Part shown: positions 1 to 64,000 of the stretch, piece after piece | How the letters are laid out: every line of letters begins with the position of its first letter | Position numbering within the stretch: the first letter of the stretch is position 1 | Source: Candidatus Gracilibacteria bacterium | Lineage (GTDB): Bacteria > Patescibacteriota > Gracilibacteria > BD1-5 > UBA6164 | DNA length: 64,000 bases | Assembly: GCA_010119145.1 (NCBI GenBank) | Contig: JAACSU010000007.1 | Coordinates: 329,869 to 393,868 of the forward strand | Direction: 5' to 3' | Translations under genes and position numbers: made by a program | The notes under the pieces: generated by a model | What the model was told of the DNA's origin: nothing | Database searches by the model: none | Seen by the model: only the letters and a program-made list of their open reading frames with translations

Positions 1-256
1 TAAGAGTTCCAATCAATCAAACTACACTCAATATCTTGAGTGAAGCTACAAAAATATATTTCACTCGACCAGTGTCCCAGATATTTTTAGATATCTCTTT
101 ATTGAGAAACAGTATAATCCCAGTAGATATAACTCATATGAGATTCAGGACTCACATAATACTTCCAAATACTCAAAAATCCTCCAGTGTCATATACTGG
201 AGCATGAGAGGATAGTAGGCATAGTTAATAGCTCAAGCTATTATACTCGCTCACAT
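1..256 (-). CDS. Polysaccharide flippase (Wzx/MATE-like), N-terminal fragment
   Basis: The first 85 codons of a gene that runs off the left edge of the window. The protein begins MGASIIAGAINYAYYPLMLQ, followed by an acidic GVFGS-type loop and a second hydrophobic segment. This resembles the start of oligosaccharide or lipid-linked sugar flippases of the MOP superfamily, which move lipid-linked polysaccharide units across the inner membrane. Several glycines are TGA. It is the last visible gene of a minus-strand polysaccharide operon and starts 22 bp after the stop of the preceding gene. No clear Shine-Dalgarno is visible. The family call rests on the N-terminus alone. Confidence 0.6.
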
Positions 257-278
257 TATAAGTGCTATATTGTAATAG

Positions 279-1958
279 TTATTTTTCATTTTTTACTTTA
301 TATATTTTGATATGTTCGCTATCAAACAGTTTTTCATAATGAACTGTATCCTCTTCTAAAAACATATATTTTCTCCAGTCTGCACAACTTGAATTAAATA
401 GAACATATTCAATCCTATTTTTTATAAGTAAGTTTATGTCTTTGTTATTTACAAACTTATTTATGTCTATAGATTGGGATGCAACACTATTTGAATACAG
501 TTTCCCTATTTCTATATTATCAGAAGTGACAATATTAGCAGGATAGTATAAATCCTTTGCTCGATTTGCAGTCACCTTACCGTAAGTCCAATCACAAGCC
601 ATATAGCTATGCCAGGGAAAATTTATGATTTTACTGTCTGCTGGAATCTTAGTTTGCACAAATTCACGAGCTTCAAATATATCATCTGGATAATCAGATA
701 TATTGAGTTGCCCCCAGAATCAAATAAGCATTGTGGGAACCCATAGAATTGGCAATACTACGATAAATACTTTTACAAGGTATTGAAAAAGTCGTTTAAA
801 TATATTCTCTTGTATATTATTGAGCCACTTAGAGTGGAGTAAATACATAGATCATATGACAAAATATATCATGTATATTCACTGCGTCAATGCTAACCAC
901 TTTTGAGGTTCTCTCATACCGATATAAAACGGCAGATATTCATAAAGTATTTCACTTGACCATCCCCAAATTGGCGATGCGATTCACATAGATAATATGT
1001 ATGCTATAACTGCAATACTACTGAGAACAATCGCTATATATTTATCTCTGATATAGAGTTTGTATCATCCGTATACAACTATAGTGAGTACTAGAATTGC
1101 AAATATATACCAATACTTCATGATATCATCGGGAGATATGATATGATATTTTTCACCCCAAAAACCATATCCAAACAGATGAGTGAGATCCACTCATAGT
1201 CCAGATAAGCTGTTTCATTGAAATACTTCAATATTATCACGAGTGAATGACTCAAGCTTGGACACATTTGTATTGAGTCGAAGGGCATAATCTCAAACAA
1301 GCCAATTTATATTGAGTAAAATAACACCAAAAAGTATGAGCATAAACTGGATAATATTCTTTGGGTACATCAGAGTCAATACTGTTAATATCAGTACGAT
1401 CAGTAATATTGCGTGTGGAAATATCATCCATGCCACAGCAAATGGAAACATAGAGAGTATTCACAGGTTGTAGTACTTCAGAATCCTGTGATAATCATAT
1501 GTTGCATCGCATGGTCGAGCTCTACAAATCAGAATTATTAGTATTCATATTATGAGCATATAGCTTCCAAATGCTATTCCCGTTTGACTAATAAGTCGCT
1601 CATACATAAATGGATTATATACAGCCGCAATTATAGCAGCTATATCAAGCGTTTTACTTCTAAACTGGGGAAATGTTGTTCAAATATACTTTGATATTAG
1701 TAGTCATGTAGTGATTCAAACAAGAATTACAAATACAAAAAAAAGTTTTGAAAACAGTGCATATCATAATAAATATGATAATAAATGAGTTAAGTGTCAA
1801 AATATTGATACTTCAAAAAATCATCTAAATTCTGTGAAAGGTGCAAATCCAGTATCAAGTAGGAAATATGTACCGAGTAATAAGAAGAAACTTGGGAAAA
1901 GATTAATTATCAGTATTCCAAGTATCAGTATGATTATGTGCCAAGAGTTTTTAAGCAT
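279..1958 (-). CDS. Large multi-pass membrane protein, possibly GT-C type transferase
   Basis: A 559-residue protein read through many TGA glycines. The N-terminal 400 or so residues are a series of hydrophobic membrane segments. The C-terminal 130 residues are soluble and probably extracytoplasmic (…TKIPADSKIINFPWHSY…). This layout, membrane bundle plus soluble tail, is seen in GT-C glycosyltransferases and YfhO-like membrane proteins, but I see no catalytic motif that decides it. Its ATG overlaps the stop of the upstream gene by 8 bp, so the two are probably translationally coupled. Its place in the polysaccharide operon suggests sugar transfer or polymerisation at the outer membrane face. 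Function is inferred from context. Confidence 0.7.
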
Positions 1959-3801
1959 TCTTTTTTCTATATTTATAATAACTTTGTAATCATCATATAA
2001 TTATTAATATATTTATAATAAACAACACAAAGTATATATGATATTTTCAAACTTTTTGAATCTGTAAGTAATCATTAGAACTTGGTGTAAAGTAAACTTC
2101 TCAATTTTTACAGTCTTCAACTAATAAATTTGTATCTCAATCTATCCAAAAAGAATTACAAACTGATAATTTCTTTGAATCAAGTATCAAATTATAAATA
2201 TAAATATTTCAGATTTGATTTGTATTCACTAAAATTCATTGAATCAATAATTCTTCTTCAAGCTCTAATCTAGAAATAGTATTTCTATAAAAATTTTTAT
2301 CAGTATTGTCGTCATAAATAATCTTATTTACTCAATATTCTTCAAGTTTATTTACCCAGTTTAAAAGCCTAAAATTTGTAAGATTTTTTAAGTCTAACTC
2401 AAATCTTTTATTTCAACATCCAACACATCTACTTTGAATAAAGTTTCAATCTATAAATAATTCTAATAAAGAAGAAGACCCAAATTGCTTGATTCAGTTT
2501 CAAAAATTATAAACAGGAAAGTATTGAGGAGGATAGACTAAAATATTATCATTTTTTGAAATGAGTTCTTCATTATTTAATATTTTATAATCAGATGGTA
2601 TATTGGATTTTGTTATGTTACTTGTTATTACATTTCAGCTTAAAAAAATAATCAACGTTGGAATTGAAGCAATAAAAAATAAAATAGATGGAATTTTGAT
2701 ATTTTTATTATATATAAGTAAAAGTAATATTAAAACATAAATGAGAAAGAAGAATTTAGAAGTATTTCTGAAAATTGAACTTAGTGGAATAGAATAAAAT
2801 ATGTTTGTAAAAACATTAGAAATTTGAGTGACTTCTCATAGTATTAAAAATGATAGGAAAATAATTAATCATACCATTATAATATTATTTACATTTTTTT
2901 TTGACTTATTTAATATTAATATAAAAATTGGAACAAAAATCCATAGAGATGTGAAGTATCCAATTAATGTATTATAAAAAGGAGAATAGTTTCTATATAA
3001 GTATCAATTATTTCAACTAAAAAATCACCAGTCAGTAATTCCTCTTATAAATGTTATTATATTTGTTCAATTTCTGTAAAATATTTCACTTGATAGTATA
3101 CTATTTGCAGCTTCTTTACTAGAAAAAAAGAAAAATATATTTGGAAAGATAAAAATAAAACTTATTAAAATTCAGAATATTAAAAAAGTAAAATTTTCTT
3201 TTGATATGATATTATTACTTTGAAAAATTATTTTTACTATAATTCATAAAACTATTAACATCAATCAAAATGGAAGATTTACAGCTGAGGCTAATCATAT
3301 GAGTAAATAATAAATAAAATATCCCCAATATGACTTTTTAAGTAATACATATATACTCAAAGGTATCATCCAGTAAATGTATACAAATATACTAGCTCAA
3401 ACAAAGTTTATTATTGAGAATGTAGAAAATGTATATCCTAATGAGATAAGGACAGAATATTTATAGTTTGATTTATTGTAATTTTTTATCAATAGTTCTA
3501 TTCAAACCATTGAAATAAAAATAAATATAAATATTGATAAAGAATGAAATATTTGAGGATTAATTCATAAATAAATAATATTTTTATAAATAAATATAGG
3601 TATACTAAGCCAAAAATCAGATGATTTAATTTCTCAAAAATTAATGGTAGAATAATAATCTCAAATATTGTTTAATCATGAAGTTGCATTGTTATTTCAC
3701 ACATAAGCTGCAACTAAAGAAGAGGAAATAAATCATTTAATATATATATAAACAGAAACTATAAATGAAATTAAAATATAGATTACATAATTATACATCA
3801 T
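1951..3801 (-). CDS. Large multi-pass membrane protein, unknown, polysaccharide operon
   Basis: A 616-residue protein starting MMYNYVIYILISFIVSVYIY. About a dozen hydrophobic segments cover roughly residues 1-430, followed by a soluble region of about 150 residues and a final membrane segment near the C-terminus. The architecture matches the neighbouring 559-residue protein and suggests a paralogous GT-C-like or O-antigen-polymerase-like enzyme. No conserved catalytic residue can be named. Gene ends overlap neighbours on both sides (11 bp and 8 bp). It is very rich in Ile, Phe and Asn, in line with the AT-rich DNA. Confidence 0.65.
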
Positions 3802-4912
3802 ATTTTTTTTTATTATTTATAAATAATTCGTCTATTTTCTCTTTATAGCTGGTATTATATTTTAGTAAATTTTTTGAAGCCATTTTAAACTTAACTTTTT
3901 TATTATCTAATAGAATGTCAGAGAATATATAATCTAATCCACTTAAATCATTTATATTTAAACAAAATTCTTTAAGATTATTTTCAATAAAAAAATTTGT
4001 AACCTTTGGGCTATAAGATAATGCAATTGTTGAAATTCATGATAATACTGAAAAAATATTTCAATGTAATCTTGCACTAATAATAATATCAAGACCTTGT
4101 ATTTTTTTTATATAATCATTAATTCAAGAATATTTTAATATTTCTATATTTTCATATTTACATTGGCTAATTAATTTATCTCATACCCATATGTCATCAA
4201 ATTTTTCATTCTTTGAAATCAACAGTGGTAAAAAAACAAAATCTAATTCAGTGTGTTTATTAACTATTCATGATATGGTGATTATTAAATCTTGGAAATT
4301 TTCTTTATTTGGAACAAAATATAATAGAGAAATTCAAATTTTAGTTTTTATATTTTTGGAATCTTTAATATCAAATTTTTCTTTATCGAAATAACTTACA
4401 GCTAAATCAGGAAAAACACTAAATTTATTTTTATTTAATTGTAATTTTTTTGCCGATTCTTTATCTCTAAAAATTATATAATTAGATAATTTTCATGAGA
4501 TTTTTGCTAAAAGCAATGAATATCAAGATATATTTCATACTCAAACTCAGATATAATATATTTTTTTTCATAAAACTTTTGAAAATAAATTCACTATCAA
4601 CATTTTATAAAATACAATACGAAAGAATCGAGCTCATTTTAATTCCATGAAAAGATCACCTCAAAAATATACTACTGAATCAATCTTATATAATATCTTT
4701 ATTTTTTGGTTAAAATCTTTTAAAAAATTAGTATCAATTATATTTATTTTATTCTTTATGTTTTTTGGTATTTCAGCATCTTCAGATGCATTTACATATA
4801 TATTAAATTTATCTGCTGGATAAAACTTTAATATTAAATCTAAGAACATATCATCTCATAAATTTCCTCTTCAGTATGATCAAAGAAAAAGGATAGATTT
4901 TTTATTTTTCAT
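3791..4912 (-). CDS. Polysaccharide pyruvyl transferase family protein
   Basis: A 373-residue protein. The N-terminus reads SILFLGSYGRGNLGDDMFLD, the family's characteristic G-Y-G-x-x-N-x-G-D motif. Further on are the SVVYFGGDLF segment (family GGG/GGD loop) and, near residues 285-300, the SARLHG-like segment typical of CsaB/WcaK. The family transfers pyruvate from phosphoenolpyruvate to sugars of cell-wall or exopolysaccharides. In bacteria such pyruvylated polymers can anchor SLH-domain proteins, and two SLH proteins are encoded in this window, so a role in SLH anchoring is an attractive inference. It overlaps both neighbours by 11 bp. Confidence 0.8.
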
Positions 4913-5378
4913 CGTTTATATTTTTTATTACTTTACAAGGATTTCATGCTGCAAACGTATTACCTGGAATATCTTTAGTAACTACACTTCAAGCACCAAT
5001 TATTGCATTATCTCAAATAGTAACTCATCATAGAATTATAACTCTTGATGTTATCCATACGTTTTTTCAAATTATTATTTCTTTAATATATGGGTCTTTA
5101 AGAAGTTTATCAGTACTTTTATAACCGGATGTTAATAACATACAATCGTATCATAGAATAGTTCAATCTCAGATATATATATTTCATATATCCTGAAAGA
5201 ATGTACCTCATAAAGAGACGTTATTTGCATATATATTTTTTCATAAAAGGTAAGACATTTTTCATGAGAATTTACAATTATTGCAATTAGATAATCATTT
5301 TTTAATTATCCATTTAAACGGTGGAATAAATTTAAGTATTGGGAAATTACTTAACAATCAACCTATTTTTCCTATCAT
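4902..5378 (-). CDS. Left-handed beta-helix O-acetyltransferase
   Basis: A 158-residue protein. From about residue 50 it consists of hexapeptide repeats (IYIGDGTILGYD, IIIGKNVWITSRVIIL, VTIGDNAIIGAGSVV), ending in the typical NPCKVI tail of maltose/galactoside acetyltransferase-like enzymes. These enzymes use acetyl-CoA and form trimers. The conserved active-site His of the usual GH motif is replaced here by TSGYKS, so the exact acceptor is unclear. The start ATG at 5378 was chosen because the N-terminal 45 residues (MIGKIG…) are in frame and follow the preceding gene by 2 bp. Several repeat glycines are TGA. Probable role: decorating the operon's polysaccharide. Confidence 0.8.
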
Positions 5379-5380
5379 TT

Positions 5381-6184
5381 TTACTTATTTAAAAATAAAC
5401 CTAGCTTACCACTAACTAACTCTATAAACTTCAAACTTATTATCCCTAAACTTAAATGAGGTTTTGTGTAAAAAGACTTGTTAGTAAAAAATATTTTAAG
5501 TCTGTTTCAAATTCAAAGCTGAGAATCTGAGTATTCTTCTTGATTTTCACTATAAGCTTTCATTGTTTTTCCATAATTAAATCTCTTTTTTAGATTCTGC
5601 ATGAAATCAAAATCATAATAATCATGATAAATTTTATTTTCTGAGTGTAGTCTGATGTTGTATCCTAGCTTTTCAATTTTTTGTGGAACGATAAATTCTT
5701 CAAAAAATATTATATCTTCAGGATACATTCAAACTTTTTTAACTAGTTCTTTTTTTAAAAATCTAGGAGCTTCCATTTGCGTTCACACATAGAGGCTTCT
5801 TTCAAATGCTATACACTTAACCCAATATGAGTCTCACACATCACTTACTGGAACACAAACTCAAGCATTATTTAAGTCTTTTCATATTAATTTTACACAT
5901 TCTGTAATTAATCATTTATCAATAAACATATCTCAATCAATAATCAATAGATACTCTCAATTTGCTAGCTCTATACCATAATTCTTTTGAGCTGTTCGTT
6001 CAGGTCACTTATTAAAAACGTTTTGAGTATATTTTTGAGCAATTTCCTTTGTAGTATCAGTACTATTATTATCAACAACTATTATTTCTATGTCTTTGTA
6101 GTCTTGAGCTACAATAGATATAAGACACTGTTCGAGAGTGCGAGCAGAGTTATAGGTCGGGATAATTATACTTACGAGTGGCAT
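5381..6184 (-). CDS. Glycosyltransferase family 2 (GT-A fold)
   Basis: A 267-residue enzyme. It opens MPLVSIIIPTYNSARTLEQC, followed by the nucleotide-sugar binding EIIVVDNNSTD segment and the metal-binding LLIIDGDMF (DxD-type) near residue 90. An acidic YPEDIIFFEEF block around residue 170 matches the catalytic-base region of GT2 enzymes. There are no membrane segments except a weakly hydrophobic C-terminus. It probably adds a sugar to the lipid-linked repeat unit. It lies 3 bp downstream of the GT4 gene and 2 bp upstream of the acetyltransferase, within one transcription unit. Confidence 0.9.
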
Positions 6185-6187
6185 ATA

Positions 6188-7291
6188 CTATATTTTGATT
6201 ATTTTTTTAAACTCCTTATATCTCTCATCCCATCATCCAAATTTTTTTATAAATGCAAGAGAAGATTCTGAAATCGTAATAAGTGCGTGCCTATCAGATG
6301 TTAACACTACTAATTTGCTTCACATAGCTTCATAATCTCAATCTGAAACTAATATTCAGTTTTTTCAGTCTCTCACACTATCTCGAAGTCACGGTACATT
6401 ATACGCAATAATTGGAAGACCAAAAGAGTTTCACTCAAGTACAATAAGTCCATATCACTCTTTTGTAGACGGTACGAGCATAACTTGAGCTCTAGGTAAA
6501 TACTTTGTAACCAAATCATGAGAGAATCAGAGAAAATGAACTCTATGAGCTATTCAGAGCTCAGCTACAAGCAGATTTAGTTCATTTGTATACTCCTGGT
6601 CTTGTGGGTTTCAAATCACATTCATATGATACTCAGAATCTGTTTGAGCCAAAATCTGAAATGCTCGGATTGCGTGGTCTGCTCGCTTCATTGGCGTAAG
6701 CCTGCCATAAAACACTATTTCTTTTTGTTTATTTTCCCAATTGATAGCATTTATAGGTACCAAGTGTGTTGCATTTTCTACGACTGATATATTTGTAAAT
6801 CAGTGCTGTTCTCTTAGCTCATTCGCTGTAGAATTTGATACAGTTATAGTTGGAATATGCTTATAGAGTGAAAAAGTCCAAAATACAAAGCGAATAAACA
6901 TCCAATTAAGAGGAAAGGGAAATGCTGTTTTATATTCATGATCACCAATATGATGAATAAAGAAATATATTGGAATATGTTTTTCATATAAAGGGGAGAT
7001 GAGGGGAATACCTCCAGCTTCATCGATAATAATATCTACTGGATTGTTTTTTTTAAACTCCTTGTACCATTTCCAAGCGAGAAAATATATTGTATTGATT
7101 GAGTATTTTCTGATTATTCGTATTCACTCTATTATCTCAGATTCAACTGCTCCATCAAATGAACTCCCGAACCATGTCACTCTATGACCATCTTGTACTA
7201 ATCTCACAGCGTATTCAAAAATGACTCGTTCAGCTCAACCTGCACGAGGGTGTTTTATATCTTTCCATGTGAGAAATAGTATATGCTTCAT
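6188..7291 (-). CDS. Glycosyltransferase family 4 (GT-B fold)
   Basis: A 367-residue enzyme. The N-terminal domain has the KHPRAGGAER donor-loop motif (Gly as TGA). The C-terminal domain has IVFYGRLTPMKRADHAI and the E-x7-E region VPSTKEGYGLIVLEGNSFG around residues 270-290. This is the retaining GT4 pattern seen in capsule and lipopolysaccharide mannosyl- or galactosyltransferases. The stop TAG lies 3 bp before the next ATG. It is separated from the upstream gene by a 150-bp gap that holds a perfect hairpin. Confidence 0.9.
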
Positions 7292-7403
7292 GAATTATTT
7301 TTGAAGGCAAAGTTGTAAAATCTTACTGTTTTTGTTTGTATTTTTCATTTTAAAGCTCAGTGTGAAGTGGTGTATGCAAAATATGCATAATGCTTTTTTA
7401 TTT

Positions 7404-7430
7404 GAACTGTTGCATCTTTTGCAACAGTTC
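7404..7430. repeat. Perfect 10-bp inverted repeat in operon gap
   Basis: GAACTGTTGC and GCAACAGTTC are separated by a 7-nt loop, in the 150-bp gap between two glycosyltransferase genes. Neither strand has a T-run directly after the stem, so this is not a standard intrinsic terminator. It could be an mRNA-processing or partial-attenuation hairpin, or a protein site. The rest of the gap (7292-7441) shows no gene. Confidence 0.6.
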
Positions 7431-7441
7431 GCTCTGCCATA

Positions 7442-8395
7442 TTACTTTTTTATATTTTTGCAATCCTTAATAATATACATTGGTCTACCTTGCACCTCTT
7501 CATGAATACGTGCTATATAGAGTGCTATAAGCCCAAGAGCCATAAGCACGATTCAAACAAGTGCCATATTAATCAGCAAGAGAGCAGCTATATTTGAAAA
7601 AAAGAATTTATTTATAGTTAATTTATCCACTACAACAAATACAAAAAGGATTGAAGATATCAGTGTCATAAAAAAACCAAAGTATCCAACAAGCCGAAGA
7701 GGAAATATACTAAAAGACGTAAGGGAGTTTATAGCTAGAGTCCAGAGCTTCTTGTAGCTATAACTAGAGTCTCAGTTATCAAGTCGCTCACGAGCATCAA
7801 ATACGAGTGCCTTTTTATCGAATCCGAGCCAATCAATTATACCCCTATAAAGTCTATTTCGTTCTGAAAACTTGAGGAAATAATCAACCACTCTTCGATC
7901 AAGGAGTCTGTAGTCAGTAGTCCTGTCCTCAAACTCAAATTCTGAGATAGCATTAAACACTTTGTAAAAAACTACTGAGGATAATTTCTTGAGTTTACTG
8001 GCTCCAGCAATACTCGGACGAATATTGTAAACTATTTGGTACCCAGCTTCCCATTCTCAAATAAAATTTGGTATTTGTTCGACAGGATGCTGTCCATCTC
8101 AATCAAGCGTAATAACTGCATCTCACATAGCATGCTCAATCCCAGCAGTAATAGCGACCTCTTTTCAGAAGTTTCGACTGAGGTTAATTCACTTCACATT
8201 AGAATCATCAAGAGCGAGCTTCTCGATTTCAAACCAGCTCGTGTCAGAACTTCAGTCATTTACAAATATGATTTCAAAATTGTAATTTTTTATCTGAGAG
8301 AGAACTCATTGAATCTCTGCATATAAAAGTGGGATATTTTTTTCCTCTTTAAAAACAGGAATTACAAGAGATATAAGTTTCTTTTTAGGAGGCAT
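7442..8395 (-). CDS. Dolichol-phosphate-mannose-synthase-like glycosyltransferase (GtrB/ArnC type)
   Basis: A 317-residue GT2 enzyme starting MPPKKKLISLVIPVFKEEKN. It has the donor-site FVNDGSSD motif and the LDGDGQHPVEQIP metal site near residue 95. Two C-terminal membrane helices (about 225-245 and 262-285) end in LYIARIHEEVQGRPMYIIKD, which is highly characteristic of the GtrB/polyprenyl-phosphate glucosyltransferase family. Such enzymes load a sugar onto undecaprenyl phosphate on the cytoplasmic side for later transfer by a membrane GT-C enzyme. The two large membrane proteins downstream are candidates for that step. The family's key glycines are TGA. Confidence 0.92.
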
Positions 8396-8494
8396 TGATG
8401 TATACTTAAAAATATGTCTGAATTATACAAATATACAGGAATAAATAAAGTTTAAATCAGTGCAAATCACGTATTCTTCATACAAGGTATATAC

Positions 8495-8527
8495 AAAAAA
8501 AAGACTGAGAAAATCTCAGTCTTTTTT
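8495..8527 (-). terminator. Intrinsic terminator after the SLH gene
   Basis: Stem GACTGAGA / TCTCAGTC with an AAA loop, flanked by an A-run on one side and a T-run on the other, so it can work in both directions. It lies 15 bp beyond the SLH gene stop on the minus strand. Confidence 0.88.
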
Positions 8528-8541
8528 AATCAAACAAATGA

Positions 8542-9594
8542 TTATTGAGCAGATACAACATTCATACCTCTTACAGCAATCTTAGATGTTTCAGCTCGAG
8601 TGATACTATCACTTGGTCTGAACAATGGATTAGCTGAGATGATATCATAGTTTCTAGCAGCAGCTACGTACTTAACAGCCCAACCAGATACATCTGGAAA
8701 AGTAGTAGTAGTAACTGAAGCATCTACAGCAAGACCAGAAGCGTTAAGAAGAATCTTCATAGCTTCAGCTCGAGTGATGTTTGAATTAGGGAAGAAGTTT
8801 CCGTCATTTCCATCAACGAGACCTAGAAATTGAGCTCGTCCAACAGCGTTAGATACCCAAGTTCCGTTTTCAACATCTCCAAATGTCTCATATTGAGCAT
8901 CTTCAGAAGTGTAAGCTTGACCAAATGATCGAAGAGCTATTTTAAGAAACTCAGCTCGAGTGATTTCATTTTGAGGTCTGAACTCACAAGTACCAGTGTA
9001 TCCTGAAACAATTCCAAGGTCATAAAGTGCAACGATATAAGCGTAAGCGAAGTTTGATTCGATATCACAGAATGGAACAACAAGTCCAACTCCGTCAGTA
9101 CCATTATTAGTTTCTTCGTCAGTTCCATTATCTACACCTGTAGATCCACCAGTTGATCCTGAATCAGTAGAACCACCGTTAGAACCTGAACCTCCAGAAC
9201 TAGATCCACCACCACTAGACGATCCACCACCTGAACTAGATCCACCACCTGAACTAGATCCACCACCTGAACTAGATCCACCAGTTGAACCAGTTGATCC
9301 ACCAGTACCACCAGTTGAACCGTTAGCAATAGTATTACCATTTTCATCAGTAACTATGTATCCAGCTTCAAAGTCACCATATCCATATCCGTAACCAAAA
9401 CCGTAACCAAATTGATTACCAGTTGTACCGTACCCAAATAGGAATTCAGCAGGATTAGGGACACCATTAGCAGTCATACCATCAAATGTTCTCCAGAAAC
9501 CCGCAAGAGCTCCTGATACGTTAAGTGCAAAAACAAGTGCAGCTACAGTTGCAACTGTAAAAGCTCTCGAATACACTGAGTTAGAATTTTTCAT
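8542..9594 (-). CDS. S-layer homology (SLH) domain surface protein with Gly/Ser linker
   Basis: A 350-residue exported protein. It has a hydrophobic signal segment (residues about 10-31, ending ALA-G), a Gly/Tyr-rich stretch (GYGFGYGYGYGD), and a low-complexity Gly/Ser linker at about 92-150. Three SLH repeats follow (about 175-225, 235-285, 295-345), each with the ITRAE motif. SLH domains bind pyruvylated cell-wall polymers and tether proteins to the surface, which fits the pyruvyl transferase upstream. Although extremely glycine-rich, it contains no TGA codon, unlike almost all neighbours. This suggests high expression with selection for standard GGN glycine codons. It ends in a strong terminator. 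Confidence 0.93.
   Translation of the reverse strand: MKNSNSVYSRAFTVATVAALVFALNVSGALAGFWRTFDGMTANGVPNPAEFLFGYGTTGNQFGYGFGYGYGYGDFEAGYIVTDENGNTIANGSTGGTGGSTGSTGGSSSGGGSSSGGGSSSGGGSSSGGGSSSGGSGSNGGSTDSGSTGGSTGVDNGTDEETNNGTDGVGLVVPFCDIESNFAYAYIVALYDLGIVSGYTGTCEFRPQNEITRAEFLKIALRSFGQAYTSEDAQYETFGDVENGTWVSNAVGRAQFLGLVDGNDGNFFPNSNITRAEAMKILLNASGLAVDASVTTTTFPDVSGWAVKYVAAARNYDIISANPLFRPSDSITRAETSKIAVRGMNVVSAQ
9221..9274. repeat. Three tandem 18-bp units in the SLH linker
   Basis: GATCCACCACCTGAACTA is repeated three times without change, with a fourth partial copy starting at 9275. The unit encodes the six-residue Gly/Ser repeat of the SLH protein linker on the minus strand. Perfect copies suggest recent expansion and possible length variation between strains. 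Confidence 0.9.
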
Positions 9595-9911
9595 AATTCT
9601 ATAAAAGTTAAAAAATAGATGCGTGAAATATTTTCAGCATAATGACAAGTATATCTATAATAGTTTACCTGTCGAATAATGTAAGTGATTATTTTGTGAA
9701 GAATCACAATCACTTTTGTATATGTGTTTTGGTAACTATAAACGCGCGTACTATAGTTTTTGAAGAATACACTACTGGGTGGAAAGTAAGTGCCTCCTTA
9801 AAAACTGTGTGGATTATAAGAATAAACTTATGGAGTACAAGATTAACTTTTACATATCTCTTAAAATTTATACAATATTTTTACAAAACTTTAATGTGTA
9901 ATATAAATCAA
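9595..9911. promoter_or_regulatory. Divergent intergenic region between SLH and membrane protein genes
   Basis: 317 bp of AT-rich DNA with no gene. Both flanking genes start here, so it must hold two promoters. I can see an inverted repeat AGTGATT (9684-9690) / AATCACT (9708-9714) and a tandem AATCAC motif. No convincing -35/-10 pair could be fixed for either direction. Confidence 0.4.
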
Positions 9912-11294
9912 ATGGTAAATTGGCTTGCAAAGATGCTATATTATTCAGTGGTGTGAAGTGCTGTATGATACATACTGACAGTTTTAATTATGCAACCAGG
10001 AAGTTTTAGTTTGTGAATATATCCACTATTCGCAGTGATACTGCTTCCACTTGTGAACCTATTATATAATACTATTTCTGATGACTCACACTCTAGATTT
10101 GATTCAAATCTATTTATAAATATATGTATTGTTTGATTTGTCGCACTCATAACTCTTTGATTTTACGTATCTTGATTTTCTAACCCAATCATCTACATAG
10201 CTCTCTATACGGGAGTGAGTTTGTATTTTAAGCTTGATACCAGATATGTTTTTGGATGAGCATTAGTTATTTTTTGTTTTGTAGCTCTCTCATTGATCCT
10301 AGATTCCAATATGTACGCAGAATCTCTCTCTGTTTTGGCATATTACCTACTGGTGGCTTGAGTACTCCTGCAAATAGTAGAATCCATTCGAGATTCAAAA
10401 AACACTGACACTGCAAATCAAAACTATCAAACAACTCCATACATTTACACCTACGATGTAAATACGCTTGTATCTGTGAGCTCCTGAGCTCTCAGCATCC
10501 TCTTACTCGAAGCTTTTGTACTGCAAAGCGTCGAATTTGCATGGATTGTAGTAATAGTGTTCTATGTAGTATTTATGATATCGAAGTTTATTGGATACAA
10601 TATTGATTACACAGTTACGAGATATAAACCATCAGACATCACAGCGCTAAGAGTGTTTGCACTGAGCTACGCACTCTTTATGATATTGTATTCTCTCTTA
10701 CTTAACGGTTCAGGCATAGGAACAGTTGCTTTTTGAATCTATCATCTCGTCGTAAGTATAGTATTTATACTTTGAGGTCTTGTAGTATTTTTTGACATCC
10801 CGTTTTTAGACTATAAAAAACTTTGAGTGTATAAAAGTGCAAGTTTGCTGGTAATTGTAGCTTTGGTAGCTATACTTGTGTATAACATACTATTTGCTAT
10901 ACCTCGAGTCGCTGCTCCTGAATTTGCAGATGATAGTTCACTCACTGACGTGACAACTGAACCAGTTCAGATTGTAGATGAGGAAATAATTGCAGATCAA
11001 CTTCCATGAGATACAGTATTTGAATCTGTTGGGGAAAACTATTCTCTGACTCCTTGACTCAGTGTGGGAAGTAGCTGAGACGGGGTTCGTGATTTACAAG
11101 AAGTGTTAGCGAGGGCTGGATATTATGAGGGAGAAATAAATGGTACTTTTGATGAAGTACTGAGACAATCTCTCATACGAGCACTTATAGAAACGTGTGA
11201 TTGGCCAGAAACTACCCAAGGAGTATTTTGACCTCAGTCAAAAGAGTGTATAGACACTATGCAAATCCCAGTTGTAGCTAGATTTGATAACTAA
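9912..11294 (+). CDS. Multi-pass membrane protein with C-terminal peptidoglycan-binding-like domain
   Basis: A 460-residue protein. About nine to ten hydrophobic segments cover residues 8-335. An acidic, probably extracytoplasmic linker follows (AAPEFADDSSLTD…). The C-terminal domain of about 85 residues reads LSVGSSGDGVRDLQEVLARA and GVFGPQSKECI, the pattern of the peptidoglycan_binding_1 fold (GSxGxxVxxLQ…FGxxT). Most likely it is an envelope protein that contacts the wall. An alternative in-frame ATG lies 18 bp upstream (9894). Nothing identifies an enzymatic role for the membrane part. Confidence 0.75.
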
Positions 11295-11299
11295 CATAT

Positions 11300-11434
11300 A
11301 TGAACACAGAACTGATACAATTTTTGAGTCTCAGTGTAGGGCCCGTTTTAATTATCTGAGTCCTTGTCCTGGTTTTAAAAATATTACATAAAGATAAAAA
11401 TAAAGATTATGACACAACTGAGAATTGAAAATAA
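11300..11434 (+). CDS. Small single-pass membrane protein (44 aa)
   Basis: ATG follows the previous stop by 5 bp. The product starts MNTELIQFLSLSVGPVLIIG, continues with one strongly hydrophobic helix and ends in a charged tail (KDKNKDYDTTENGK). It is in frame only under code 25 (two TGA glycines). Its end overlaps the ferredoxin start by 26 bp. It is too short to recognise and could be a chance ORF, but the spacing and amphipathic layout favour a real small membrane protein. Confidence 0.45.
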
Positions 11435-11702
11435 TAAGGGAGAACTCATCAAGGAGGTTCCTATAGACGTGGGCAGAGTACTGCTCTCTCAACTTGAATC
11501 TCATGATATAGAGATACCTAATGCCTGTAGAACTGGTATGTGCGCAGCATGTATGTGCAAGATAGTCTCGGGGAGTGAGCATGTTATAAAAAATCTGCGT
11601 GGTGAGCCAGCTTTTCCACTGTGAGAAGACGAAGTCATGACCTGTATCGCTTGAGTGAAAGAAACAGACGAGACAATCGTACTACAAACACTGTATGAAT
11701 AG
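11409..11702 (+). CDS. [2Fe-2S] ferredoxin, plant/adrenodoxin type
   Basis: A 97-residue protein. The cluster ligands are visible as CRTGMCAACMC around residues 40-50 and TCIAG near residue 80. The spacing matches the C-x4-C-x2-C…C pattern of plant-type [2Fe-2S] ferredoxins. It is a small cytosolic electron carrier. A glutaredoxin gene follows 80 bp downstream, suggesting a small redox or Fe-S group of genes. No obvious reductase partner is encoded nearby. Two glycines after the first Cys cluster are TGA. Confidence 0.9.
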
Positions 11703-11781
11703 TTCATACACTTTTCTTAAATTATTGTAGTATATTCTATGATTCATAGAAAGAAGTTTAGTTCCTAAAAATTATAAAAAA

Positions 11782-12030
11782 ATGATAACAGTTTTTTCAA
11801 AAGAATATTGTCCATATTGTTCGGCAACAAAACAATTTCTCGATTCCCACGATATAGAATATCAAGTGGTTGATTTAGAAAATGATAGAGAGAAAATGAT
11901 GGAAATAGTTCAAATATCAGGACTCATGACCGTTCCACAGATATTTGATGGTGACATAACTCGAGAAAATCTCATCGGTTGATACGATGATATGATGGCA
12001 AAATACAAAGCAGGAAAAATATTTCAATAA
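11782..12030 (+). CDS. Glutaredoxin
   Basis: An 82-residue thioredoxin-fold protein starting MITVFSKEYCPYCSATKQFL. The CPYC active site is at residues 10-13, the TVP cis-proline motif near residue 52 and the terminal FDGD segment after it, where classical glutaredoxins have a GG pair. Length is typical for bacterial Grx. It reduces disulfides using glutathione or another thiol. Which thiol this reduced genome would use is not visible. Confidence 0.92.
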
Positions 12031-12043
12031 ATTTAATACAATT

Positions 12044-12445
12044 ATGAACATCTTTGCAGGGAATATGACCCTCCCATGAAATATATTACAGATTCCAGAT
12101 CTGGATTATGATATTATCACACTCAGTCAAAAGAATTTCTTCATCATGTGAGGTACTGAAAACTTTAGTACGGTTGAGGAACTGAGAGCTGATTTAGAAA
12201 AATCGTTTTGAGAAATATCTGTTTTTGATGTCTCATTTGATAGAGATGATAACAGAGTAGAAATTCTTTCAGAAGAATATCCAGAAGATGGAGTGTATGA
12301 ATGCGTATCATTTGAAGGACCAAATGTCGATATGCAAGATATAATAGAGCGATTTACTGACAGTGCTGAACTGGTGAGTGTCAGAAAAGCTGGAATCTCA
12401 CCGTCCTATGGAAATGATATCGTAAAAGCAGATTTTTTATTTTAG
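12044..12445 (+). CDS. Hypothetical protein (133 aa)
   Basis: Starts MNIFAGNMTLPGNILQIPDL, 13 bp after the glutaredoxin stop. It is an acidic, soluble protein with no membrane segment and no motif I recognise. Four in-frame TGA codons fit a real code-25 gene. Its TAG stop overlaps the TAA stop of the convergent gene (shared bases 12442-12445), so the two 3' ends interlock with no room for a terminator. Confidence 0.6.
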
Positions 12446-13317
12446 TCTGTTTGAACATTGGTTTTGAACTCTGCTTCATCGAGGATGAGGTCAAGTGGTT
12501 TCAGAAACTGAGTACCAGAATCTGGTAATACAACGAAGCTCTCATTTATGAGTGCTTTTTTATTGTTTATGAGAGTATCAAGAACCGTTTTATTATAGTT
12601 ATTGAGAAACTCGTGTTGTTTTAAGAACTGATTTACAAATACAACATCCGTGAACGCTTCCGTGTATTGTTGTCTGAGTTCATAATACGAGTCAACTTTT
12701 TCTAAGGTTCCAGCTTCATCAAAGCTGCTAAAACTATTTTGCATAGCTGTTTTTGTAGCTTCAATTTGTAGAGAAAGTCTGTCTATTTCTTGCACTAAGA
12801 GTGCTTTTTGAGACTGCAGACTTTTAATAGAGAGGGTAGAGTTTTTGTATCTATTTTCAAGTTGAGAAACAAATCATTCTAGGGTTGCTTCTCTATTTGA
12901 AGAAGTGTTTAGCATTTGTTTTATATCTGTTTGAGAGAGATTGAGGTATTCTCGGATAATGAGCATATTTTGAGAGATAAGTTGCTCACGAATAGTACTA
13001 CGCTCTTTGAGGTCTGTTCAAAGAGACTGAATATCTCGATAGTAGGTATTACTCGCATTCACATTCCCATTTGTATATTGCATCCCGATTCTTGTAGAGA
13101 GAGCAACCCCGACACTTCAGTAATTTGCAGCATAGGCACTTTGATATTGTTCTTTGTTAGTTATTGAAGTGTCTATTTCTTCTTGGTTTTGATCAACTTT
13201 TGCTAATTCCAAGCTCTCTGAATCTAACATCATCGTTGCAAATTGAAAGACGACAACAAGTACACTCGTTATGACAATGAGTTTTAAATACACGTTTCCA
13301 GAAGTTTCATAGTTCAT
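12442..13317 (-). CDS. Coiled-coil membrane-anchored protein (291 aa)
   Basis: One N-terminal membrane helix (about residues 12-30, LIVITSVLVVVFQFA), then a long region rich in Glu, Gln, Leu and Lys with heptad-like spacing, probably coiled coil, to the C-terminus. The N-in anchor puts the coiled coil outside the membrane if the positive-inside rule holds. It is divergent from uvrB and convergent with the upstream 133-aa gene. The family is not recognised, and a structural envelope role is only a guess. Confidence 0.65.
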
Positions 13318-13419
13318 GTTGGTACATTTCTAAGTACTAAATTATATATACTATAACATATTTTTGAGTATTCAGGAAAAAAATAACATATTTTCTCTAA
13401 AATTAGATTGTATATAGAG

Positions 13420-13436
13420 TATAATTTGTGTATAAT
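13420..13436 (+). promoter_or_regulatory. Tandem -10 boxes upstream of uvrB
   Basis: Two perfect TATAAT hexamers at 13420-13425 and 13431-13436, 27-43 bp before the uvrB ATG. The -35 regions are not clear. They may give two closely spaced starts. Confidence 0.5.
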
Positions 13437-13462
13437 CCGCGGATATATTTTTTCAAAATGCT

Positions 13463-15610
13463 ATGTCAAAAAATCTTTTTAATCTTAAAAGTAAATATTC
13501 TCCAGCCTGAGATCAAGCTTCTGCTATCAAATCACTCAAGGAATATATTGATGTCTGACATCAGTGGCAAACTCTCTGGTGAGTGACCTGAAGTGGGAAG
13601 ACCTTTACAATGGCAAATGTGATACAACAACTCAAAAAACCAGCTCTGATTATCGCTCATAACAAGACGCTTGCAGCTCAACTCGCTCAAGAATTTAAAG
13701 AGTTTTTTCCTGATGCTGCAGTGCATTATTTTGTTTCGTATTATGATTATTATCAACCCGAAGCCTACGTCTCTAAAACAGATACCTATATCGAAAAAGA
13801 AGCAACGATTAACGAGGAAATAGATAGACTCCGGCATGCTGCGACTCAGGACTTACTTCGTCGAAAGGATGTTATCATAGTGGCATCAGTGAGTTGTATT
13901 TATGGTATTGGAGATATATCAAGCTACGTTGATCAAATATTTCAAATTAAAGTAGGGGAGAGTTATAGTATAGAGAGCTTACTCAAGAAACTCGTGAGTA
14001 TACAGTTTACACGTGCGTGAGCAGATTTTGGGTCTGGGAACTTCATCGTTTCTGGAGATATTTTAGAGATTTGGCCTGCCAGTAAAGAGTTTGTGTATAC
14101 TATTGAATTTTGGGGAGATGAAGTGAACCAGATATCTTCTCGACATCCTATATCGGGTCATGTATATGAAACACACGAATCAATTGAGATATTTCCAGCC
14201 AAACATACGGTAACTTCAGCAGGGACTCTTGAGCGAGTGGTTCCTCAAATTGAAGCTGATCTTAAAGAGCGTCTTGAGTATTTTCAAGAAACGCATCAGA
14301 TCGTGAAATACGAACGACTCAAGGCAAAAGTAGAGTATGATATAGAGATGATGAAAGAAGTAGGGTATGTCAATGGGATAGAGAATTACTCGAGGTATCT
14401 AGACTGAAGAAATCCTGGTGATCCAGCTCAAACGCTTATTGATTATTTTCCAAAGGATTTTATTACCTTTATAGATGAGTCACATATGACTATTCCTCAA
14501 GTTGGAGGGATGTATGCAGGGGATAGAAGTAGAAAAGAAAATCTTGTTGAAAATGGATTTAGACTTCCATCAGCAATGGATAATAGACCACTCAAGTTTG
14601 ACGAGTTTGAGCAAAAACTCTGACAAGTCATCGCAGTTTCAGCGACTCCGTGAAAATTTGAAATTCTCCACAGTTCAAAAACTCCTAAAATAGCAGAAAC
14701 ATTTTATGAATTTAGGCCAGCGAGTGGAGAAATCTGGAAATCTGAAGACAATAAGCGAATTGTTCCCCAGATGATACGACCAACAGGACTTCTTGATCCA
14801 AATATTATAGTGAAAGCTATGGATTTCATGGTAGATGATATTATGGAGAACTTGCAAATAGTAATTGCAGCAGGTCAGAGAATGCTAATAACAACGCTTA
14901 CTAAAAAGAGTAGTGAGGAACTTACAGAGTATCTGAACGAAAATGGTATTAAAGTTCAATATCTCCACTCAGAAGTTGATACGTTAGAGCGACTTGAAAT
15001 ACTCAAAGAACTTCGTGAATGAAAAATAGATGTCATAGTTGGAGTGAATCTGTTGCGAGAAGGACTTGATCTTCCAGAAGTTTCAAAAATAGCGATACTG
15101 GATGCGGATAAACAAGGATTTCTACGAAGTGAATCAGCGCTGATTCAAATAATTGGTCGAGCTGCGAGAAATGTACATGGTGAAGTCACGATGTATGTCG
15201 AGCAAATACGAAACTATGAATCTAAAAAAGAAGAATATGAAGTTTTTGATGATAATCTGAGAATCCTCAATCAATGAAAATTTATAAATAATCAGTGACT
15301 TGTTATCTCTCAAGCTATGAAAAAAGCAATAGATCTCACCGTCTATAGACGATCGATTCAACACGCACACAATGTGAGAGTTGGTATGAATCCTGAAACG
15401 GTGTATAGTTCTATCAAAGAAATAGGAATAGCGAGTAATAAAAAGAAACGAGAGCTCGCGTGAGATCCTACGCTTATACCAAAAGAAATAAAACGACTGG
15501 AGCTTGAGATGGATATAGCTGCTGCAAATATGGAATATGAAAAAGCAGCAGAACTGAGAGATGCAATTCTTGATCTTAAAAATTCTAAAAAAACAGGGAA
15601 AAGACGTTAA
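13463..15610 (+). CDS. uvrB: Excinuclease ABC subunit B (UvrB)
   Basis: A 715-residue DNA repair helicase-like protein. GVTGSGKT (Walker A) is at residues 40-47, the [11 protein letters not shown] beta-hairpin that pries open DNA near residue 95, the DESH motif II, SATPGKFE, and GRAARN motif VI. A C-terminal UVR domain ([11 protein letters not shown]) binds UvrC/UvrA. This gene proves the code: TGA encodes the invariant Gly in GVTGSGKT. CGA and CGG encode conserved arginines in GRAARN and DRLRH. Length is normal for the family. uvrA and uvrC are not in the window. Confidence 0.97.
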
Positions 15611-15664
15611 TATTTTACTCCTTTTTTCTTGCATTTTTTCCTGTCAATATGTTAGAATAAACGT

Positions 15665-16777
15665 ATGGAAAACAAAAAATTTATTATATTCACTGATTTG
15701 AAGAATTTTACATATAAAAATTCTCTCTTAACAGATACGCAAATAGGCCAGATTCTTACGAAATTTGAGTCTATCATTACTTCTTCAGCAGAAGTGCATA
15801 ATATTACACTTGTTAAGAGTATTGGGGATTCGTATTTAGCCCTCTCTGATAACGTAAACGATACGACTCTGTTCTCTCAGGAGATTGTGAAGGTGTCTCA
15901 AAAGTATGACACAACTCAGAAACTTGACCTAAAAAAGATTTCTCTTCGTGTTACTTTGACCTATGGGCATATCTCTGAACATATAAGTTTGAATCTCAAA
16001 GATTATTTTGGAGAGGCTATAAATATGGGCTCTAGAATTATGGATATCACTCCAGCTGGAAAGATATTTTGCAGTGAAGAAGTGAGGCACAAACTCCCAA
16101 GCGTAGTTTCTTCTACCTTTATTTGAGATTTTAGTTTTCACGGAAGTATTGAAAAAACGAGTATTTATTCACTTACTCCAGTGAGCGAACAAGAGCTTAA
16201 TCACTTGCATCATAGTGAAAATACGGATTTTCAAAATTGTGATGATATTATATTTCGCGCTTCGTGTGTGGCTGCGGTACTTTCTATTCAACCTATTCCA
16301 TTTTTAGAAAACTTTAATCTCATTGCGACGCACCTCTATATGATACTCAAAATCTCTGAGCGATTTGAATTAGAGGTGAATCTGAAAGAGAGTTCAAAAA
16401 TATTTGCAGAACTTATTACTCCTCTTTGAGTTTCATTTTTTGCACTCCAATGAGCTGGAACAGCCGTAAAGATACTGCTCCCTTGATTTGGGTGACTTCT
16501 ATTTGCACCAGTAAGTTTTGGAGTATCCTACGCACTGTGAAAAATATATGTAATGTACTTTTATTATAGAAGATCAGGAGAACAAATGACTCCAGAACTT
16601 ATCAAAGAGCTTTTCAAGAAACATAAAAAAGACGGGGTTCAACTTGCTAAAAAAGAGAAAAATGAAATAATAAGAGTCTGAAAAAAATATAGCCATCAGA
16701 TACTTTCTATACGTAAAGAAAAAAACTATGATCTTATTCAAAAAGACACCATAGATATGCTCCAATCTAAAAAATAA
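15665..16777 (+). CDS. Class III nucleotide cyclase-like protein with C-terminal membrane region
   Basis: A 370-residue protein. The N-terminal cyclase homology domain keeps the catalytic set: metal-binding D11 (FTDLKNFT) and D55 (SIGDSYLA), base-selecting K51 and D113 (adenine-type pair), and transition-state N120 and R124 (INMGSRIM). Residues about 255-300 are hydrophobic with glycine zipper-like TGA glycines, and the C-terminal 70 residues are highly charged. In this family such residues make cAMP from ATP. The enzyme is probably active and adenylate-specific, though activity is an inference. A possible effector is the CNB protein at 39458-40312. A patatin gene follows 1 bp after its stop. 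Confidence 0.7.
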
Positions 16778-16778
16778 T

Positions 16779-17531
16779 ATGTGAGAAAAAAATAAAAAAA
16801 TATCACTGTGCCTCTGAGGTGGAGGTGCGAGAGGTTATATACATATATGAGTTCTGAAATATTTGGAAGAGAACGAATATGAAATAGTCGAAGTTTCTGG
16901 TACATCTATTTGAGCTATAATTGGAGCTTGAATCGCAACTTGAATGAACTCAAGTGAAATTTATGATTTTATAGAGTCAGAATTTTCGTACAGAAAACTC
17001 ATAGATTTTTCGTTTTCAAAAGGGATGATCTCAGGAGTAAGAATATTTAAAAAGTTGGCAGAAGTATATGGAAAAACTAAAGTATGTAGTACAAAAATAC
17101 CACTCAAGATAATAGCCACCCGACTTGATGACTCTACGAAAGTTGTGTTTCACGACGAATCTATTGTAGATGCGGTACGAGCGAGTATGAGCGTACCTGG
17201 TATTTTTGCTCCCCATATTATAGATGGCAAGCATTATATGGATGGAATGCTCACTGAAAATCTTCCAATTTCAGTACTTGATTGAGATAATATAATTGCA
17301 GTATCCACAACTTTGACCCCAGATTTTACCACAAAATCTACCAAGAACTATCTCACAAAAGCCTGTAACATCTGATTTTTGCATAATGAAGAAATGTCTC
17401 TCAAAAATTGTAGCAAAACCGTACAACTTATTCGTCCAGAATATGATGATGTAGATTTTTTAGATTTTTATAAGTACAAACACTGTATGAAAATCGGATA
17501 TGATGAAGCTAAAAGGATTTTAGGACAATAA
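16779..17531 (+). CDS. Patatin-like phospholipase
   Basis: A 250-residue protein. It has the oxyanion loop GGGGARG (residues 13-19), the nucleophile elbow GTSIG (about 42-46) and the dyad Asp in DGMLTENLP (about 155). This is the complete Ser-Asp catalytic set of bacterial patatins (RssA/YlbK-like), which hydrolyse acyl chains from lipids. No signal peptide. Critical glycines are TGA. It is translationally close to the cyclase gene (1-bp gap), so the two are probably co-transcribed. Lipid scavenging from a host would suit a CPR lifestyle, but that is speculative. Confidence 0.9.
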
Positions 17532-17543
17532 AAAAATTAGCTT

Positions 17544-18929
17544 ATGCAAAAATCTACTTCAAAAAATAAGTCTGAAAATCTCAGCACCATCGAACAAATT
17601 GATGAAATACTCTCTATGCGAGTGCTCCCAGAAATAGAGAATTCAGATATTAAAACTCAGATATCTCATGTACTTGCTAACTTTGGAAATACAGCTCACA
17701 AAAAACTCGCACTTGAGTATATTAAAAATAAAGATATAGCTCTCTATCAGTTTCTCCCATCAGTTTTACAACAAGATAGGGATATAGTACTAGAAATGGT
17801 ACAAGTGAATGGTGATTTTTTACAATATGCTCCTGTGAGTATTCAAAAAGACAAGGAAATTGTTTCTGCGTCCTTTCAATCCTTACTCTCAAAAAATAAA
17901 AATATTTGAAGTATTATTCTATTTTTACAAAAGTATAGAGCATCAAAATCTCTCTATACTCATCTCATTTCTAGTATTACTCGAGACTCTGAAGATATTT
18001 TTTCTTCAAAACTTGAATCTCGTCTCTTTGACCTCTACACGTTAGAGTACAAAAGCTACTCTATACTTCTAGAATCTTGAGCATTTGAAATAGCATCATG
18101 AAATCTCGTACTATGATATTGACTCTGAAAATACCTATTTGCTCACCAAGAGGAATACGCTGCTTTGAAAGTTCATGAAAGAAATGAGTATATCTTAAAG
18201 CTTGCGCTTGAATTTCTTAATTTAGAGCAGAAGAATATGAGTGCAAAATCACTCTCTTTTCTCTCGATACTTCTTTGAACCATAACTTTCAAAAAAAATA
18301 AAAATACTACATCTGATGATATTGAAAATATTGTTGAATGAGATGAAACGCAAGAATTATCAAAAGACTTAGAAACTTATGATTATGATATTTTAGATCA
18401 TTACAATAGTTCAAAAATCTGATGAATCTATAGAGTTTGGGAATCCAATCCACTTTTTGCAGTAACTCTCTTAAATGAGCAAGTAGCGAGTATGACTGAA
18501 AAAAGTTTAGAGAATTATATTTCATTTTCATATCAAATGTGAGCACTTTGACTCTGATTTTTACTCAAAAAACATAGTTTTAAAGTTATGATAGCCACTG
18601 ATGTAGATTTCTTTGAGTGAGAGGGAATGACGGATGCAAGATTTCTTAAGTTTTTGAACACAATAGGGAGAAATATCTGAGTTCCAGAGAAAAACTATCA
18701 GCCAGAAGAGAGAGAAGATACACATCAAAAATCTCACAGGAGAAGTTTTAGGTCACTTGACGAGGCATTTCATACCTTTAGAGAAATAAAGTCCTCAGGA
18801 ATGATAGAAGGAAGGGAAATCACGAGTCTCGAAAATTTGTGAGACAAATCAGTTGTGGAAACTGCTATGCTTCAACTATGACTCATTATACCTCCCTATT
18901 TTGAACTTGCCGTTGCCAAGTTTAGATAA
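17544..18929 (+). CDS. DUF4116-like repeat protein (461 aa)
   Basis: Residues about 60-125 contain repeated units of the type KDIALYQFLPSVLQQDRDIV and VNGDFLQYAPVSIQKDKEIV, the DUF4116 pattern of short helical repeats. The remaining 330 residues include a few hydrophobic TGA-glycine-rich patches and an acidic middle region. No enzymatic motif is seen. It follows the patatin gene by 12 bp and ends just before the tmRNA promoter. DUF4116 has no assigned biochemical role. Confidence 0.6.
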
Positions 18930-18940
18930 GAGAGTCAAAC

Positions 18941-18968
18941 TTTACATTTTAGTCTAAAAGCATATAAT
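18941..18968 (+). promoter_or_regulatory. Sigma-70-like promoter of ssrA
   Basis: TTTACA (18941-18946), 16-bp spacer, TATAAT (18963-18968). Transcription would start near 18975, giving a short leader to be trimmed to the mature tmRNA 5' end at 18995. Confidence 0.7.
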
Positions 18969-19104
18969 CTCTTCACTTCTATTTTGAAGTATATGGGGCT
19001 ATTCTTGGTTTCTATTGGGAGAATTCGTCAGACTCCTATTGCTATCCGGGAGATGTTTGTGACTTCCGAAATCAACACATTCATCCTTAAACGGAACACG
19101 AATT

Positions 19105-19161
19105 GCTAAAGGTCTTGCTGCTTTCAAAGCTTCAACTACTCCTTCACTATCATTTGCATAG
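19105..19161 (+). other. Predicted tmRNA tag reading frame
   Basis: The most plausible tag frame starts at GCT (19105), 110 nt from the 5' end, and encodes AKGLAAFKASTTPSLSFA before TAG (19159-19161). The tag has no TGA and ends SFA rather than the usual LAA. The other frames give very short or non-alanine-starting tags. The resume codon is inferred from position and composition, not from a solved fold. Confidence 0.5.
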
Positions 19162-19423
19162 TGTAAAACGTGGCCTCTCTTAGGAGATGAGTGCGATTGC
19201 CTGCCACACCATTTATACAAACTTGCGTTTAGGAGACATTGTATGAATTATTTTAATCTAAACCGTGATTTGAGTATTTTAAAAATATTTTAGCTCTCGT
19301 CTCGCAACTCAAAACGTTTCTCTCTTCAGCTTTGTCTGTTTTCTCGTTTGAAGGGGAGTATCTAAAACAGACTATGATAGTAGACGTACGAGCTGGCCTC
19401 CCAAGACGTGGGTTCAAATCCCA

Positions 19424-21139
19424 CTAGCTCCACCAAATAGGATTGAATAGAGTTTCGACTTCAGGTTTTACCTGTATTTGAAGCTCTTTTTTGCTGTTTA
19501 TTTGTATGTTCAAAAACAATAATTTAGCAATTTTCCTCTTTTGAACATAACTAGCTTTTTTATAATAGCTTTGAGCATTGTTTAATATATCAATAAACAC
19601 TTCAAGTTCTACTATCTCATTTCTCTCTCATTCATCGAGAGCTTCTATTTCTTTTCTGAGAAACTTTATTTTAGAATCATAATCATTTCTTGTAGCTTCA
19701 TAGATACTTCTTTCCTCATTATCTGTTATTTTAGACATATTAGCTTGAATATATTTCTCTTTTCTTGTTTTAATACGTCCTATTTCAACTTGTTTCTTTT
19801 GTATTTTATCTTTAGTAGTGAGAGTTATATCCTCTAATTTAGTATTTATAGTAACTACATATTCATCAAACTGCTTTTTTGATACCTTAAAGCCTCATAG
19901 TACGTCGATAATCTTATTATCTATATCTTCTAACGAAACACTGAGTTTGTGACTCTTAGAGGCTGTATTTGCACATCTATAGTTTATTTGCGATGGACTT
20001 ACTACATCTTGTAGTTTAAGAAGTTTTCATTTCTTATTTGCTTCATCAATTTTATCAAAGTATCTTTTCTTATTCGGAAGAGAAAAAGTAAAACCATAAT
20101 TATCTTCTGTTTTTATAAAATCTATATCAAAAACTTTAATATCTTCATATATATCTTTTGTACGGCTTTTTTTAATAACAGTAGGATTTTTATAGTATCT
20201 CTCTTGTAGGACTTGAAATTGCTCTTCAGTAATAACAGGGGAGTAATACTTATTAGTCTCTCTTAAATCAGTGACGGTATCTCAATTTATAAACATTCCA
20301 TAATAAAATTCATCTTGAAACATCTTATTGAGCATTGTTTTACTAATAGGTCTTTCTTCTCAAGCTTTTATATAATATCTAGTGTATCAATTTGCATCTA
20401 AGAAATCTTTTATTTTTGATTCTACTTCTCAATTTAGTTTCATATCAAAAGCCTCTTTAATAAGAGGGAAGTATTCAGCATGGGGTTCGTGAAATCCATC
20501 TTCGTTTTGAAAGTATCACGGCTTATGTCTTCCTATAGCTTTTCAAGAGGCTACCTTACTATCATTTCATCTTGTAATATCGTCACTGAGTTTATCACTA
20601 TATTGTTTAGAGAATACAAACCATATTCAGAGCATCATTTTCCCACTTGCTGTATCTTCATAATGGAAGTTAGGGTATTTTACGGATAATACGGTTTTAC
20701 TTTGCTCTCTATTGATTTTAAGCTTGTTTTGATCGAGTAAATCAATGATATCTCAAGCCTCAAGCATATTTCTTGCTTGTCTGTCAGGAGAGTAGCTTAT
20801 GATTCCATTAATCTCTCAGCTTTTCACTTTCTTTATGAGGTTTTTCCATTTCGTTCGTTTTCATGGGACTTTTGCTGTTTCTTGCTCTTTTATAATGAAT
20901 AAATGCCTTGTATCTTGAAAGGTCTTTCTATTTACTAAGTCAGCTTCATTATCCTCTTTATATACTTCAGATTCACTTTCAAAGAGTGAAAAATCTTTTG
21001 GCTTACTTACTATAGTCAGCCCCTCTCTTTCAGCATATGAAACGCAAGCTCGTATTTGGTCAGGTATTGACTGCTTTTGATTGTCTGAGCTTTCGTCAGT
21101 AGATTTCCTGCAATAAATTATATAGTTTATATCGCTCAT
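19424..21139 (-). CDS. Large serine recombinase (site-specific integrase)
   Basis: A 571-residue protein starting MSDINYIIYCRKSTDESS, with the nucleophile Ser13 in the YCRKS motif. The catalytic domain continues through IISYSPDRQARNM (about residue 115). A recombinase DNA-binding domain (about 200-300) and a long charged coiled-coil-like region (about 430-520) follow. The Cys pairs of the usual zinc ribbon are not visible, only YRC remains. The last codons (IWWS-stop) lie in the tmRNA acceptor stem and CCA, so the att core is part of the coding sequence. Such enzymes catalyse directional insertion between attP and attB. It is the final gene of the element's operon. Confidence 0.92.
19427..19435. 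other. Putative attachment core, left (tmRNA side)
   Basis: GCTCCACCA, the last nine bases of the tmRNA. The same nine bases recur at 26912-26920. TTCAAA stands 8 nt before this copy and 12 nt before the other. Short identical cores are usual for serine recombinase sites. Confidence 0.55.
19450..19492 (+). terminator. Hairpin with T-run after tmRNA, inside the recombinase gene
   Basis: GAGTTTC…GAAGCTC outer stem, CAGGT…ACCTG inner stem, then six Ts. On the plus strand it would terminate tmRNA 15 nt after its CCA. On the minus strand it is coding sequence for the recombinase C-terminus. The element thus appears to supply the terminator of the gene it entered. Confidence 0.6.
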
Positions 21140-21214
21140 ATGTTCAAAATAGGTATAGGAATATATAATATATTTTACTCAATTTGAACATTTATACAAT
21201 AAAAAAAGAGCTGA

Positions 21215-21316
21215 TTACTCAGCTTCTTTCTCGTTTCTATCTATTTCTTGGAATATTCCAAGGAGTTCATAAAGAATCTCTCAGACAGAAGTGCTTTCAC
21301 TATTTTGTGAAGACAT
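21215..21316 (-). CDS. Small hypothetical protein (33 aa)
   Basis: An acidic peptide starting MSSQNSESTSVGEILYELLG, with AAGAG seven bases before its ATG as a weak Shine-Dalgarno. It lies between the 328-aa gene and the recombinase on the same strand. One TGA glycine. It may be a small regulator, or chance. Confidence 0.4.
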
Positions 21317-21408
21317 AATCTCTTACTTCATCATAGGCTCTTTATAGTAAAAGAGTAGTTCTGATTTCAGTAATAAGTCCTATATGGTAGTAGGTAAATA
21401 TATTATAT

Positions 21409-22395
21409 TTACTCTTTGCCTCCTTTCAATTTTATCTTTTCTTTAATGCTATATTTATTGATTTTTCATTTATGAATATCAGTTTCAATTTTAGAGAAAG
21501 GATATTGTTTTTTTAAGTCTACAAACTTTGTATCGTCTCAATATATATTGATTTGTCACTCTATAAAGCTTATTTCTCATTTCTGCTTTTTTATCTTTAT
21601 TTCATTATATTTTTCATCAAATACTTTATCTAGAATTAGACTTCTTTTCTCTTCTATTTCATCTAATATTTTTTTAAAGTCAGGTAGGATTCTTATTCAA
21701 TACTTAGTATTTTCTTCATATACAGTTGAAAGCCCAGTTATTTCTATAAATCAAAGAAAGCTATAGCATATAACAAACTCCATAAATGAAATTTCTTGTT
21801 TCTTTTGAAACATTTCCTTACTTATTTCAAATTCATCTCATAAGACATTATACAGGTAAGATATAGTATTTATAATAATCTTCTTATCGTATCTATACTT
21901 AGAATCAATTAGGTCATTGTCATAATATGTAAAATAAATAGTTTCAAAAAATCCCTCTATATATCATTTATAAAAATCTTCATAAAATTTCTTATGGTTC
22001 ATACATTTTGCAGGTATGATACAAACATTTTCTAAGTCTTTTTCTTTCAGCTTTATATATATATCATTTTGAAATAACTCTACTATATTATATTTTTCTA
22101 TAGATTTATTACCTGTTAATTCAAAGTATCATAGTCAATAGAAATGAAAGTTTAGATAAAAGAAAACTAATTTATCTCTATTTGTTAAATTTAATCAAAA
22201 AAAATCTAGAAAATTGTATATTTCTGCTCAGCTATTAATATCCCATCAATTTTTGATGAAATTTGTAAATATAATATAGTGATATTGAGATTTTAGCATC
22301 ACTCATACATCTTTTGAAGAGTAATGAGAATAGATTTGCTTGAGTTCTTCAAATCAGTCTTCAATATTTTTTAGAGCATCTTCTTTTGTTATCAT
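21409..22395 (-). CDS. Unknown protein of the R-M cassette (328 aa)
   Basis: Starts MITKEDALKNIEDGFEELKQ, 6 bp after the HNH nuclease stop, so probably co-translated with the nuclease and methyltransferase. It is soluble, rich in Tyr, Phe, Lys and Glu, mostly helical in appearance, with a basic Lys-rich C-terminus. No motif is recognised. By position it could be an accessory restriction or immunity subunit, a specificity factor or an unrelated cargo protein. The frame is open only with TGA as glycine. Confidence 0.7.
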
Positions 22396-22401
22396 AGCTT
22401 A

Positions 22402-23502
22402 CTATAGTGTCAATTCATTGAAGTTGTCTTGAAAAACAAACTTTCTATGATAATCTAAGTATTTTTCTCGTTTCTCTGGAAATATTCTAACATTCCTTTT
22501 AATATTAGGATTAATATTTAATTTATCCCATGTGTATTTACTTAATAATGTTCAACATATTAAATCTCATTGATCTGTAAAAGTAATATAACCTTGGTCA
22601 AATAGCTTATCATAGGTAGGAGAAAATGCTAATCAATTTAAATAATCATTAGCTTCTATCATACTATTTTCATTAACGCAGGCTTTATATGGTTTTATAT
22701 GACTTGCAATAAGTAATCTTTCATCCGATATCAAAGTGAATGGACATTGGGGCATATATTCAATGACCTCTTTTCTATATTTTTGTTGTCATTCTCTTGA
22801 TTTTACTCTTTTAGTTTTTGTAATTTTTGTTTCCTCTTCTAATATCTCTTCACTAAACTCGGTAATTTTAGGATGAGTGATAGACCTGAAATTATAATCT
22901 AATAGGATTCTGAAGTAGTATAGAGGCTCAGTGCCATTGTTAGAATCAATAGGAATTAGCTTTAGTATAGATAAGTAACTAATTTTTGGTAGGATTATTT
23001 TCCTCCAAGTTTTCCATATATTATCATCTGAGCGAATATATCATCTGTCTCTTCAACTATCTAAGAAATCTGAAACATCATATATCTGAAATCAATTTAC
23101 TTCAGATTCTAAATTATTAATTTCTTCAAAATATTGATTATAATTTTCAGAAATATTTTGATTGTAAAATTGTTCTTGTTGTTGATATTCAATTCTTGAG
23201 TCGTATAGATATTTTAATAAATTATTTTTACTAAAAAAACACTTATTTTGGATTTGAGTATACTCTCTTTCTCAGTCTTCATTTTTTCCTTGTCACCATT
23301 TTTTATATTCAAAAAAAGTGCTTAATCTATCTCAGCTATCTCATTTATAGCTTCCTACATATTTTCTAGCCTCTCAATTTCACTTGTATAGAGCAAGCTT
23401 GTTTTTTCTATGTATAAAACTATCTTCAGCTCTCAAATCTTGTATTGAATCAATAACATAGTAATCATTTCAGTCTATGCGTAATTTTTGATAATTAGTC
23501 AT
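22402..23502 (-). CDS. HNH endonuclease, probable restriction enzyme
   Basis: A 366-residue protein. The C-terminal 110 residues carry the HNH fold of restriction-associated nucleases: QCPFTLI, then ASHIKPYK (first His), then LNGLAFSPTYDKLFDQGYI (Asn and the final metal-side motif). The usual second HNH histidine appears as Asp (YDKLFD), a change to note. The N-terminal 240 residues are family-unknown and could bind the recognition site. Its start overlaps the C5 methyltransferase stop by 8 bp, which strongly suggests a type II restriction-modification pair. Recognition sequence cannot be read from the protein. Confidence 0.82.
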
Positions 23503-24769
23503 TTTTTTCAGAATACTTAGTAATATCTATTTCTAATAAGATAGCGATTAAAACGTCTACGACAATACTATTTCAAGCTTGCCTATACATTTGAGTATCA
23601 CTTACATTTTGTTTGAAATCATCTCAGAATCACATTAGTCTCAAACATTCTCTAGGAGTAAGTTTCCTTATTTTTCATTTATTGTGAGTAACATAATTAT
23701 CAACTCAAGCTCGATGCATTTTATGCATACTCTGTAAAAGTGGTCTTGCTACTTCTAGGTCAGTGGAATTATTATTTGTTCTAAAGTTTTTTGTTCAATA
23801 AGCCAAAACATATTTCTTAGTTTTTTCAGAAAGATAGTATTTCTCTTCAACCTCATTAATATTAAAAATAAAATCATCAAATCAACTTTCATTTGCCTCT
23901 TCAAATACAAAGTCTCAATGCCAATTATATTGTTGATTTGCCTTCTGACATATAGCTATATCTCAATTTATTTGTGTATATCTTTTTTTTCTATTCTTAG
24001 AACTTGTTACAAATTTAACTCATTTCTCTTTTAGGTAATATTTAGAATCAGTATAATCTTCTAAAAAATCCTGCATAGAATGTTCAAGTTTAATTGGAGC
24101 TGGAAAAGTAAAATCAACTTTATGGTCTTTAAATCATATTACGAATATTCGTTCTCTATGTTGAGGTATTCAGTAGTCTTTGGAGTTTAGAACTTTATAG
24201 CTATATTTATAGCCTAGTTCATCAAATGTAGCTTTCATAACCTCAAAGGTGTTTCACTTATCATGGTTAATAAGTCATTTAACATTCTCATATATAAATA
24301 TTTTAGGCTGGCTCTCCTTTATTACCCTAGCAAACTCATAAAATAGAGTCCCTCTCGTATCATCAAATCACTTTCTTTTTCATACCATAGAAAATGATTG
24401 GCAGGGACTTCATCCAACTAGTAAATCAATTTTTCATTTATATTTCTTACCTTTAATGTCATTAACATCATCATACCATTGACTATCGTTTATACCATAA
24501 TTAGTAAAGTAACTTTCTTTTACAAATTTATCTATATCACTTGCAAAAACAATTTCTGATTTTACTCAAAGCCTCTTAAATGAATGTTCAATTGCTCAGA
24601 TTCAAGAAAACATTGTTGCAATTTTTATGTTGGCATTAGGGTTCGAAAGAGTATTATATCTCCAATCTTTATCTTTAGGTTGCTTTTTAAAATTAATTGG
24701 ATAATTCTCAAGTGCAAATATTACCTTTTTTTTACTTTCTTTTATATTAGATGAAACAAGGGGGTTCAT
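23495..24769 (-). CDS. DNA (cytosine-5) methyltransferase
   Basis: A 424-residue enzyme with the family's ordered motifs. Motif I ATMFSGIGAIEHSF is near residue 51, motif IV GGSPCQSFS with catalytic Cys123, motif VI YENVKG (about 160), motif VIII GIPQHRERIFVIG (about 200). A target-recognition region follows and motif X YRQAGNSIVV lies near residue 400. It uses S-adenosylmethionine to methylate cytosine. All key glycines of motifs I and IV include TGA codons. It is followed with an 8-bp overlap by an HNH nuclease, so it most likely protects against that enzyme. It starts after a 307-bp regulatory gap. Confidence 0.95.
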
Positions 24770-25076
24770 ATTTGGATATATATCGTGTATAAAATTCTTC
24801 GGTACTATATATTGGATTTTGTAAAATTCAATATTAAATTTTATCTATTAAAATTTAGTATTATATTATTTATATAAATATACTAACATTTAGTGCAAAA
24901 ACAATCCTAAAATTAGACTTTAACATACATTTAATTAGGTAACAATACTTTAATTTTACAGTCTTTTTACCTAACGTCTTATAACGATAATAATAGTAGT
25001 ATAAATCAAGATATTATTAAAAATAGCTCTAAGTTAAATCGGGTCATCAAATAATTATTTATATTTTAGATTTTAA
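24770..25076 (-). promoter_or_regulatory. Regulatory gap upstream of the methyltransferase
   Basis: 307 bp of very AT-rich DNA without a gene. It contains a long inverted repeat at 24830-24862 (AATATTAAATTTTA / TTAAAATTTAGTATT, 4-nt centre, one mismatch) and a second one, TTAGGTAA (24935-24942) / TTACCTAA (24967-24974). Such repeats are expected for control of an R-M operon, whose timing must be regulated. No separate controller (C) protein gene is seen. Confidence 0.5.
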
Positions 25077-25883
25077 TTAAATTCAGATATTTTTTTCAGT
25101 TTCTACTAATATTTTTCAGGGAACTAAAAGCTTAGGTATATATTGTAAAGCTAAAGGGTCTCTTTCTTTAAAATATCAAGTTCATTTCTCTGGAATCCAT
25201 ATATTATCTACATAATAGATAAAAGTTGGTAGTACATCATTTTCATATTGCTTACAGTCAAATTCTGTACCATTAGGAAACTTATGAGAGTACATCTTAT
25301 ATTTATTTGAAAATTCAGGATGATTCTTCTTTAAGTAATCAGAAAATAATCTTCATACTGAATTATCAGGTCTAATCTCTTTGTTATTTAAAGCCTTATT
25401 TGGTATTTGGTATCAAATTCTTTCAAATTGTCCATACAGTCTTATAAAGAGTTCAGAAATAACAGAAAAATAACCCCTTTCTGTTCTATCCCAGTTATCA
25501 TTAAAACGTACTACAAAATTGGGAGTCTCAAGCCTATTAATTCAATAAGCTCAGGTTTTCCTTATGGATGGAATTACCTCTTTAGTCACCCATTTTCTAA
25601 ATGTTTTCGCAGATTCTTTTCTACTTTTAAAAATCAAAGCATATAATCCACTTTCAGAAATGAGTTTCACATTACGTTCCTGACCTGACCTATGTAATAC
25701 ATAGTCCAGCTTTTCGTCTTCGTCTAATCATTGTATAGCTATGGTTGCATTTTGAATTTCAAGTAATTTACAAACGTCAATTGCAACAAACCAAATATCA
25801 CCATCTATATTTATAGTTGTTAGATTTGCGAAATGTTTTTGGTCTTCTTCAAATTGAAAAAGTTGTATTTGTGCTGGACTCAT
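25077..25883 (-). CDS. Bro-N domain protein (prophage antirepressor type)
   Basis: A 268-residue protein. Residues about 20-110 follow the Bro-N pattern: IDGDIWFVAIDVCKLLEIQN, then DEDEKLDYV, ISESGLYALIFKSRKESAK and FRKWVTKEVIPSIRKTG. Bro-N domains bind DNA and are common in phages and mobile elements as antirepressors. The C-terminal 150 residues are not a familiar antirepressor domain. It lies between the 201-aa element gene and the R-M pair on the same strand. A 23-nt repeat found upstream of it also precedes the 201-aa gene. Confidence 0.85.
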
Positions 25884-25946
25884 ATTTTATATTTATATAA
25901 ATATTATAATAGTAATATAACGAGCTTTAAAGATTAATGAAAAGTT

Positions 25947-25969
25947 TTAACCGAAATCATTAGTCTGTA
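25947..25969. repeat. 23-nt element repeat, copy 1
   Basis: Contains TTAACCGAAATCATTAG followed by TCTGTA. It differs by one base from copy 2 at 26673-26695 and lies 64 bp upstream of the Bro-N start. Confidence 0.75.
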
Positions 25970-25973
25970 ACTT

Positions 25974-26579
25974 TTACCATCATAAAAGACTACTCATATT
26001 TTCTACTTCTTCTCTTGAAGGCATTTTTTGCTTTAATTTAAGTATTCTCTGAGCTTTCTTTGTGAGTTTCCCATTTCTTACAGGGTATTTCATAGTTCTT
26101 CTTATAACTTCTATTTTTACAAAAGCATCTCACATCAAATATCACATATACCTGTATCTCTTACTTTTCTTTTGATCGTCGTAGCATAGATTAAGGGTCT
26201 TTCTACTCGCAAATATTCAATTCCCTTGTAGGTAGAGTATAGAGCATCTATTTTCTTTACAAGGACATAAGAACCACCATCTGACTCCTCAGTAATTACA
26301 AAGAGTAGATACAAGGGAGATTTTATAATCAAAAGACTTTTTTTCTCAATCTCTATTTGTTTGAGTGAAAGTAACTCTTATATATCAAGAAGTTTCTCAT
26401 TTATTTACTTCTATTCATATATTTCAATTATCCTCTCATCATAGCTTCCAATAAAGCCCTCATTTTTTATAATCTACTCAAGCATCTAAGTATCAGTACT
26501 TTTTAAGAAATTTAATACTAAGAGTCTTTGAATAGTCTTCTACACTATCTCTTCACTGTCAGTAGTAATATCTTCACAT
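25974..26579 (-). CDS. Element-associated hypothetical protein (201 aa)
   Basis: Starts MGRYYGQGRDSVEDYSKTLS and reads through about 18 TGA codons. The middle has a WWFLCPCKENRCSILYLQ segment followed by ASRKTLNLCYDDQ. This resembles a domain of small phage and plasmid proteins with a Cys-x-Cys…Cys knuckle and a following NLxY motif. The C-terminal 50 residues are strongly basic. DNA or RNA binding is possible but not shown. A second frame across the same DNA stays open under the standard code and is a shadow. Confidence 0.72.
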
Positions 26580-26628
26580 GGTAAGGTTTTGTTAGGGTGT
26601 TATTTATCAATAAAGGTTAACATTAGTT

Positions 26629-26661
26629 AGCATTTGTTAGTAAGCAATTTGTAAGCATTTA
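26629..26661. repeat. Three iteron-like direct repeats
   Basis: AGCATTTGTT, AAGCAATTTGT and AAGCATTTA are spaced 11-13 bp apart, about one helical turn, in the promoter region of the 201-aa gene. They may be binding sites for an element regulator or replication protein. Confidence 0.4.
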
Positions 26662-26672
26662 CTTTCTCTCTA

Positions 26673-26695
26673 TTAACCGAAATCATTAGCCTGTA
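26673..26695. repeat. 23-nt element repeat, copy 2
   Basis: TTAACCGAAATCATTAG followed by CCTGTA, in the same orientation as copy 1. It lies 94 bp upstream of the 201-aa gene start and 58 bp beyond the 41-aa gene stop. Repeated position before two element genes suggests a shared operator. Confidence 0.75.
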
Positions 26696-26752
26696 GGGAA
26701 GTGTTCATATATAGTTAGCTTATATATAAATACTATAGTTTTATTTGTACTA

Positions 26753-26878
26753 CTATACTACTTCATATAAAAGCCTCTCTTCTCGGGAGAGCTTTCAAAG
26801 TATCTTCTCACTTCAGTCAAACTCACTTCTATAAAAAGCCATTAATCATTTAGCTACTCTAAGAGGACTTCTTTTCAT
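26753..26878 (-). CDS. Small hypothetical protein (41 aa) at element right end
   Basis: Starts MKRSPLRVAKGLMAFYRSEF and continues as a basic, helix-forming peptide ending in LYEVV. AGAGG lies 5 nt before the ATG, a good Shine-Dalgarno by the standards of this contig. The frame stays open far upstream across the att core, so an older, longer protein may have been cut by the insertion. Function unknown. Confidence 0.5.
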
Positions 26879-26911
26879 AAAAGCCTCTATATGTTCAAAG
26901 TGTGAGCTATT

Positions 26912-26920
26912 GCTCCACCA
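26912..26920. other. Putative attachment core, right
   Basis: A second copy of GCTCCACCA, preceded by TTCAAA 12 nt upstream as a partial echo of the tmRNA T-loop. It lies just outside the last minus-strand element gene and before the plus-strand chromosomal genes. Confidence 0.5.
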
Positions 26921-26968
26921 TATGATTTTTATCTCTTTCTCACAAGGAATGAGTCCGATAAATAAGCG

Positions 26969-26997
26969 AAAAAGTAGGTTTTCAAACCTGCTTTTTT
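26969..26997 (+). terminator. Intrinsic terminator, possibly the original ssrA terminator
   Basis: GTAGGTTT-TC-AAACCTGC stem with an A-run before and six Ts after. It lies 49 bp beyond the right attachment core. If the element were excised, it would stand downstream of the tmRNA. Confidence 0.75.
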
Positions 26998-27078
26998 ATC
27001 GTATAGTAATTTCTGTTTTTTTAAGTAAGATATACATACTATAAACCACAGTGGAAAATAGCTTTATACTTTTTAATT

Positions 27079-28352
27079 ATGATTATGAATAATATAATTA
27101 AGAAAATTGCTAGTACACTCAGTTTAACGACTCTTTTATTTTCAATTTTCTTAACAGTACATGCTGGAGTCTCTACAGAAACGGATGCTGCAAATTCGTT
27201 ATCTTCTCTTTGAATCATTGTCGACCAATCGGGTACTCCCGAGGCATATAATTTAGGAGCTACTATTACGAGAAGAGAAATACTTAAGGTTATGATAAAT
27301 ATGTCTCTTGTACAAGTTTGAAATACTTGTACCGGAAAGTTTATTGATTTACCAGAATCTGATTGGGGATGTAAGTATGCAGAAGTTGCATTATCAAGAG
27401 GTTTTATTGCTCCCAATTCTTTCTTTAGACCAGATGATAGTGTATCAAAAGCAGAAGCATTGAAAATGATTTTTCAATCGAGAGGTCTTTCTAAAGATTA
27501 TTCGTATGAGGATTGGAGAGTTTGATATATAGCAGCAGCTATACAAAATAGAGTATTGGATAAACTCTATACAGATTATAATACCGCTTGAACTCGAGGA
27601 TGAATTTTTCTCTCTGATCTAATGCTATTGATATAACACCAGATTTACAAACTGCTTGTATAGATGAAGTGTGAGGTATTCCTGTGATTACTTCTATTTC
27701 TGCCTATTCAGGTACTATTGATGCAAAACTTACCATAAAGGGCTGTAACTTCTCAGGTTTTGAATGAGATAAAAATGCTTGGATTGAAGATAATCAAGGG
27801 ATTAAATGAATTATATATTGAGATTCATCATCAACTTCAAATATTCTCCACATTACTTTACAATCTCCCTTATGTCAAAGCGACACTTCATATAGTGGTC
27901 TCACCTGTAGCACTTGGTTTACTTTAATCCCATGAGAATATAAAATTTATACCTCACCATGGGGAAAGCAGAGTAATATAATCGGCTTTACTGTACTAGA
28001 TCCTCAATACATAATCCCAGAAATTTCTTATCAAGATGTTATGGATTATGTAAATCAACATATTACAGAAATCATCACTCCGTATTCTTCTATTTTACCA
28101 GTAAATGGTACATGGTTTGCTGACTGATATGGTTTTACATCAACTCATCATGCTTACGTGGATTATGAAGACTGACACAATTTGTATAGAGCATTATTAA
28201 ATTGTGATACCATAGATTCCACGATTTCATGTAATCCTTTAGCAATATTTGAAAAACAATCTTCATCATGGATAGTAATCCAAGGAGAAGATACTCAAAA
28301 AGATAATCCTATAGTCTATCAACATACCTTAGATTATGTATGGGAAAGATAA
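27079..28352 (+). pseudogene. SLH-domain secreted protein interrupted by a frameshift
   Basis: The first frame (27079-27636) encodes a signal peptide and SLH-like repeats (ATITRREILKVM, WGCKYAEVALSRG, SVSKAEALKM) and stops at TAA. The coding signal continues without break in the -1 frame to TAA at 28350-28352, giving about 245 further residues with Cys pairs and an Ig-like look. The switch is at the T5 run 27605-27609. One extra T would restore one ORF of about 425 residues. It could be a true pseudogene, an assembly error or programmed -1 slippage. The C-terminal part has aromatic-rich segments (WIVIQGEDTQKDNP) of unknown role. Confidence 0.75.
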
Positions 28353-28366
28353 AACTTTAATTTTTT

Positions 28367-28495
28367 TTACAGTAAAAGGTCGGCAATACTGCCGACCTTT
28401 TTGTTACAAAGCGAAAAGTTTCAAGGACGAGGGACAAGACCTTTGAGATACAATGTCTCAATCAGACCTTTTCCTTTGTGCTGAGTATCGGCCAT
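28367..28495 (-). CDS. Minigene with perfect Shine-Dalgarno (24 aa if TGA stops, 42 aa if TGA = Gly)
   Basis: AGGAGG stands 7 bases before the ATG, the best ribosome site on this strand. The peptide starts MADTQHKGKGLIETLYLKGL and runs to VPRP, then TGA at 28421-28423. Read as glycine, the frame goes on through the terminator hairpin to TAA at 28367. Read as stop, it ends neatly 22 bp before that hairpin. Glycines are GGA/GGT except for this one TGA. No family is recognised. It may be a leader peptide, a foreign gene or a structured RNA. Confidence 0.5.
28376..28403. terminator. Strong bidirectional terminator
   Basis: AAGGTCGGC-AATACT-GCCGACCTT stem followed by Ts on the plus strand and by TACTG then As on the minus strand. 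It serves the SLH gene on the plus strand and could end the minigene transcript from the other side. Confidence 0.85.
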
Positions 28496-28656
28496 ATTAA
28501 ATCCTCCTGTTTTGTCTGTGATAATTAGAAATATCTGTAAAATAATAGCATATTTTTTTAATGAGTACGAATATTAAAACATTAGGTATTTAATCGAATT
28601 TTTGCATTTCATTATCAGTTTGATATACTTCGTGAGTTATTTTTTTTACGTATTTT

Positions 28657-29622
28657 ATGCTTACATATATTCTATTTTTTGTCGGATTTTTTATACTTAT
28701 TAAGGGGGCAGATGTACTGGTTTCTGGGGCTTCTTCTATTGCATTACGTTATAAAATACCAGCTATAGTAGTTTGACTGACGATTGTCGCATTTGGAACG
28801 TCAGCTCCTGAATTTGCGGTAAATATATTCTCAGCGCTTCAATGAAAAACAGACTTAGCTATAGGAAATATTATTGGAAGTAATATAGCAAATATTTTGC
28901 TTATACTGTGAGTAGCTGCTTGTATTTATCCACTCAAAGCTATTAAATCAACCGTTTGGAAAGAAATTCCTTTTGCCTTACTGGCTATTATTATAGTATC
29001 TATTGTTGCAAATGACGTATTTGTAGATGGATGAAGCTGAAATATTATTTCTCGTATTGATGGATTCATTCTCTTAACATTTTTTGTAGTATTTTTAGTG
29101 TATACTTTTTGAATCGCAAAAAATAGTCCAGAGGAAGTCAATCCTGAGAATATAGATATTCTCCCTGTTTGGAAATCTTCAATTTATATAGCTCTAGGAC
29201 TCATAGGTCTGACACTTGGGGGGAAATGGATAGTAGATTGAGCAGTGCAGTTGGCTACCCTCATTTGAATGAGTGAAGCAGTCATCTGACTCACCGTAGT
29301 AGCGGTGTGAACAAGTCTTCCAGAACTTGCAACTTCCGTTGTAGCAGCTCTCAAGAAACAAACAGATATTGCAATTGGTAACGTTATTGGGAGTAATATA
29401 TTTAATGTATTTTGGATACTAGGAATCACAGCAGTTGTGCAACCACTTCCTTTTCAAATGACTTCAAATCTTGATGTATTTATGAATATATTTGTCACTA
29501 TTGTACTCTTTGGGTTTATGTTCGTATGAAAAAAATATGTCATAGAAAAATGGCAGTGAATAGTGATGATTCTAACTTACTTTATGTACATTACGTTTAT
29601 TATAGTGCAAAATTTAACTTAA
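28657..29622 (+). CDS. Calcium/sodium antiporter (CaCA family, YrbG-like)
   Basis: A 321-residue membrane protein of two inverted halves. The first alpha repeat reads GTSAPEFAVN…GNIIGSNIANILLILG (about residues 47-85). The second reads GTSLPELATS…GNVIGSNIFNVFWILG (about 215-260). These Glu-containing repeats form the ion site of sodium/calcium exchangers. About ten helices are expected. Many helix glycines are TGA. It stands alone with no clear operon partner and probably exports calcium in exchange for sodium or protons. Confidence 0.93.
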
Positions 29623-29778
29623 AAATATTAATTATTAATTTTTGTAAAAGAATATAGTGTAAAAATTTATTGGTATTTTTTATTTTAAAAGAAAATAATT
29701 TACTCTATTTTATAAGGTATAAAATGTTTTAAAAATAAAAAAAAAGAGTAAAATATAGTATTATAATTAATTAGAAAA

Positions 29779-30591
29779 ATGTTAAAAATCATAAAATTTA
29801 TTTTTATACTATTTTTATCTTGAATCTTATTTCAAAATACTTTTTCATCATCAGTTCAAACGAGCGACTATAATGATTTAGTCAGAAAAGTAACTAATAA
29901 AATTATTCTTTTAGGAAGAGAAAATAATTTAAATCTTGAAGTTATAGTAAGTCGTATAGATGTACTTTTAAATAATAAAGCATATACAAGTGAATTTAAA
30001 AATTTTGTTATTGATGTTAATGAAGCATTAAAAGTCAGATCCTGTAATAATTACTATCCAACACATAATAATATAACTGCTTCAGTATTTTGGATATGAG
30101 AAGAGGCTAATTCATCAAATGCATATATTACAAATAATGTGAGTGCTTGGGATGTAAGATGGGTAGAACATTTGGAACAAGGAATTGAAAATACTTACTA
30201 TTTTGCATTGCCATATAATGACTTTGGTGACAACTGAGTGAGAAAAGCTAATAGTAAAGACATTCCTTGGTATAAATCAAAAGAATGGAAAAATAATGAA
30301 TCCATAGTAAAAAATAGATGGGTCAAAATAAGTCATAATTGAAAAACCGTCTTTGCTCAATGGGAGGATGTAGGTCCATTAAGCACGGATGATGTAAACT
30401 ACGTATTTTGAAATTCTGAGCCAAAAAATACTTTTTGATTACAAGCATGAATAGATTTATCACCTCATGCTTCTTAATATTTAGGTATAAATAGTAGTTG
30501 ATTGGTAGATTGGAGTTTTGTTCCTGAATATTGTGTTTGGAAATGACCATGGCTTGAAACAATAACGAATACAGATATTACATGGAAATAA
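29779..30591 (+). pseudogene. Secreted protein with an in-frame TAA near the C-terminus
   Basis: A signal peptide (residues 1-23, ending NTFSS), then a soluble extracytoplasmic region with aromatic-rich segments (AQWEDVGPLSTDDVNYV, FGLQAGIDLSPHAS). TAA at 30475-30477 ends the frame at 232 residues. The same frame continues for 37 more codons that read as protein (YLGINSSGLVDWSFVPEYCV) to TAA at 30589-30591. A CAA-to-TAA change would explain it. The gene may be decayed, may make a slightly truncated protein, or may be a sequencing error. Family unknown. Confidence 0.7.
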
Positions 30592-30600
30592 ATAATTCTC

Positions 30601-31989
30601 TTAATACTTAGGTGAAGAAATAGTATCTATGGCTTCATTATTAAGTCTAGTTAACAACTTTTCGGTATATTTATCATATTGAGCTCTGTCTTGGCTATAA
30701 TAAAAAACAATGCTTTCTTTAAAAGTCTTTACTCAAGCTTTTTCGAAATAGATCTTATATGTGTTTTCTCATTCTTGCAAATTTCAAAAATGAGTATTTA
30801 ATTTATACGTAAATTTTCTATCTCAGGATTTAAATGCAGCCAATTGATATTCATTTATATAAACATTTTCAACATTATCTTCGCTTATATTTCACTGTAA
30901 AATAAGATATTTAGCAGAGATATAATTATAGTTATTAATCCATCTGGGGATACTAATTAATTTAGATTTTTTTAAGTAATTTTTTTTTGTGATTTCATTA
31001 TTAATAATTTCTGTTCAGCTGCTAGTTACATCGTTACTCACGACTGGTAATATATTTTTTTTATCTTTTTTTATTTCAGAATCATAAAAGACATCTTCTC
31101 ATCACGTCTTTCTTATAAAATTATAATAATCATGCATAGTTGTAAAGGCAAATCATTCACTTTCCAATTTATCTAACAATTCAATATATCTCTTATATTT
31201 TATGGGATCTTCTTCTCCATCTTCCCCTATATAATCTTGTGGATGTAGCATGATAATAGAAAATCATTTGAGCTCTGCATCTGATTTAGATGCATCAATT
31301 ACTACATCTACTGGATTTAATGTATCTGTATCAAAATTAAAACTCGTTGCTGAATAGTCAAATAAACCGTCTCATTCTCATGAAATAATATTAAAGTTAT
31401 TTTTTTTTGCAGCTTCCACGGTTCAAGTAGAATATTTATTTTCTGGAGGAATAAAAGTAATAATCTCATGATTTGAGATTTTATTTAATATTTCAAGTCA
31501 TTGATTGAGTTTTTTGTTTGCAACACTTTCGGGTAAATCTTCAAACTCTGCAATATCTGATCTATGACTAAAACCATGCTGAGCTATTTCAATGCTACAC
31601 TTATTTTGCCTAAGATATCTTGTCATTTCTGGATCTTCAGTAAGGTTAAGTGGTATTATACCTACAGTATATGGCATTTTTCTACTGATTCACTCATTTA
31701 ACATCTTGATTGTAAGTTCCTTTAGATAATATGATTGAACATCATCTAATCGGAGGATAATATATTTTTTATTTGGATCAATATCTTCATTCCTTGCACA
31801 AAAGTGTAAATTTTGCATATATTGAATATTTCAATCTTTTAAGCTTCTACTAGATATAAAAATAAATCCATTAAATAAGAAAGTAAATACTAATAAAATT
31901 ATGATAAATTGCATTGGTTTTTTAATAATCCAATGAACTATTAATATTATTGAATGATATATAAGTGATAGAGCTCAATTGAAATTCAT
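30601..31989 (-). CDS. Membrane-anchored polysaccharide deacetylase-like protein
   Basis: A 462-residue protein. An N-terminal membrane helix lies at about 32-50. The catalytic-like domain then begins KYIILRLDDVQSYYL (metal-binding Asp pair of the deacetylase/DUF2334 fold). CSIEIAQHGFSHRSDI follows with the H-x3-H-type metal site, then TFIPPENKYS and a late IIMLHPQDY. The C-terminal 150 residues form a beta-rich domain of unknown type. The family removes acetyl groups from GlcNAc polymers outside the membrane. Its partner is the GT2 gene just upstream on the same strand (22-bp gap), as in poly-GlcNAc loci. Confidence 0.82.
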
Positions 31990-32011
31990 AATAATTTAAA
32001 TTAGTACTAAA

Positions 32012-33034
32012 TTACATTTTTCTTCTTTGTGGCTTAAACCAAATTAAAATTTTTTGATTTCTAATTATTTGCTTATAAAATTCTGATAAAAAAATATAAG
32101 AATTAATAGTTGTTGGAATGATTAAAAAGAATGAATAAAAAAATAAATCAATTCTTTTTCTTGTTATGGCTCCATATATTCCTAATGATATCGAATATAT
32201 AAAGAAGAGTAATAATAATACTAGATATAATCTTAAATTTATAAAAGGTAATATAAATATTATTATAGAATAAATAATTCATTCTAAATACAAAATAGCT
32301 ATTTCAAATATAAATGGCAATTTATTAACGTTTGGGACATGTTTTCTTAAATTTTGCCATCATCATCCAGCCCATCTGCGTAACTGATGAATATATTGAT
32401 AAATTGTATTTGGATCTTGGGTGTAAACGATTGCATGTTTATTAAAATTGATATATCTACTTTTCTTGTAATTGTTAATTTTATAAGAAAAATCTAAATC
32501 TTCAGCTATCGTATCATGATCAAAAGTTATATGTTTTTTAAAAAATTTTGTTTTGTAAGCTGTACAGCATCAGGGAAGTATAAGAATAGAATTTACATGA
32601 GATTGGGCTGATTTATGTAAATCTTGTCATATAATATATTCAAGCTCTCTACAGGCTGTTAGCCAATTATTTTTTATACTTTTAACATAGCCACATACAG
32701 CAACTATTTTTCTATCAATTCTAAAGGATTTTTCTATCTCTTTCACAAAATTTATATCTAGTATCGTATCAGCATCCGTCGCTATAAAAACTTTATCTTT
32801 TATCTGTTTTAATCCAACTTGTTGAGCAATACTTTTATTTCACGTATTTTTACTTAAATGTAATACAGTTATGGTGTCTCAGAATGAATCTAATATTTCA
32901 CCTGTTTTATCAGTACTTCAGTCATCCACTACTATTATATGATGCGCTTTCTTTGTTTGATGTAAACAAGATAAAACACTATCTTTAATAGTTTGTTCTT
33001 CATTGTATGCTGGAATCAATATTGTAATTTTCAT
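32012..33034 (-). CDS. Processive GT2 glycosyltransferase (poly-GlcNAc synthase-like)
   Basis: A 340-residue protein starting MKITILIPAYNEEQTIKDSV. It has VVDDGSTDKT (donor site), ATDADTI (D-x-D), a catalytic-base AEDLDFSY (ED), and QLRRWAGGWWQN, the QxxRW motif of processive beta-glycosyltransferases. Two or three C-terminal membrane helices follow (about 255-320). Catalytic order and the adjacent deacetylase gene point to synthesis and export of a beta-linked GlcNAc-type polymer. It is shorter than PgaC/IcaA (about 410 aa) and lacks N-terminal helices. Confidence 0.88.
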
Positions 33035-33353
33035 TCTTGTAATAGTTACATTCAAATAAAAATATGTTATGCGGAGTATGTATTTAGCCCGTATTCTCGA
33101 ATTTTAGTAACTCATTTAATAAATCAGAAAACAAAAAAAACAAAAATTGAAATATTCTTTGTTCATAGAGCACTACGTTATGACTCAAAATAAAGTTTAG
33201 AGATTACAATCTCACATTTATATTAAACTAACTAGCAATAATTTGTTCTTAATTATAATAATAATTTTAAAATAATCTATTTCATTTATTATTTTCACTT
33301 CTCATACATCTCTTGCTTATATTTAAAGTATTATATTTTTTAATACAACATAT
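33035..33353. promoter_or_regulatory. Divergent intergenic region, no gene seen
   Basis: 319 bp of AT-rich DNA between the GT2 gene (minus) and the Tudor-like gene (plus). I found no ORF, RNA or hairpin that stands out. It must contain both promoters, but no -35/-10 pair is convincing. Confidence 0.35.
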
Positions 33354-33638
33354 ATGAAAAATTTACAAAAAGGGGAGTATGTGAATTGGATGAGACATGA
33401 TAATGAAAAAATGAGAGGGAGAATCGTAGATGTATTTATAGAAGAATTTACCCGAACAATAGAAGGACAAGAATTTCACAGAAATCCAACTATTGATGCT
33501 CCAGCATATCTTATAGAACAAGATTCTGGAGAAGAATTTATACTTTCTCATAATGAGCTCGTCGAAGCCGATGATCAAGATGATCATAGTGATGACAATC
33601 CTCATGTGAGAATGAAAGATAAAAAGCATACATATTAA
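33354..33638 (+). CDS. HVA1/Tudor-like (DUF2945) protein
   Basis: A 94-residue protein. The core LQKGEYVNWMRHDNEKMRGR…PAYLIEQDSGEEFILSHNEL matches the small SH3/Tudor-like domain of DUF2945 (hypervirulence-associated TUDOR). The family fold is a beta barrel with unknown ligand. Residues about 75-90 add an acidic His-containing tail. It contains no TGA codon. It ends before a perfect bidirectional terminator. Confidence 0.8.
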   Translation: MKNLQKGEYVNWMRHDNEKMRGRIVDVFIEEFTRTIEGQEFHRNPTIDAPAYLIEQDSGEEFILSHNELVEADDQDDHSDDNPHVRMKDKKHTY

Positions 33639-33650
33639 AAAACTACATAA

Positions 33651-33682
33651 AAAAATACTTTCAATATTGAAAGTATTTTTTT
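33651..33682. terminator. Bidirectional intrinsic terminator
   Basis: AAAAATACTTTCA-ATAT-TGAAAGTATTTTT, a perfect 13-bp stem with T-runs in both directions. It is shared by the convergent DUF2945 and 96-aa genes. Confidence 0.9.
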
Positions 33683-33694
33683 ATGTATGAAATA

Positions 33695-33985
33695 TTATAA
33701 TATATCAGTCATCTCACCAGTGTGATTAGGATTTGTATCGAGTTTAAATGATCTAATTTTATCATTATCAACTTCGTTTTCATCGTAATCTACATCTTCA
33801 GCAATTTCTTTTGTTTTTTCCATTGCTTCATCATGAGTCATTCCATATTTTTCCATGAGTAGGTGAGCCATCTTATCATACCATCCCTCAGTTGCATGAA
33901 GTTCGTCATGATTGATTTCAGGATATTCTTCTTGAACTCTTTTTGAATATGTATTCCATTTTCAATTATTTGTAGTGTGCGACAT
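33695..33985 (-). CDS. Hypothetical acidic protein (96 aa)
   Basis: Starts MSHTTNNGKWNTYSKRVQEE. It is a small, soluble, Glu/Asp/His-rich protein with an ATEGWYDKMAHLLMEKYGMT segment and an AMEKTKEIAED helix. It has one TGA glycine. I do not recognise the family. It is convergent with the Tudor-like gene and shares its terminator. Confidence 0.65.
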
Positions 33986-34061
33986 AAGTAATAATTAATA
34001 AATAAAGCATATATATTTTATACTTAAAATGTATGACATTAGTAAGTTACTATTTAAATTA

Positions 34062-35249
34062 TTATTTAATACTGACTTTATATATTATATCTTTTCACGG
34101 TCAAATACTCCCTCTTCCATCAGCGTTCGTAGTCATGAGATACAGATTATTATCGGGTCACTCTATTATATTTCTGAGTCTTCCATATTCTCACTCAAAC
34201 CACCTCTCTTCGTTAATGAGTTTATACGTTTCTTGAGAATTCTCGATATCAAGTTTGACGAGTGTTTCTGAGTTCATCGTTGCAACATAGAGACTTTCAT
34301 TCCAAAATACCATTCATCCTGGAGGTGTTGCTGTATCAGGCCAATAGGCAAGAGGATTAGGAAATCATTGGTCAGGTCCATAAGCTTCAGGCCACCCGTA
34401 GTTTGTTCAAGCTGTGATATAATCTACTCGATCCTTTGCCGTGAGTCCAAACTCTCCACTTGGTCCATGCGTTGACATAAATAAGTCTCATGCTTCGTTC
34501 CAAGCGAGTCCTTGGGGATTCCGGTGACCATATGAATAAACTGGTGAGTTTTCAAATGGATTGTCGTTTGGAATGCTTCAGTCAGAATTAATTCTGAGTA
34601 TTTTTCCAGCGAGGGAATTGAGGTCTTGAGCTAAATCAGGATTAGTAGCATCTCAAGTAGTGATATAGAGCTTATCATCTGGACCAAACTTGATTCTTCC
34701 TCAATCATGATATTTCGCAGCAGGAATATTATCAATGAGTATTTTATTGATTTCTAATTCTCCAGCAGAATTTTCTTTGAGTCTTACTACTTTTGTAATA
34801 TATCAGTCGATATTGGTATCTTTGTCTGTTCCATACATCGTATAAAGAAATCAATTATTTTCATAATTTGGGTCTTTTTCAAGTCACATAAGTCCTCACT
34901 CTCAAAACTCTGTACTTGGAGCTTCCCAGTATGGATCACTCTGAAGGACTCAATTTTTTATAATAGATATTACTCATCTTCTTTGAGTGACAAGAGCTGT
35001 ATCACTATCAACAAATACGAGTTCCCAAGGTGTATCAAGTCATTCTATCCATGGACTTATAGTAATATCGTCTTGGTTTACACTTTTATTTTCTTCTTGT
35101 AAGTTTCACTTATTTTCGTTAATTCCTTTATTTTCAATCTCTCAGCTTCCATTGCTTTTCGTACTAACTGATTTTTCCGGGTCATTATTATTACATCAAG
35201 TAATAAATATTATACTAGCAAGTAAAAATACACTCATAAGATATTTCAT
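34062..35249 (-). CDS. PQQ-dependent sugar dehydrogenase (GSDH/HhIP-type) lipoprotein
   Basis: A 395-residue protein. The signal peptide ends in ITGC, a lipobox whose Gly is TGA, so the mature protein is anchored by a lipid. The six-bladed propeller pattern of soluble aldose sugar dehydrogenases follows: TPWELVFVDSDTALV, FGPDDKLYITTGDA, LAGKILRINSDGSIP, SYGHRNPQGLAW (PQQ/Ca region), GTNYGWPEAYG and DNNLYLMTTNADGRG. The family oxidises sugars with PQQ outside the cytoplasm. No PQQ synthesis genes are visible, so the cofactor would come from elsewhere or the function may have changed. Confidence 0.9.
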
Positions 35250-35283
35250 AATATTTGTTTAGAAAGTATATATGTAAGCATAC

Positions 35284-35314
35284 AAAAAAGGCATTGAATT
35301 TCAATGCCTTTTTT
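35284..35314 (-). terminator. Terminator of the cold-shock gene
   Basis: AAGGCATTGA-ATT-TCAATGCCTT stem with A-run and T-run on either side, 17 bp beyond the cold-shock stop. Confidence 0.9.
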
Positions 35315-35331
35315 GTATTTTCGGGTGAAAA

Positions 35332-35535
35332 TTAATCTTGAACAACTTCTACATTGAGAGCTTGTTCTTTACCGTTATTTCCTTCACCAACTTCGTATCG
35401 AACTGTCATCCCTTCTTGAAGAGAGTCAAATTCCATTCCTACTAAGTTCTTAGCGTGAAAAAACATATCACCTGATTGTCCTTCTGCAGTTATGAAACCA
35501 AAACCTGCTTTGAGAACCTTTATTGTACCTTCCAT
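35332..35535 (-). CDS. Cold-shock domain protein
   Basis: A 67-residue OB-fold protein. RNP1 is GFGFI (residues about 11-15) and RNP2 is DMFFH (about 23-27), both nucleic-acid binding. Length is exactly that of CspA-like RNA chaperones. All glycines use GGN and none TGA, as in the SLH and RRM genes, which suggests high expression. The 173-bp upstream region is AT-rich and likely holds its promoter and a long leader. Confidence 0.95.
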   Translation of the reverse strand: MEGTIKVLKAGFGFITAEGQSGDMFFHAKNLVGMEFDSLQEGMTVRYEVGEGNNGKEQALNVEVVQD

Positions 35536-35708
35536 ATTTATAGAGTCAAAAAATTAAATGTGTATCAATTAAAATTTTACTCTTAACTAATCGAGCATTA
35601 TTCTAATATTTTTCATTTAAAATGCAAAAGATAATGGAAAAAAATTGATTTATCTTAAAAAAAATACATAATCTCGTATACTAAATATAGCAATTAATAA
35701 TACTTGAA

Positions 35709-36008
35709 ATGGCAAAAACGTATATAGATGGGACGAGCTGCAAGGCTGTAAATGGACAATTTTGAGAATTTTTCAATATTTCGGTAAATATTGAAAAACT
35801 TCAAGCATTCGCAAATGAAAAATGATACGTAAATATGACGATGAGCAAGAGAAAAGAACCAGGACAATATGGAGATACTCATTATTTCACTCTTAATGAA
35901 TGGTCACCAGAGTCGAGAGACAATGAAAATTCAAATAATAATTCTGGAAATTCTCAAAGTAATAACTCAAATACAGATGAAGTATCAGTTGAAGATCTTC
36001 CATTCTAG
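35709..36008 (+). CDS. SSB-like protein with acidic EDLPF tip
   Basis: A 99-residue protein. The first 60 residues (VNGQFGEFFNISVNIEKLQA, YVNMTMSKRKEPGQYGDTHY) look like a short OB-fold single-strand-binding domain. An Asn/Ser-rich linker and the terminal VSVEDLPF follow. That tip mimics the DDIPF end of bacterial SSB, which recruits repair and replication partners. It is much shorter than usual SSB (about 150-180 aa), so it may be a secondary SSB. The call rests mainly on the C-terminus and layout. Confidence 0.6.
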
Positions 36009-36016
36009 ATAATAAT

Positions 36017-36047
36017 AAAAAAAGTAAGACCTAAGTCTTACTTTTTT
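36017..36047. terminator. Terminator shared by SSB-like and C39-like genes
   Basis: AAAAAAGTAAGAC-CTAA-GTCTTACTTTTTT stem. The loop bases contain the stop codon (36031-36033) of the minus-strand C39-like gene. Confidence 0.88.
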
Positions 36048-37218
36048 GAATACTTTCTATAATTACAGTTCTGTAATCCATAGCTTTCCATTTTCTAAGC
36101 CATTCAATAGTCTGATACTCATGATATCATGTGTTGGTGTCCCAAACTCTCACATGACTGGGATTAGTTATATCTCACTTCCATCCTAAGAGTATAAAAG
36201 CGTGTTGACCATCAAGTCATTCATGAGAAATATATTCCCCAACTTCATTTACATACGACCAATTAAGAGTTCTGTCTTGTAAGACATTATAACATTCATT
36301 TTTACCACTTATTTCTCAATTTCGTGCTTTTGAATTAGTTATACTGAGATTTGATATATCACCATCTTCATATTTTGGAATGGTACACCAGTCTCACCAA
36401 AGTTGTACCATATTTCCAGAAGCCAGTTCTGTTAATATTTGAGTGAGTTGCTCTGTTTCTCAATAATTCTCAGTGTGGTTCTCTCAATTTATAATATTAG
36501 TTTTAAATCAATAGTCGTTATACACTCATGCTATTGGAGCTTCATAAACACCATATCAAGTCATAAGTTTTTGTTTCGCTGTCACTCAAGATGTTGAGTT
36601 GATATATCCTACAAATCACTTATTTGGGTTTCACCAAACAGTTCATACGTCACGCTTTACTGGAAGTTTGTTGTAAAAATCACTTTTTCAAAGCTTTTCT
36701 ATTACTGATAACTCTGTTACTTTGCTACTCATTAAATATGATAGTACATCTGAGGTAGCTGATGATTCACATGAGAGAGATCTTTCCTGGAGTCGATGAT
36801 AGGGCATTTTAGAAAAAATGTTGTAATCTTTTATATTTGAAAAATCCGATGATGAACGTTGAGAAATGAGGGATGTAGTGGACTCCTGTTTGATATTAAT
36901 ATCAACCAAGATTTTTCTTTGAATATTTTTATAAGCAACAGAAATGACTCACGTTCCACTATGATCTCAGTTTGGACTCTCAAATTGTAAAACTTTTCAA
37001 TTTTTATTGAGCTTAGTTTGTGTTTGAGATTCAAAATCAATGATAAGTTCCCCTGTATCAAAAAGCTCTTCTACTTCTGAATATCGAGAAAAATCTATAA
37101 ATCTAAGCTCAGATTCTTTAATACTTAAAGTTCCAGCTATACTAGCAGCATATGATGATGACATGCTTAAAAGTAATCATAGAAATAAGAGGGAACTCAT
37201 AAGAATTTTGTGAAACAT
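36031..37218 (-). CDS. Secreted C39-like cysteine peptidase family protein
   Basis: A 395-residue protein with a signal peptide (ending SSSYA). After an N-terminal beta-rich region of about 110 residues, the papain-like domain has the Cys in RSLSCESSATSDV (about residue 150). The HAFILLGWKG His motif and a following VRVWDTNTG Asp lie near residues 345-375. These match the C39_2 peptidase family with Cys-His-Asp. Substrate is unknown, perhaps a secreted or host protein. An in-frame ATG 30 bp upstream (37248) is an alternative start. The shorter form gives the better signal peptide. Confidence 0.78.
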
Positions 37219-37321
37219 GTGTGTTGAAGCTAGGATTAATATATTCATAAATATAACTAAAAATTTTATATAATGAAATTTATAATTTAGATAAAAATCA
37301 TACTCATACAGTATTTATACG

Positions 37322-37357
37322 AAAAAAAAAGAAACACCGTAAAGTGTTTCTTTTTTT
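37322..37357 (-). terminator. Terminator of the helical-repeat protein gene
   Basis: GAAACAC-CGTAAA-GTGTTTC stem, A-run before and seven Ts after in either direction. It lies 16 bp beyond the gene's stop. Confidence 0.88.
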
Positions 37358-37372
37358 AATAATTAACTGTAA

Positions 37373-38851
37373 TTATTTAGTTTCTGCAAATTTTTCAGGA
37401 AATTGCATAGTTATACCCATAGCAAGTAAATTAGCTATTCCACTAATTTGTTCATCTGCTTGAGTTTGAAGTTCATATGCAGTAGCATAGTCACCTTTAT
37501 CAAATGCTTCCATAGATTCAAGTAAGAGTCTAGCATGTTCACCTGAACCAGCTACAACTGTAGATTTCATAATAAATGGTACTGCTCCTGAGAAGAAGTC
37601 TCCTATAGATTGTTGATAATCTTTAAGATTTGCTATTCCTAATGCAGTTAATTCTGCATCATCTGTAGCTAATCCTGTTGTATGTTGAGCAAAGAATCCA
37701 ATATGGTCTCTCCAAATTTTGAGAAATGCAGCTTCTGCATCTGCTCCATATACTGAACCAACTGTTGCAGCAAGTTCTACTGTATTAACATCTAAAGCAG
37801 CAAGAGATTCATCAAAATCTTCTGTACCACTATAAGCATTTCTAAGTACATTAAGCGAGACATTTACATGTTCTCGAAGTAAGTCATTGAGCTCTAATCT
37901 TAAGACAGCAGCTTTACTTGTAAGAGCTTTAGATTGATCTTCAACGTTATATGTACTGAATTTAGCTGGAAATTGTGCAACTATTCCTTTTGATAGTAAA
38001 TCAGCTACTCATTCAATTTGTGTATCAGCTTCAGCTTGTAATCTATATGCCTCAGCATAATCACCTTTATCATATGCTTTCATTGAATCACCAAGTAATT
38101 TAGCATGAACCCCTGAACCGGCAACGATTGTTTCTTTCATAACTAATGGAATAGCTCCAGAGAAGAAATCTGAAATATCATCTTGATATTGAACGAGATC
38201 TCTTTCTGCTTTTGCTACTATTTCATCGTCATTTGTTTTAAGGCCAGTAGTTTGGTCTGCGAAGAATCCAATATGTGCTCTCCAAATTTCTAAAAATCTA
38301 GCTTCAGCTTCAGCTCCATAGACTGAACCAATGGTAGCTCCAAGATCAGCAGTATTATCGTCAAGTTCTTTAAGTGAAGCTCCAAGCTCTGCATTTCCAT
38401 CATACGCACTTCGTAATACATTAAGAGATAAGTTTACGTGTTCTTTCAGTAAACTTTGAAGTGTAACATTGAGGTCAACTGCAGCACTTTGTCCAGAGTT
38501 AACTGTCATATCAAAGTTATCTAGTTCGATATCAATATATGTTAATGCATTAACGAGTCTATCTCTTTGGGACTTAGTAGCAGAAATTTCTTTTCATTTT
38601 GAATCCTTTATTTTAGTAGCAGAATTACCTTTAGATTGTGATAGTTTGAGAACAAGCTCAGATATTCTATCATTCATCTTCATTCTTTTTTCTAGATCAT
38701 ATCCAGCGTACTTAGCAACAAACTTTTCTGATATTTTTAGAGTTTGTTGGTCAAGATTTGCTCAATGGTCAGCAAAAGTTACAGATGGACTGAGTGATAC
38801 TGCAAATGCAGCAGCTAATAATCCAGATACTATTTTTTTCTTTGTATTCAT
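37373..38851 (-). CDS. Secreted protein with two tandem ~165-residue helical repeats
   Basis: A 492-residue protein. A signal peptide (residues 1-30, ending TFA) and a 100-residue N-terminal region are followed by two homologous domains. Each contains LLxEHVNxSLNVLRxAY, a GSVYGAxAEAxFLxIWR core, IGFFAxxTTGL, and AGSGxHAxLLxxSMxAxDKGDYA. Similar repeats occur in secreted proteins of some Firmicutes, at times annotated near copper amine oxidase-like domains. The function is not established. Repeats diverge moderately, so duplication is not recent. Only three TGA codons are used in 492 residues, suggesting high expression. Confidence 0.8.
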
Positions 38852-39000
38852 AATGTTTTTTTATTAGGAAAATTAAAATACATAACTTATATTAATGACT
38901 GCTTGTATGAGAATCGTAGATAAATTGTGATTTAAGTGTGTAGATAACTGTATTTCATCAAACAACATAGCTTATAGAGCCAAAATTATTATAAACACAA

Positions 39001-39038
39001 AAAAAGTACTGATATACATCAGTACTTTTATTTTTTTT
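39001..39038 (-). terminator. Terminator of the RRM gene
   Basis: AAAGTACTGAT-ATAC-ATCAGTACTTT stem with flanking A- and T-runs, a few bases beyond the RRM stop. Confidence 0.88.
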
Positions 39039-39043
39039 GTGAA

Positions 39044-39304
39044 TTAATCTCTTGGTTTTTCTTCAGCGAAATCAACTTTGATAGCTCGACCATCAAGTTC
39101 AGCACCGTCCATAGCTTCTTTAGCTGCAGCAGCTTCTTCTACTGAAGCGAATTCTACGAATCCGAATCCTTTAGATCTTCCAGTTTCTCGATCAGTAATA
39201 ACTTTAGTGTATACTACTTCACCGTGTTGACCAAAAGCTTCCTTAAGATCTTGCCATGTTAAACCCCATGAAAGGCTTCCTACGAAAAGTTTTTTCGTTT
39301 CCAT
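39044..39304 (-). CDS. RNA-binding protein, RRM domain
   Basis: An 86-residue single RRM. RNP2 is LFVGSL (residues about 6-11) and RNP1 is KGFGFVEF (about 45-52), with the usual TDRETGRSKG loop. Bacterial RRM proteins of this size bind single-stranded RNA and often accompany cold response. It contains no TGA codons. It has a strong terminator and is probably monocistronic. Confidence 0.95.
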   Translation of the reverse strand: METKKLFVGSLSWGLTWQDLKEAFGQHGEVVYTKVITDRETGRSKGFGFVEFASVEEAAAAKEAMDGAELDGRAIKVDFAEEKPRD

Positions 39305-39457
39305 ACTATATATATAGTAAAAATGTAAAATATGAGACGAAATATATACTGTAATGCTTGTAACATGAGTAACAACTTTTTTATCTCAAAAACAATTATG
39401 AGAGAATCAAGTTAAAATGCAAAAGATTTTTTGTGAATTTGAGACTATAACAGAATT

Positions 39458-40312
39458 TTAAAACGAATTTCTCAGTGATTTAATATTTTTTTGCTCAGTT
39501 TGTATTCCTTTTTGACGTATAACTCCAACCAAACTCGTTGCAATATTTTGTAGTATTTTTTCTTCGTTTTCATTAAACTTTTTTTGAGATCTGGATATGA
39601 CAATATATCCATAATATATATCTCAGAGGATGAGAGGAGTCAATAGAGTATGTACTTTCATCTCAATATTTTCTTGTTTGAGTGTATCTAAAGTAAGTTG
39701 ATTACTTTTTATGTTTAAAACCGTATTTTTTATTTTTTTCTCACTAAGTGAATCATATTTGAGAATATAGGTATCTCTTAATGCTTGATTTTTTTCAACA
39801 AACATTATTTGTTCTACTCACAGTACATGTTCAATAGTATCTAAAAGAGTATAAACTGAGCGAGAATTTATGTATTTCATTTGAGAAATAACGGTAGATA
39901 TTTCATAGTTCGTCGTAATCTCGTTGTTTGACTGTAATAATCTTTGGTTATTGAGCTCAATAATGTAGAGAAGAATATTTTCTGATAAAAGTGGATACTG
40001 GAGTGTAAATTTTTTATAATTTTTTGCTACATCTATAAAAAGTATTTCAGTATCTATTGTAGATTGAATACTCACTTCTTTTGCTTTTGTTTCGATGAGA
40101 GCAGATTCTCACAGAATATCTCAAGAGTGTATCTTTCCGAGGGATTTAAATTGTCAGACTTGAGTTATAATACTTTTTTGTATTTCAAGTTCTCATTGCA
40201 ACACTATATAGAGTCTTCCGTCTATATCTCATTCATGAAATAAATACTCTCACGATGCAAGTGATAGATGTTCAAAAAATCAAGATGATGTAATATTTTG
40301 TATATCTAACAT
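39458..40312 (-). CDS. Cyclic-nucleotide-binding (CNB) domain protein
   Basis: A 284-residue protein. Residues about 8-110 follow the CNB fold: SGEYLFHEGD, GRLYIVLQGELEI, then HSGDILGESALIETKAKEV (phosphate-binding cassette). The cassette's Arg is replaced by Lys/Glu, so ligand binding is uncertain. The remaining 170 residues are helical with a late GYIVISRSQ segment like a GAF-type sensor. It begins 3 bp after pilT ends, so both are co-transcribed, hinting at control of pilus retraction by a nucleotide signal. A class III cyclase is encoded at 15665-16777. Confidence 0.75.
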
Positions 40313-40315
40313 TTT

Positions 40316-41413
40316 TTATTGTAATAGATAATCAATATTCTCACTATCTCTAACATAGGCTTTAAAACTATCTAGAGATATAAATCATTTTTTATAGAGT
40401 GCCGCAAGATAATGATCCATAAGAACCATTCCTTGTTTTTGGCCTATTTCTATAACTGAATATAATTGGTGTGATTTTCAAGAAATGATAAGATTTCTTA
40501 CAGCATCATTATTGAGGAGTATTTCTCTAGAAGCGATTCTGGCATCCTTATCACTACGTGGGATGAGTCGTTGAGCGATAACTCACACCAAACTCATAGC
40601 AAGTTGCATACGGATTTGATCTTGTTGTTCTGCTGGAAACACATCTATAATTCTATCCACTGTCTGAACGGTATCATTCGTATGAAGTGTAGAAATAACG
40701 AGATGACCTGTCTCGGCTAAAGTAATAGCTGTTTTGATTGTATCAGGATCTCTCATCTCTCATATTACTATGACATCTGGATCTTCTCTGAGACACGACT
40801 TCATAGCTCTAGCAAAACTTGTTGTATGCATTCCTACTTCTCGCTGAGAGACAAGACTTTGTTTATTTTCAAATACAAACTCGATTGGATCTTCTATTGT
40901 AATAATATGTTTTTTAAATTCAGTATTTATGTAATTAATCATTGCAGCAAGATTTGTGGATTTTCATGTTCAAGTGGGTCAAGTAAGGAGAATGAGTCAT
41001 TTACTTTTTGAGCACATATCTTTAACTTGTTGCCCGAGTCATAAGGATTCTAAGGTTGGAATATCTTGAGGAATACTTCTCATAGCTATTGAATATCATT
41101 TACTATCTTTAAAGCAGTTCACACGAAATCTACTAGTGATTGATCCAATATATGACACATCAATCTCATTTTCAGATTGAAAAACTATATATTGTTCAGG
41201 GGTAAGTATTTTTTTTATTATAATGTCTATAGATTCTGCGTTTAAAATATCAAAAACAATAGTTTCATCTCCAAGAGTAAACTCTCAAACGCTTACTATA
41301 TCACCATTACTTTCTCTCACCATTGGGTGACTTAAGGTAGCAAAGTGAATATCTGAGAGATTGTTATATTCAACGTACTCTAAAAGTTTTAAAAATGTTT
41401 GTTCTACTTCCAT
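40316..41413 (-). CDS. pilT: Twitching-motility ATPase PilT
   Basis: A 365-residue AAA-type ATPase. It has Walker A LLTGPTGTGKST (Gly codons TGA), IITIEDPIEFVF (Asp box), VIVIGEMRDPDTI (Walker B) and LAETGHLVISTLHTND (His box), then the PilT-specific AQRLIPR. It powers type IV pilus retraction at the inner membrane. Length and motif order are normal. Pilin and assembly genes are not in the window. It is co-transcribed with a CNB-domain gene. Confidence 0.95.
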
Positions 41414-41575
41414 AAAAATGGTTAAAAACTATATATGTATAAAAGATATCATATTTTTTTAAATAAATCTACTATTTTACTGAATATAACAAGCTAAGAT
41501 ACAAAAAAAACACTTTGAAAAAAATCGAATCTACTTACAATAAAAATAAACATTTATCTGCACACTTAAAAAACT

Positions 41576-43702
41576 GTGAACACACTCAAAGATTTAAAAA
41601 ATTCTCAAGATAAAAATGAAGTTCACCTTGAGCATTCTATTGAAGAACTTGAGCCTAAAGTTGATGAAATAAAAGGGGAATCACTTTTAGATATTTCTCC
41701 TTGAGAAAAATCAATTCTCAATATTGGATCAAAGCGTGAAATTGGTGTGGAGAAAAAGAAAAATACTTATAAAAAAAGTATTAAATTTGATGCGCTTGAA
41801 AAGTCAAAACCTGATGTGATGTCACATATAAAATCGATTTTAAACTCCAGTAAAGATGCTATCATTCTTTCACCAAAGAAAAATAAAAATCCTACCCCCT
41901 ATGTGCTTCTCCTGAGAAGAAGAATAAAGAGTCTTTGAGTATATTGAATTGCTAGTGTAGTCATTGCTTCACTTCTTATACTTGTTTGACTTGGTTTTTT
42001 AGATAAGGCCCTTGTAGAAAACAGAGTGAATGCTGGATACCAGAAACTAATAGATATAAAGGAGTGAGAACTGAGTCTCTGAGAAATTCAAAAAAAAGTA
42101 AATAATTCACGTTTTGATCTCCTTATTGCTGATACTTTTTTTAGTCCATTTTCTCTTTTTCCAGGTTCACAAATTAACTCAGTAGACCATGTAATTGCTT
42201 GATGAAGATATCTTTCAAAGGCACTAGATGATATGTTAGCTCTCTATACAAAGACACGATGATTCATTGATGAGAAGAGTTTTTCAAACATCTACTTTAG
42301 TCAATTATTTGTAAATGTATCTCCTGAGCTTTTAAGTATAGAAACGTCTCTCAAATCAGCACTCTATCATTATGATGCTATATCTTGGCTCCCAACTCCT
42401 GATTTACAATCAAAGCGAGATGCAAATATCAAGAATATTACTTCACTATTATGATACCTCTGAGCACTCAATAAAAATTATACTACATTTCTCACTATGC
42501 TTGGTCATGAGGAGAGAAAAAGATATCTGATTGTATTTCAAAATGCTGATGAGATTCGACCTACCTGAGGTTTTATGTGAAGTATGTGACTCCTTGAAAT
42601 ATTTCGATGAAAGGTACAACTTTTCCAAAAAAAGGATGTTTATGCGATAGAGTGGGATCTCAAAAGCTCAGATTATGAGAGACTTCCGGCTCCTAAGTGA
42701 ATTAATGAACTGACTGACACATTTTGACTCAGAGATGCGAACTATTATGTGAATCTCAAGGATTCATCTGAAGCAATTAAGTTTTTTACTGATAGAGCCT
42801 GAATACCTATTGATGGAATTGTGTACATAAATCAAAATATACTTCTCCATCTTTTAGAACTCACTGGTCCAGTGTATTTTGATGAGCTGAAGAGGGATAT
42901 AACAGCTGATAACTTCTCAGAAATAATGTCACTTGTGGTAGAATGAAAAAATTTCCAAGAAGGAACGCTCTGAACTCCAAAACAAGTACTTTTTGATTTC
43001 ATTGAAGTTTTTTGACAAAAGCTTCAAACTGATGCTAAGTATTTCGATTATATGCAGTCACTCATTCACGATACAAAAAGCAGAGATATCATGGTATATA
43101 GTTTTGATAATGAAGCACGCAACTTTTTAGCTGAGATGGGGCTAAGTTGAAATATTGATTATGATTCTAGTTTAGATTTTGTGTATCCAGTCTATACCTC
43201 TCTCTCTTGAAATAAGTCTGACAGATATATGAAAAGAAAATTTATTCATAAAGTGACAACGGGACTTGACTGTTCGTTTGATGTAGAGATGACTGTAGAA
43301 AATACTCATGATATATGAAAACGAAAACGAGAATATTTGGAAGGGCTTATTTCAGAATTTGAAGTAGAATCCCCAGATATTTTACAAATTCAAGGAGTAG
43401 CGAGAAATAGACAATTTGTAAGGATGATTCTCCCTTCAAAATCTCAGATAATTCCACAAAATGACGTGGCAGTTGTAGATTATTGAAGTAGGAAATGAGT
43501 AGAGTATTTTACTCAAACAGAGCTTACTCAAACAAGTTATAATACTCTGAATTATGTCTTAGAAAATCCTACTTGTAAACCATATAGTTACACATTTTAC
43601 AAACAACCGTGAATCAATCAATATGATATGATAATTGAAGTTGATGGTGAGAGATTTTCATATCCAAATTTAGAAGAAGATTTCTATTTTGAAGTTCGCT
43701 AA
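41576..43702 (+). CDS. DUF4012 membrane protein
   Basis: A 708-residue protein. A charged N-terminal cytosolic region (about 120 residues) precedes a single membrane helix (IASVVIASLLILVWLGFLD). The large extracellular part follows, with the DUF4012 signature RYLIVFQNADEIRPTGGFMG and later GIPIDGIVYINQN. The start is GTG at 41576, since an in-frame TAA lies 9 bp upstream and the frame reads well from there. DUF4012 proteins are widespread in CPR and Gram-positive bacteria. Their role, perhaps in cell-surface polymer attachment, is unproven. Confidence 0.82.
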
Positions 43703-43764
43703 ATACAAGCTTGAATCATACTATTTTTATTGTATACTGAGACTATACATCATAACTTTTGACC

Positions 43765-45078
43765 ATGTTACAGAAACTTAAATCTCTTGTTTCACTTGAT
43801 AATCCGTTTAGATTAGGATATCACTTTTTTAGAGCTGTTGCTGCTAATATAACATATTGATTTCCTTCAAGAGATATGACTATTATTTGAGTGACATGAA
43901 CCAATGGAAAAACAACTACCTCTAATATTATAGCAGCGTGACTCAGAGCGAATGGAAAAAATATTTTCATGTATACAACAGTAAATATCATTCTGTGAGA
44001 CAAGGAATTTACCAATAACTCTAAAATGACTTCTCCAGATGCCTTTGAACTCCAAAAATGGCTCGCAGAAGCTAAAAAAATTGGTTGTGAAATCGCAATT
44101 ATAGAGACAGCAAGTCATGGAATTAAAATGCATAGAAACTGGGGGATTAATTATGATATTTCAGTTCTTACAAATATCACACAAGATCACCTCGACCTCC
44201 ATCGAACGATGGATGATTATGTACAAACTAAACTCAAAATATTTAAGAATCTCATGTATTACAAAAGAAAAACTTGAGTGAAAAAAACAGGAATTATTAA
44301 TATGGAGAGTGCGTACAAAGATGTATTTCTCGCTGAAACCTATGATTCTTTGTTTACTTATGGATTGTCTTATGATGCAAATATTAGAGCAAGTAATATA
44401 GTGAATACTCAAGAATCCATGGATTTCCTCGTAACTATGCCTGGAAAAAATATACAAATTAAGACACAACTGAGATGAAACTTCAATGTTTCTAATATAC
44501 TCGCAGCTATTTGAGTATTTGCTTCTCTTTGAATTGAGCGCGATACTATTGCGAAAATAATCTCAGAAGTAAAAACGATTCCAGGAAGAATGGAACAAGT
44601 AAAATCAAACGAATGATTTTCGGTATTTATAGACTATGCCCATACAGCTGATGCACTTGAAAATGTACTTGAGACATTGTGAGAAATGAAATGAGAAGGA
44701 AGAATTATTACGGTATTTGGATGTACTGGTGACCGAGATACGAGCAAGCGACCAATTATGGGACAAGTCGTATCGAAACTCTCAGATGTTGTTATCGTGA
44801 CTCAAGATGATGACTATACAGAAAATCCTCATAAAATCATCAAAGACATACTTCCAGGAATTGATAGAAAGCAAGGAGAAGATTTTTGGATAATAGTCGA
44901 TCGGAGAGAAGCCATAAGAACGGCACTTGTAACGGCCAAGCCAGGAGATATTATTCTTATAGCAGGGAAATGAGATGAACACGCTATGCTCACCAATGCA
45001 GGAGCAGTAGAATGGCATGAAAGAACCATAGTTGAAAATATGTTGAAAGAAATAGATGATAATACAATAATACAATAA
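43765..45078 (+). CDS. murE: MurE-family Mur ligase with a short N-terminus
   Basis: A 437-residue ATP-dependent ligase. It has GVTGTNGKTTT (P-loop, residues about 42-52), ETASHG, TNITQDHLDLH, FIDYAHTADALENVL and GCTGDRDTSKRP, in the order and form of UDP-MurNAc-tripeptide synthetases. The P-loop lies at residue 42 rather than about 110, so most of the UDP-sugar-binding N-terminal domain is missing. The amino acid added cannot be named; the usual DNPR specificity motif reads DDDYTENP here. It is followed by dnaX after 7 bp. Confidence 0.85.
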
Positions 45079-45085
45079 TCCATTT

Positions 45086-46534
45086 ATGGCACTCTACCTC
45101 AAATATAGACCACTTACATTTTCTGACTTAACAGGACAAGAGTTTATAAAAAAGACACTCAAAACAGCAATATCTGAGGATAAAACAGTTGGTGCTTATA
45201 TTTTCACGTGACCACGGGGGACAGGTAAGACCTCTACAGCTCGAATATTCGCAAAAGCTATTAACTGTGAAAACCCAATAGATGGAGATCCTTGTGGTGT
45301 ATGTGAAACCTGTGTTGCTTTTGGTAATAACTCACTGATTGATATTATTGAAATAGATGCTGCGAGTCATACGTGAGTTGATAATATCAGAGAAATCATT
45401 GAAAAAGCTCAGTTCCAACCAACCCATACAAAATACAAAATATATATTATTGATGAAGTACATATGCTTTCAAAATGAGCATTTAATGCACTTTTGAAAA
45501 TACTCGAAGAACCACCTGCACATATCAAATTTATTTTAGCCACAACAGACATTCATAAAGTTCCAGATACTATTTTATCTCGATGCCAAAGATATGATTT
45601 CAAGAACTTTTCAGAAGCTGACATTAAAGAGCGACTCAGTTATATAGCATCGAAAGAAGGGATTGTGGTGGATGAAGCGAGTTATCATTATGTTGCTGAG
45701 AGTTCAGAATGAGCGATGAGAAATGCGGTCAGTTTATTTGAGCAACTTATTGTAGGCTGAACTATCTCATACGAGTATATAAAAGAAACACTCTGAATAT
45801 TATCAAAGCAAGAACAACAGGAATTTTTACAAAAACTTCTGCATAAAGATATTTCTGCTTTGAGTGATTTTGAATGATATAAAAATGAAGGAAAAAACCT
45901 TAAGAATTTTATAAAAACAATAATACAACTCTTGCAAACTGACAGTATAGAGGAACTCAAAAAATGAAATGATATTAGTCGAAATATTGATATGCTCGAT
46001 ATCTTACATACTTGACTTCAGCAATCAAAACATAGTTTTGACGAATCTCTAACTCTAAAAATAGCTCTTTTAAAAATATTAAATACGGTTGATTATTTGT
46101 GAGAACGTCACGAAGAAAAAGTTGCATGAAAAATTCCACTTGTTGTCACACAAATAGACAAGCAGGCCGAAACAAAAAATACTCCAGAAATAACTCAATC
46201 TAAAGAAAATCTGGTAGAAGCTGCCAAGGATATCTTTTGAAATAATCAAGAAGTGAATAATGCTAAAATCTCGTCTCCAAAAAGTCATATATCGTCAGGA
46301 AGTTGATTTGATATAGAGGGGCTCATTGTAGAAATGAAGAAAAAATGAGCTAAAGCAGCTGCTAGTATGAGTTTGCGTGGCTCACACGTGAGTTTAGAGT
46401 GAGATGTTCTGAGCGTTCAAACAAAAACTCAGATTGCCGAGCAAACACTTAAAAAAACTGATAATCAAGAATTTATTTTTCAAGCAGCGACGGAGATGTG
46501 AATCCCTCTTTCTCGTATCCAAATATTAAATTAA
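45086..46534 (+). CDS. dnaX: DNA polymerase III subunit gamma/tau
   Basis: A 482-residue clamp-loader ATPase. Walker A is GPRGTGKT (42-49), the zinc module has C61, C70, C73 and C76, and IIDEVHML (Walker B), ATTDIHKVPDTILSRCQR (sensor 1 and SRC) follow. The C-terminal 200 residues are low in homology, as in other tau subunits. It loads the sliding clamp for replication. No typical slippery heptamer for a gamma product was noticed. The next gene, a short PriA, starts 1 bp after its stop. Confidence 0.95.
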
Positions 46535-46535
46535 T

Positions 46536-47492
46536 ATGTATTATAGAGTATTTCCACTAACTAGAAGTTTTGACGAGTATGGTTTGGTATATAGTGTACC
46601 TGAGGACTTAAAATCCAAAATACACACTTGAATATTGGTAGAAGTGCCATTTCAAAAATCTACTCAATTAGCTGTATGTTATGAAGAAATCTGGGAACTG
46701 GATGAGAGCTATGATGCGAGTGCTATAAAAGAAATTGTTCAAATAATTGATGTAAATTTTAATCTCTCAGAACTACAGTGTGAGATCATAGCATTTATAG
46801 CCCGATATTATATTGTTGCGATTCACAATGTGGTTTCTTTATTTTTCCCTACGAATCTCATTGAAAAAATAAAAAAAGAAACTATCTTTAAAGTGAATCC
46901 CAAGCAATACAGTTATACTAGAGAAAATACAATATCTCTTTCAGAAAAACAAGCTGAAATATACAAATCGATTTCAAATGGAGCTTCACTCAGGCATCTC
47001 TTATACGGGGTTACATGAAGTGGAAAAACTCAGATTTATATGAAACTTATTGAGGATAATCTCAAAACTTGAAAACAAACACTCTTACTGATTCCAGAAA
47101 TAATCTTAACAAGTCAGATAAGCGAAAGAATAATGGAAGTTTTCGGTACACAGGTTATTTCACTACATTCTTGAGTCAGTGCAGCGAAAAAAACGCAATT
47201 CTGGATAGATATATATTCAGGAAATGCGAAAATCGTTATAGGGACAAGAAGTGCTCTATTTTATCCCTACTCAAATTTGGGGACGATAATAATGGATGAA
47301 GAACACGATCAAAGTTATATTTCTGATTCAGCTCCAAGATACTCTACGAAAGATGTCGCAGAAAAGATTTCAAGCATAGGACATATACCTCTTGTTCTCG
47401 CTTCAGGAACTCCAACGGCTACAAGTTTTTATAAATCTCTTCAATGAGAATATTCTCTCCACCAACTTCTTGAAGTGTATGGTAAAAAATAA
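46536..47492 (+). CDS. priA: Half-length PriA-like primosomal protein
   Basis: A 318-residue protein equal to the first half of PriA. It has an N-terminal DNA-binding-like domain, then GVTGSGKTQIYMKLI (Walker A, about residue 163), LLIPEI, VIGTRSALFYPY, IIMDEEHDQSYISD (DEEH box) and LASGTPTATSFY. The zinc-binding region and motifs IV-VI are absent: a TAA and a strong terminator follow at once. Normal PriA is about 730 residues. It may be a reduced, ATPase-dead or partner-dependent restart factor, or a truncated gene. Confidence 0.82.
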
Positions 47493-47525
47493 AGAGGAAT
47501 CAATTTGATTCCTCTTTATTTTTTA
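47490..47525. terminator. Bidirectional terminator between priA and clpP
   Basis: AAAGAGGAATC…GATTCCTCTTT stem with T-run on the plus side and A-run on the other. It is shared by the convergent genes. Confidence 0.9.
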
Positions 47526-47528
47526 GAT

Positions 47529-48152
47529 TTAGTTTTTAATTATTTTGTCGATGAGACCATACTTGAGTGCATCTTCTGCAGTCATAAAGTTATCTCTGTC
47601 ACAATCCTTTTCGATTTGTTCGAGAGTTTGACCTGTATGTTTTGCTAATATTTTATAGAGAATTTTCCCTGTTTTTTCTATATGTCGTGCTGCAAGCATA
47701 ATATCTGTAGCCTGACCTTCTGCTCCACCAAGTGGTTGGTGTATCATAATTTCAGCGTGAGGTAGAGCATATCTCTTGCCAGTTTCTCCACCAGCAAGTA
47801 TGATTGACCCCATACTCGCAGCAAGTCCCATAGCTACGGTTGTAACAGGACATTTTATATATTGCATCGTATCGTAGATTGCAAGACCTGCTGTTACGTG
47901 TCATCCTGGTGAGTTTACGTACAGAGTAATTCCTGCTTTCGGGTCTTGTTTTTCTAAGAATAATAATTGAGCTATAACAGTATTTGCTACGGCACTGTCG
48001 ATTCATTCTCCAAGAAAGATCACTCTATCCTCCAAAAGTCTAGAATAGATGTCATAGGCTCGTTCTTGCCCCCCAACTTTATCTATAACAGTTGGAATTA
48101 GAGTTGAGATAATACTTCTTTGCGATAATTTTGATTCTATTTGTTTAGCCAT
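47529..48152 (-). CDS. clpP: ATP-dependent Clp protease proteolytic subunit
   Basis: A 207-residue serine protease. The catalytic Ser113 is in GLAASMGS, His138 in [10 protein letters not shown], and an Asp in KDCDRDNF. Length and motifs are those of normal ClpP, which forms a 14-mer chamber fed by ClpX/ClpA. In this cell it would be expected to degrade tmRNA-tagged proteins. It lies divergent from gltX, with a 206-bp promoter region between. Confidence 0.97.
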
Positions 48153-48358
48153 TGATTATTTTAATGTATAGTAAGTCCATCTAGTATATCATAAAAAATG
48201 AATTCTCAAGAGAGAGTTGTATAAAATACATTTGACTAGCATTAATTTATTGAATAAATATTTTTAAAAGAACTGTTTTGTTTTGAATAAAAGCTTCTTG
48301 AAAAAATCTTAGTTTTTTTTATACTATACAAAGAATACTTAGAAATTAACAAGCCAAG
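48153..48358. promoter_or_regulatory. Divergent clpP/gltX promoter region
   Basis: 206 bp without a gene. TATACT near 48320 is a plausible -10 for gltX. No clear -35 or operator is visible. Confidence 0.35.
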
Positions 48359-49834
48359 ATGACCATAGTAACACGTTTTGCCCCGAGCCCGACAGGATAT
48401 GTACATATTTGAAGTTTAAGAACTGTGTTATACAACTACCTGTATACGAAACAAAATGACTGAAAATTTTTACTTCGAATAGAGGATACTGATCGAAGTA
48501 GATATGTAGAGGGGAGTATTGAAAACATGATGAATGTGCTTGCTTCAGTCTGACTTATTGCTGATGAGGGACCAAATAATCCAGGTAATCATGGTCCGTA
48601 CCTTCAATCTGAAAGATTGGATATTTATCAAAAGTATATTAAAGAACTTATTGCTGATGATAAAGCATATTATTGTTTTTGTAGTAGTGAGAGGCTTACG
48701 GCTCTCAGAGAAGAACAACAGTCTCTATGACTTCCAACAAAATATGATAAAATGTGTCGATATCACACAGCTGAGGAAACTAAGGCTCAACTCGATGCGT
48801 GAAGCGATTTCACCATTCGACTGAAAGTACCTGAAAATGTAGAAATATCTTTTGAAGATGGAATTCGTGGTACAATTACTATTCCAAGTAAAGATATAGA
48901 TGAACAAGTTCTTATGAAAACAGATGGTTTCCCGACCTATCATTTTGCGGTAGTGGTTGATGATCATCTTATGGAGGTGACAGATATTATTCGAGGAGAT
49001 GAGTGGATTCCATCAACACCAAAACATGTACTCTTGTATCAAGCATTCGGATGGGAAATGCCTCGATTTTCTCATGTACCTCCTCTGCTTTGAGCCGGAT
49101 GAAAAAAACTATCAAAGAGAACAGGTGATGTCGCAGTTGAGAACTTTTTAGAAAAGTGATTTCTCACTGAAGCTATACTGAACTATATTGCACTCCTTGG
49201 TTGGAATCCAAAAACAACAGAAGAATATTTTACTGTTACAGAGCTTATAGAACGATTTAAACTCTCAGACGTACATCGAGCTGGAGCTGTGTTTGAAGAA
49301 GAAAGAATGGAGTGATTTAATGCTCATTATATTAAACATTACGACACACAAAAATTATGGAATAAGTTAGAAACATATTTGAACCGTTATGACAAAGTAT
49401 TTTTAGAAAAGATTTCAGAATTTCCAGTTGAGTATAATTGTAAAATACTTGCTGAGCTTCAAACGAGACTCAAAAAACTTTCAGACTATAAAGAGCTCAC
49501 TCATTTCCTCTATAATGATATCAAATCAATAGAAATAGATATGTATTTAAATCCAAAAATGAAAATAGAGTCAGTTGTTGACGTAAAAAAAGCGCTCAAA
49601 GTATCATTAGATGTACTGAATAACACTGATATTGACTTAGAAAGTCCTGAGAGTATTAAAGAGACGTTTATCATGAAAATAAAAGAAGCTGAAATGAAAA
49701 ATGGGCAGGTGCTTTGGCCTGTTAGAGTAGCATTGTCTGCTGAGAATTTTTCTCCATGAGCTCTTGAACTCATCTACATACTTTGAAGGGAAAAGTCAAT
49801 TCAAAGAATAGAGAAAAGTTTGAAAGAACTATAG
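48359..49834 (+). CDS. gltX: Glutamyl-tRNA synthetase
   Basis: A 491-residue class I synthetase. It has [15 protein letters not shown] (HIGH-type motif, Gly as TGA), [16 protein letters not shown] and [10 protein letters not shown] (KMSKS-type). The C-terminal third is the helical anticodon-binding region. It charges tRNA-Glu. Whether it also charges tRNA-Gln cannot be told from sequence alone. Length is normal. Confidence 0.96.
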
Positions 49835-49912
49835 AATTATGCTACTATTTTTACACAACTCTATCAAAAGAAATATAGAATATAATATTGATTACTTGGT
49901 AAAAAAAGAAAA

Positions 49913-50329
49913 ATGAATTTTTGAATGTTAAAAAATATGGTTGAAAATATTGTTTCGTCATATAAATGTCCGTTTTGTGGAGGAAAAAATATTTCTGAAA
50001 AAAATATTGATATTATTGGAGCAGCTGGAAATACTGTAAATATTGATATGCATTGTCCTAGTTGTAAAAAACACTTTATGGCAAAAACAGAGGTTATGCA
50101 TATGGACTTGTGACCCGTAAATGCCCAAAAGCTTGAACAAATTCAAAAATCTCTTTCAGCTTTAAAGTGAAGACTTGGTTGAAATATTGAAATAGACCAA
50201 TCTGATTTAGAAGCAACCATTAAGGCTCAACAAATTAAAGATGAAGATATAACAAAAATAAGAAATACACTTCAAAAGAGATATTCTAAAGTAGAGGATT
50301 TATTTTCAGATACAGAAAACAATGATTAA
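49913..50329 (+). CDS. Zinc-ribbon hypothetical protein (138 aa)
   Basis: The N-terminal third has CPFCGGKNI and MHCPSCKKHF, two Cys-x2-Cys pairs of a zinc ribbon. The rest is helical and charged. The start at 49913 is in frame through a TGA glycine, and ATG 49925 is an alternative. Its last codons overlap the next gene's start by 8 bp. Possibly nucleic-acid or protein binding, unknown. Confidence 0.65.
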
Positions 50330-50771
50330 AAAAATACTCTTGCTGTTTGTAGTACTGACAGTTTTATATGCTCTGAGTATATTTATATTTCCGAGTGTAA
50401 CTGCTAAAATCGATAGCTTGTTATGAATGCCATGATTTAGTGAATCAATTCGATGAAAAAAGACGCAATTTGATACAATAGTGACCAATCCAGATGTTTG
50501 AGTATTGCCAAACTCCTACTCAGATACGCTGAGTTGAGCTCGTGATGTACAAAATAAATTTAACGACGGAGTAGAATCTACAAAAAATACTATTGATGGA
50601 TTCAGGTGACAAGCTCAAGAGATGCAAGGAACTATAGAAAAGTGAAAAGAACAAATTGAGAGTATTAAAAGAGTATACGATGAAGCAAGTGGAACCTATA
50701 TCGAAATAAAAACACTTATTGATGGAACACAAGAAATAATTGGAAGTGGTTCTATATCATCTCAAGAATAA
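50322..50771 (+). CDS. Membrane-anchored helical protein (149 aa)
   Basis: Starts MIKKILLLFVVLTVLYALSI, a signal-anchor helix, followed by a soluble region with Lys/Glu/Gln-rich helix (about residues 70-130). It overlaps the zinc-ribbon gene by 8 bp, so the two are coupled. No family recognised. Confidence 0.6.
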
Positions 50772-50871
50772 GATGAAACAATTTAGTCAAGTCATAAAAA
50801 CAAAGTATGATTTGACTTTTTTAGTCTTCTGACTAAAACTATGCAGCTTTATTCATCTCTATTATTAAAAT

Positions 50872-53022
50872 ATGGAACATTTAATTCTCCCAGCATTTAT
50901 TACATCGACTTTGTCGCTTTTAAGCTTGCTTCTTATCTCTATATTTACCTACATTTTTTCTAAAAAAATAGGTTTCCCGTACACGGTTATGCTTGTTTTT
51001 GTTGGTCTACTTTTAGTTCCACTCTCAAACTTTCCACTATTTTCATTTATAGACGACTTTAAACTTACACCAGACATATTATTTTATGTATTTCTTCCAA
51101 TTCTACTTTTTGAATCTGCATATAATATCAATTATAAACAGTTACTCGCAAACTGGAGGTCTATTGGTATGCTTGCTGTATTTGGACTCCTCATGTCGGC
51201 ATTTGTAATCGCTTGAGCGCTATTTTTTCTATTTCCTTTGTTTGGACTCCATATACCGTTTCTCATTTGTTTATTATTTGGTTCCGTTATTTCAGCTACT
51301 GATCCAGTGGCAGTTCTCTCTATTTTTAAAACAGTATGAGCTCCGAGACGATTGGCACTTATATTTGAAGGAGAGAGTATATTTAATGATGGTACTGCAT
51401 TAGCTTTTTTTCTTGTAATACTCTGAATTATACTCCAATGAGTGGTGACTCCTGCTAGTATGACTCTATGATTCTTTTCATTTATATCAATGGTTTCATG
51501 AGGACTTATATTTGGTTTAATTATGTGAGTTCTGTTTTCAAAAATATTAGAAAAAATTAAAAACGATGAATCAGTAGAAATAGGACTTACGATTGTTATG
51601 GCACATTTAACATTTCTGTTGTCGGAACTTATTGGACACTTTCTTGTTATTTGAGATTTTCATTTCAAAGTATCTTGAGTTATTGCAACTGCGATTGCAG
51701 GTATTACGATAGGGAACTATGGTCGTTATAAAATAAGTCCAAAGGTTGAAGAGTCTATTGAAAAATTTTGGGTATTTTTTGCATTTGTAGCGAATTCTCT
51801 TGTATTTATTTTATTAGGTCTCATTCTTTCTGATATAAATATAAATTTTACTCTATTCATACCACCAATTCTTCTAGTAATTGTGATTGTTATGATTGCA
51901 AGAGCTATAAGTGTCTATATCCCTATTTGAATAATTAATACATTTAAACTCGAAGAACATATTCCTATGACCTGGCAGCATCTTCTTTCATGGTGAAGTC
52001 TTAGATGAGCGCTAGCTGTTATGATGGTTTATCTCATTCCTGGTCCTGGTCAGACTTGATACGATTTACTATTAAAGTATCAAGAATCAGTAGGGTGGAA
52101 TTATGATTTTTCAATCAAAGATTTTATCATTGTTATCACAATCTGAAGTATTATGTTTACGCTTTTTATCAAAGCTACGACTATATCATTTTTTATGAGA
52201 AAAATGAAGCTAGATAAACTCCATGAAGTGGAAGAATTTGAATACGAAGAAGGTAAAATACTTATGAATCTTAAAGTACTTGAAAAGCTCACGAGTATTG
52301 AAGAAAAATGATATATAAACAAGTGAGAACATCACGAATTGAGGTTAAAATATGAAACTATTCTCAAAGAATCTATATGAAATATTAAGTCACTCTTTAC
52401 TAATAATACTCAACAGGCATCTGCTGTAATTAAAAAAGCGATTACTCTTCACGCACTTTGAATCGAGAAACAATATCTTAAAGATCTCTTTCATTATCAT
52501 GAAGTTGATGAATACAATTTCAAAATAATTCTTGGAAAAATAACTCGCCAAATAGATAGGGTGGAGCAATGAGTGAGACAGCTTAAAGATCACGGGGAAA
52601 AACCTCATGAACTTAATATTTTTGAAAGATTTTGAGAAAAAATGAGAGGTGGAAGAGACAACTTTACTGATAGATATATAAGAAGCAGAACGCGTCTCAT
52701 TATTACTAGAAAAGTCTGAAAAGAGCTTCGACATCTTAAAGCCATTGAGTTTGGGTTTAATAGTTCCTTGTTTGATGAAATTATTGATCTATACGAAGAA
52801 TTTAATCAATCAGCTCAAGAAAAAAAGGATCAAATTAGGGAAAATCATAATATATCTATTATGTCACTAGAGGCGAAGTTAGCAGATAAATCACTTCTTA
52901 AAATTGAAGAAAAAGTAATTCAAGATCTTTTTAAAAAAGAGATTATTACCCCAAAGATTTATATAAAATTTTTAGAGGATATAGAACATGAAATACTCAA
53001 AGATTTTAGAAGAATTTGATAA
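50872..53022 (+). CDS. Na+/H+ antiporter (CPA1, NhaP type) with long cytosolic tail
   Basis: A 716-residue protein. About 12 membrane helices cover residues 10-430, including VISATDPVAVLS and FEGESIFNDGTAL (ND ion-binding motif), and a late HLLSWGSLRGALAVMM segment typical of CPA1. A 280-residue charged, helical cytosolic tail follows and may regulate transport. The last sense codon before TAA is TGA. It exchanges sodium for protons. Confidence 0.92.
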
Positions 53023-53157
53023 TTTTTTCAATATAAAAAATATTAACTTTGATATAAATATAATTTATGTCAAAGTTTTTTTATAGTACATAAAATTTGA
53101 CTCATTTTATTTTTTGACTAAAACTGGTAGGCTTTAATTTATTTACCTGTAAGAATC

Positions 53158-54678
53158 ATGAAAGAATTCTGTCAGAAATTTTGATTTCTACAAAAGATCT
53201 TGTGAGTGTGAATTATTTGAATTTCATATCTTCCTCAAGTCTCAGCTGCAACAGAAATTGCTGCGACTGCAGAGCATGCAACAACAGCATTTAGTATTGC
53301 ATCTGGAATATTTATGACACTTGTCATGTTTCTTGTAATAACACTCGTTGCTACTGAAAAAGTACATAGAACCCTGGTAGTATTTTTTATAGCTGCTTCG
53401 CTCCTATTTTTAAATTATACCTTTGGAAGTTTTATTCCAGCTTTACAATTTTTGGACTTAGATAGAGCATTTGCCAGTATTGATGGAGAAGTAATAGCAC
53501 TCCTTGTATCGATGATGATGATAGTTTGAGTACTCTCACAAACTCGTGTATTTGAATGGCTTGCAGTGAAACTCTTTGAAGTTTCAAAGTGAAATATTCA
53601 TTTACTGTTTTTTTCATTCTTCGTTATAACGGCTGTTCTATCTGCATTTCTAGATAATGTTACTACAATTTTTCTTATTGTTCCTGTAGCTATATCAATA
53701 TCTAAGATATTTGAAATTAATCCAGTGAGATTTGTAATCCCTATGATTATTGCTTCAAATCTCTGAGGTGCAGCAACCCTTATTGGTGATCCACCAAATA
53801 TCATGATTGGGAGTTATGCTAATCTCTCTTTCAATCAGTTTATTGCAAATCTATGATTTCCTATTATTGTGATATCTTCAATTATCTCAATTACACTCTA
53901 TCTCTTTATGAGAAAAGAGTTGAATCAAGTTAAAAAGATTGATGATTTTCAAAAAACACTCAAAGAAATGAAAGCGACGTATAAAATACGTCATAGAAAA
54001 CTTCTCATTGCATCATTGCTTGTACTAGCTCTTGTAATTATATTCTTCTTCTTGCATGGATACTTTCATATGCCAGCTGCCGTTCCTGCTATTATGTGAG
54101 CTGCATTTCTCATGTTGATTCGTGATAGACTTATTAGAAGAAAATTTGGACGAGGTCATCAAAGTAAAGAAATGATGGAAATGAGGATTCATGAAACATT
54201 CTCTCGAGATGTAGAGTGGCTCGTTATCTGATTTTTTGTATTTCTATTTATGATTGTTGGTGCTGTAGAGCATACAGGTCTACTTGATTTAGTAGCGCTT
54301 CAAATACAAGATAGATTTGGAGATAATCTCCTGATTTGTGCTTTAGCAATATTATGGATATCAGCAATATTCTCAGCATTTCTTGATAATATTCCTTTTA
54401 CAGCTGTAATGTTGCCAGTAGTTGCGAATCTTATAGCCTTTTATACAGGGCAGGGAATCGACGCAACATTCTTATGGTGGGCTCTTGCATTTGGTGCATG
54501 TCTTGGAGGGAATGGTACACTCATAGGTGCGTCAGCAAATCTCGTTGCTGCATGACTTCTTGAAAAAGAAAAATATCATCTTTCTTTTGTAGAATACCTT
54601 AAATTAGGTTTTCCTCTTATGTTATTACAAGTATTTTTAGCTTCATTCGCAATTTACTTTATGTGGCTTGCATTGTAG
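53158..54678 (+). CDS. ArsB/NhaD-family transporter (ion transporter superfamily)
   Basis: A 506-residue membrane protein. The two hairpin motifs are FLDNVTTIFLIVPVAI…GGAATLIGDPPNIMIGS and FLDNIPFTAVMLPVV…GNGTLIGASANLVAAG, the repeated SxxxDN…GDxxN signature of the IT superfamily. The N-terminal region has a possible signal-like helix. Substrate could be sodium/proton or arsenite, and the motifs do not decide. It follows NhaP-type antiporter genes, so sodium/proton exchange is favoured. Confidence 0.88.
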
Positions 54679-54682
54679 TTCT

Positions 54683-54713
54683 AAAAACACCTTCAGTACG
54701 AAGGTGTTTTTTT
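54683..54713 (+). terminator. Intrinsic terminator
   Basis: AAAAACACCTTC-AGTAC-GAAGGTGTTTTT stem followed by Ts, directly after the transporter. Confidence 0.9.
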
Positions 54714-54788
54714 ATTATGTATTTATATTTGACAATATATGTAATTTATCTATTATGAATTTATGTTTATTATTAATAATTTAAGTAT

Positions 54789-55583
54789 ATGAAAAAAATA
54801 CTCATAGCTCTTACAGTTTTACTCGCTATTGTGCCATTTCAAAGCATTTTTGCCTTTAACGAAAACATTTCATTTAATAATTATACAATCATTAGTGAGT
54901 TAGATACTATTGATAAAGAAGTTGATGTACGAATAGAGTACGCTTTATCTAAAAAACCTATTAATTCATACGCAACTATTGTTACGATTAATGGAAAGAC
55001 ATACCAACAAAATTTGAAATATAATTCTCTCTCTACAAAATTATACGCTGATATATCAACAAGATATGTTACTGTTCCTTCAAACCTCGATTACAAATTA
55101 TCGGTTATAGATGAGAATTCTTTCACTAAATTTACAGCATCATGAAGTTTGAGTATAAAAACTGGAACAATTACTCAAAATCCTAAACCAAATACTCCAA
55201 CTTCAAATAATCCAAATACTCCACTGAGTTCTGAACAACAATCAGCACTGACAGCAAGTAGAATTATAATTGCAAATATTAAAACTCAATATTCAACAGA
55301 CGCAACTCGTGTTTCAGCTCTTGTTCGTGAAATAGCTCTACTGAAAGAAAGAAGATTACAATATCCAAGTCGAGTGAATGTATTTAATCTCGTAATAATT
55401 CATTTGGAAAATGAGATTAGAAGTATATATGGACTCACACCTACAACGAATAATCTAACAATACCTAAGAGTCCAACAACTAATAATTATACACCAAAAT
55501 ATACAAAACCTTCTGAAGAACCAACTCGAATTAATGGTATATGAAATGCAAAAAGTTATGATTCTTGGAGAGTCTCTCAATAA
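54789..55583 (+). CDS. Secreted hypothetical protein (264 aa)
   Basis: Signal peptide MKKILIALTVLLAIVPFQSI…FA, a beta-rich region of about 100 residues, then a Pro/Asn/Thr-rich linker and a helical segment (about 150-210), and a final Pro/Thr-rich tail. The domain order suggests an exported or surface protein. Only three TGA codons. The family is unknown. Confidence 0.65.
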
Positions 55584-55600
55584 ATCTTTGTAATAAAATC

Positions 55601-55635
55601 AAAAGCTATACAGTATACGTATTAGCTTTTTTTTT
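55601..55635 (+). terminator. Probable intrinsic terminator
   Basis: AAAAGCTA…TAGCTTTT stem with a 14-nt loop and a T-run after it. It follows the secreted-protein gene. Confidence 0.65.
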
Positions 55636-55643
55636 GTTTGTGT

Positions 55644-56231
55644 ATGAATACTCCATCACATTTTCTCCTGCATCTAGGAATAAGAAAATTTTTCAGAAGC
55701 AAATATGACATATATATATCTAAAAGCTTTGTGCTATGAGCTATAGCACCAGATGTAGGACTCTATATTTGCGTACTTGTATATACAATGTATGCTCATT
55801 TTTTTCTTTGATATGAAATGAGTGTTGTATTTAAGACGATGTTTGATGATTTGTATTTTAATAATCCTGTGTGGATTTTTGCATATAATTTTCTACACTC
55901 TATATTTCTTTTAATATTGTTTTTACTGATATCTTGGTATATAAAACATTTCATAAATCAGAGAATTTGAATAATATGTATCTGGTTTTTTATTGCTTGT
56001 TTGCTTCACTCAGCTATAGATATAGTTACTCACCAAGACGATGGACCAAGGATATTTTATCCACTTAGCTTATATCAATTTCAATCTCCAATATCTTATT
56101 GGAATCCTCTGTATTATTGAGGTATTGTATCAAAAATTGAATTTGTATGTGATATTTTGCTTATGTGGTATCTACTTTATTCACCAATTAAAAATAAAAT
56201 TATATGACAAAAAAATACAAAAATTCTATAA
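55644..56231 (+). CDS. Membrane metal-dependent hydrolase-like protein (YdjM/DUF457 type)
   Basis: A 195-residue protein with four membrane helices. The segment LLHSAIDIVTHQDDGPRIFYP in the third quarter holds the H-x3-D-x3-H-type metal ligands. SLYQFQSPISYWNP follows, as in the YdjM family. Its reaction is not known. It overlaps the next gene by 28 bp. Confidence 0.75.
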
Positions 56232-58021
56232 AAATATCAAATGTTCTTAGAAAAAAGAGTATCTTACTGAGTAAGATACTCTTTTGATTCTGTATTTTTG
56301 TGTCACTCTCTCACAGCACTTTTGCATTAACTCAACAATCACAAGATATATATACTCAATTTATAACTCAAGTTGAGAAAAATTATTCTCTATTAGATCA
56401 GGAAATTGTTTTAAAAAAATTGAGATCTAGACTTACGCAGTATTACACATGAGAATTATCTTCTACGAAGTCACAAGTTGTCAGTGAAATAATTGAGCTC
56501 AATCATGAAGCTATTTACGATAATTGGCTTCTTCAAAATCAAAATCAAAATTCTCAAATTTCGCTCGAGCTCAAAACTCGACTGATTTTGAAAGATATAG
56601 ATAAAAATATAGAGTTTCCAAGTTATGTCTCAGGACTTTTAGAAAAGGATTCGATTAGTTATATCTGAGTAAACTCAAATAGAGAGTATGTTGATTGAAA
56701 AGAAATATTTCAGATATCTTACGCTACATATTTTAAAATACTCCCGAGTAATGCAAGCACTCTTTCTCAAAAAAAATGAGTAATCATAAAAGCTTCTAAT
56801 GGCGATTTTCATTTTATAGAGTCATATTCTAGAAATAAAAAGATTCCATATTCTGAACTCTCTGGACAAGCATTTGCATTTATTACTCCAGAATACAAAA
56901 TTCAGTTAGAAAACTGAAAATACAGTGGTTTTATTTTTACAACACTTCAATACTATCCTGATAGGTATGGAGTGTTTGAGAAACAACTTGAAAATTCATG
57001 AAGTGTTATATGAGATATTCTAGTGTACAGAGATGAGTCTTGAAAATACAATTTTGTAAAAAAGTTTACAAAAAGACTTCTTATTTCAGATTCTGAGAGT
57101 TTTTGAATTCCTGAAAAGCATTTATTTTTAAAATATCTTCTTTCAGATGCTAAATTTTTAGAGTCAGATATTCCAGAAAATATGAAAAAAATAAAGTCTT
57201 TTACGAAGACTTTAACAAACTGACAAACTGACGATGAAGCTCTGGAGACTATTTATGATTGGGTACTTAATAATGTTGAATACACAAAAGATTTAGATCT
57301 CGATGATATGAAAATATTTTCATGAAGTGAAGCATTTTTTAGAAAAGACTGAGTCTGTACTGCATACTCTAAACTTATGGTCTATATGATGATGTACTCG
57401 TGAATGTATGACCTTGAAATGATAGAATGATATGTCATTGATGCTCCTGACTTTCCTAATATATGACACGCATGGGTGAGATATAAAGATAGATTTTATG
57501 ATCCAACTTTTGATGACCCTATAGGTGCACTTGCTAATAAAACTCGTGATGAATATAAGTATTTTCAAATACCTCAGGATATTTTTTATACAAATAGGTT
57601 TCATTATGAGGATTTACCAGAGTCATTTTATACAGCGAGTAAAAATGATATAGAACAATTTATTTATGAATGACTTCTGGCACTTGTTCCTAAATATAGA
57701 GGTGAATTATCAAAATATGAAATATTTAATCCAGTAGTGTTTAGAGATACATTTAATATCTCTTCAAATGTTATTTTGAATCCTGAAATTATCGCTCAAA
57801 ACGTGTGATTTGAAACAGTGGAATGAAAAACTTTTAGTTACACTAATAATGGAACTACCTATCAAATTTCAGCTCTTAATTATTATCTTATCACTGCTGA
57901 TAATACTGAAACTGTACTTTCACAATTATCTTATAATCTAGATGATACAAAACTTTATAAGTGGTTATTAGAGGATGGAAGCAGTGAATGGAGGCTCTGA
58001 TATAATATAAAATTAAGATAA
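56204..58021 (+). CDS. Secreted transglutaminase-like protein
   Basis: A 605-residue protein. A signal helix lies near residues 25-45 and a long N-terminal region of unknown type follows. The papain-like transglutaminase core carries Cys385 in DGVCTAYSKLM, His422 in IGHAWVRYK and Asp433 in YDPTFDDP, a complete Cys-His-Asp triad. It could crosslink or cleave proteins outside the cell. The start overlaps the membrane hydrolase gene, so expression is probably coupled. Confidence 0.8.
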
Positions 58022-58043
58022 TTCTTAAACTTAAAATAAATAT

Positions 58044-58072
58044 TTGACAAATAAGTCTGTTATTGTTAATAT
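58044..58072 (+). promoter_or_regulatory. Strong sigma-70-like promoter of a minigene
   Basis: TTGACA (58044-58049), 17-bp spacer, TAATAT (58067-58072). This is the best promoter match in the window. About 75 bp of leader follow before the minigene ATG. Confidence 0.75.
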
Positions 58073-58147
58073 CAATAGTACCTCAACAATTTGTATGGGG
58101 CATCGGCAACTCGTATTGCTCGATTAATAGTCTAGGAGGGACTAAAT

Positions 58148-58300
58148 ATGAAGTCGCGTTTGATTGTGTCAAAAAACCCGAAGAAACAAGCTAAGCAACA
58201 GAGCAAGGTTCAACGGATGAAGAACGCAGCGATTAAAACTGGTATCTCGGGCAAAGCTCTTGATACTCGGAAAAAAGAAACAGTTGGCCGAGCAGGCTGA
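58148..58300 (+). CDS. Basic minigene (50 aa if TGA stops), atypical codon use
   Basis: AGGAGG lies 8 bases before the ATG, below a consensus promoter. The product starts MKSRLIVSKNPKKQAKQQSK and is Lys/Arg/Gln-rich, ending VGRAG. Codons such as CGG, CGC, CCG, TCG and GGC are unlike all neighbours. TGA at 58298-58300 is followed at once by a GGGAGCGC/GCGCTCCC hairpin. With TGA as Gly there is no stop before the helicase gene, which lies in the same frame (ATG 58436). So TGA probably stops here, or the ORF is not translated to its end. It may be foreign. Function unknown. Confidence 0.5.
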   Translation: MKSRLIVSKNPKKQAKQQSKVQRMKNAAIKTGISGKALDTRKKETVGRAG

Positions 58301-58377
58301 ATTTGGGAGCGCATTTATGCGCTCCCTTCAACATATATGAAAACTAATATCTTCTTTAATCAGGAGATATTTTTATT
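58301..58377 (+). terminator. Two hairpins after the minigene
   Basis: A GGGAGCGC…GCGCTCCC hairpin (about 58305-58327) without a T-run, then AATATCT…AGATATT followed by TTTTTA (about 58342-58377), which can serve as the terminator. Confidence 0.55.
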
Positions 58378-58435
58378 TTGAATATATATCGTATATAAAA
58401 AATTATTGTCTTTTATAAGTATTTCACTACACTAC

Positions 58436-61400
58436 ATGAAATACTTTTTTGCTTATACAATTGTGGATACAAAAACCTTTGAACTAAACTACTGAAAACT
58501 CAATCCAGAGCAACAAGATGCAGTGAATACACTTGATGGACCAGTCATGGTTATAGCGTGACCTGGAACAGGGAAGACCCAGATTATTGGGATGCGTACT
58601 GCAAATATTATTCTAAAGTCTTGAGTACATCCAGAAAACATCATGATTACGACTTTTACAGAAGCGTGAGTGATAGCTATTCGAGAGCGACTTATCTCAA
58701 TGATTTGAAGTGACGCGTATAAGGTGTATGTTTCAACGGTTCACAGCTTCGCTCAGGATGTTATAAAAAGTTTCCCTGAAAAGTTTACAGTAGAAAAACT
58801 TGATACCCCAATAGATGACATAGAGAGTTTAGAGCTCATTTCTGATATAGTTGGATCACTCCTCTCTGAGCAAAAGCTACAGTATTTGATGAGTTATGGA
58901 GATCCATTGTTTTATGTGCGGGCTATAAAAAATGCACTCAATAATCTCAAACGTGAATGAGTGAGTGTTACAAAATTTAAGCTAAAAATAAAAGAAGAAA
59001 CAGAAAAATCACTTGCTTGGTTGGAAGAAAAACGAAATAATAAAAGAATTAAAAAAATAGAAAAATATGAAGCTGAACATGAGCAAAAGATAGGGAAGCT
59101 TACGGAACTTGCGACAATTTTTGAAATATATAATGCAAAACTTAGGGATCAACATCTCTATGATTTTAATGATATGATTAATTTTGTCCTTGAAAAGTTT
59201 AGAGAAGATGATGAATTACGAACATATTATGCTGAAGTGTATCAATATATTATGTTAGATGAGTATCAAGATACAAATAACCCGCAAAATGAAATAGTGG
59301 ATTTAATACTTTCAGTATCAGAGACTCCAAATATCATGGTGGTTGGAGATGATGATCAGTCTATTTACAGGTTTCAAGGAGCAAATATAGAAAATATGCT
59401 TGAGTTTACTACAAAATATCAAAACTCTAAGATTATTATTTTAGACAAAAACTACAGATCTCAACAATGAATACTTAATGCTGCAGAAAATCTTATAGAA
59501 AATAATTCTGAGAGACTCATAAACAAAATCCCAGGTCTCAGTAAAAAATTAGATTCACAAACTTGATGAGTCAGAGAAGTTCCAAGTATATGTATTACTA
59601 AAGACGATATAGATGAAAAACTCTCTGTTGTTGAAAGAGTTTTGTCACTCTTACGTTCTTGAATTCAAGCAAGTGAAATTGCTATCATTGTACGTTCTAA
59701 CAAAGAAGTCATAACTTATGGTGATATACTTAAAGAACATGAAATTGCTGTTACATCTAAACTTGAAAGCAATATTCTTGAGTCAGATTATGTAAAATCG
59801 ATTTTTACATTTTTTAAGGTACTATCAGATCCTTATAGTTATGAGACAGATTTTCTAAATCTCCTAAGATCAAGTCTAATTGATATAGATGGAATGGATA
59901 TACTTAAAATAAATACGTATCTCTACAGACAAAATTATTCTAAAAGAGGTCACACAAAACTCAAGCTATTTGATGTACTTTCAGACTCAGCTGCTTTGCA
60001 ATTTATTTGAGTACAATGAGGACATAAAATTCATGAATTCATATCAAAATATGTAGAGGCACAAGAACAGTTTTCACGTCGAAATTTTATTTTAGCACTT
60101 TCATGGTTTTTATCAGAATTCAAAATTCTTGATACCGTGCAATCTCAGTGAAATTTTCAAGATCTACAAGATGTATATTCACTTTTTCACACGATTAAAT
60201 CTTGGGCTTGAATTAATAATAATATTTCCTTGAGATCAATCATTAATAAATATGAATTATATTTTAAGTATGGGTACAGAATAAATAGAACGACCTCGCT
60301 ATGAGATGATAGCTGAGTACAAGTTCTCACTGCTCACAGTTCTAAATGACTTGAATATGAGTATGTGTTCATTCCAGGCTTATATACTTGAAACTGGGAT
60401 ACTAAATCAAACAGAGAGCTCATACCACTTCCTTCAGGTATTGCCTGAAATGGTTTTCAAGCTACCCAAGAGGATATTCTGAGTGACGCTGAACTAAAAA
60501 ATCATAATAAAGAACGGCAAATGCAAGAGGATAGACGGCTCTTTTTTGTTGCACTCACGAGAGCAAAAAAACAATTATATTTAAGTTTCCCCAGTTCAAT
60601 ACTTTGAAGTGTAAAACTCATATCACCATTTTTATGAGAAATCTGAGATAGTATTGCAGTAGATTTTGTATCTACACAAGACGAGAAATCAAATGAAATG
60701 ATTCAAGAAATGTTACAAGAGTCCAAGCTTATTAAGCACAATAATGAGGAAATTAATTTTATACAAGAGTTTTTCTTACGCTACAAGCTGTCAGTGAGTG
60801 ACCTCAACACATTTTTAATAAGTCCTAAAGATTTTTTGTATAGGTCAGTATTCAAATATCCATTTGAAGAAAATGAAAACTCTATTTTTGGGACTATGTA
60901 CCATAGAACATTAGAACTTTTTTACAAAAAAATACAAGACACATGAGAAGTCCAAGAGTATGAATATTTAGAATATGTATTTTTGCGTCAACTAGAAAAA
61001 GAATACCTTACTTTTGAAGAGTTCCAGAGACTGAAATCAAGGTGACTTGAGTCTCTCAAGTGATATTATGAAACATATAACGGTACTTTTGTAGCACCTT
61101 TAAAGACTGAATATAAGTTCTCTAGAAAAAATATATTTTTTGAGACTATCCCATTAACTTGAATCATTGATAAAATAGAGCTTCTAAGCGAGGATTTTAC
61201 TGGAAATGATTCGTGAAGTGCTTTATTTTCTCAAAATATTAAGCTCACAGATTACAAAACATGATCTGTGAAATATATTTGAGAAATAAAGTGAGTAAAC
61301 AAAGATTGAAAAAAAGATGAATGATTTGAAAGAGGGAGATACTGACGACAACTCATGTTTTATAAGCTATTATTTGAAAATGATTCAGAGTTATCTTCTC

Positions 61401-61576
61401 AGTACAACTTATGTGAGCTAGAGCTCGATTTTTGTGAATGAAAAAAATGAAATTATAAAAGGGTCAGTGTTGAAGTGAACGAAGATGAATACGCTGAGTT
61501 TAAATCTCTCATAAAAGAAACCTACTCTAAAATGATAGATATAGGTTTTTGGAAAGATTTTTTAAACTTAAAATAG
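58436..61576 (+). CDS. UvrD-like helicase fused to a RecB-like (PD-DEXK) nuclease
   Basis: A 1046-residue protein. The SF1 helicase motifs are LNPEQQDAV (Q), AGPGTGKTQII (I), MLDEYQDTNNPQ (II), VVGDDDQSIYRFQGA (III), LDKNYRSQQ (IV), TAHSSKGLEYEYVF (V) and FFVALTRAKKQLYL (VI). The C-terminal 280 residues have the nuclease motifs TGIIDKIELL, LTDYKTGS and GRQLMFYKLLFE. AddA- and RecB-like enzymes of this kind process DNA ends. Start ATG 58436 is uncertain, since the frame is open from the minigene. No separate AddB was seen. Confidence 0.9.
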
Positions 61577-61579
61577 AGC

Positions 61580-62152
<573 letters not shown>

Positions 62153-62267
62153 GAATCTAGTAAAAATAATTATATTACCAGAGTATAACACAAAAAATAG
62201 AAAAATAAAGTTTTGAACTTTTGCTAATCAAGGTATCTTTAGATTATAGTCTTTAAATAATTATATT

Positions 62268-64000
62268 ATGCAGCTAAATCCCATTCAACATCAAGCAATG
62301 GTGTGTGTTACTTGACCACTTCTTATAATTGCTTGAGCTGGTTCTGGTAAAACAGCAACTCTAACTCAACGTATTGCTTATATGATATCAGAGTGTGGAA
62401 TCAGACCATCTTCAATCCTAGCTCTCACTTTCACCAATAAAGCTGCTTGAGAGATGAAAGAAAGAACATGAAAAACTATTTGAGCTGAATATCATCCATA
62501 TATGCTTAAAAATAGACACCTTCCATACATTGGGACCTTTCATAGTTTTTGAATATATGTTTTAAAAGAAATTTTGTCTCATAATTTCACTCATTACCAA
62601 CAAGTTAGTGAATCAATATGACTCAAAGAAAACTTCATAATATATGATGAATCAGATAAAATATCTGTTATGAAAGACATTATAAAAAATGAAATGGGAC
62701 TTATAGAAAAGGAGTACCCAGCTCGACAAATAGCTCATTATATATCAGATGCAAAAAATAAATCGCTTGATTCTAGGTGATACAAAAATCAAGCTGATGG
62801 TATGCTTGCAGAAGTAGTAGGGAGTGTATTTGAGAGATATGAAAAACGTCTTCAAGCCAACAATGCTATGGATTTTGATGATATACTTTCTAAGTTACTT
62901 CAAGCCTTTCACCTTAAAATAGTTTTAGATATCTTTCATGAACGCTATGAATATATTATGGTAGATGAGTATCAAGATACGAATTTGATTCAGTATGAAA
63001 TAGTTGCATTATTAGCACTTAAACATAAGAACCTTGCAGTTGTAGGAGATGACTGGCAATCTATCTATTCATGGAGAGGAGCAGATATGCGAAACATTAT
63101 TCACTTTAACAAAGACTATCCAAGTGCTACAGTCGTGAAATTAGAGCAAAATTATAGATCAACAAAAAACATTATAAATGCTGCAAATGTTGTCATAAAA
63201 AACAATAAAGAAGCACTTGATAAAGAACTCTGGACTGAAAATAACGAAGGAACGAAGATTCAATACTTAGAAGCATATGATGATAAGTGAGAGGCAAATT
63301 GGATAGCTACAAATATTAAGGATTATAATGATGAAGATATTGAAAATAAACTGAGTGATAATCTTATTTTATATAGAACCAATGCTCAGTCACGTGGAAT
63401 AGAGGAGTGACTTCTTAAAAAAAATATACCATATATTGTAGTTGGATGACTTAAGTTTTATGAGCGAAAAGAAATTAAGGATATTTTGTCATACCTCAGG
63501 ATTATACATAATCCAAATGAACCTGTTGCTTTTTGACGTATTGTAAATACTCCAACAAGATGAGTTTGAGCTAAGTCTGCAGAAATTGTTCATAACTACA
63601 GAAATGATTATTCGATTAGTTATCTACAAGTTCTTGAAAATATAGAAGAAATAGATGAGCTCAGACCTGCTGCTAAGAGCTCATTATCAGAATTTTATTC
63701 AGTACTACAATCGCTTATTTCTCAAAGTAACACTCTCAAACTTTCTACTCTTGTATGAGAAGTAATTGAAAGAATTAGATACAAAGATTATTTAAAAACT
63801 CAGTTTTCATGAGATGAGCTGGATTCAAAGCTTGAGAATTTAACAGAGTTACAAAATGTTGCGAGTGAATATGATGGCCTTGATCCGAGAGAGTCGTTGT
63901 CTATGTTTCTAGAGGAGGTAGCACTTATTAGTGATCTTGATAAAACGACGGAACCAGAGGATAGAGTTACTTTGATGACTATTCATAGCTCAAAATGACT
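62268..64000 (+). CDS. uvrD: UvrD/PcrA-like helicase, right end beyond window
   Basis: 577 codons visible. It has LNPIQHQAM (Q motif), [15 protein letters not shown] (Walker A, glycines TGA), [14 protein letters not shown] (Ia), VDEYQDTN (II), [15 protein letters not shown] (III), [13 protein letters not shown] (IV), and, at the edge, LMTIHSSKG (V). These are the SF1A helicase motifs in order. No nuclease domain is visible in this part. The gene is a partner-independent repair helicase by family. C-terminus not seen. Confidence 0.95.

Follow-up and report, generated by a model that had tools for sequence, protein, structure and literature searches.

The 64,000-nucleotide stretch of DNA analysed here (the window) carries what we read, with a probability of roughly 0.85, as an integrated mobile element, some 7.5 kb long, with attP inside its gene for a large serine integrase, together with a proposed switch and a proposed hairpin. 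Judged from sequence, the integrase gene has very probably been split by integration: the integrase frame runs into the att core (the CCA end of ssrA in reverse complement) and is taken up again, in conserved form, at the far end of the element. The features are, in order:

18995-19435, plus strand: ssrA (tmRNA; RF00023), the integration target, whose 3' end GCTCCACCA is the attachment core
19424-21139, minus strand: large serine recombinase P0001 in its integrated (truncated) form, 571 aa (PF00239, PF07508)
19427-19435, plus strand: attL core GCTCCACCA, the ssrA 3' terminus
19445-19491, plus strand: hairpin of terminator type with a T-run, on the strand of ssrA and antisense to the C-terminal codons of the recombinase (z -3.78)
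21409-22395, minus strand: 328-aa protein with a homologue (61%) in the G043 element
22402-23502, minus strand: HNH endonuclease, type II REase-like, cargo (PF13391 1.3e-8; PADLOC HNH 2e-19, REase_II 4.7e-16)
23495-24769, minus strand: DNA cytosine-5 methyltransferase, cargo (PF00145 1.3e-87; TIGR00675 1.5e-94)
25077-25883, minus strand: Bro-N protein (PF02498 2.8e-21; phrog_130 2.4e-41, phrog_6287 6.5e-15; PADLOC BstA 3.2e-7)
25974-26579, minus strand: 201-aa protein adjoining the tail, with a counterpart likewise placed in G043 (72%) and, judged by eye, in G015
26753-26920, minus strand: orphan 3' fragment of a recombinase gene, 55 codons (26756-26920) plus stop, starting at the attR core in the recombinase frame
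26912-26920, plus strand: attR core GCTCCACCA
26921-27000, plus strand: outer right flank, outside the element, what remains of the end of a different recombinase abutting ssrA (G027 type; 66/80 to G027)

The element spans 19427-26920, adjoins the ssrA 3' end and is flanked by two copies of GCTCCACCA; it sits between an intact tmRNA gene and a copy of that gene's 3' end, the arrangement of an ssrA- or tDNA-specific integrative element. The tmRNA itself was matched by Rfam RF00023 over model positions 1-374 of 374 with 72.8 bits (cut-off 47), and was not called by ARAGORN. An earlier note on this DNA had placed GCTCCACCA at both proposed ends, and this is borne out, as the sequence begins at 19427 and 26912 and shuffling predicts 0.02 copies in the window. 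A third copy, at 47722, falls within another open reading frame (47532-48155) and was dropped as an att site, being taken as unrelated. The G043 genome holds a second element of the same layout, in which the direct repeat TTTGGTACTCC recurs 9.7 kb apart, with an intact tRNA-Glu gene on one side and a duplicate of that gene's 3' end on the other, and three genes are common to this element and that of the window. Across six elements the end repeats are 8-11 nt long.

Relatives also provide the site in its occupied and empty states. The flank outside the tail in G003, which is occupied, is identical to the unoccupied G007 ssrA flank at 60 of 73 positions (0 of 1000 shuffles were as good), with the joint at CCA; G008 is likewise unoccupied, with the joint at the repeat. 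Because the G043 element has the same layout and G003 and G007 form an occupied/empty pair, the ends of the window element are well backed, and we regard the element and its ends as real with almost complete confidence. The empty ssrA-attB joint that the earlier note proposed to seek in relatives is found for the family, while the window copy has no clean empty counterpart. Its right flank is identical to the G027 ssrA flank at 66 of 80 positions (0 of 1000 shuffles as good) versus 35 of 75 for the native G007 ssrA flank. G027 was considered as the empty site and dropped, since its flank belongs to the end of a different serine recombinase gene (PF00239 2.5e-20), and the native flank is the kind seen in G007 and G008. 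The right flank of the window element resembles the end of another recombinase, and the window element therefore probably represents a tandem insertion into an occupied site. This outer relic contains its own terminator-like hairpin at about 26969-26996 (z -3.17 for 26921-27010). The closest relative found, G004, has unrelated DNA at the same ssrA.

The recombinase adjoins ssrA in G000, G001, G003, G014, G015 and, in decayed form, G020; elsewhere it adjoins tRNA-Glu (G043, G051), tRNA-Trp (G002) or tRNA-Phe (G017). Contigs break 0-1 nt beyond the ssrA CCA in 5 of 46 loci (0.02 expected) and at none of the 46 on the 5' side, which we read as polymorphism. In G014, exactly 127 nt at the ssrA end are common to contigs C4 and C1.

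P0001 consists of an N-terminal resolvase catalytic domain (PF00239, 1.4e-13, 51.6 bits against a cut-off of 23.3) followed by a recombinase domain (PF07508, 2.3e-8, 34.6 bits against a cut-off of 21.1), the domain order of a large serine recombinase, and it matches the phrog_95 integrase family at 1.7e-43. Foldseek with the P0001 model gave seven matches at E<=0.001, all to serine integrases or large serine recombinases, with low TM-scores (0.18-0.34) and a model pTM of 0.38; long helices are predicted at 421-467 and 474-520, and the zinc-ribbon family PF13408 is unmatched. The frame is open only if TGA is read as glycine (14 in-frame TGA codons). Its 3' end reads ...TGG TGG AGC TAG at 19424, such that the final three codons and the stop fall inside the ssrA 3' end, in agreement with the earlier claim that the recombinase gene adjoins it. 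P0001 is a serine recombinase with bacterial relatives, Gracilibacteria among them, not an archaeal tyrosine recombinase. Nor does it belong to the DsiB/CcrB type, a Ccr-family recombinase with a small partner: NCBIfam CcrA scores 30 bits against a cut-off of 700, and Pfam identified no second recombinase domain among the six element genes, two of which have no family match at all.

The orphan tail begins at the first codon of the far att copy and comprises the core codons and 52 residues. At E<=1e-8 it is present in 7 of 79 relatives, all of them among the 12 that have the recombinase at E<1e-30, and the recombinase alignment A3 has 12 rows. At E<=0.001 the tail is found in 17 of 288 genomes of the class and is uninterrupted in 16; the 17th match, in G094, was discounted as three stops break its frame. 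Ten of these 16 genomes fall outside the order. Seven of the ten reach E<=1e-8 for the recombinase as well, and the other three (G216, G252 and G283) do not, which counts against a split gene. In each of the nine genomes with tail and recombinase on one contig (G000, G043, G014, G020, G185, G206, G243, G201 and G258), the two share a strand and the tail is the upstream one; in G003, G015 and G051 they are on different contigs. Among ten rows of distant relatives, only G201 has a convincing common core, which is the end of a tmRNA; cores in G243 (9 nt) and G103 (7 nt) are possible and could be chance, because two rows also have 9-nt matches elsewhere than at the site; the remaining seven rows have no common core. 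The tail was not detected for the 36-38% identical recombinase homologues in G002, G017 and G022. The earlier note did not cover the 55-codon tail at 26756-26920, and the splitting of the integrase by insertion, the main feature of the region, is absent from it. G001 carries a degenerate tail, WWNNKDNFEQ..., and frames of the type GFEPSTSRVT-IWHSNQ are present in G046, G010, G040 and G028. In a second integrase family, tails follow just 4-6 open codons in G035, G022 and G020; in G021, 60 open recombinase-like codons precede the tail, which may there belong to an older unsplit gene.

The tail could be without function, the element being an ordinary serine-integrase island whose gene happens to overlap its target at the 3' end. 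We give this an outside chance, although the truncated form does retain the catalytic and recombinase domains and such elements persist in the integrated state; a low-efficiency, variable C-terminus is, moreover, one of the options offered for dsiB in the passages of the Dehalococcoides study that treat it (PMC3146451). Against it, the tail is open and constrained at the amino-acid level, whereas the outer flanks look mutually unrelated. Seventeen of its 55 residues are invariant across four aligned rows, the other five frames all contain stops in the six genomes compared, and dN/dS is 0.17-0.68 (measurable in 12 of 15 pairs), similar to that of the adjoining recombinase end (0.16-0.60), these values being rough because many pairs are close to saturation at synonymous sites. 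On these sequence comparisons the tail is conserved and under amino-acid constraint. The tail model is helical, with a pLDDT of 79.5.

It is improbable that the tail is instead a separate small gene, for example for a directionality factor, that chances to start at the att site. The tail is indeed a short conserved frame, and the window copy has an internal ATG at codon 15, but the other three aligned tails have V or I there, and conservation begins at the first core codon, where there is no start codon. In all 6 close pairs, furthermore, the core at either end is in the codon phase of the recombinase, as it is in G201. With no conserved start, the tail was dropped as a stand-alone gene.

Very unlikely indeed is an origin of the tail as the leftover C-terminus of a second recombinase in tandem, for although the upstream recombinase of G043 (L091 4446-6053) continues in frame into the tail, a recombinase reading frame on L214 (the contig of G206) ends at the tail, out of frame, and G000 has an 80-nt relic of a recombinase end just outside, the tail lies within the att repeats and therefore travels with the element, and in 14 of 15 tail copies checked only 3-34 open codons precede the tail or matched stretch, the G043 fusion being the exception. 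That upstream recombinase was dropped as the owner of the tail, as its homologues align only to residue 492 of 536 and the tail starts at 482, the exceptions being tail-only matches in G020, G015 and G000.

The integrase gene split by its own integration remains our preferred reading, and we propose the following course. On the excised circle, recombinase and tail would join as one gene of about 623 codons. Recombination between the internal attP and the ssrA 3' end would regenerate ssrA; the integrase would be cut short and take its stop codon from ssrA, and the tail would be left stranded at attR. The full-length form would integrate, and the tailless form would be locked or altered. Serine integrases usually depend on a separate protein factor for their directionality. 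Here, the likeliest role for the loss of the tail would be a directionality or activity switch, because the catalytic and DNA-binding domains are still present after truncation; that such a switch is built in is a predicted function, which we hold tentatively and at less than even odds. A joined-protein search of the order (77 genomes) returned no contiguous recombinase-plus-tail gene of the window family, and neither a circular form nor a complete gene was detected in the plasmid collection or in scans of viral_contigs, whether by recombinase alignment, by tail alignment or by a DNA pattern taken from the attP-proximal arm. The phage collection gave 16 records, all below 60% identity and none covering 80% of the query.

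The arm of the element next to ssrA carries the hairpin listed above, which a simple terminator scan did not detect and folding revealed. All 8 of the sequences that were folded form it (z -2.83 to -6.05), its stem has an internal loop, and 4 of 17 pairs have changes on both sides that keep the pair; relatives also have a terminator-like hairpin antisense to the last recombinase codons. We propose that it replaces the displaced ssrA terminator. Such a hairpin would end ssrA transcripts and so limit harm to the host.

The six genes of the element, all on the minus strand, encode the recombinase, the 328-aa protein, the HNH protein, the C5 methyltransferase, the Bro-N protein and the 201-aa protein, which confirms the single-strand arrangement of a methyltransferase/HNH pair, a Bro-N protein and unassigned genes described previously. 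The methyltransferase and HNH genes overlap by 8 nt; this type II restriction-modification pair plausibly serves as an addiction and defence load. Neither the 328-aa protein (E<=0.01) nor the 201-aa protein matched any family in Pfam, PADLOC, NCBIfam or PHROG; on the circle, the gene for the latter would come after the completed integrase gene. No structural or packaging gene was recognised among the six element proteins with Pfam and PHROGs, two proteins having no match, and the element is not classed as a prophage. The Bro-N gene does nevertheless match phage anti-repressors (phrog_130): the N-terminal half of its product resembles these, and the C-terminal half resembles BstA. The earlier description of the cargo as recoded to TGA=Gly holds for the usage itself and not for its specificity, as this is the host's code and flanking genes use TGA=Gly as well. 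Overall, our data support what was first suggested: a large serine recombinase at the 3' end of ssrA in an integrative element that bears restriction-modification cargo, in a code-25 genome.

The view that a serine recombinase at ssrA is little described needs amending, since the ssrA-specific genomic islands of Dehalococcoides, with DsiB and DsiA, already provide one (McMurdie 2011, PMC3146451). As in the window, the passages on those islands describe a recombinase 3' end that overlaps attL and islands in tandem, with the DsiB stop in ssrA or in the neighbouring island, and the authors suggest that full function of dsiB may require the circle, or an adjacent island with the missing 3' fragment (PMC3146451). 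As far as these passages go, they mention no conserved 3' fragment and describe DsiB alignments as divergent, they place insertion in the T-loop (333/334), and the islands, whose recombinase family is CcrB-like, have a second small recombinase, DsiA (PMC3146451). The window, by contrast, has a conserved tail, insertion at CCA and no recognised counterpart of DsiA in its element. Now that the missing piece has been located, the 2011 suggestion of a 3' end carried on the circle can be tested directly.

Also comparable are the archaeal suicidal integrases (SSV1, pTN3, pT26-2), in which attP lies in the integrase gene, integration splits the gene into N and C parts, and the intact gene is treated as its own directionality factor, according to the relevant sections of Badel 2021 (PMC8371274). 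Those enzymes are tyrosine recombinases with the catalytic domain in the C part (PMC8371274); here a bacterial serine enzyme would keep its catalytic domain and lose only a tail. The window shares the SSV-type placement of attP within an integrase gene that is split on integration by virtue of the conserved in-frame tail at attR, from which we infer the complete gene. Myxophage Mx8 likewise has a bacterial integrase with attP in its coding sequence, where integration makes a new 3' end and alters specificity without inactivating the enzyme, as summarised in the review PMC6070905. Unlike Mx8, the window enzyme is a serine recombinase, it targets ssrA and tRNA 3' ends, and its layout is common to many elements. 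The Mx8 integrase we take to be a tyrosine recombinase. An attP within the integrase gene is hence known from archaeal SSV-type elements and Mx8, and as read from the window DNA it is here in a serine integrase. The serine integrase structures PDB 4kis, 9dxf, 9y66 and 9iu9 have the fold and domain order of P0001, and their titles, on which this comparison is based, mention no splitting of the gene by its own integration.

With marginally more conviction than for the switch, and likewise short of an even chance, we suggest a Gracilibacteria class of self-splitting serine integrases, with attP at integrase codons that mirror a tRNA or tmRNA 3' end in reverse complement. Integration into any one of several tDNAs would remove the conserved helical tail and turn an integrating enzyme into a locked or excision-altered one, the rearrangement itself controlling directionality, and the tail of a tandem newcomer could re-complete or re-programme an older integrase, as in G043. 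Serine integrases recur at tRNA and tmRNA 3' ends in Gracilibacteria, contrary to a 2014 statement that only tyrosine integrases are known there, and our findings suggest a route by which defence-gene arrays could accumulate at ssrA in small genomes. If true, a serine integrase shedding a piece of its own chain when it integrates would constitute a one-protein, self-recording switch. The suicidal integrase principle is called exclusively archaeal in the 2021 review (PMC8371274), and a split serine integrase would extend it to bacteria and to the unrelated serine class.

The large serine recombinase gene of the window ends inside the tmRNA gene ssrA, a copy of the ssrA CCA end (the core) recurs at the far end of the element, and the genes in between lie on the minus strand, which confirms the earlier note's observation of an element at ssrA. 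The main features are as follows.

18995–19435, plus strand: ssrA (RF00023, 72.8 bits, whole model matched)
19424–21139, minus strand: large serine recombinase gene (PF00239 and PF07508), 3′ end inside ssrA
From the recombinase outward, minus strand: five further genes, for an unknown 328-aa protein, an HNH endonuclease, a C5 methyltransferase, a Bro-N protein and an unknown 201-aa protein
25077–25883, minus strand: the Bro-N gene; the C-terminal half of the protein (93–243) matches the BstA abortive-infection family (phrog_6287, 6.5e-15; PADLOC BstA, 3.2e-7)
26753–26920, minus strand: orphan 3′ fragment of the recombinase gene (the tail), 55 codons plus stop
26912–26920: second core copy, GCTCCACCA (0.02 copies expected in the whole window)

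Reverse-complemented, the final recombinase codons, TGG TGG AGC TAG, give the ssrA 3′ end, CTAGCTCCACCA. The predicted recombinase model (pLDDT 76.5, pTM 0.38) best matches the solved serine integrases 9dxf, 9y66, 4kis and 9iu9. Cargo recoded to TGA=Gly had also been proposed; the recombinase does contain 14 TGA codons read as Gly, but this is the host's code and is present in the flanking genes too. The 25077–25883 product is, from its domain matches, a Bro-N/BstA fusion, and no phage structural genes were recognised among the element proteins by Pfam and PHROG comparison. ARAGORN misses the tmRNA that Rfam finds at full length, and automated annotation of this lineage may overlook it.

The element ends are real, as shown by a related element, an empty site, the closest relative and contig breaks. 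An element at tRNA-Glu in genome G043 is laid out in the same way: its recombinase gene adjoins the 3′ end of the tRNA gene, two of its genes are homologous to those for the 328-aa and 201-aa proteins, and TTTGGTACTCC occurs as a direct repeat with copies 9685 bp apart. The empty ssrA joint that the earlier note called for was found in a same-genus pair: in G003 (ends carried on two contigs) the recombinase adjoins ssrA, and the far-end outer flank matches the unoccupied G007 ssrA flank at 60/73 positions (0/1000 shuffles as good) and that of G008 more weakly (48/72). In the closest relative, G004, homology to the window runs to 19439 (73%) and resumes from 28482 (92%), with unrelated DNA in between. 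Contigs stop 0–1 nt past the ssrA CCA in 5 of 46 loci (43 of 59 places over the cut-off plus three weaker ones), where 0.02 are expected, and never on the 5′ side (0/46). Two G014 contigs have exactly 127 nt in common at the ssrA end, which we take for a fork in the assembly at the att site. In locus L075 (G038:C161) an inverted copy of the ssrA 3′ end lies a few dozen bases beyond that end, possibly an assembly fold-back.

The point of interest is a split serine integrase gene with a conserved tail. Read into the element from the far att copy, in the recombinase's own frame at the near att copy, the sequence gives WWSNSSHFEHIEAFMKRSPLRVAKGLMAFYRSEFDGSEKILGKLSREERLLYEVV and then a stop. The sequence indicates that this tail is the integrase's own C-terminus, because it lacks a conserved start codon and extends the recombinase frame from the core onward. 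In G043, G020, G014, G015 and G003, too, the core is exactly where the tail begins. A tail belonging to another integrase would draw on G043, where an older upstream recombinase reads into it; homologues of that protein align to residue 492 of 536 at most, barring tail-only matches in G020, G015 and G000 (the window genome), and the tail begins at residue 482, so that we read the join as a fusion that arose by tandem insertion. In 14 of the 15 tail copies checked, all but that of G043, just 3–34 open codons precede the tail or matched stretch. At L214 a recombinase ORF (1902–3563) runs, in a different frame, into the beginning of a tail-like frame downstream (3455–3670), possibly a decayed tandem fusion.

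The integrase's own tail is conserved and constrained at the amino-acid level. In the window, G043, G020 and G014, 17 of 55 columns are invariant. Across six genomes, tail dN/dS is 0.17–0.68 (12 of 15 pairs, three being saturated) versus 0.16–0.60 for the last 54 recombinase codons, and stops occur in all five other frames. The tail is predicted to be helical (pLDDT 79.5, from four sequences). A tail profile picked up 7 of 79 relatives (E<=1e-8), and each of the seven is one of the 12 genomes whose recombinase match has E<1e-30. Across 288 class genomes it gave 17 matches at E<=0.001, or 16 once G094, interrupted by three stops, was discounted. Ten of the 16 lie outside the order; seven have a recombinase at E<=1e-8 and three (G216, G252, G283) have none at that threshold. 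The tail lies upstream of the recombinase on the same strand in all nine genomes with both on one contig (G000, G043, G014, G020, G185, G206, G243, G201 and G258, the last with an additional recombinase fragment upstream of the tail). Core codon phase matches at both ends in 6/6 close pairs and in G201, whose core is the exact tmRNA 3′ end; among nine other distant rows, G243 (9 nt) and G103 (7 nt) have only a possible shared core and seven no credible one. In G201 (L266; C5 262974, 263695, 267414), a distant relative, and at L256, several successive orphan tails lie upstream of a tmRNA-adjoining recombinase, which looks like serial accretion of elements.

At attL, the ssrA-proximal copy, the recombinase is cut at the core and takes its stop from ssrA, ending WWS in G000, G003 and G014 and WWR in G015; the orphan tail lies at attR, the far copy. 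On the excised circle the two would join into one gene of ~623 codons, which recombination of attP with attB at the CCA end would split. The truncated integrase retains its catalytic and DNA-binding domains, and we therefore favour a change of directionality or activity on integration, as described for Mx8 Int (PMC6070905), rather than loss of the enzyme's activity, the outcome for SSV Int(N) (PMC8371274). The 201-aa gene is next to the tail in both G000 and G043 and, judged by eye, in G015; on the circle it would lie directly downstream of the completed gene, and its product is a candidate partner of the integrase. Searches of 77 genomes of the order, of viral contigs and of plasmids found neither a complete recombinase-plus-tail gene of this family nor a circular form.

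In 8/8 sequences, folding of the first 60 nt past the CCA gives a hairpin with an invariant stretch of five T after it (z -2.83 to -6.05); six of the eight lie at ssrA, including one beside the G020 pseudogene, one lies at tRNA-Glu and one next to a partial tRNA-like stretch. Of 17 pairs, four retain pairing despite changes on both sides and four are disrupted in one or two sequences, and the hairpin bases double as recombinase C-terminus codons on the opposite strand. We infer a replacement ssrA terminator.

The right-hand outer flank, from 26921, is of a non-native type (35/75 against the G007 ssrA flank) and resembles the end of the ssrA-adjoining recombinase (PF00239 and PF07508) of G027 (66/80, 0/1000 shuffles as good); therefore the window element probably entered between ssrA and a relic of an older element. 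That recombinase-end relic and then an SLH/TIG-type protein region occupy 26921–28481, a stretch that nothing on the G004 contig matches. Outside the window family, Pfam identifies serine recombinases in three ORFs that reach the ssrA CCA (G027, G041 and G061) and gives no recombinase match for a fourth, partial ORF (G039).

A second large serine recombinase family may share the split design with a different tail. At the far ends of its elements in G035 and G021 lie tails with 57% identity over 28 residues, and G022 and G020 give weaker matches. Sixty recombinase-like codons precede the G021 tail, so an older unsplit gene is possible there. In 9/12 loci of this family (L222–L233) the recombinase gene ends at the 3′ end of a tRNA gene found by ARAGORN (Glu six times, Arg, Lys, Cys). 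The G021 element carries Drt8; in the first family, cargo comprises a type II R-M system and a DRT-like reverse transcriptase (G014), and a type I-like M subunit, also matching a type II MTase model, with an S-like subunit (G043). A Hachiman-like pair, HamA (PF08878) with a DEAD-box helicase, flanks the G014 element just beyond its far end (L093 12765–16280).

Among the titles and abstract openings listed from an open-licence library, a set mostly excluding subscription papers, none reported an attP-split serine integrase gene with a conserved 3′ fragment, and the available portions of Integrase-On-Demand 2026 (PMC12884075) do not mention split serine integrases. In the accessible text, Islander 2014 has tyrosine integrases alone known to target tDNAs and describes Mx8 and SSV integrases as extending across attP (PMC4383910), while Badel 2021 calls self-disrupting recombinases exclusively archaeal (PMC8371274). 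Like the window recombinase, DsiB of Dehalococcoides is a serine recombinase at ssrA; in the portions available, McMurdie 2011 reports that it overlaps attL and suggests that it may work fully only on the circle or next to an island that carries the 3′ fragment it lacks (PMC3146451).

Follow-up and report, generated by a model that had tools for sequence, protein, structure and literature searches.

Standard-code gene cassettes on the chromosome of a Gracilibacterium that reads TGA as glycine, and their possible translation by another bacterium's ribosomes

A minigene between two native genes

The window, i.e. the whole stretch of 64,000 nucleotides that was analyzed, belongs to the genome G000 (1.28 Mb, 97% complete). 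Near its right end, a slot between two native genes contains a minigene. The left border of the slot is a native code-25 gene (56204..58021, + strand; 605 aa) with 20 TGA codons for glycine and an orthologue at the corresponding place in the sister genome G004; by inspection, its product appears to be transglutaminase-like. The right border is a native UvrD-like helicase gene (58463..61576, + strand; 1037 aa), which starts with GTG and whose Walker A motif contains a TGA glycine codon (A-TGA-PGTGKT).

The initial annotation had listed a consensus promoter, a perfect Shine-Dalgarno (SD) motif, GC-richer codons, a basic peptide, and a TGA just in front of a hairpin, and these features were all found. 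The sigma70-type promoter TTGACA-N17-TAATAT (58044..58072, + strand) is followed by the SD motif AGGAGGG (58134..58140, + strand), which is located 7 nt upstream of the start codon. The open reading frame (58148..58300, + strand) extends from the ATG at 58148 to the TGA at 58298-58300, contains no TGA among its 50 codons, and encodes a basic protein of 50 aa (MKSRLIVSKNPKK...RKKETVGRAG). Directly downstream of the TGA lies a perfect GC-rich hairpin without a T-run (GGGAGCGCATTTATGCGCTCCC; 58305..58326, + strand). A second hairpin with a T-run (ATATCTTCT/AGGAGATAT; 58347..58379, + strand) is the probable transcript terminator, and similar elements are present in G006 and G007. It had also been claimed that the frame was open to the end of the helicase gene, so that the two genes were fused. 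Under code 25, the frame from 58148 to 61576 is indeed free of TAA and TAG: none precedes the terminator, and the next one, 3276 nt further on, is the helicase end. However, the helicase starts at the GTG at 58463, in agreement with its orthologue in the sister species, and has its own upstream region. Thus, the "fusion" of 1142 aa is not a gene.

The position and spacing of the promoter are the same in the syntenic slots of G004, G005, G007, and G008. TTGACA/TAnnnT was also found upstream of native genes, tRNAs, and rRNA, and the promoter sequence was therefore dropped as a discriminator between cassettes and native genes. Because this promoter type is common to native genes, the minigene is likely to be transcribed in its own cell.

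One of the eight genomes of the genus, G004 (MAG LH_M94), contains an orthologue of the minigene in the corresponding slot, which is flanked by the orthologous gene pair. It encodes 46 aa and ends with a TAA, which is followed by a canonical terminator; a GC hairpin at the corresponding place carries a T-run. This TAA is absent from the minigene, and its TGA follows four codons further on, just upstream of the hairpin. Homologues continuing past the TGA, which the initial annotation had named as evidence against termination, were thus not encountered. The two proteins are 87% identical, and the base differences at codon positions 1/2/3 number 4/2/22, with a dN of 0.083, a dS of 1.48, and a dN/dS ratio of about 0.06. 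This pattern indicates selection at the protein level. Furthermore, the pS of 0.65 is near that of the neighboring helicase gene (0.72), and therefore both were most likely inherited together. Judged by this comparison, the minigene is a real gene. According to the earlier suggestion, the transcript might act otherwise. A non-coding RNA with an incidental reading frame would be compatible with the strong hairpins and with a folding of the strand that is somewhat better than that of shuffled sequences (z -2.4), but the codon position differences and the dN/dS ratio largely refute such a role and make it highly improbable.

Searches with the peptide in Pfam, 84,980 GTDB genomes, viral contigs, and phages and plasmids yielded neither a family nor a donor. 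The sole match among the GTDB genomes was the sister MAG LH_M94, and an isolated partial match was seen at G036 C1:211031 (E 0.002).

Genetic code, translation initiation, and codon usage of the cell

The native genes of G000 read TGA as glycine and practically never end on it. In comparisons with orthologues of two sister species (298 pairs), native TGA codons aligned with GGN 1865 times and far more rarely with other residues, and in only one pair was a TGA near the stop of the partner. A second recoding, at CGG, as reported for Absconditabacteria (PMC8629427), was rejected, as CGG is arginine in G000. No tRNA with a UCA anticodon was present among 38 tRNAs found with ARAGORN and Rfam (C6, C7, C8, C10, C15), which is no argument, as the assembly may miss one; even so, TGA is the most common glycine codon in G000. 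The tRNAs of C6 and C15 lack an encoded CCA.

The initial annotation had proposed a check for release factor 2. G000 encodes a single class-I release factor (one PF03462 match) with the PxT motif of RF1 (PETESKGRVHTST). A second class-I release factor or RF2 (prfB) was found neither in G000, at 97% completeness, nor in any of the 36 genomes searched, 33 of which had exactly one PF03462 match and three of which had none. The absence of prfB in BD1-5 has already been published (PMC6851277), as has code 25 (UGA=Gly) in Gracilibacteria and Absconditabacteria without prfB (PMC4032931, PMC6851277, PMC8629427). With RF1 only, an RF2 of the own cell cannot end the minigene. This constrains the alternative, raised at the outset, that TGA still ends it: termination there is supported by the TAA four codons earlier in the orthologue, by the lack of a backup stop, and by eight further cassettes that are alike (see below), but not by an RF2 of this cell. 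A tmRNA, which bears on what becomes of mRNAs that lack a stop, is located at 18995-19435 of the window; it was found with Rfam and missed by ARAGORN.

The minigene differs from the native genes. Native code-25 genes contain TGA as glycine and end with TAA or TAG, and they lack an SD motif and have a GC3 of about 0.21. A canonical SD match of at least 5 nt was found for 1.4% of the native genes, which is less than for random intergenic positions of G000 (5.9%), in contrast to six of the seven slot ORFs (Fisher p 1.9e-10). Most cassettes outside the slot were retrieved by a detector that demanded an SD motif and a high GC content, and therefore the SD statistics rest on these seven ORFs. The anti-SD region of the 16S rRNA (G000 C8:225047-226522) is altered: in 11 genomes of the order that were read, the 3'-end is GGACUAUCUCC (in one genome GGACUACCUCU), versus the canonical GGAUCACCUCC. 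Given the altered anti-SD and the SD-less native genes, native initiation in this order must work in some other way. Several cassette SD motifs (AGGAGAU) pair with the altered anti-SD of the own cell equally well or better; a match to the canonical versus the own anti-SD did not discriminate and was discarded.

The GC3 of the cassettes is about twice that of the native genes. For native genes, the mean is 0.21, whereas the minigene has a GC3 of 0.46, a value attained by only 0.17% of 11,201 native windows of 50 codons. The 99.9th percentile of native GC3 is 0.40, below the minigene and most of the slot cassettes (slot ORFs 0.33-0.55). In the minigene and its G004 orthologue, GC3 is 0.46 and 0.52 at a dS of 1.48. 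Because GC3 was kept while the synonymous sites were nearly turned over, the codon usage is maintained, rather than being the fading trace of an import.

A genus-wide class of cassettes

Upstream of the same helicase gene, other small genes of similar build are present in four further genomes. In G005, MAVDPTNW...ESKK-TGA overlaps via ATGA with MSQPVLPG...DDLPD-TGA, and in G006, MTECNDW...TGK-TGA overlaps via ATGA with MSAQKTNP...DDAN-TAG. G007 contains MAKSKRKKRGG...HRSR-TGA, and G001 contains MARKKSSDAV...VFAFA-TGA-TGA; in G008, which belongs to another genus, the slot holds an AT-rich ORF that ends with TAG. The first ORF of G005 seems to be a relative of the first one of G006, and the remaining slot genes are unrelated. 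Across species, the promoter position was thus kept and the contents were replaced. The ATGA stop-start overlaps make sense only when TGA is a stop codon.

Similar minigenes in related genomes, a search for which had been proposed in the initial annotation, were found in six species of the genus. Instead of being a lone oddity, the minigene belongs to a class of about 24 cassette ORFs, several of which are unrelated genes in the minigene's slot. The detector looked between native genes for standard-code ORFs that were GC-rich and had an SD motif. The scan covered 1.06 Mb (G000), 0.49 Mb (G005), and 0.10 Mb (G004), all approximate, and rRNA, tRNA, and one ferredoxin fragment among the matches were set aside by hand. 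G000 contains cassettes at C7:115567(-), C7:142802, C7:143166, C7:358289-358363(-), C8:40157, C8:40560, and C8:191139, and C7:189622-190179, the GC3-richest gene of G000 (0.61), joins the class by its composition. Three cassettes were found on C12 of G004, and G005 contains C13:122000(-), C13:217036(-), C13:235459, and two on C15. The cassette at C7:358289-358363 is the second one in the window (28421..28495, - strand): its ORF MADTQHKGKGLIETLYLKGLVPRP has the SD motif AGGAGG, a TGA, and the terminator hairpin AAAAGGTCGGCAGTATTGCCGACCTTTT, and the next in-frame TAA follows only past the hairpin. The same cassette loci occur in independent MAGs, which rules out an assembly error or contamination. 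In four other genera, the detector found no GC-rich cassettes, in chunks of about 210 kb that are too small a sample for strict genus-specificity.

A hand count of the 24 stop codons gave 9 TGA, 12 TAA, and 3 TAG. In all nine TGA-ended cassettes, the next in-frame TAA or TAG lies past the terminator hairpin (the G006 hairpin was read directly from the sequence), and therefore these messages would be stop-less under code 25. Two orthologous pairs have a TGA in one member and a TAA in the other at similar lengths, namely the minigene pair (50/46 aa) and G000 C8:40560 (102 aa) with its counterpart on G005 C15 (100 aa).

Several slots are common to more than one species, but their contents have diverged or been replaced. 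These are C7:142802/143166 with G004 C12, C7:115567 with G004 C12:37815, and C8:40560 with G005 C15; C8:40560 and its G005 counterpart both adjoin ribonucleotide reductase. For C7:143166 and its G004 counterpart, dN (0.23) exceeds dS (0.14). G000 C7:142802-143327 and G004 C12:9260-9828 are tandem cassettes with similar terminators; in the first cassette of each tandem, the C-terminus AEQPxxPQ..AE is kept and the N-terminus differs between the species. At G000 C8:40157-41526, two cassettes with SD motifs lie beside a gene with a NADAR domain and ribonucleotide reductase, and on G005 C15, next to the same neighbor, a related protein is encoded together with a second SD-bearing gene. The cassette at G005 C13:217036-217272 (- strand; SD motif GAGGAGGTGAGG) is antisense within a type IV secretion system (T4SS) cluster, beside a VirD4-like gene.

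The products comprise small basic peptides (minigene, G007, N-terminus in G001), peptides with one or two transmembrane segments, and, by inspection, proteins with a signal peptide. The 185-aa protein of C7:189622-190179 resembles VPLPA-CTERM/exosortase sorting proteins (TIGR03370) in its signal peptide and its C-terminal SPVPIPAAGLLLLAALGSVAAFGRKK. However, its score of 22.5 bits (E 8e-5, residues 149-172) is slightly below the curated cut-off of 25.35, and a single search of 21 genomes with one Pfam model yielded no exosortase. The other cassette products that were tested against Pfam had no convincing family.

Foreign-type GC content and codon usage, the proteobacterial type of the VPLPA-CTERM sorting signal, and the presence of unrelated cassettes in one slot of sister species would all suit passengers of mobile elements or recent horizontal transfer, i.e. 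standard-code DNA of a host or phage that has not yet ameliorated. We consider this origin unlikely: it is already weakened by the dS of 1.48 at one and the same locus, the minigene pair is syntenic, close to the helicase in synonymous divergence, and under strong purifying selection, which argues for vertical inheritance with a maintained GC3, and searches of phage, plasmid, and viral collections (IMG/VR scans) turned up no relatives of the cassettes.

The cassettes might also be normal small genes that the own cell expresses strongly, helped by better codons and an SD motif. TGA would then be read as glycine, and the cell would tolerate an extended product or a rescue by tmRNA. Codon bias can increase with expression, promoters and terminators are strong, and 15 of the 24 cassettes end with TAA or TAG. 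This explanation is nevertheless quite unlikely in view of the native GC3 range, the overall lack of SD motifs in native genes, the nine stop-less messages, and the ATGA overlaps. Alternatively, UGA could be ended in the own cell by an unidentified or condition-specific activity, e.g. an RF2 that a standard-code phage brings in on infection, and the cassettes would be infection-triggered genes. Native-type promoters and SD motifs that also suit the own anti-SD agree with this, and code-11-compatible phages have been predicted for Gracilibacteria (PMC10746230). Yet, in those phages TGA is backed up by further stops, so that an RF2 is not needed (PMC10746230), no relative encodes a second release factor, and the use of SD motifs and GC-rich codons is left unexplained, so that this possibility also appears rather improbable.

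Interpretation and comparison with known systems

We tentatively favor the explanation that the cassettes are retained in order to be translated by ribosomes that use the standard code, most likely those of a host or prey. The VPLPA-CTERM-like product of the GC3-richest gene, in genomes in which no exosortase was detected, agrees with this. Their SD motifs, codon usage, and stops are unlike the rest of the genome and thus point away from own-cell translation; taken together, a standard-code, SD-using ribosome would be the simplest reading. On the code-25 chromosome, such a cassette has an SD motif, GC-richer codons without TGA for glycine, any standard stop, and a GC hairpin or terminator. Once its DNA or RNA had been transferred, a different cell would make the product, namely a bacterial host or prey with the standard code. 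The producer itself would read UGA as glycine, its ribosomes would run off the end of the mRNA, and the outcome would be an extended product or clearance by tmRNA, so that TGA may be a lock that keeps the product switched off in the cell of origin.

A dependence on other bacteria has been suggested for Gracilibacteria (PMC11452946), and in the T4SS of Patescibacteria a relaxase is mostly absent and the substrate is not known (PMC12102498). In G000, a T4SS cluster (C8:110305-115499) comprises a gene for a coupling ATPase that resembles VirD4 (T4SS-DNA_transf, E 1.4e-13), next to three T4SS_pilin genes, and could possibly provide the transfer route. Together with the stops, SD motifs, and codon usage of the cassettes, this dependence and the encoded T4SS led us to propose host-directed genes. 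Several findings speak against a host: T4SS are common across CPR, the 15 cassettes that end with TAA or TAG could be made at home, the promoters are of the native type, several SD motifs also suit the altered anti-SD of the own cell, the VPLPA match is just below its cut-off, and the lack of homologues in the phage, plasmid, and viral collections gives no pointer to a particular host. In its most far-reaching form, the proposal is speculative: a parasitic or predatory recoded bacterium may keep standard-code genes by selection and deliver them as nucleic acid for expression by a bacterial host, with the code difference silencing them in the producer, as an inter-bacterial equivalent of T-DNA.

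The native genes of G000 obey code 25 as described for lineages without prfB, but that literature describes one code per genome (PMC4032931, PMC6851277, PMC8629427). The code-11-compatible phages of Gracilibacteria and Absconditabacteria likewise have standard-code-compatible genes without in-frame TGA that are tied to code-25 bacteria (PMC10746230). However, the phage TGA is closely backed by other stops, so that both codes work, whereas the cassettes are chromosomal, all nine TGA-ended ones lack a backup before the terminator, and at least the minigene is vertically inherited. In the literature, we came across no description of a code-25 genome in which chromosomal genes retain UGA as a stop.

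If the second gene set is indeed for a host, it would reveal how ultrasmall parasites reprogram their bacterial hosts, and would be a possible substrate for the widespread, relaxase-poor T4SS of Patescibacteria. Such genes could then be searched for by sequence only, as ORFs of a recoded genome that follow the standard code, carry an SD motif, and are GC-rich. We know of no prior report of a chromosome with two gene sets for two decoding systems.

The T-DNA of Agrobacterium carries recipient-type expression signals on genes of the donor genome and is sent through a T4SS. The likeness to the cassettes is an analogy of how they would work, not one of membership. For the cassettes, borders, a relaxase, and transfer would have to be assumed, and delivery would be to a bacterium. 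The signals also differ, being eukaryotic promoters and polyadenylation signals in T-DNA, and stop codon, SD motif, and codon usage here, all three unlike those of the donor, together with a promoter of the native type. What the two would share is a conjugation-like T4SS and genes that reside in the genome of the donor but bear the signals of the recipient.
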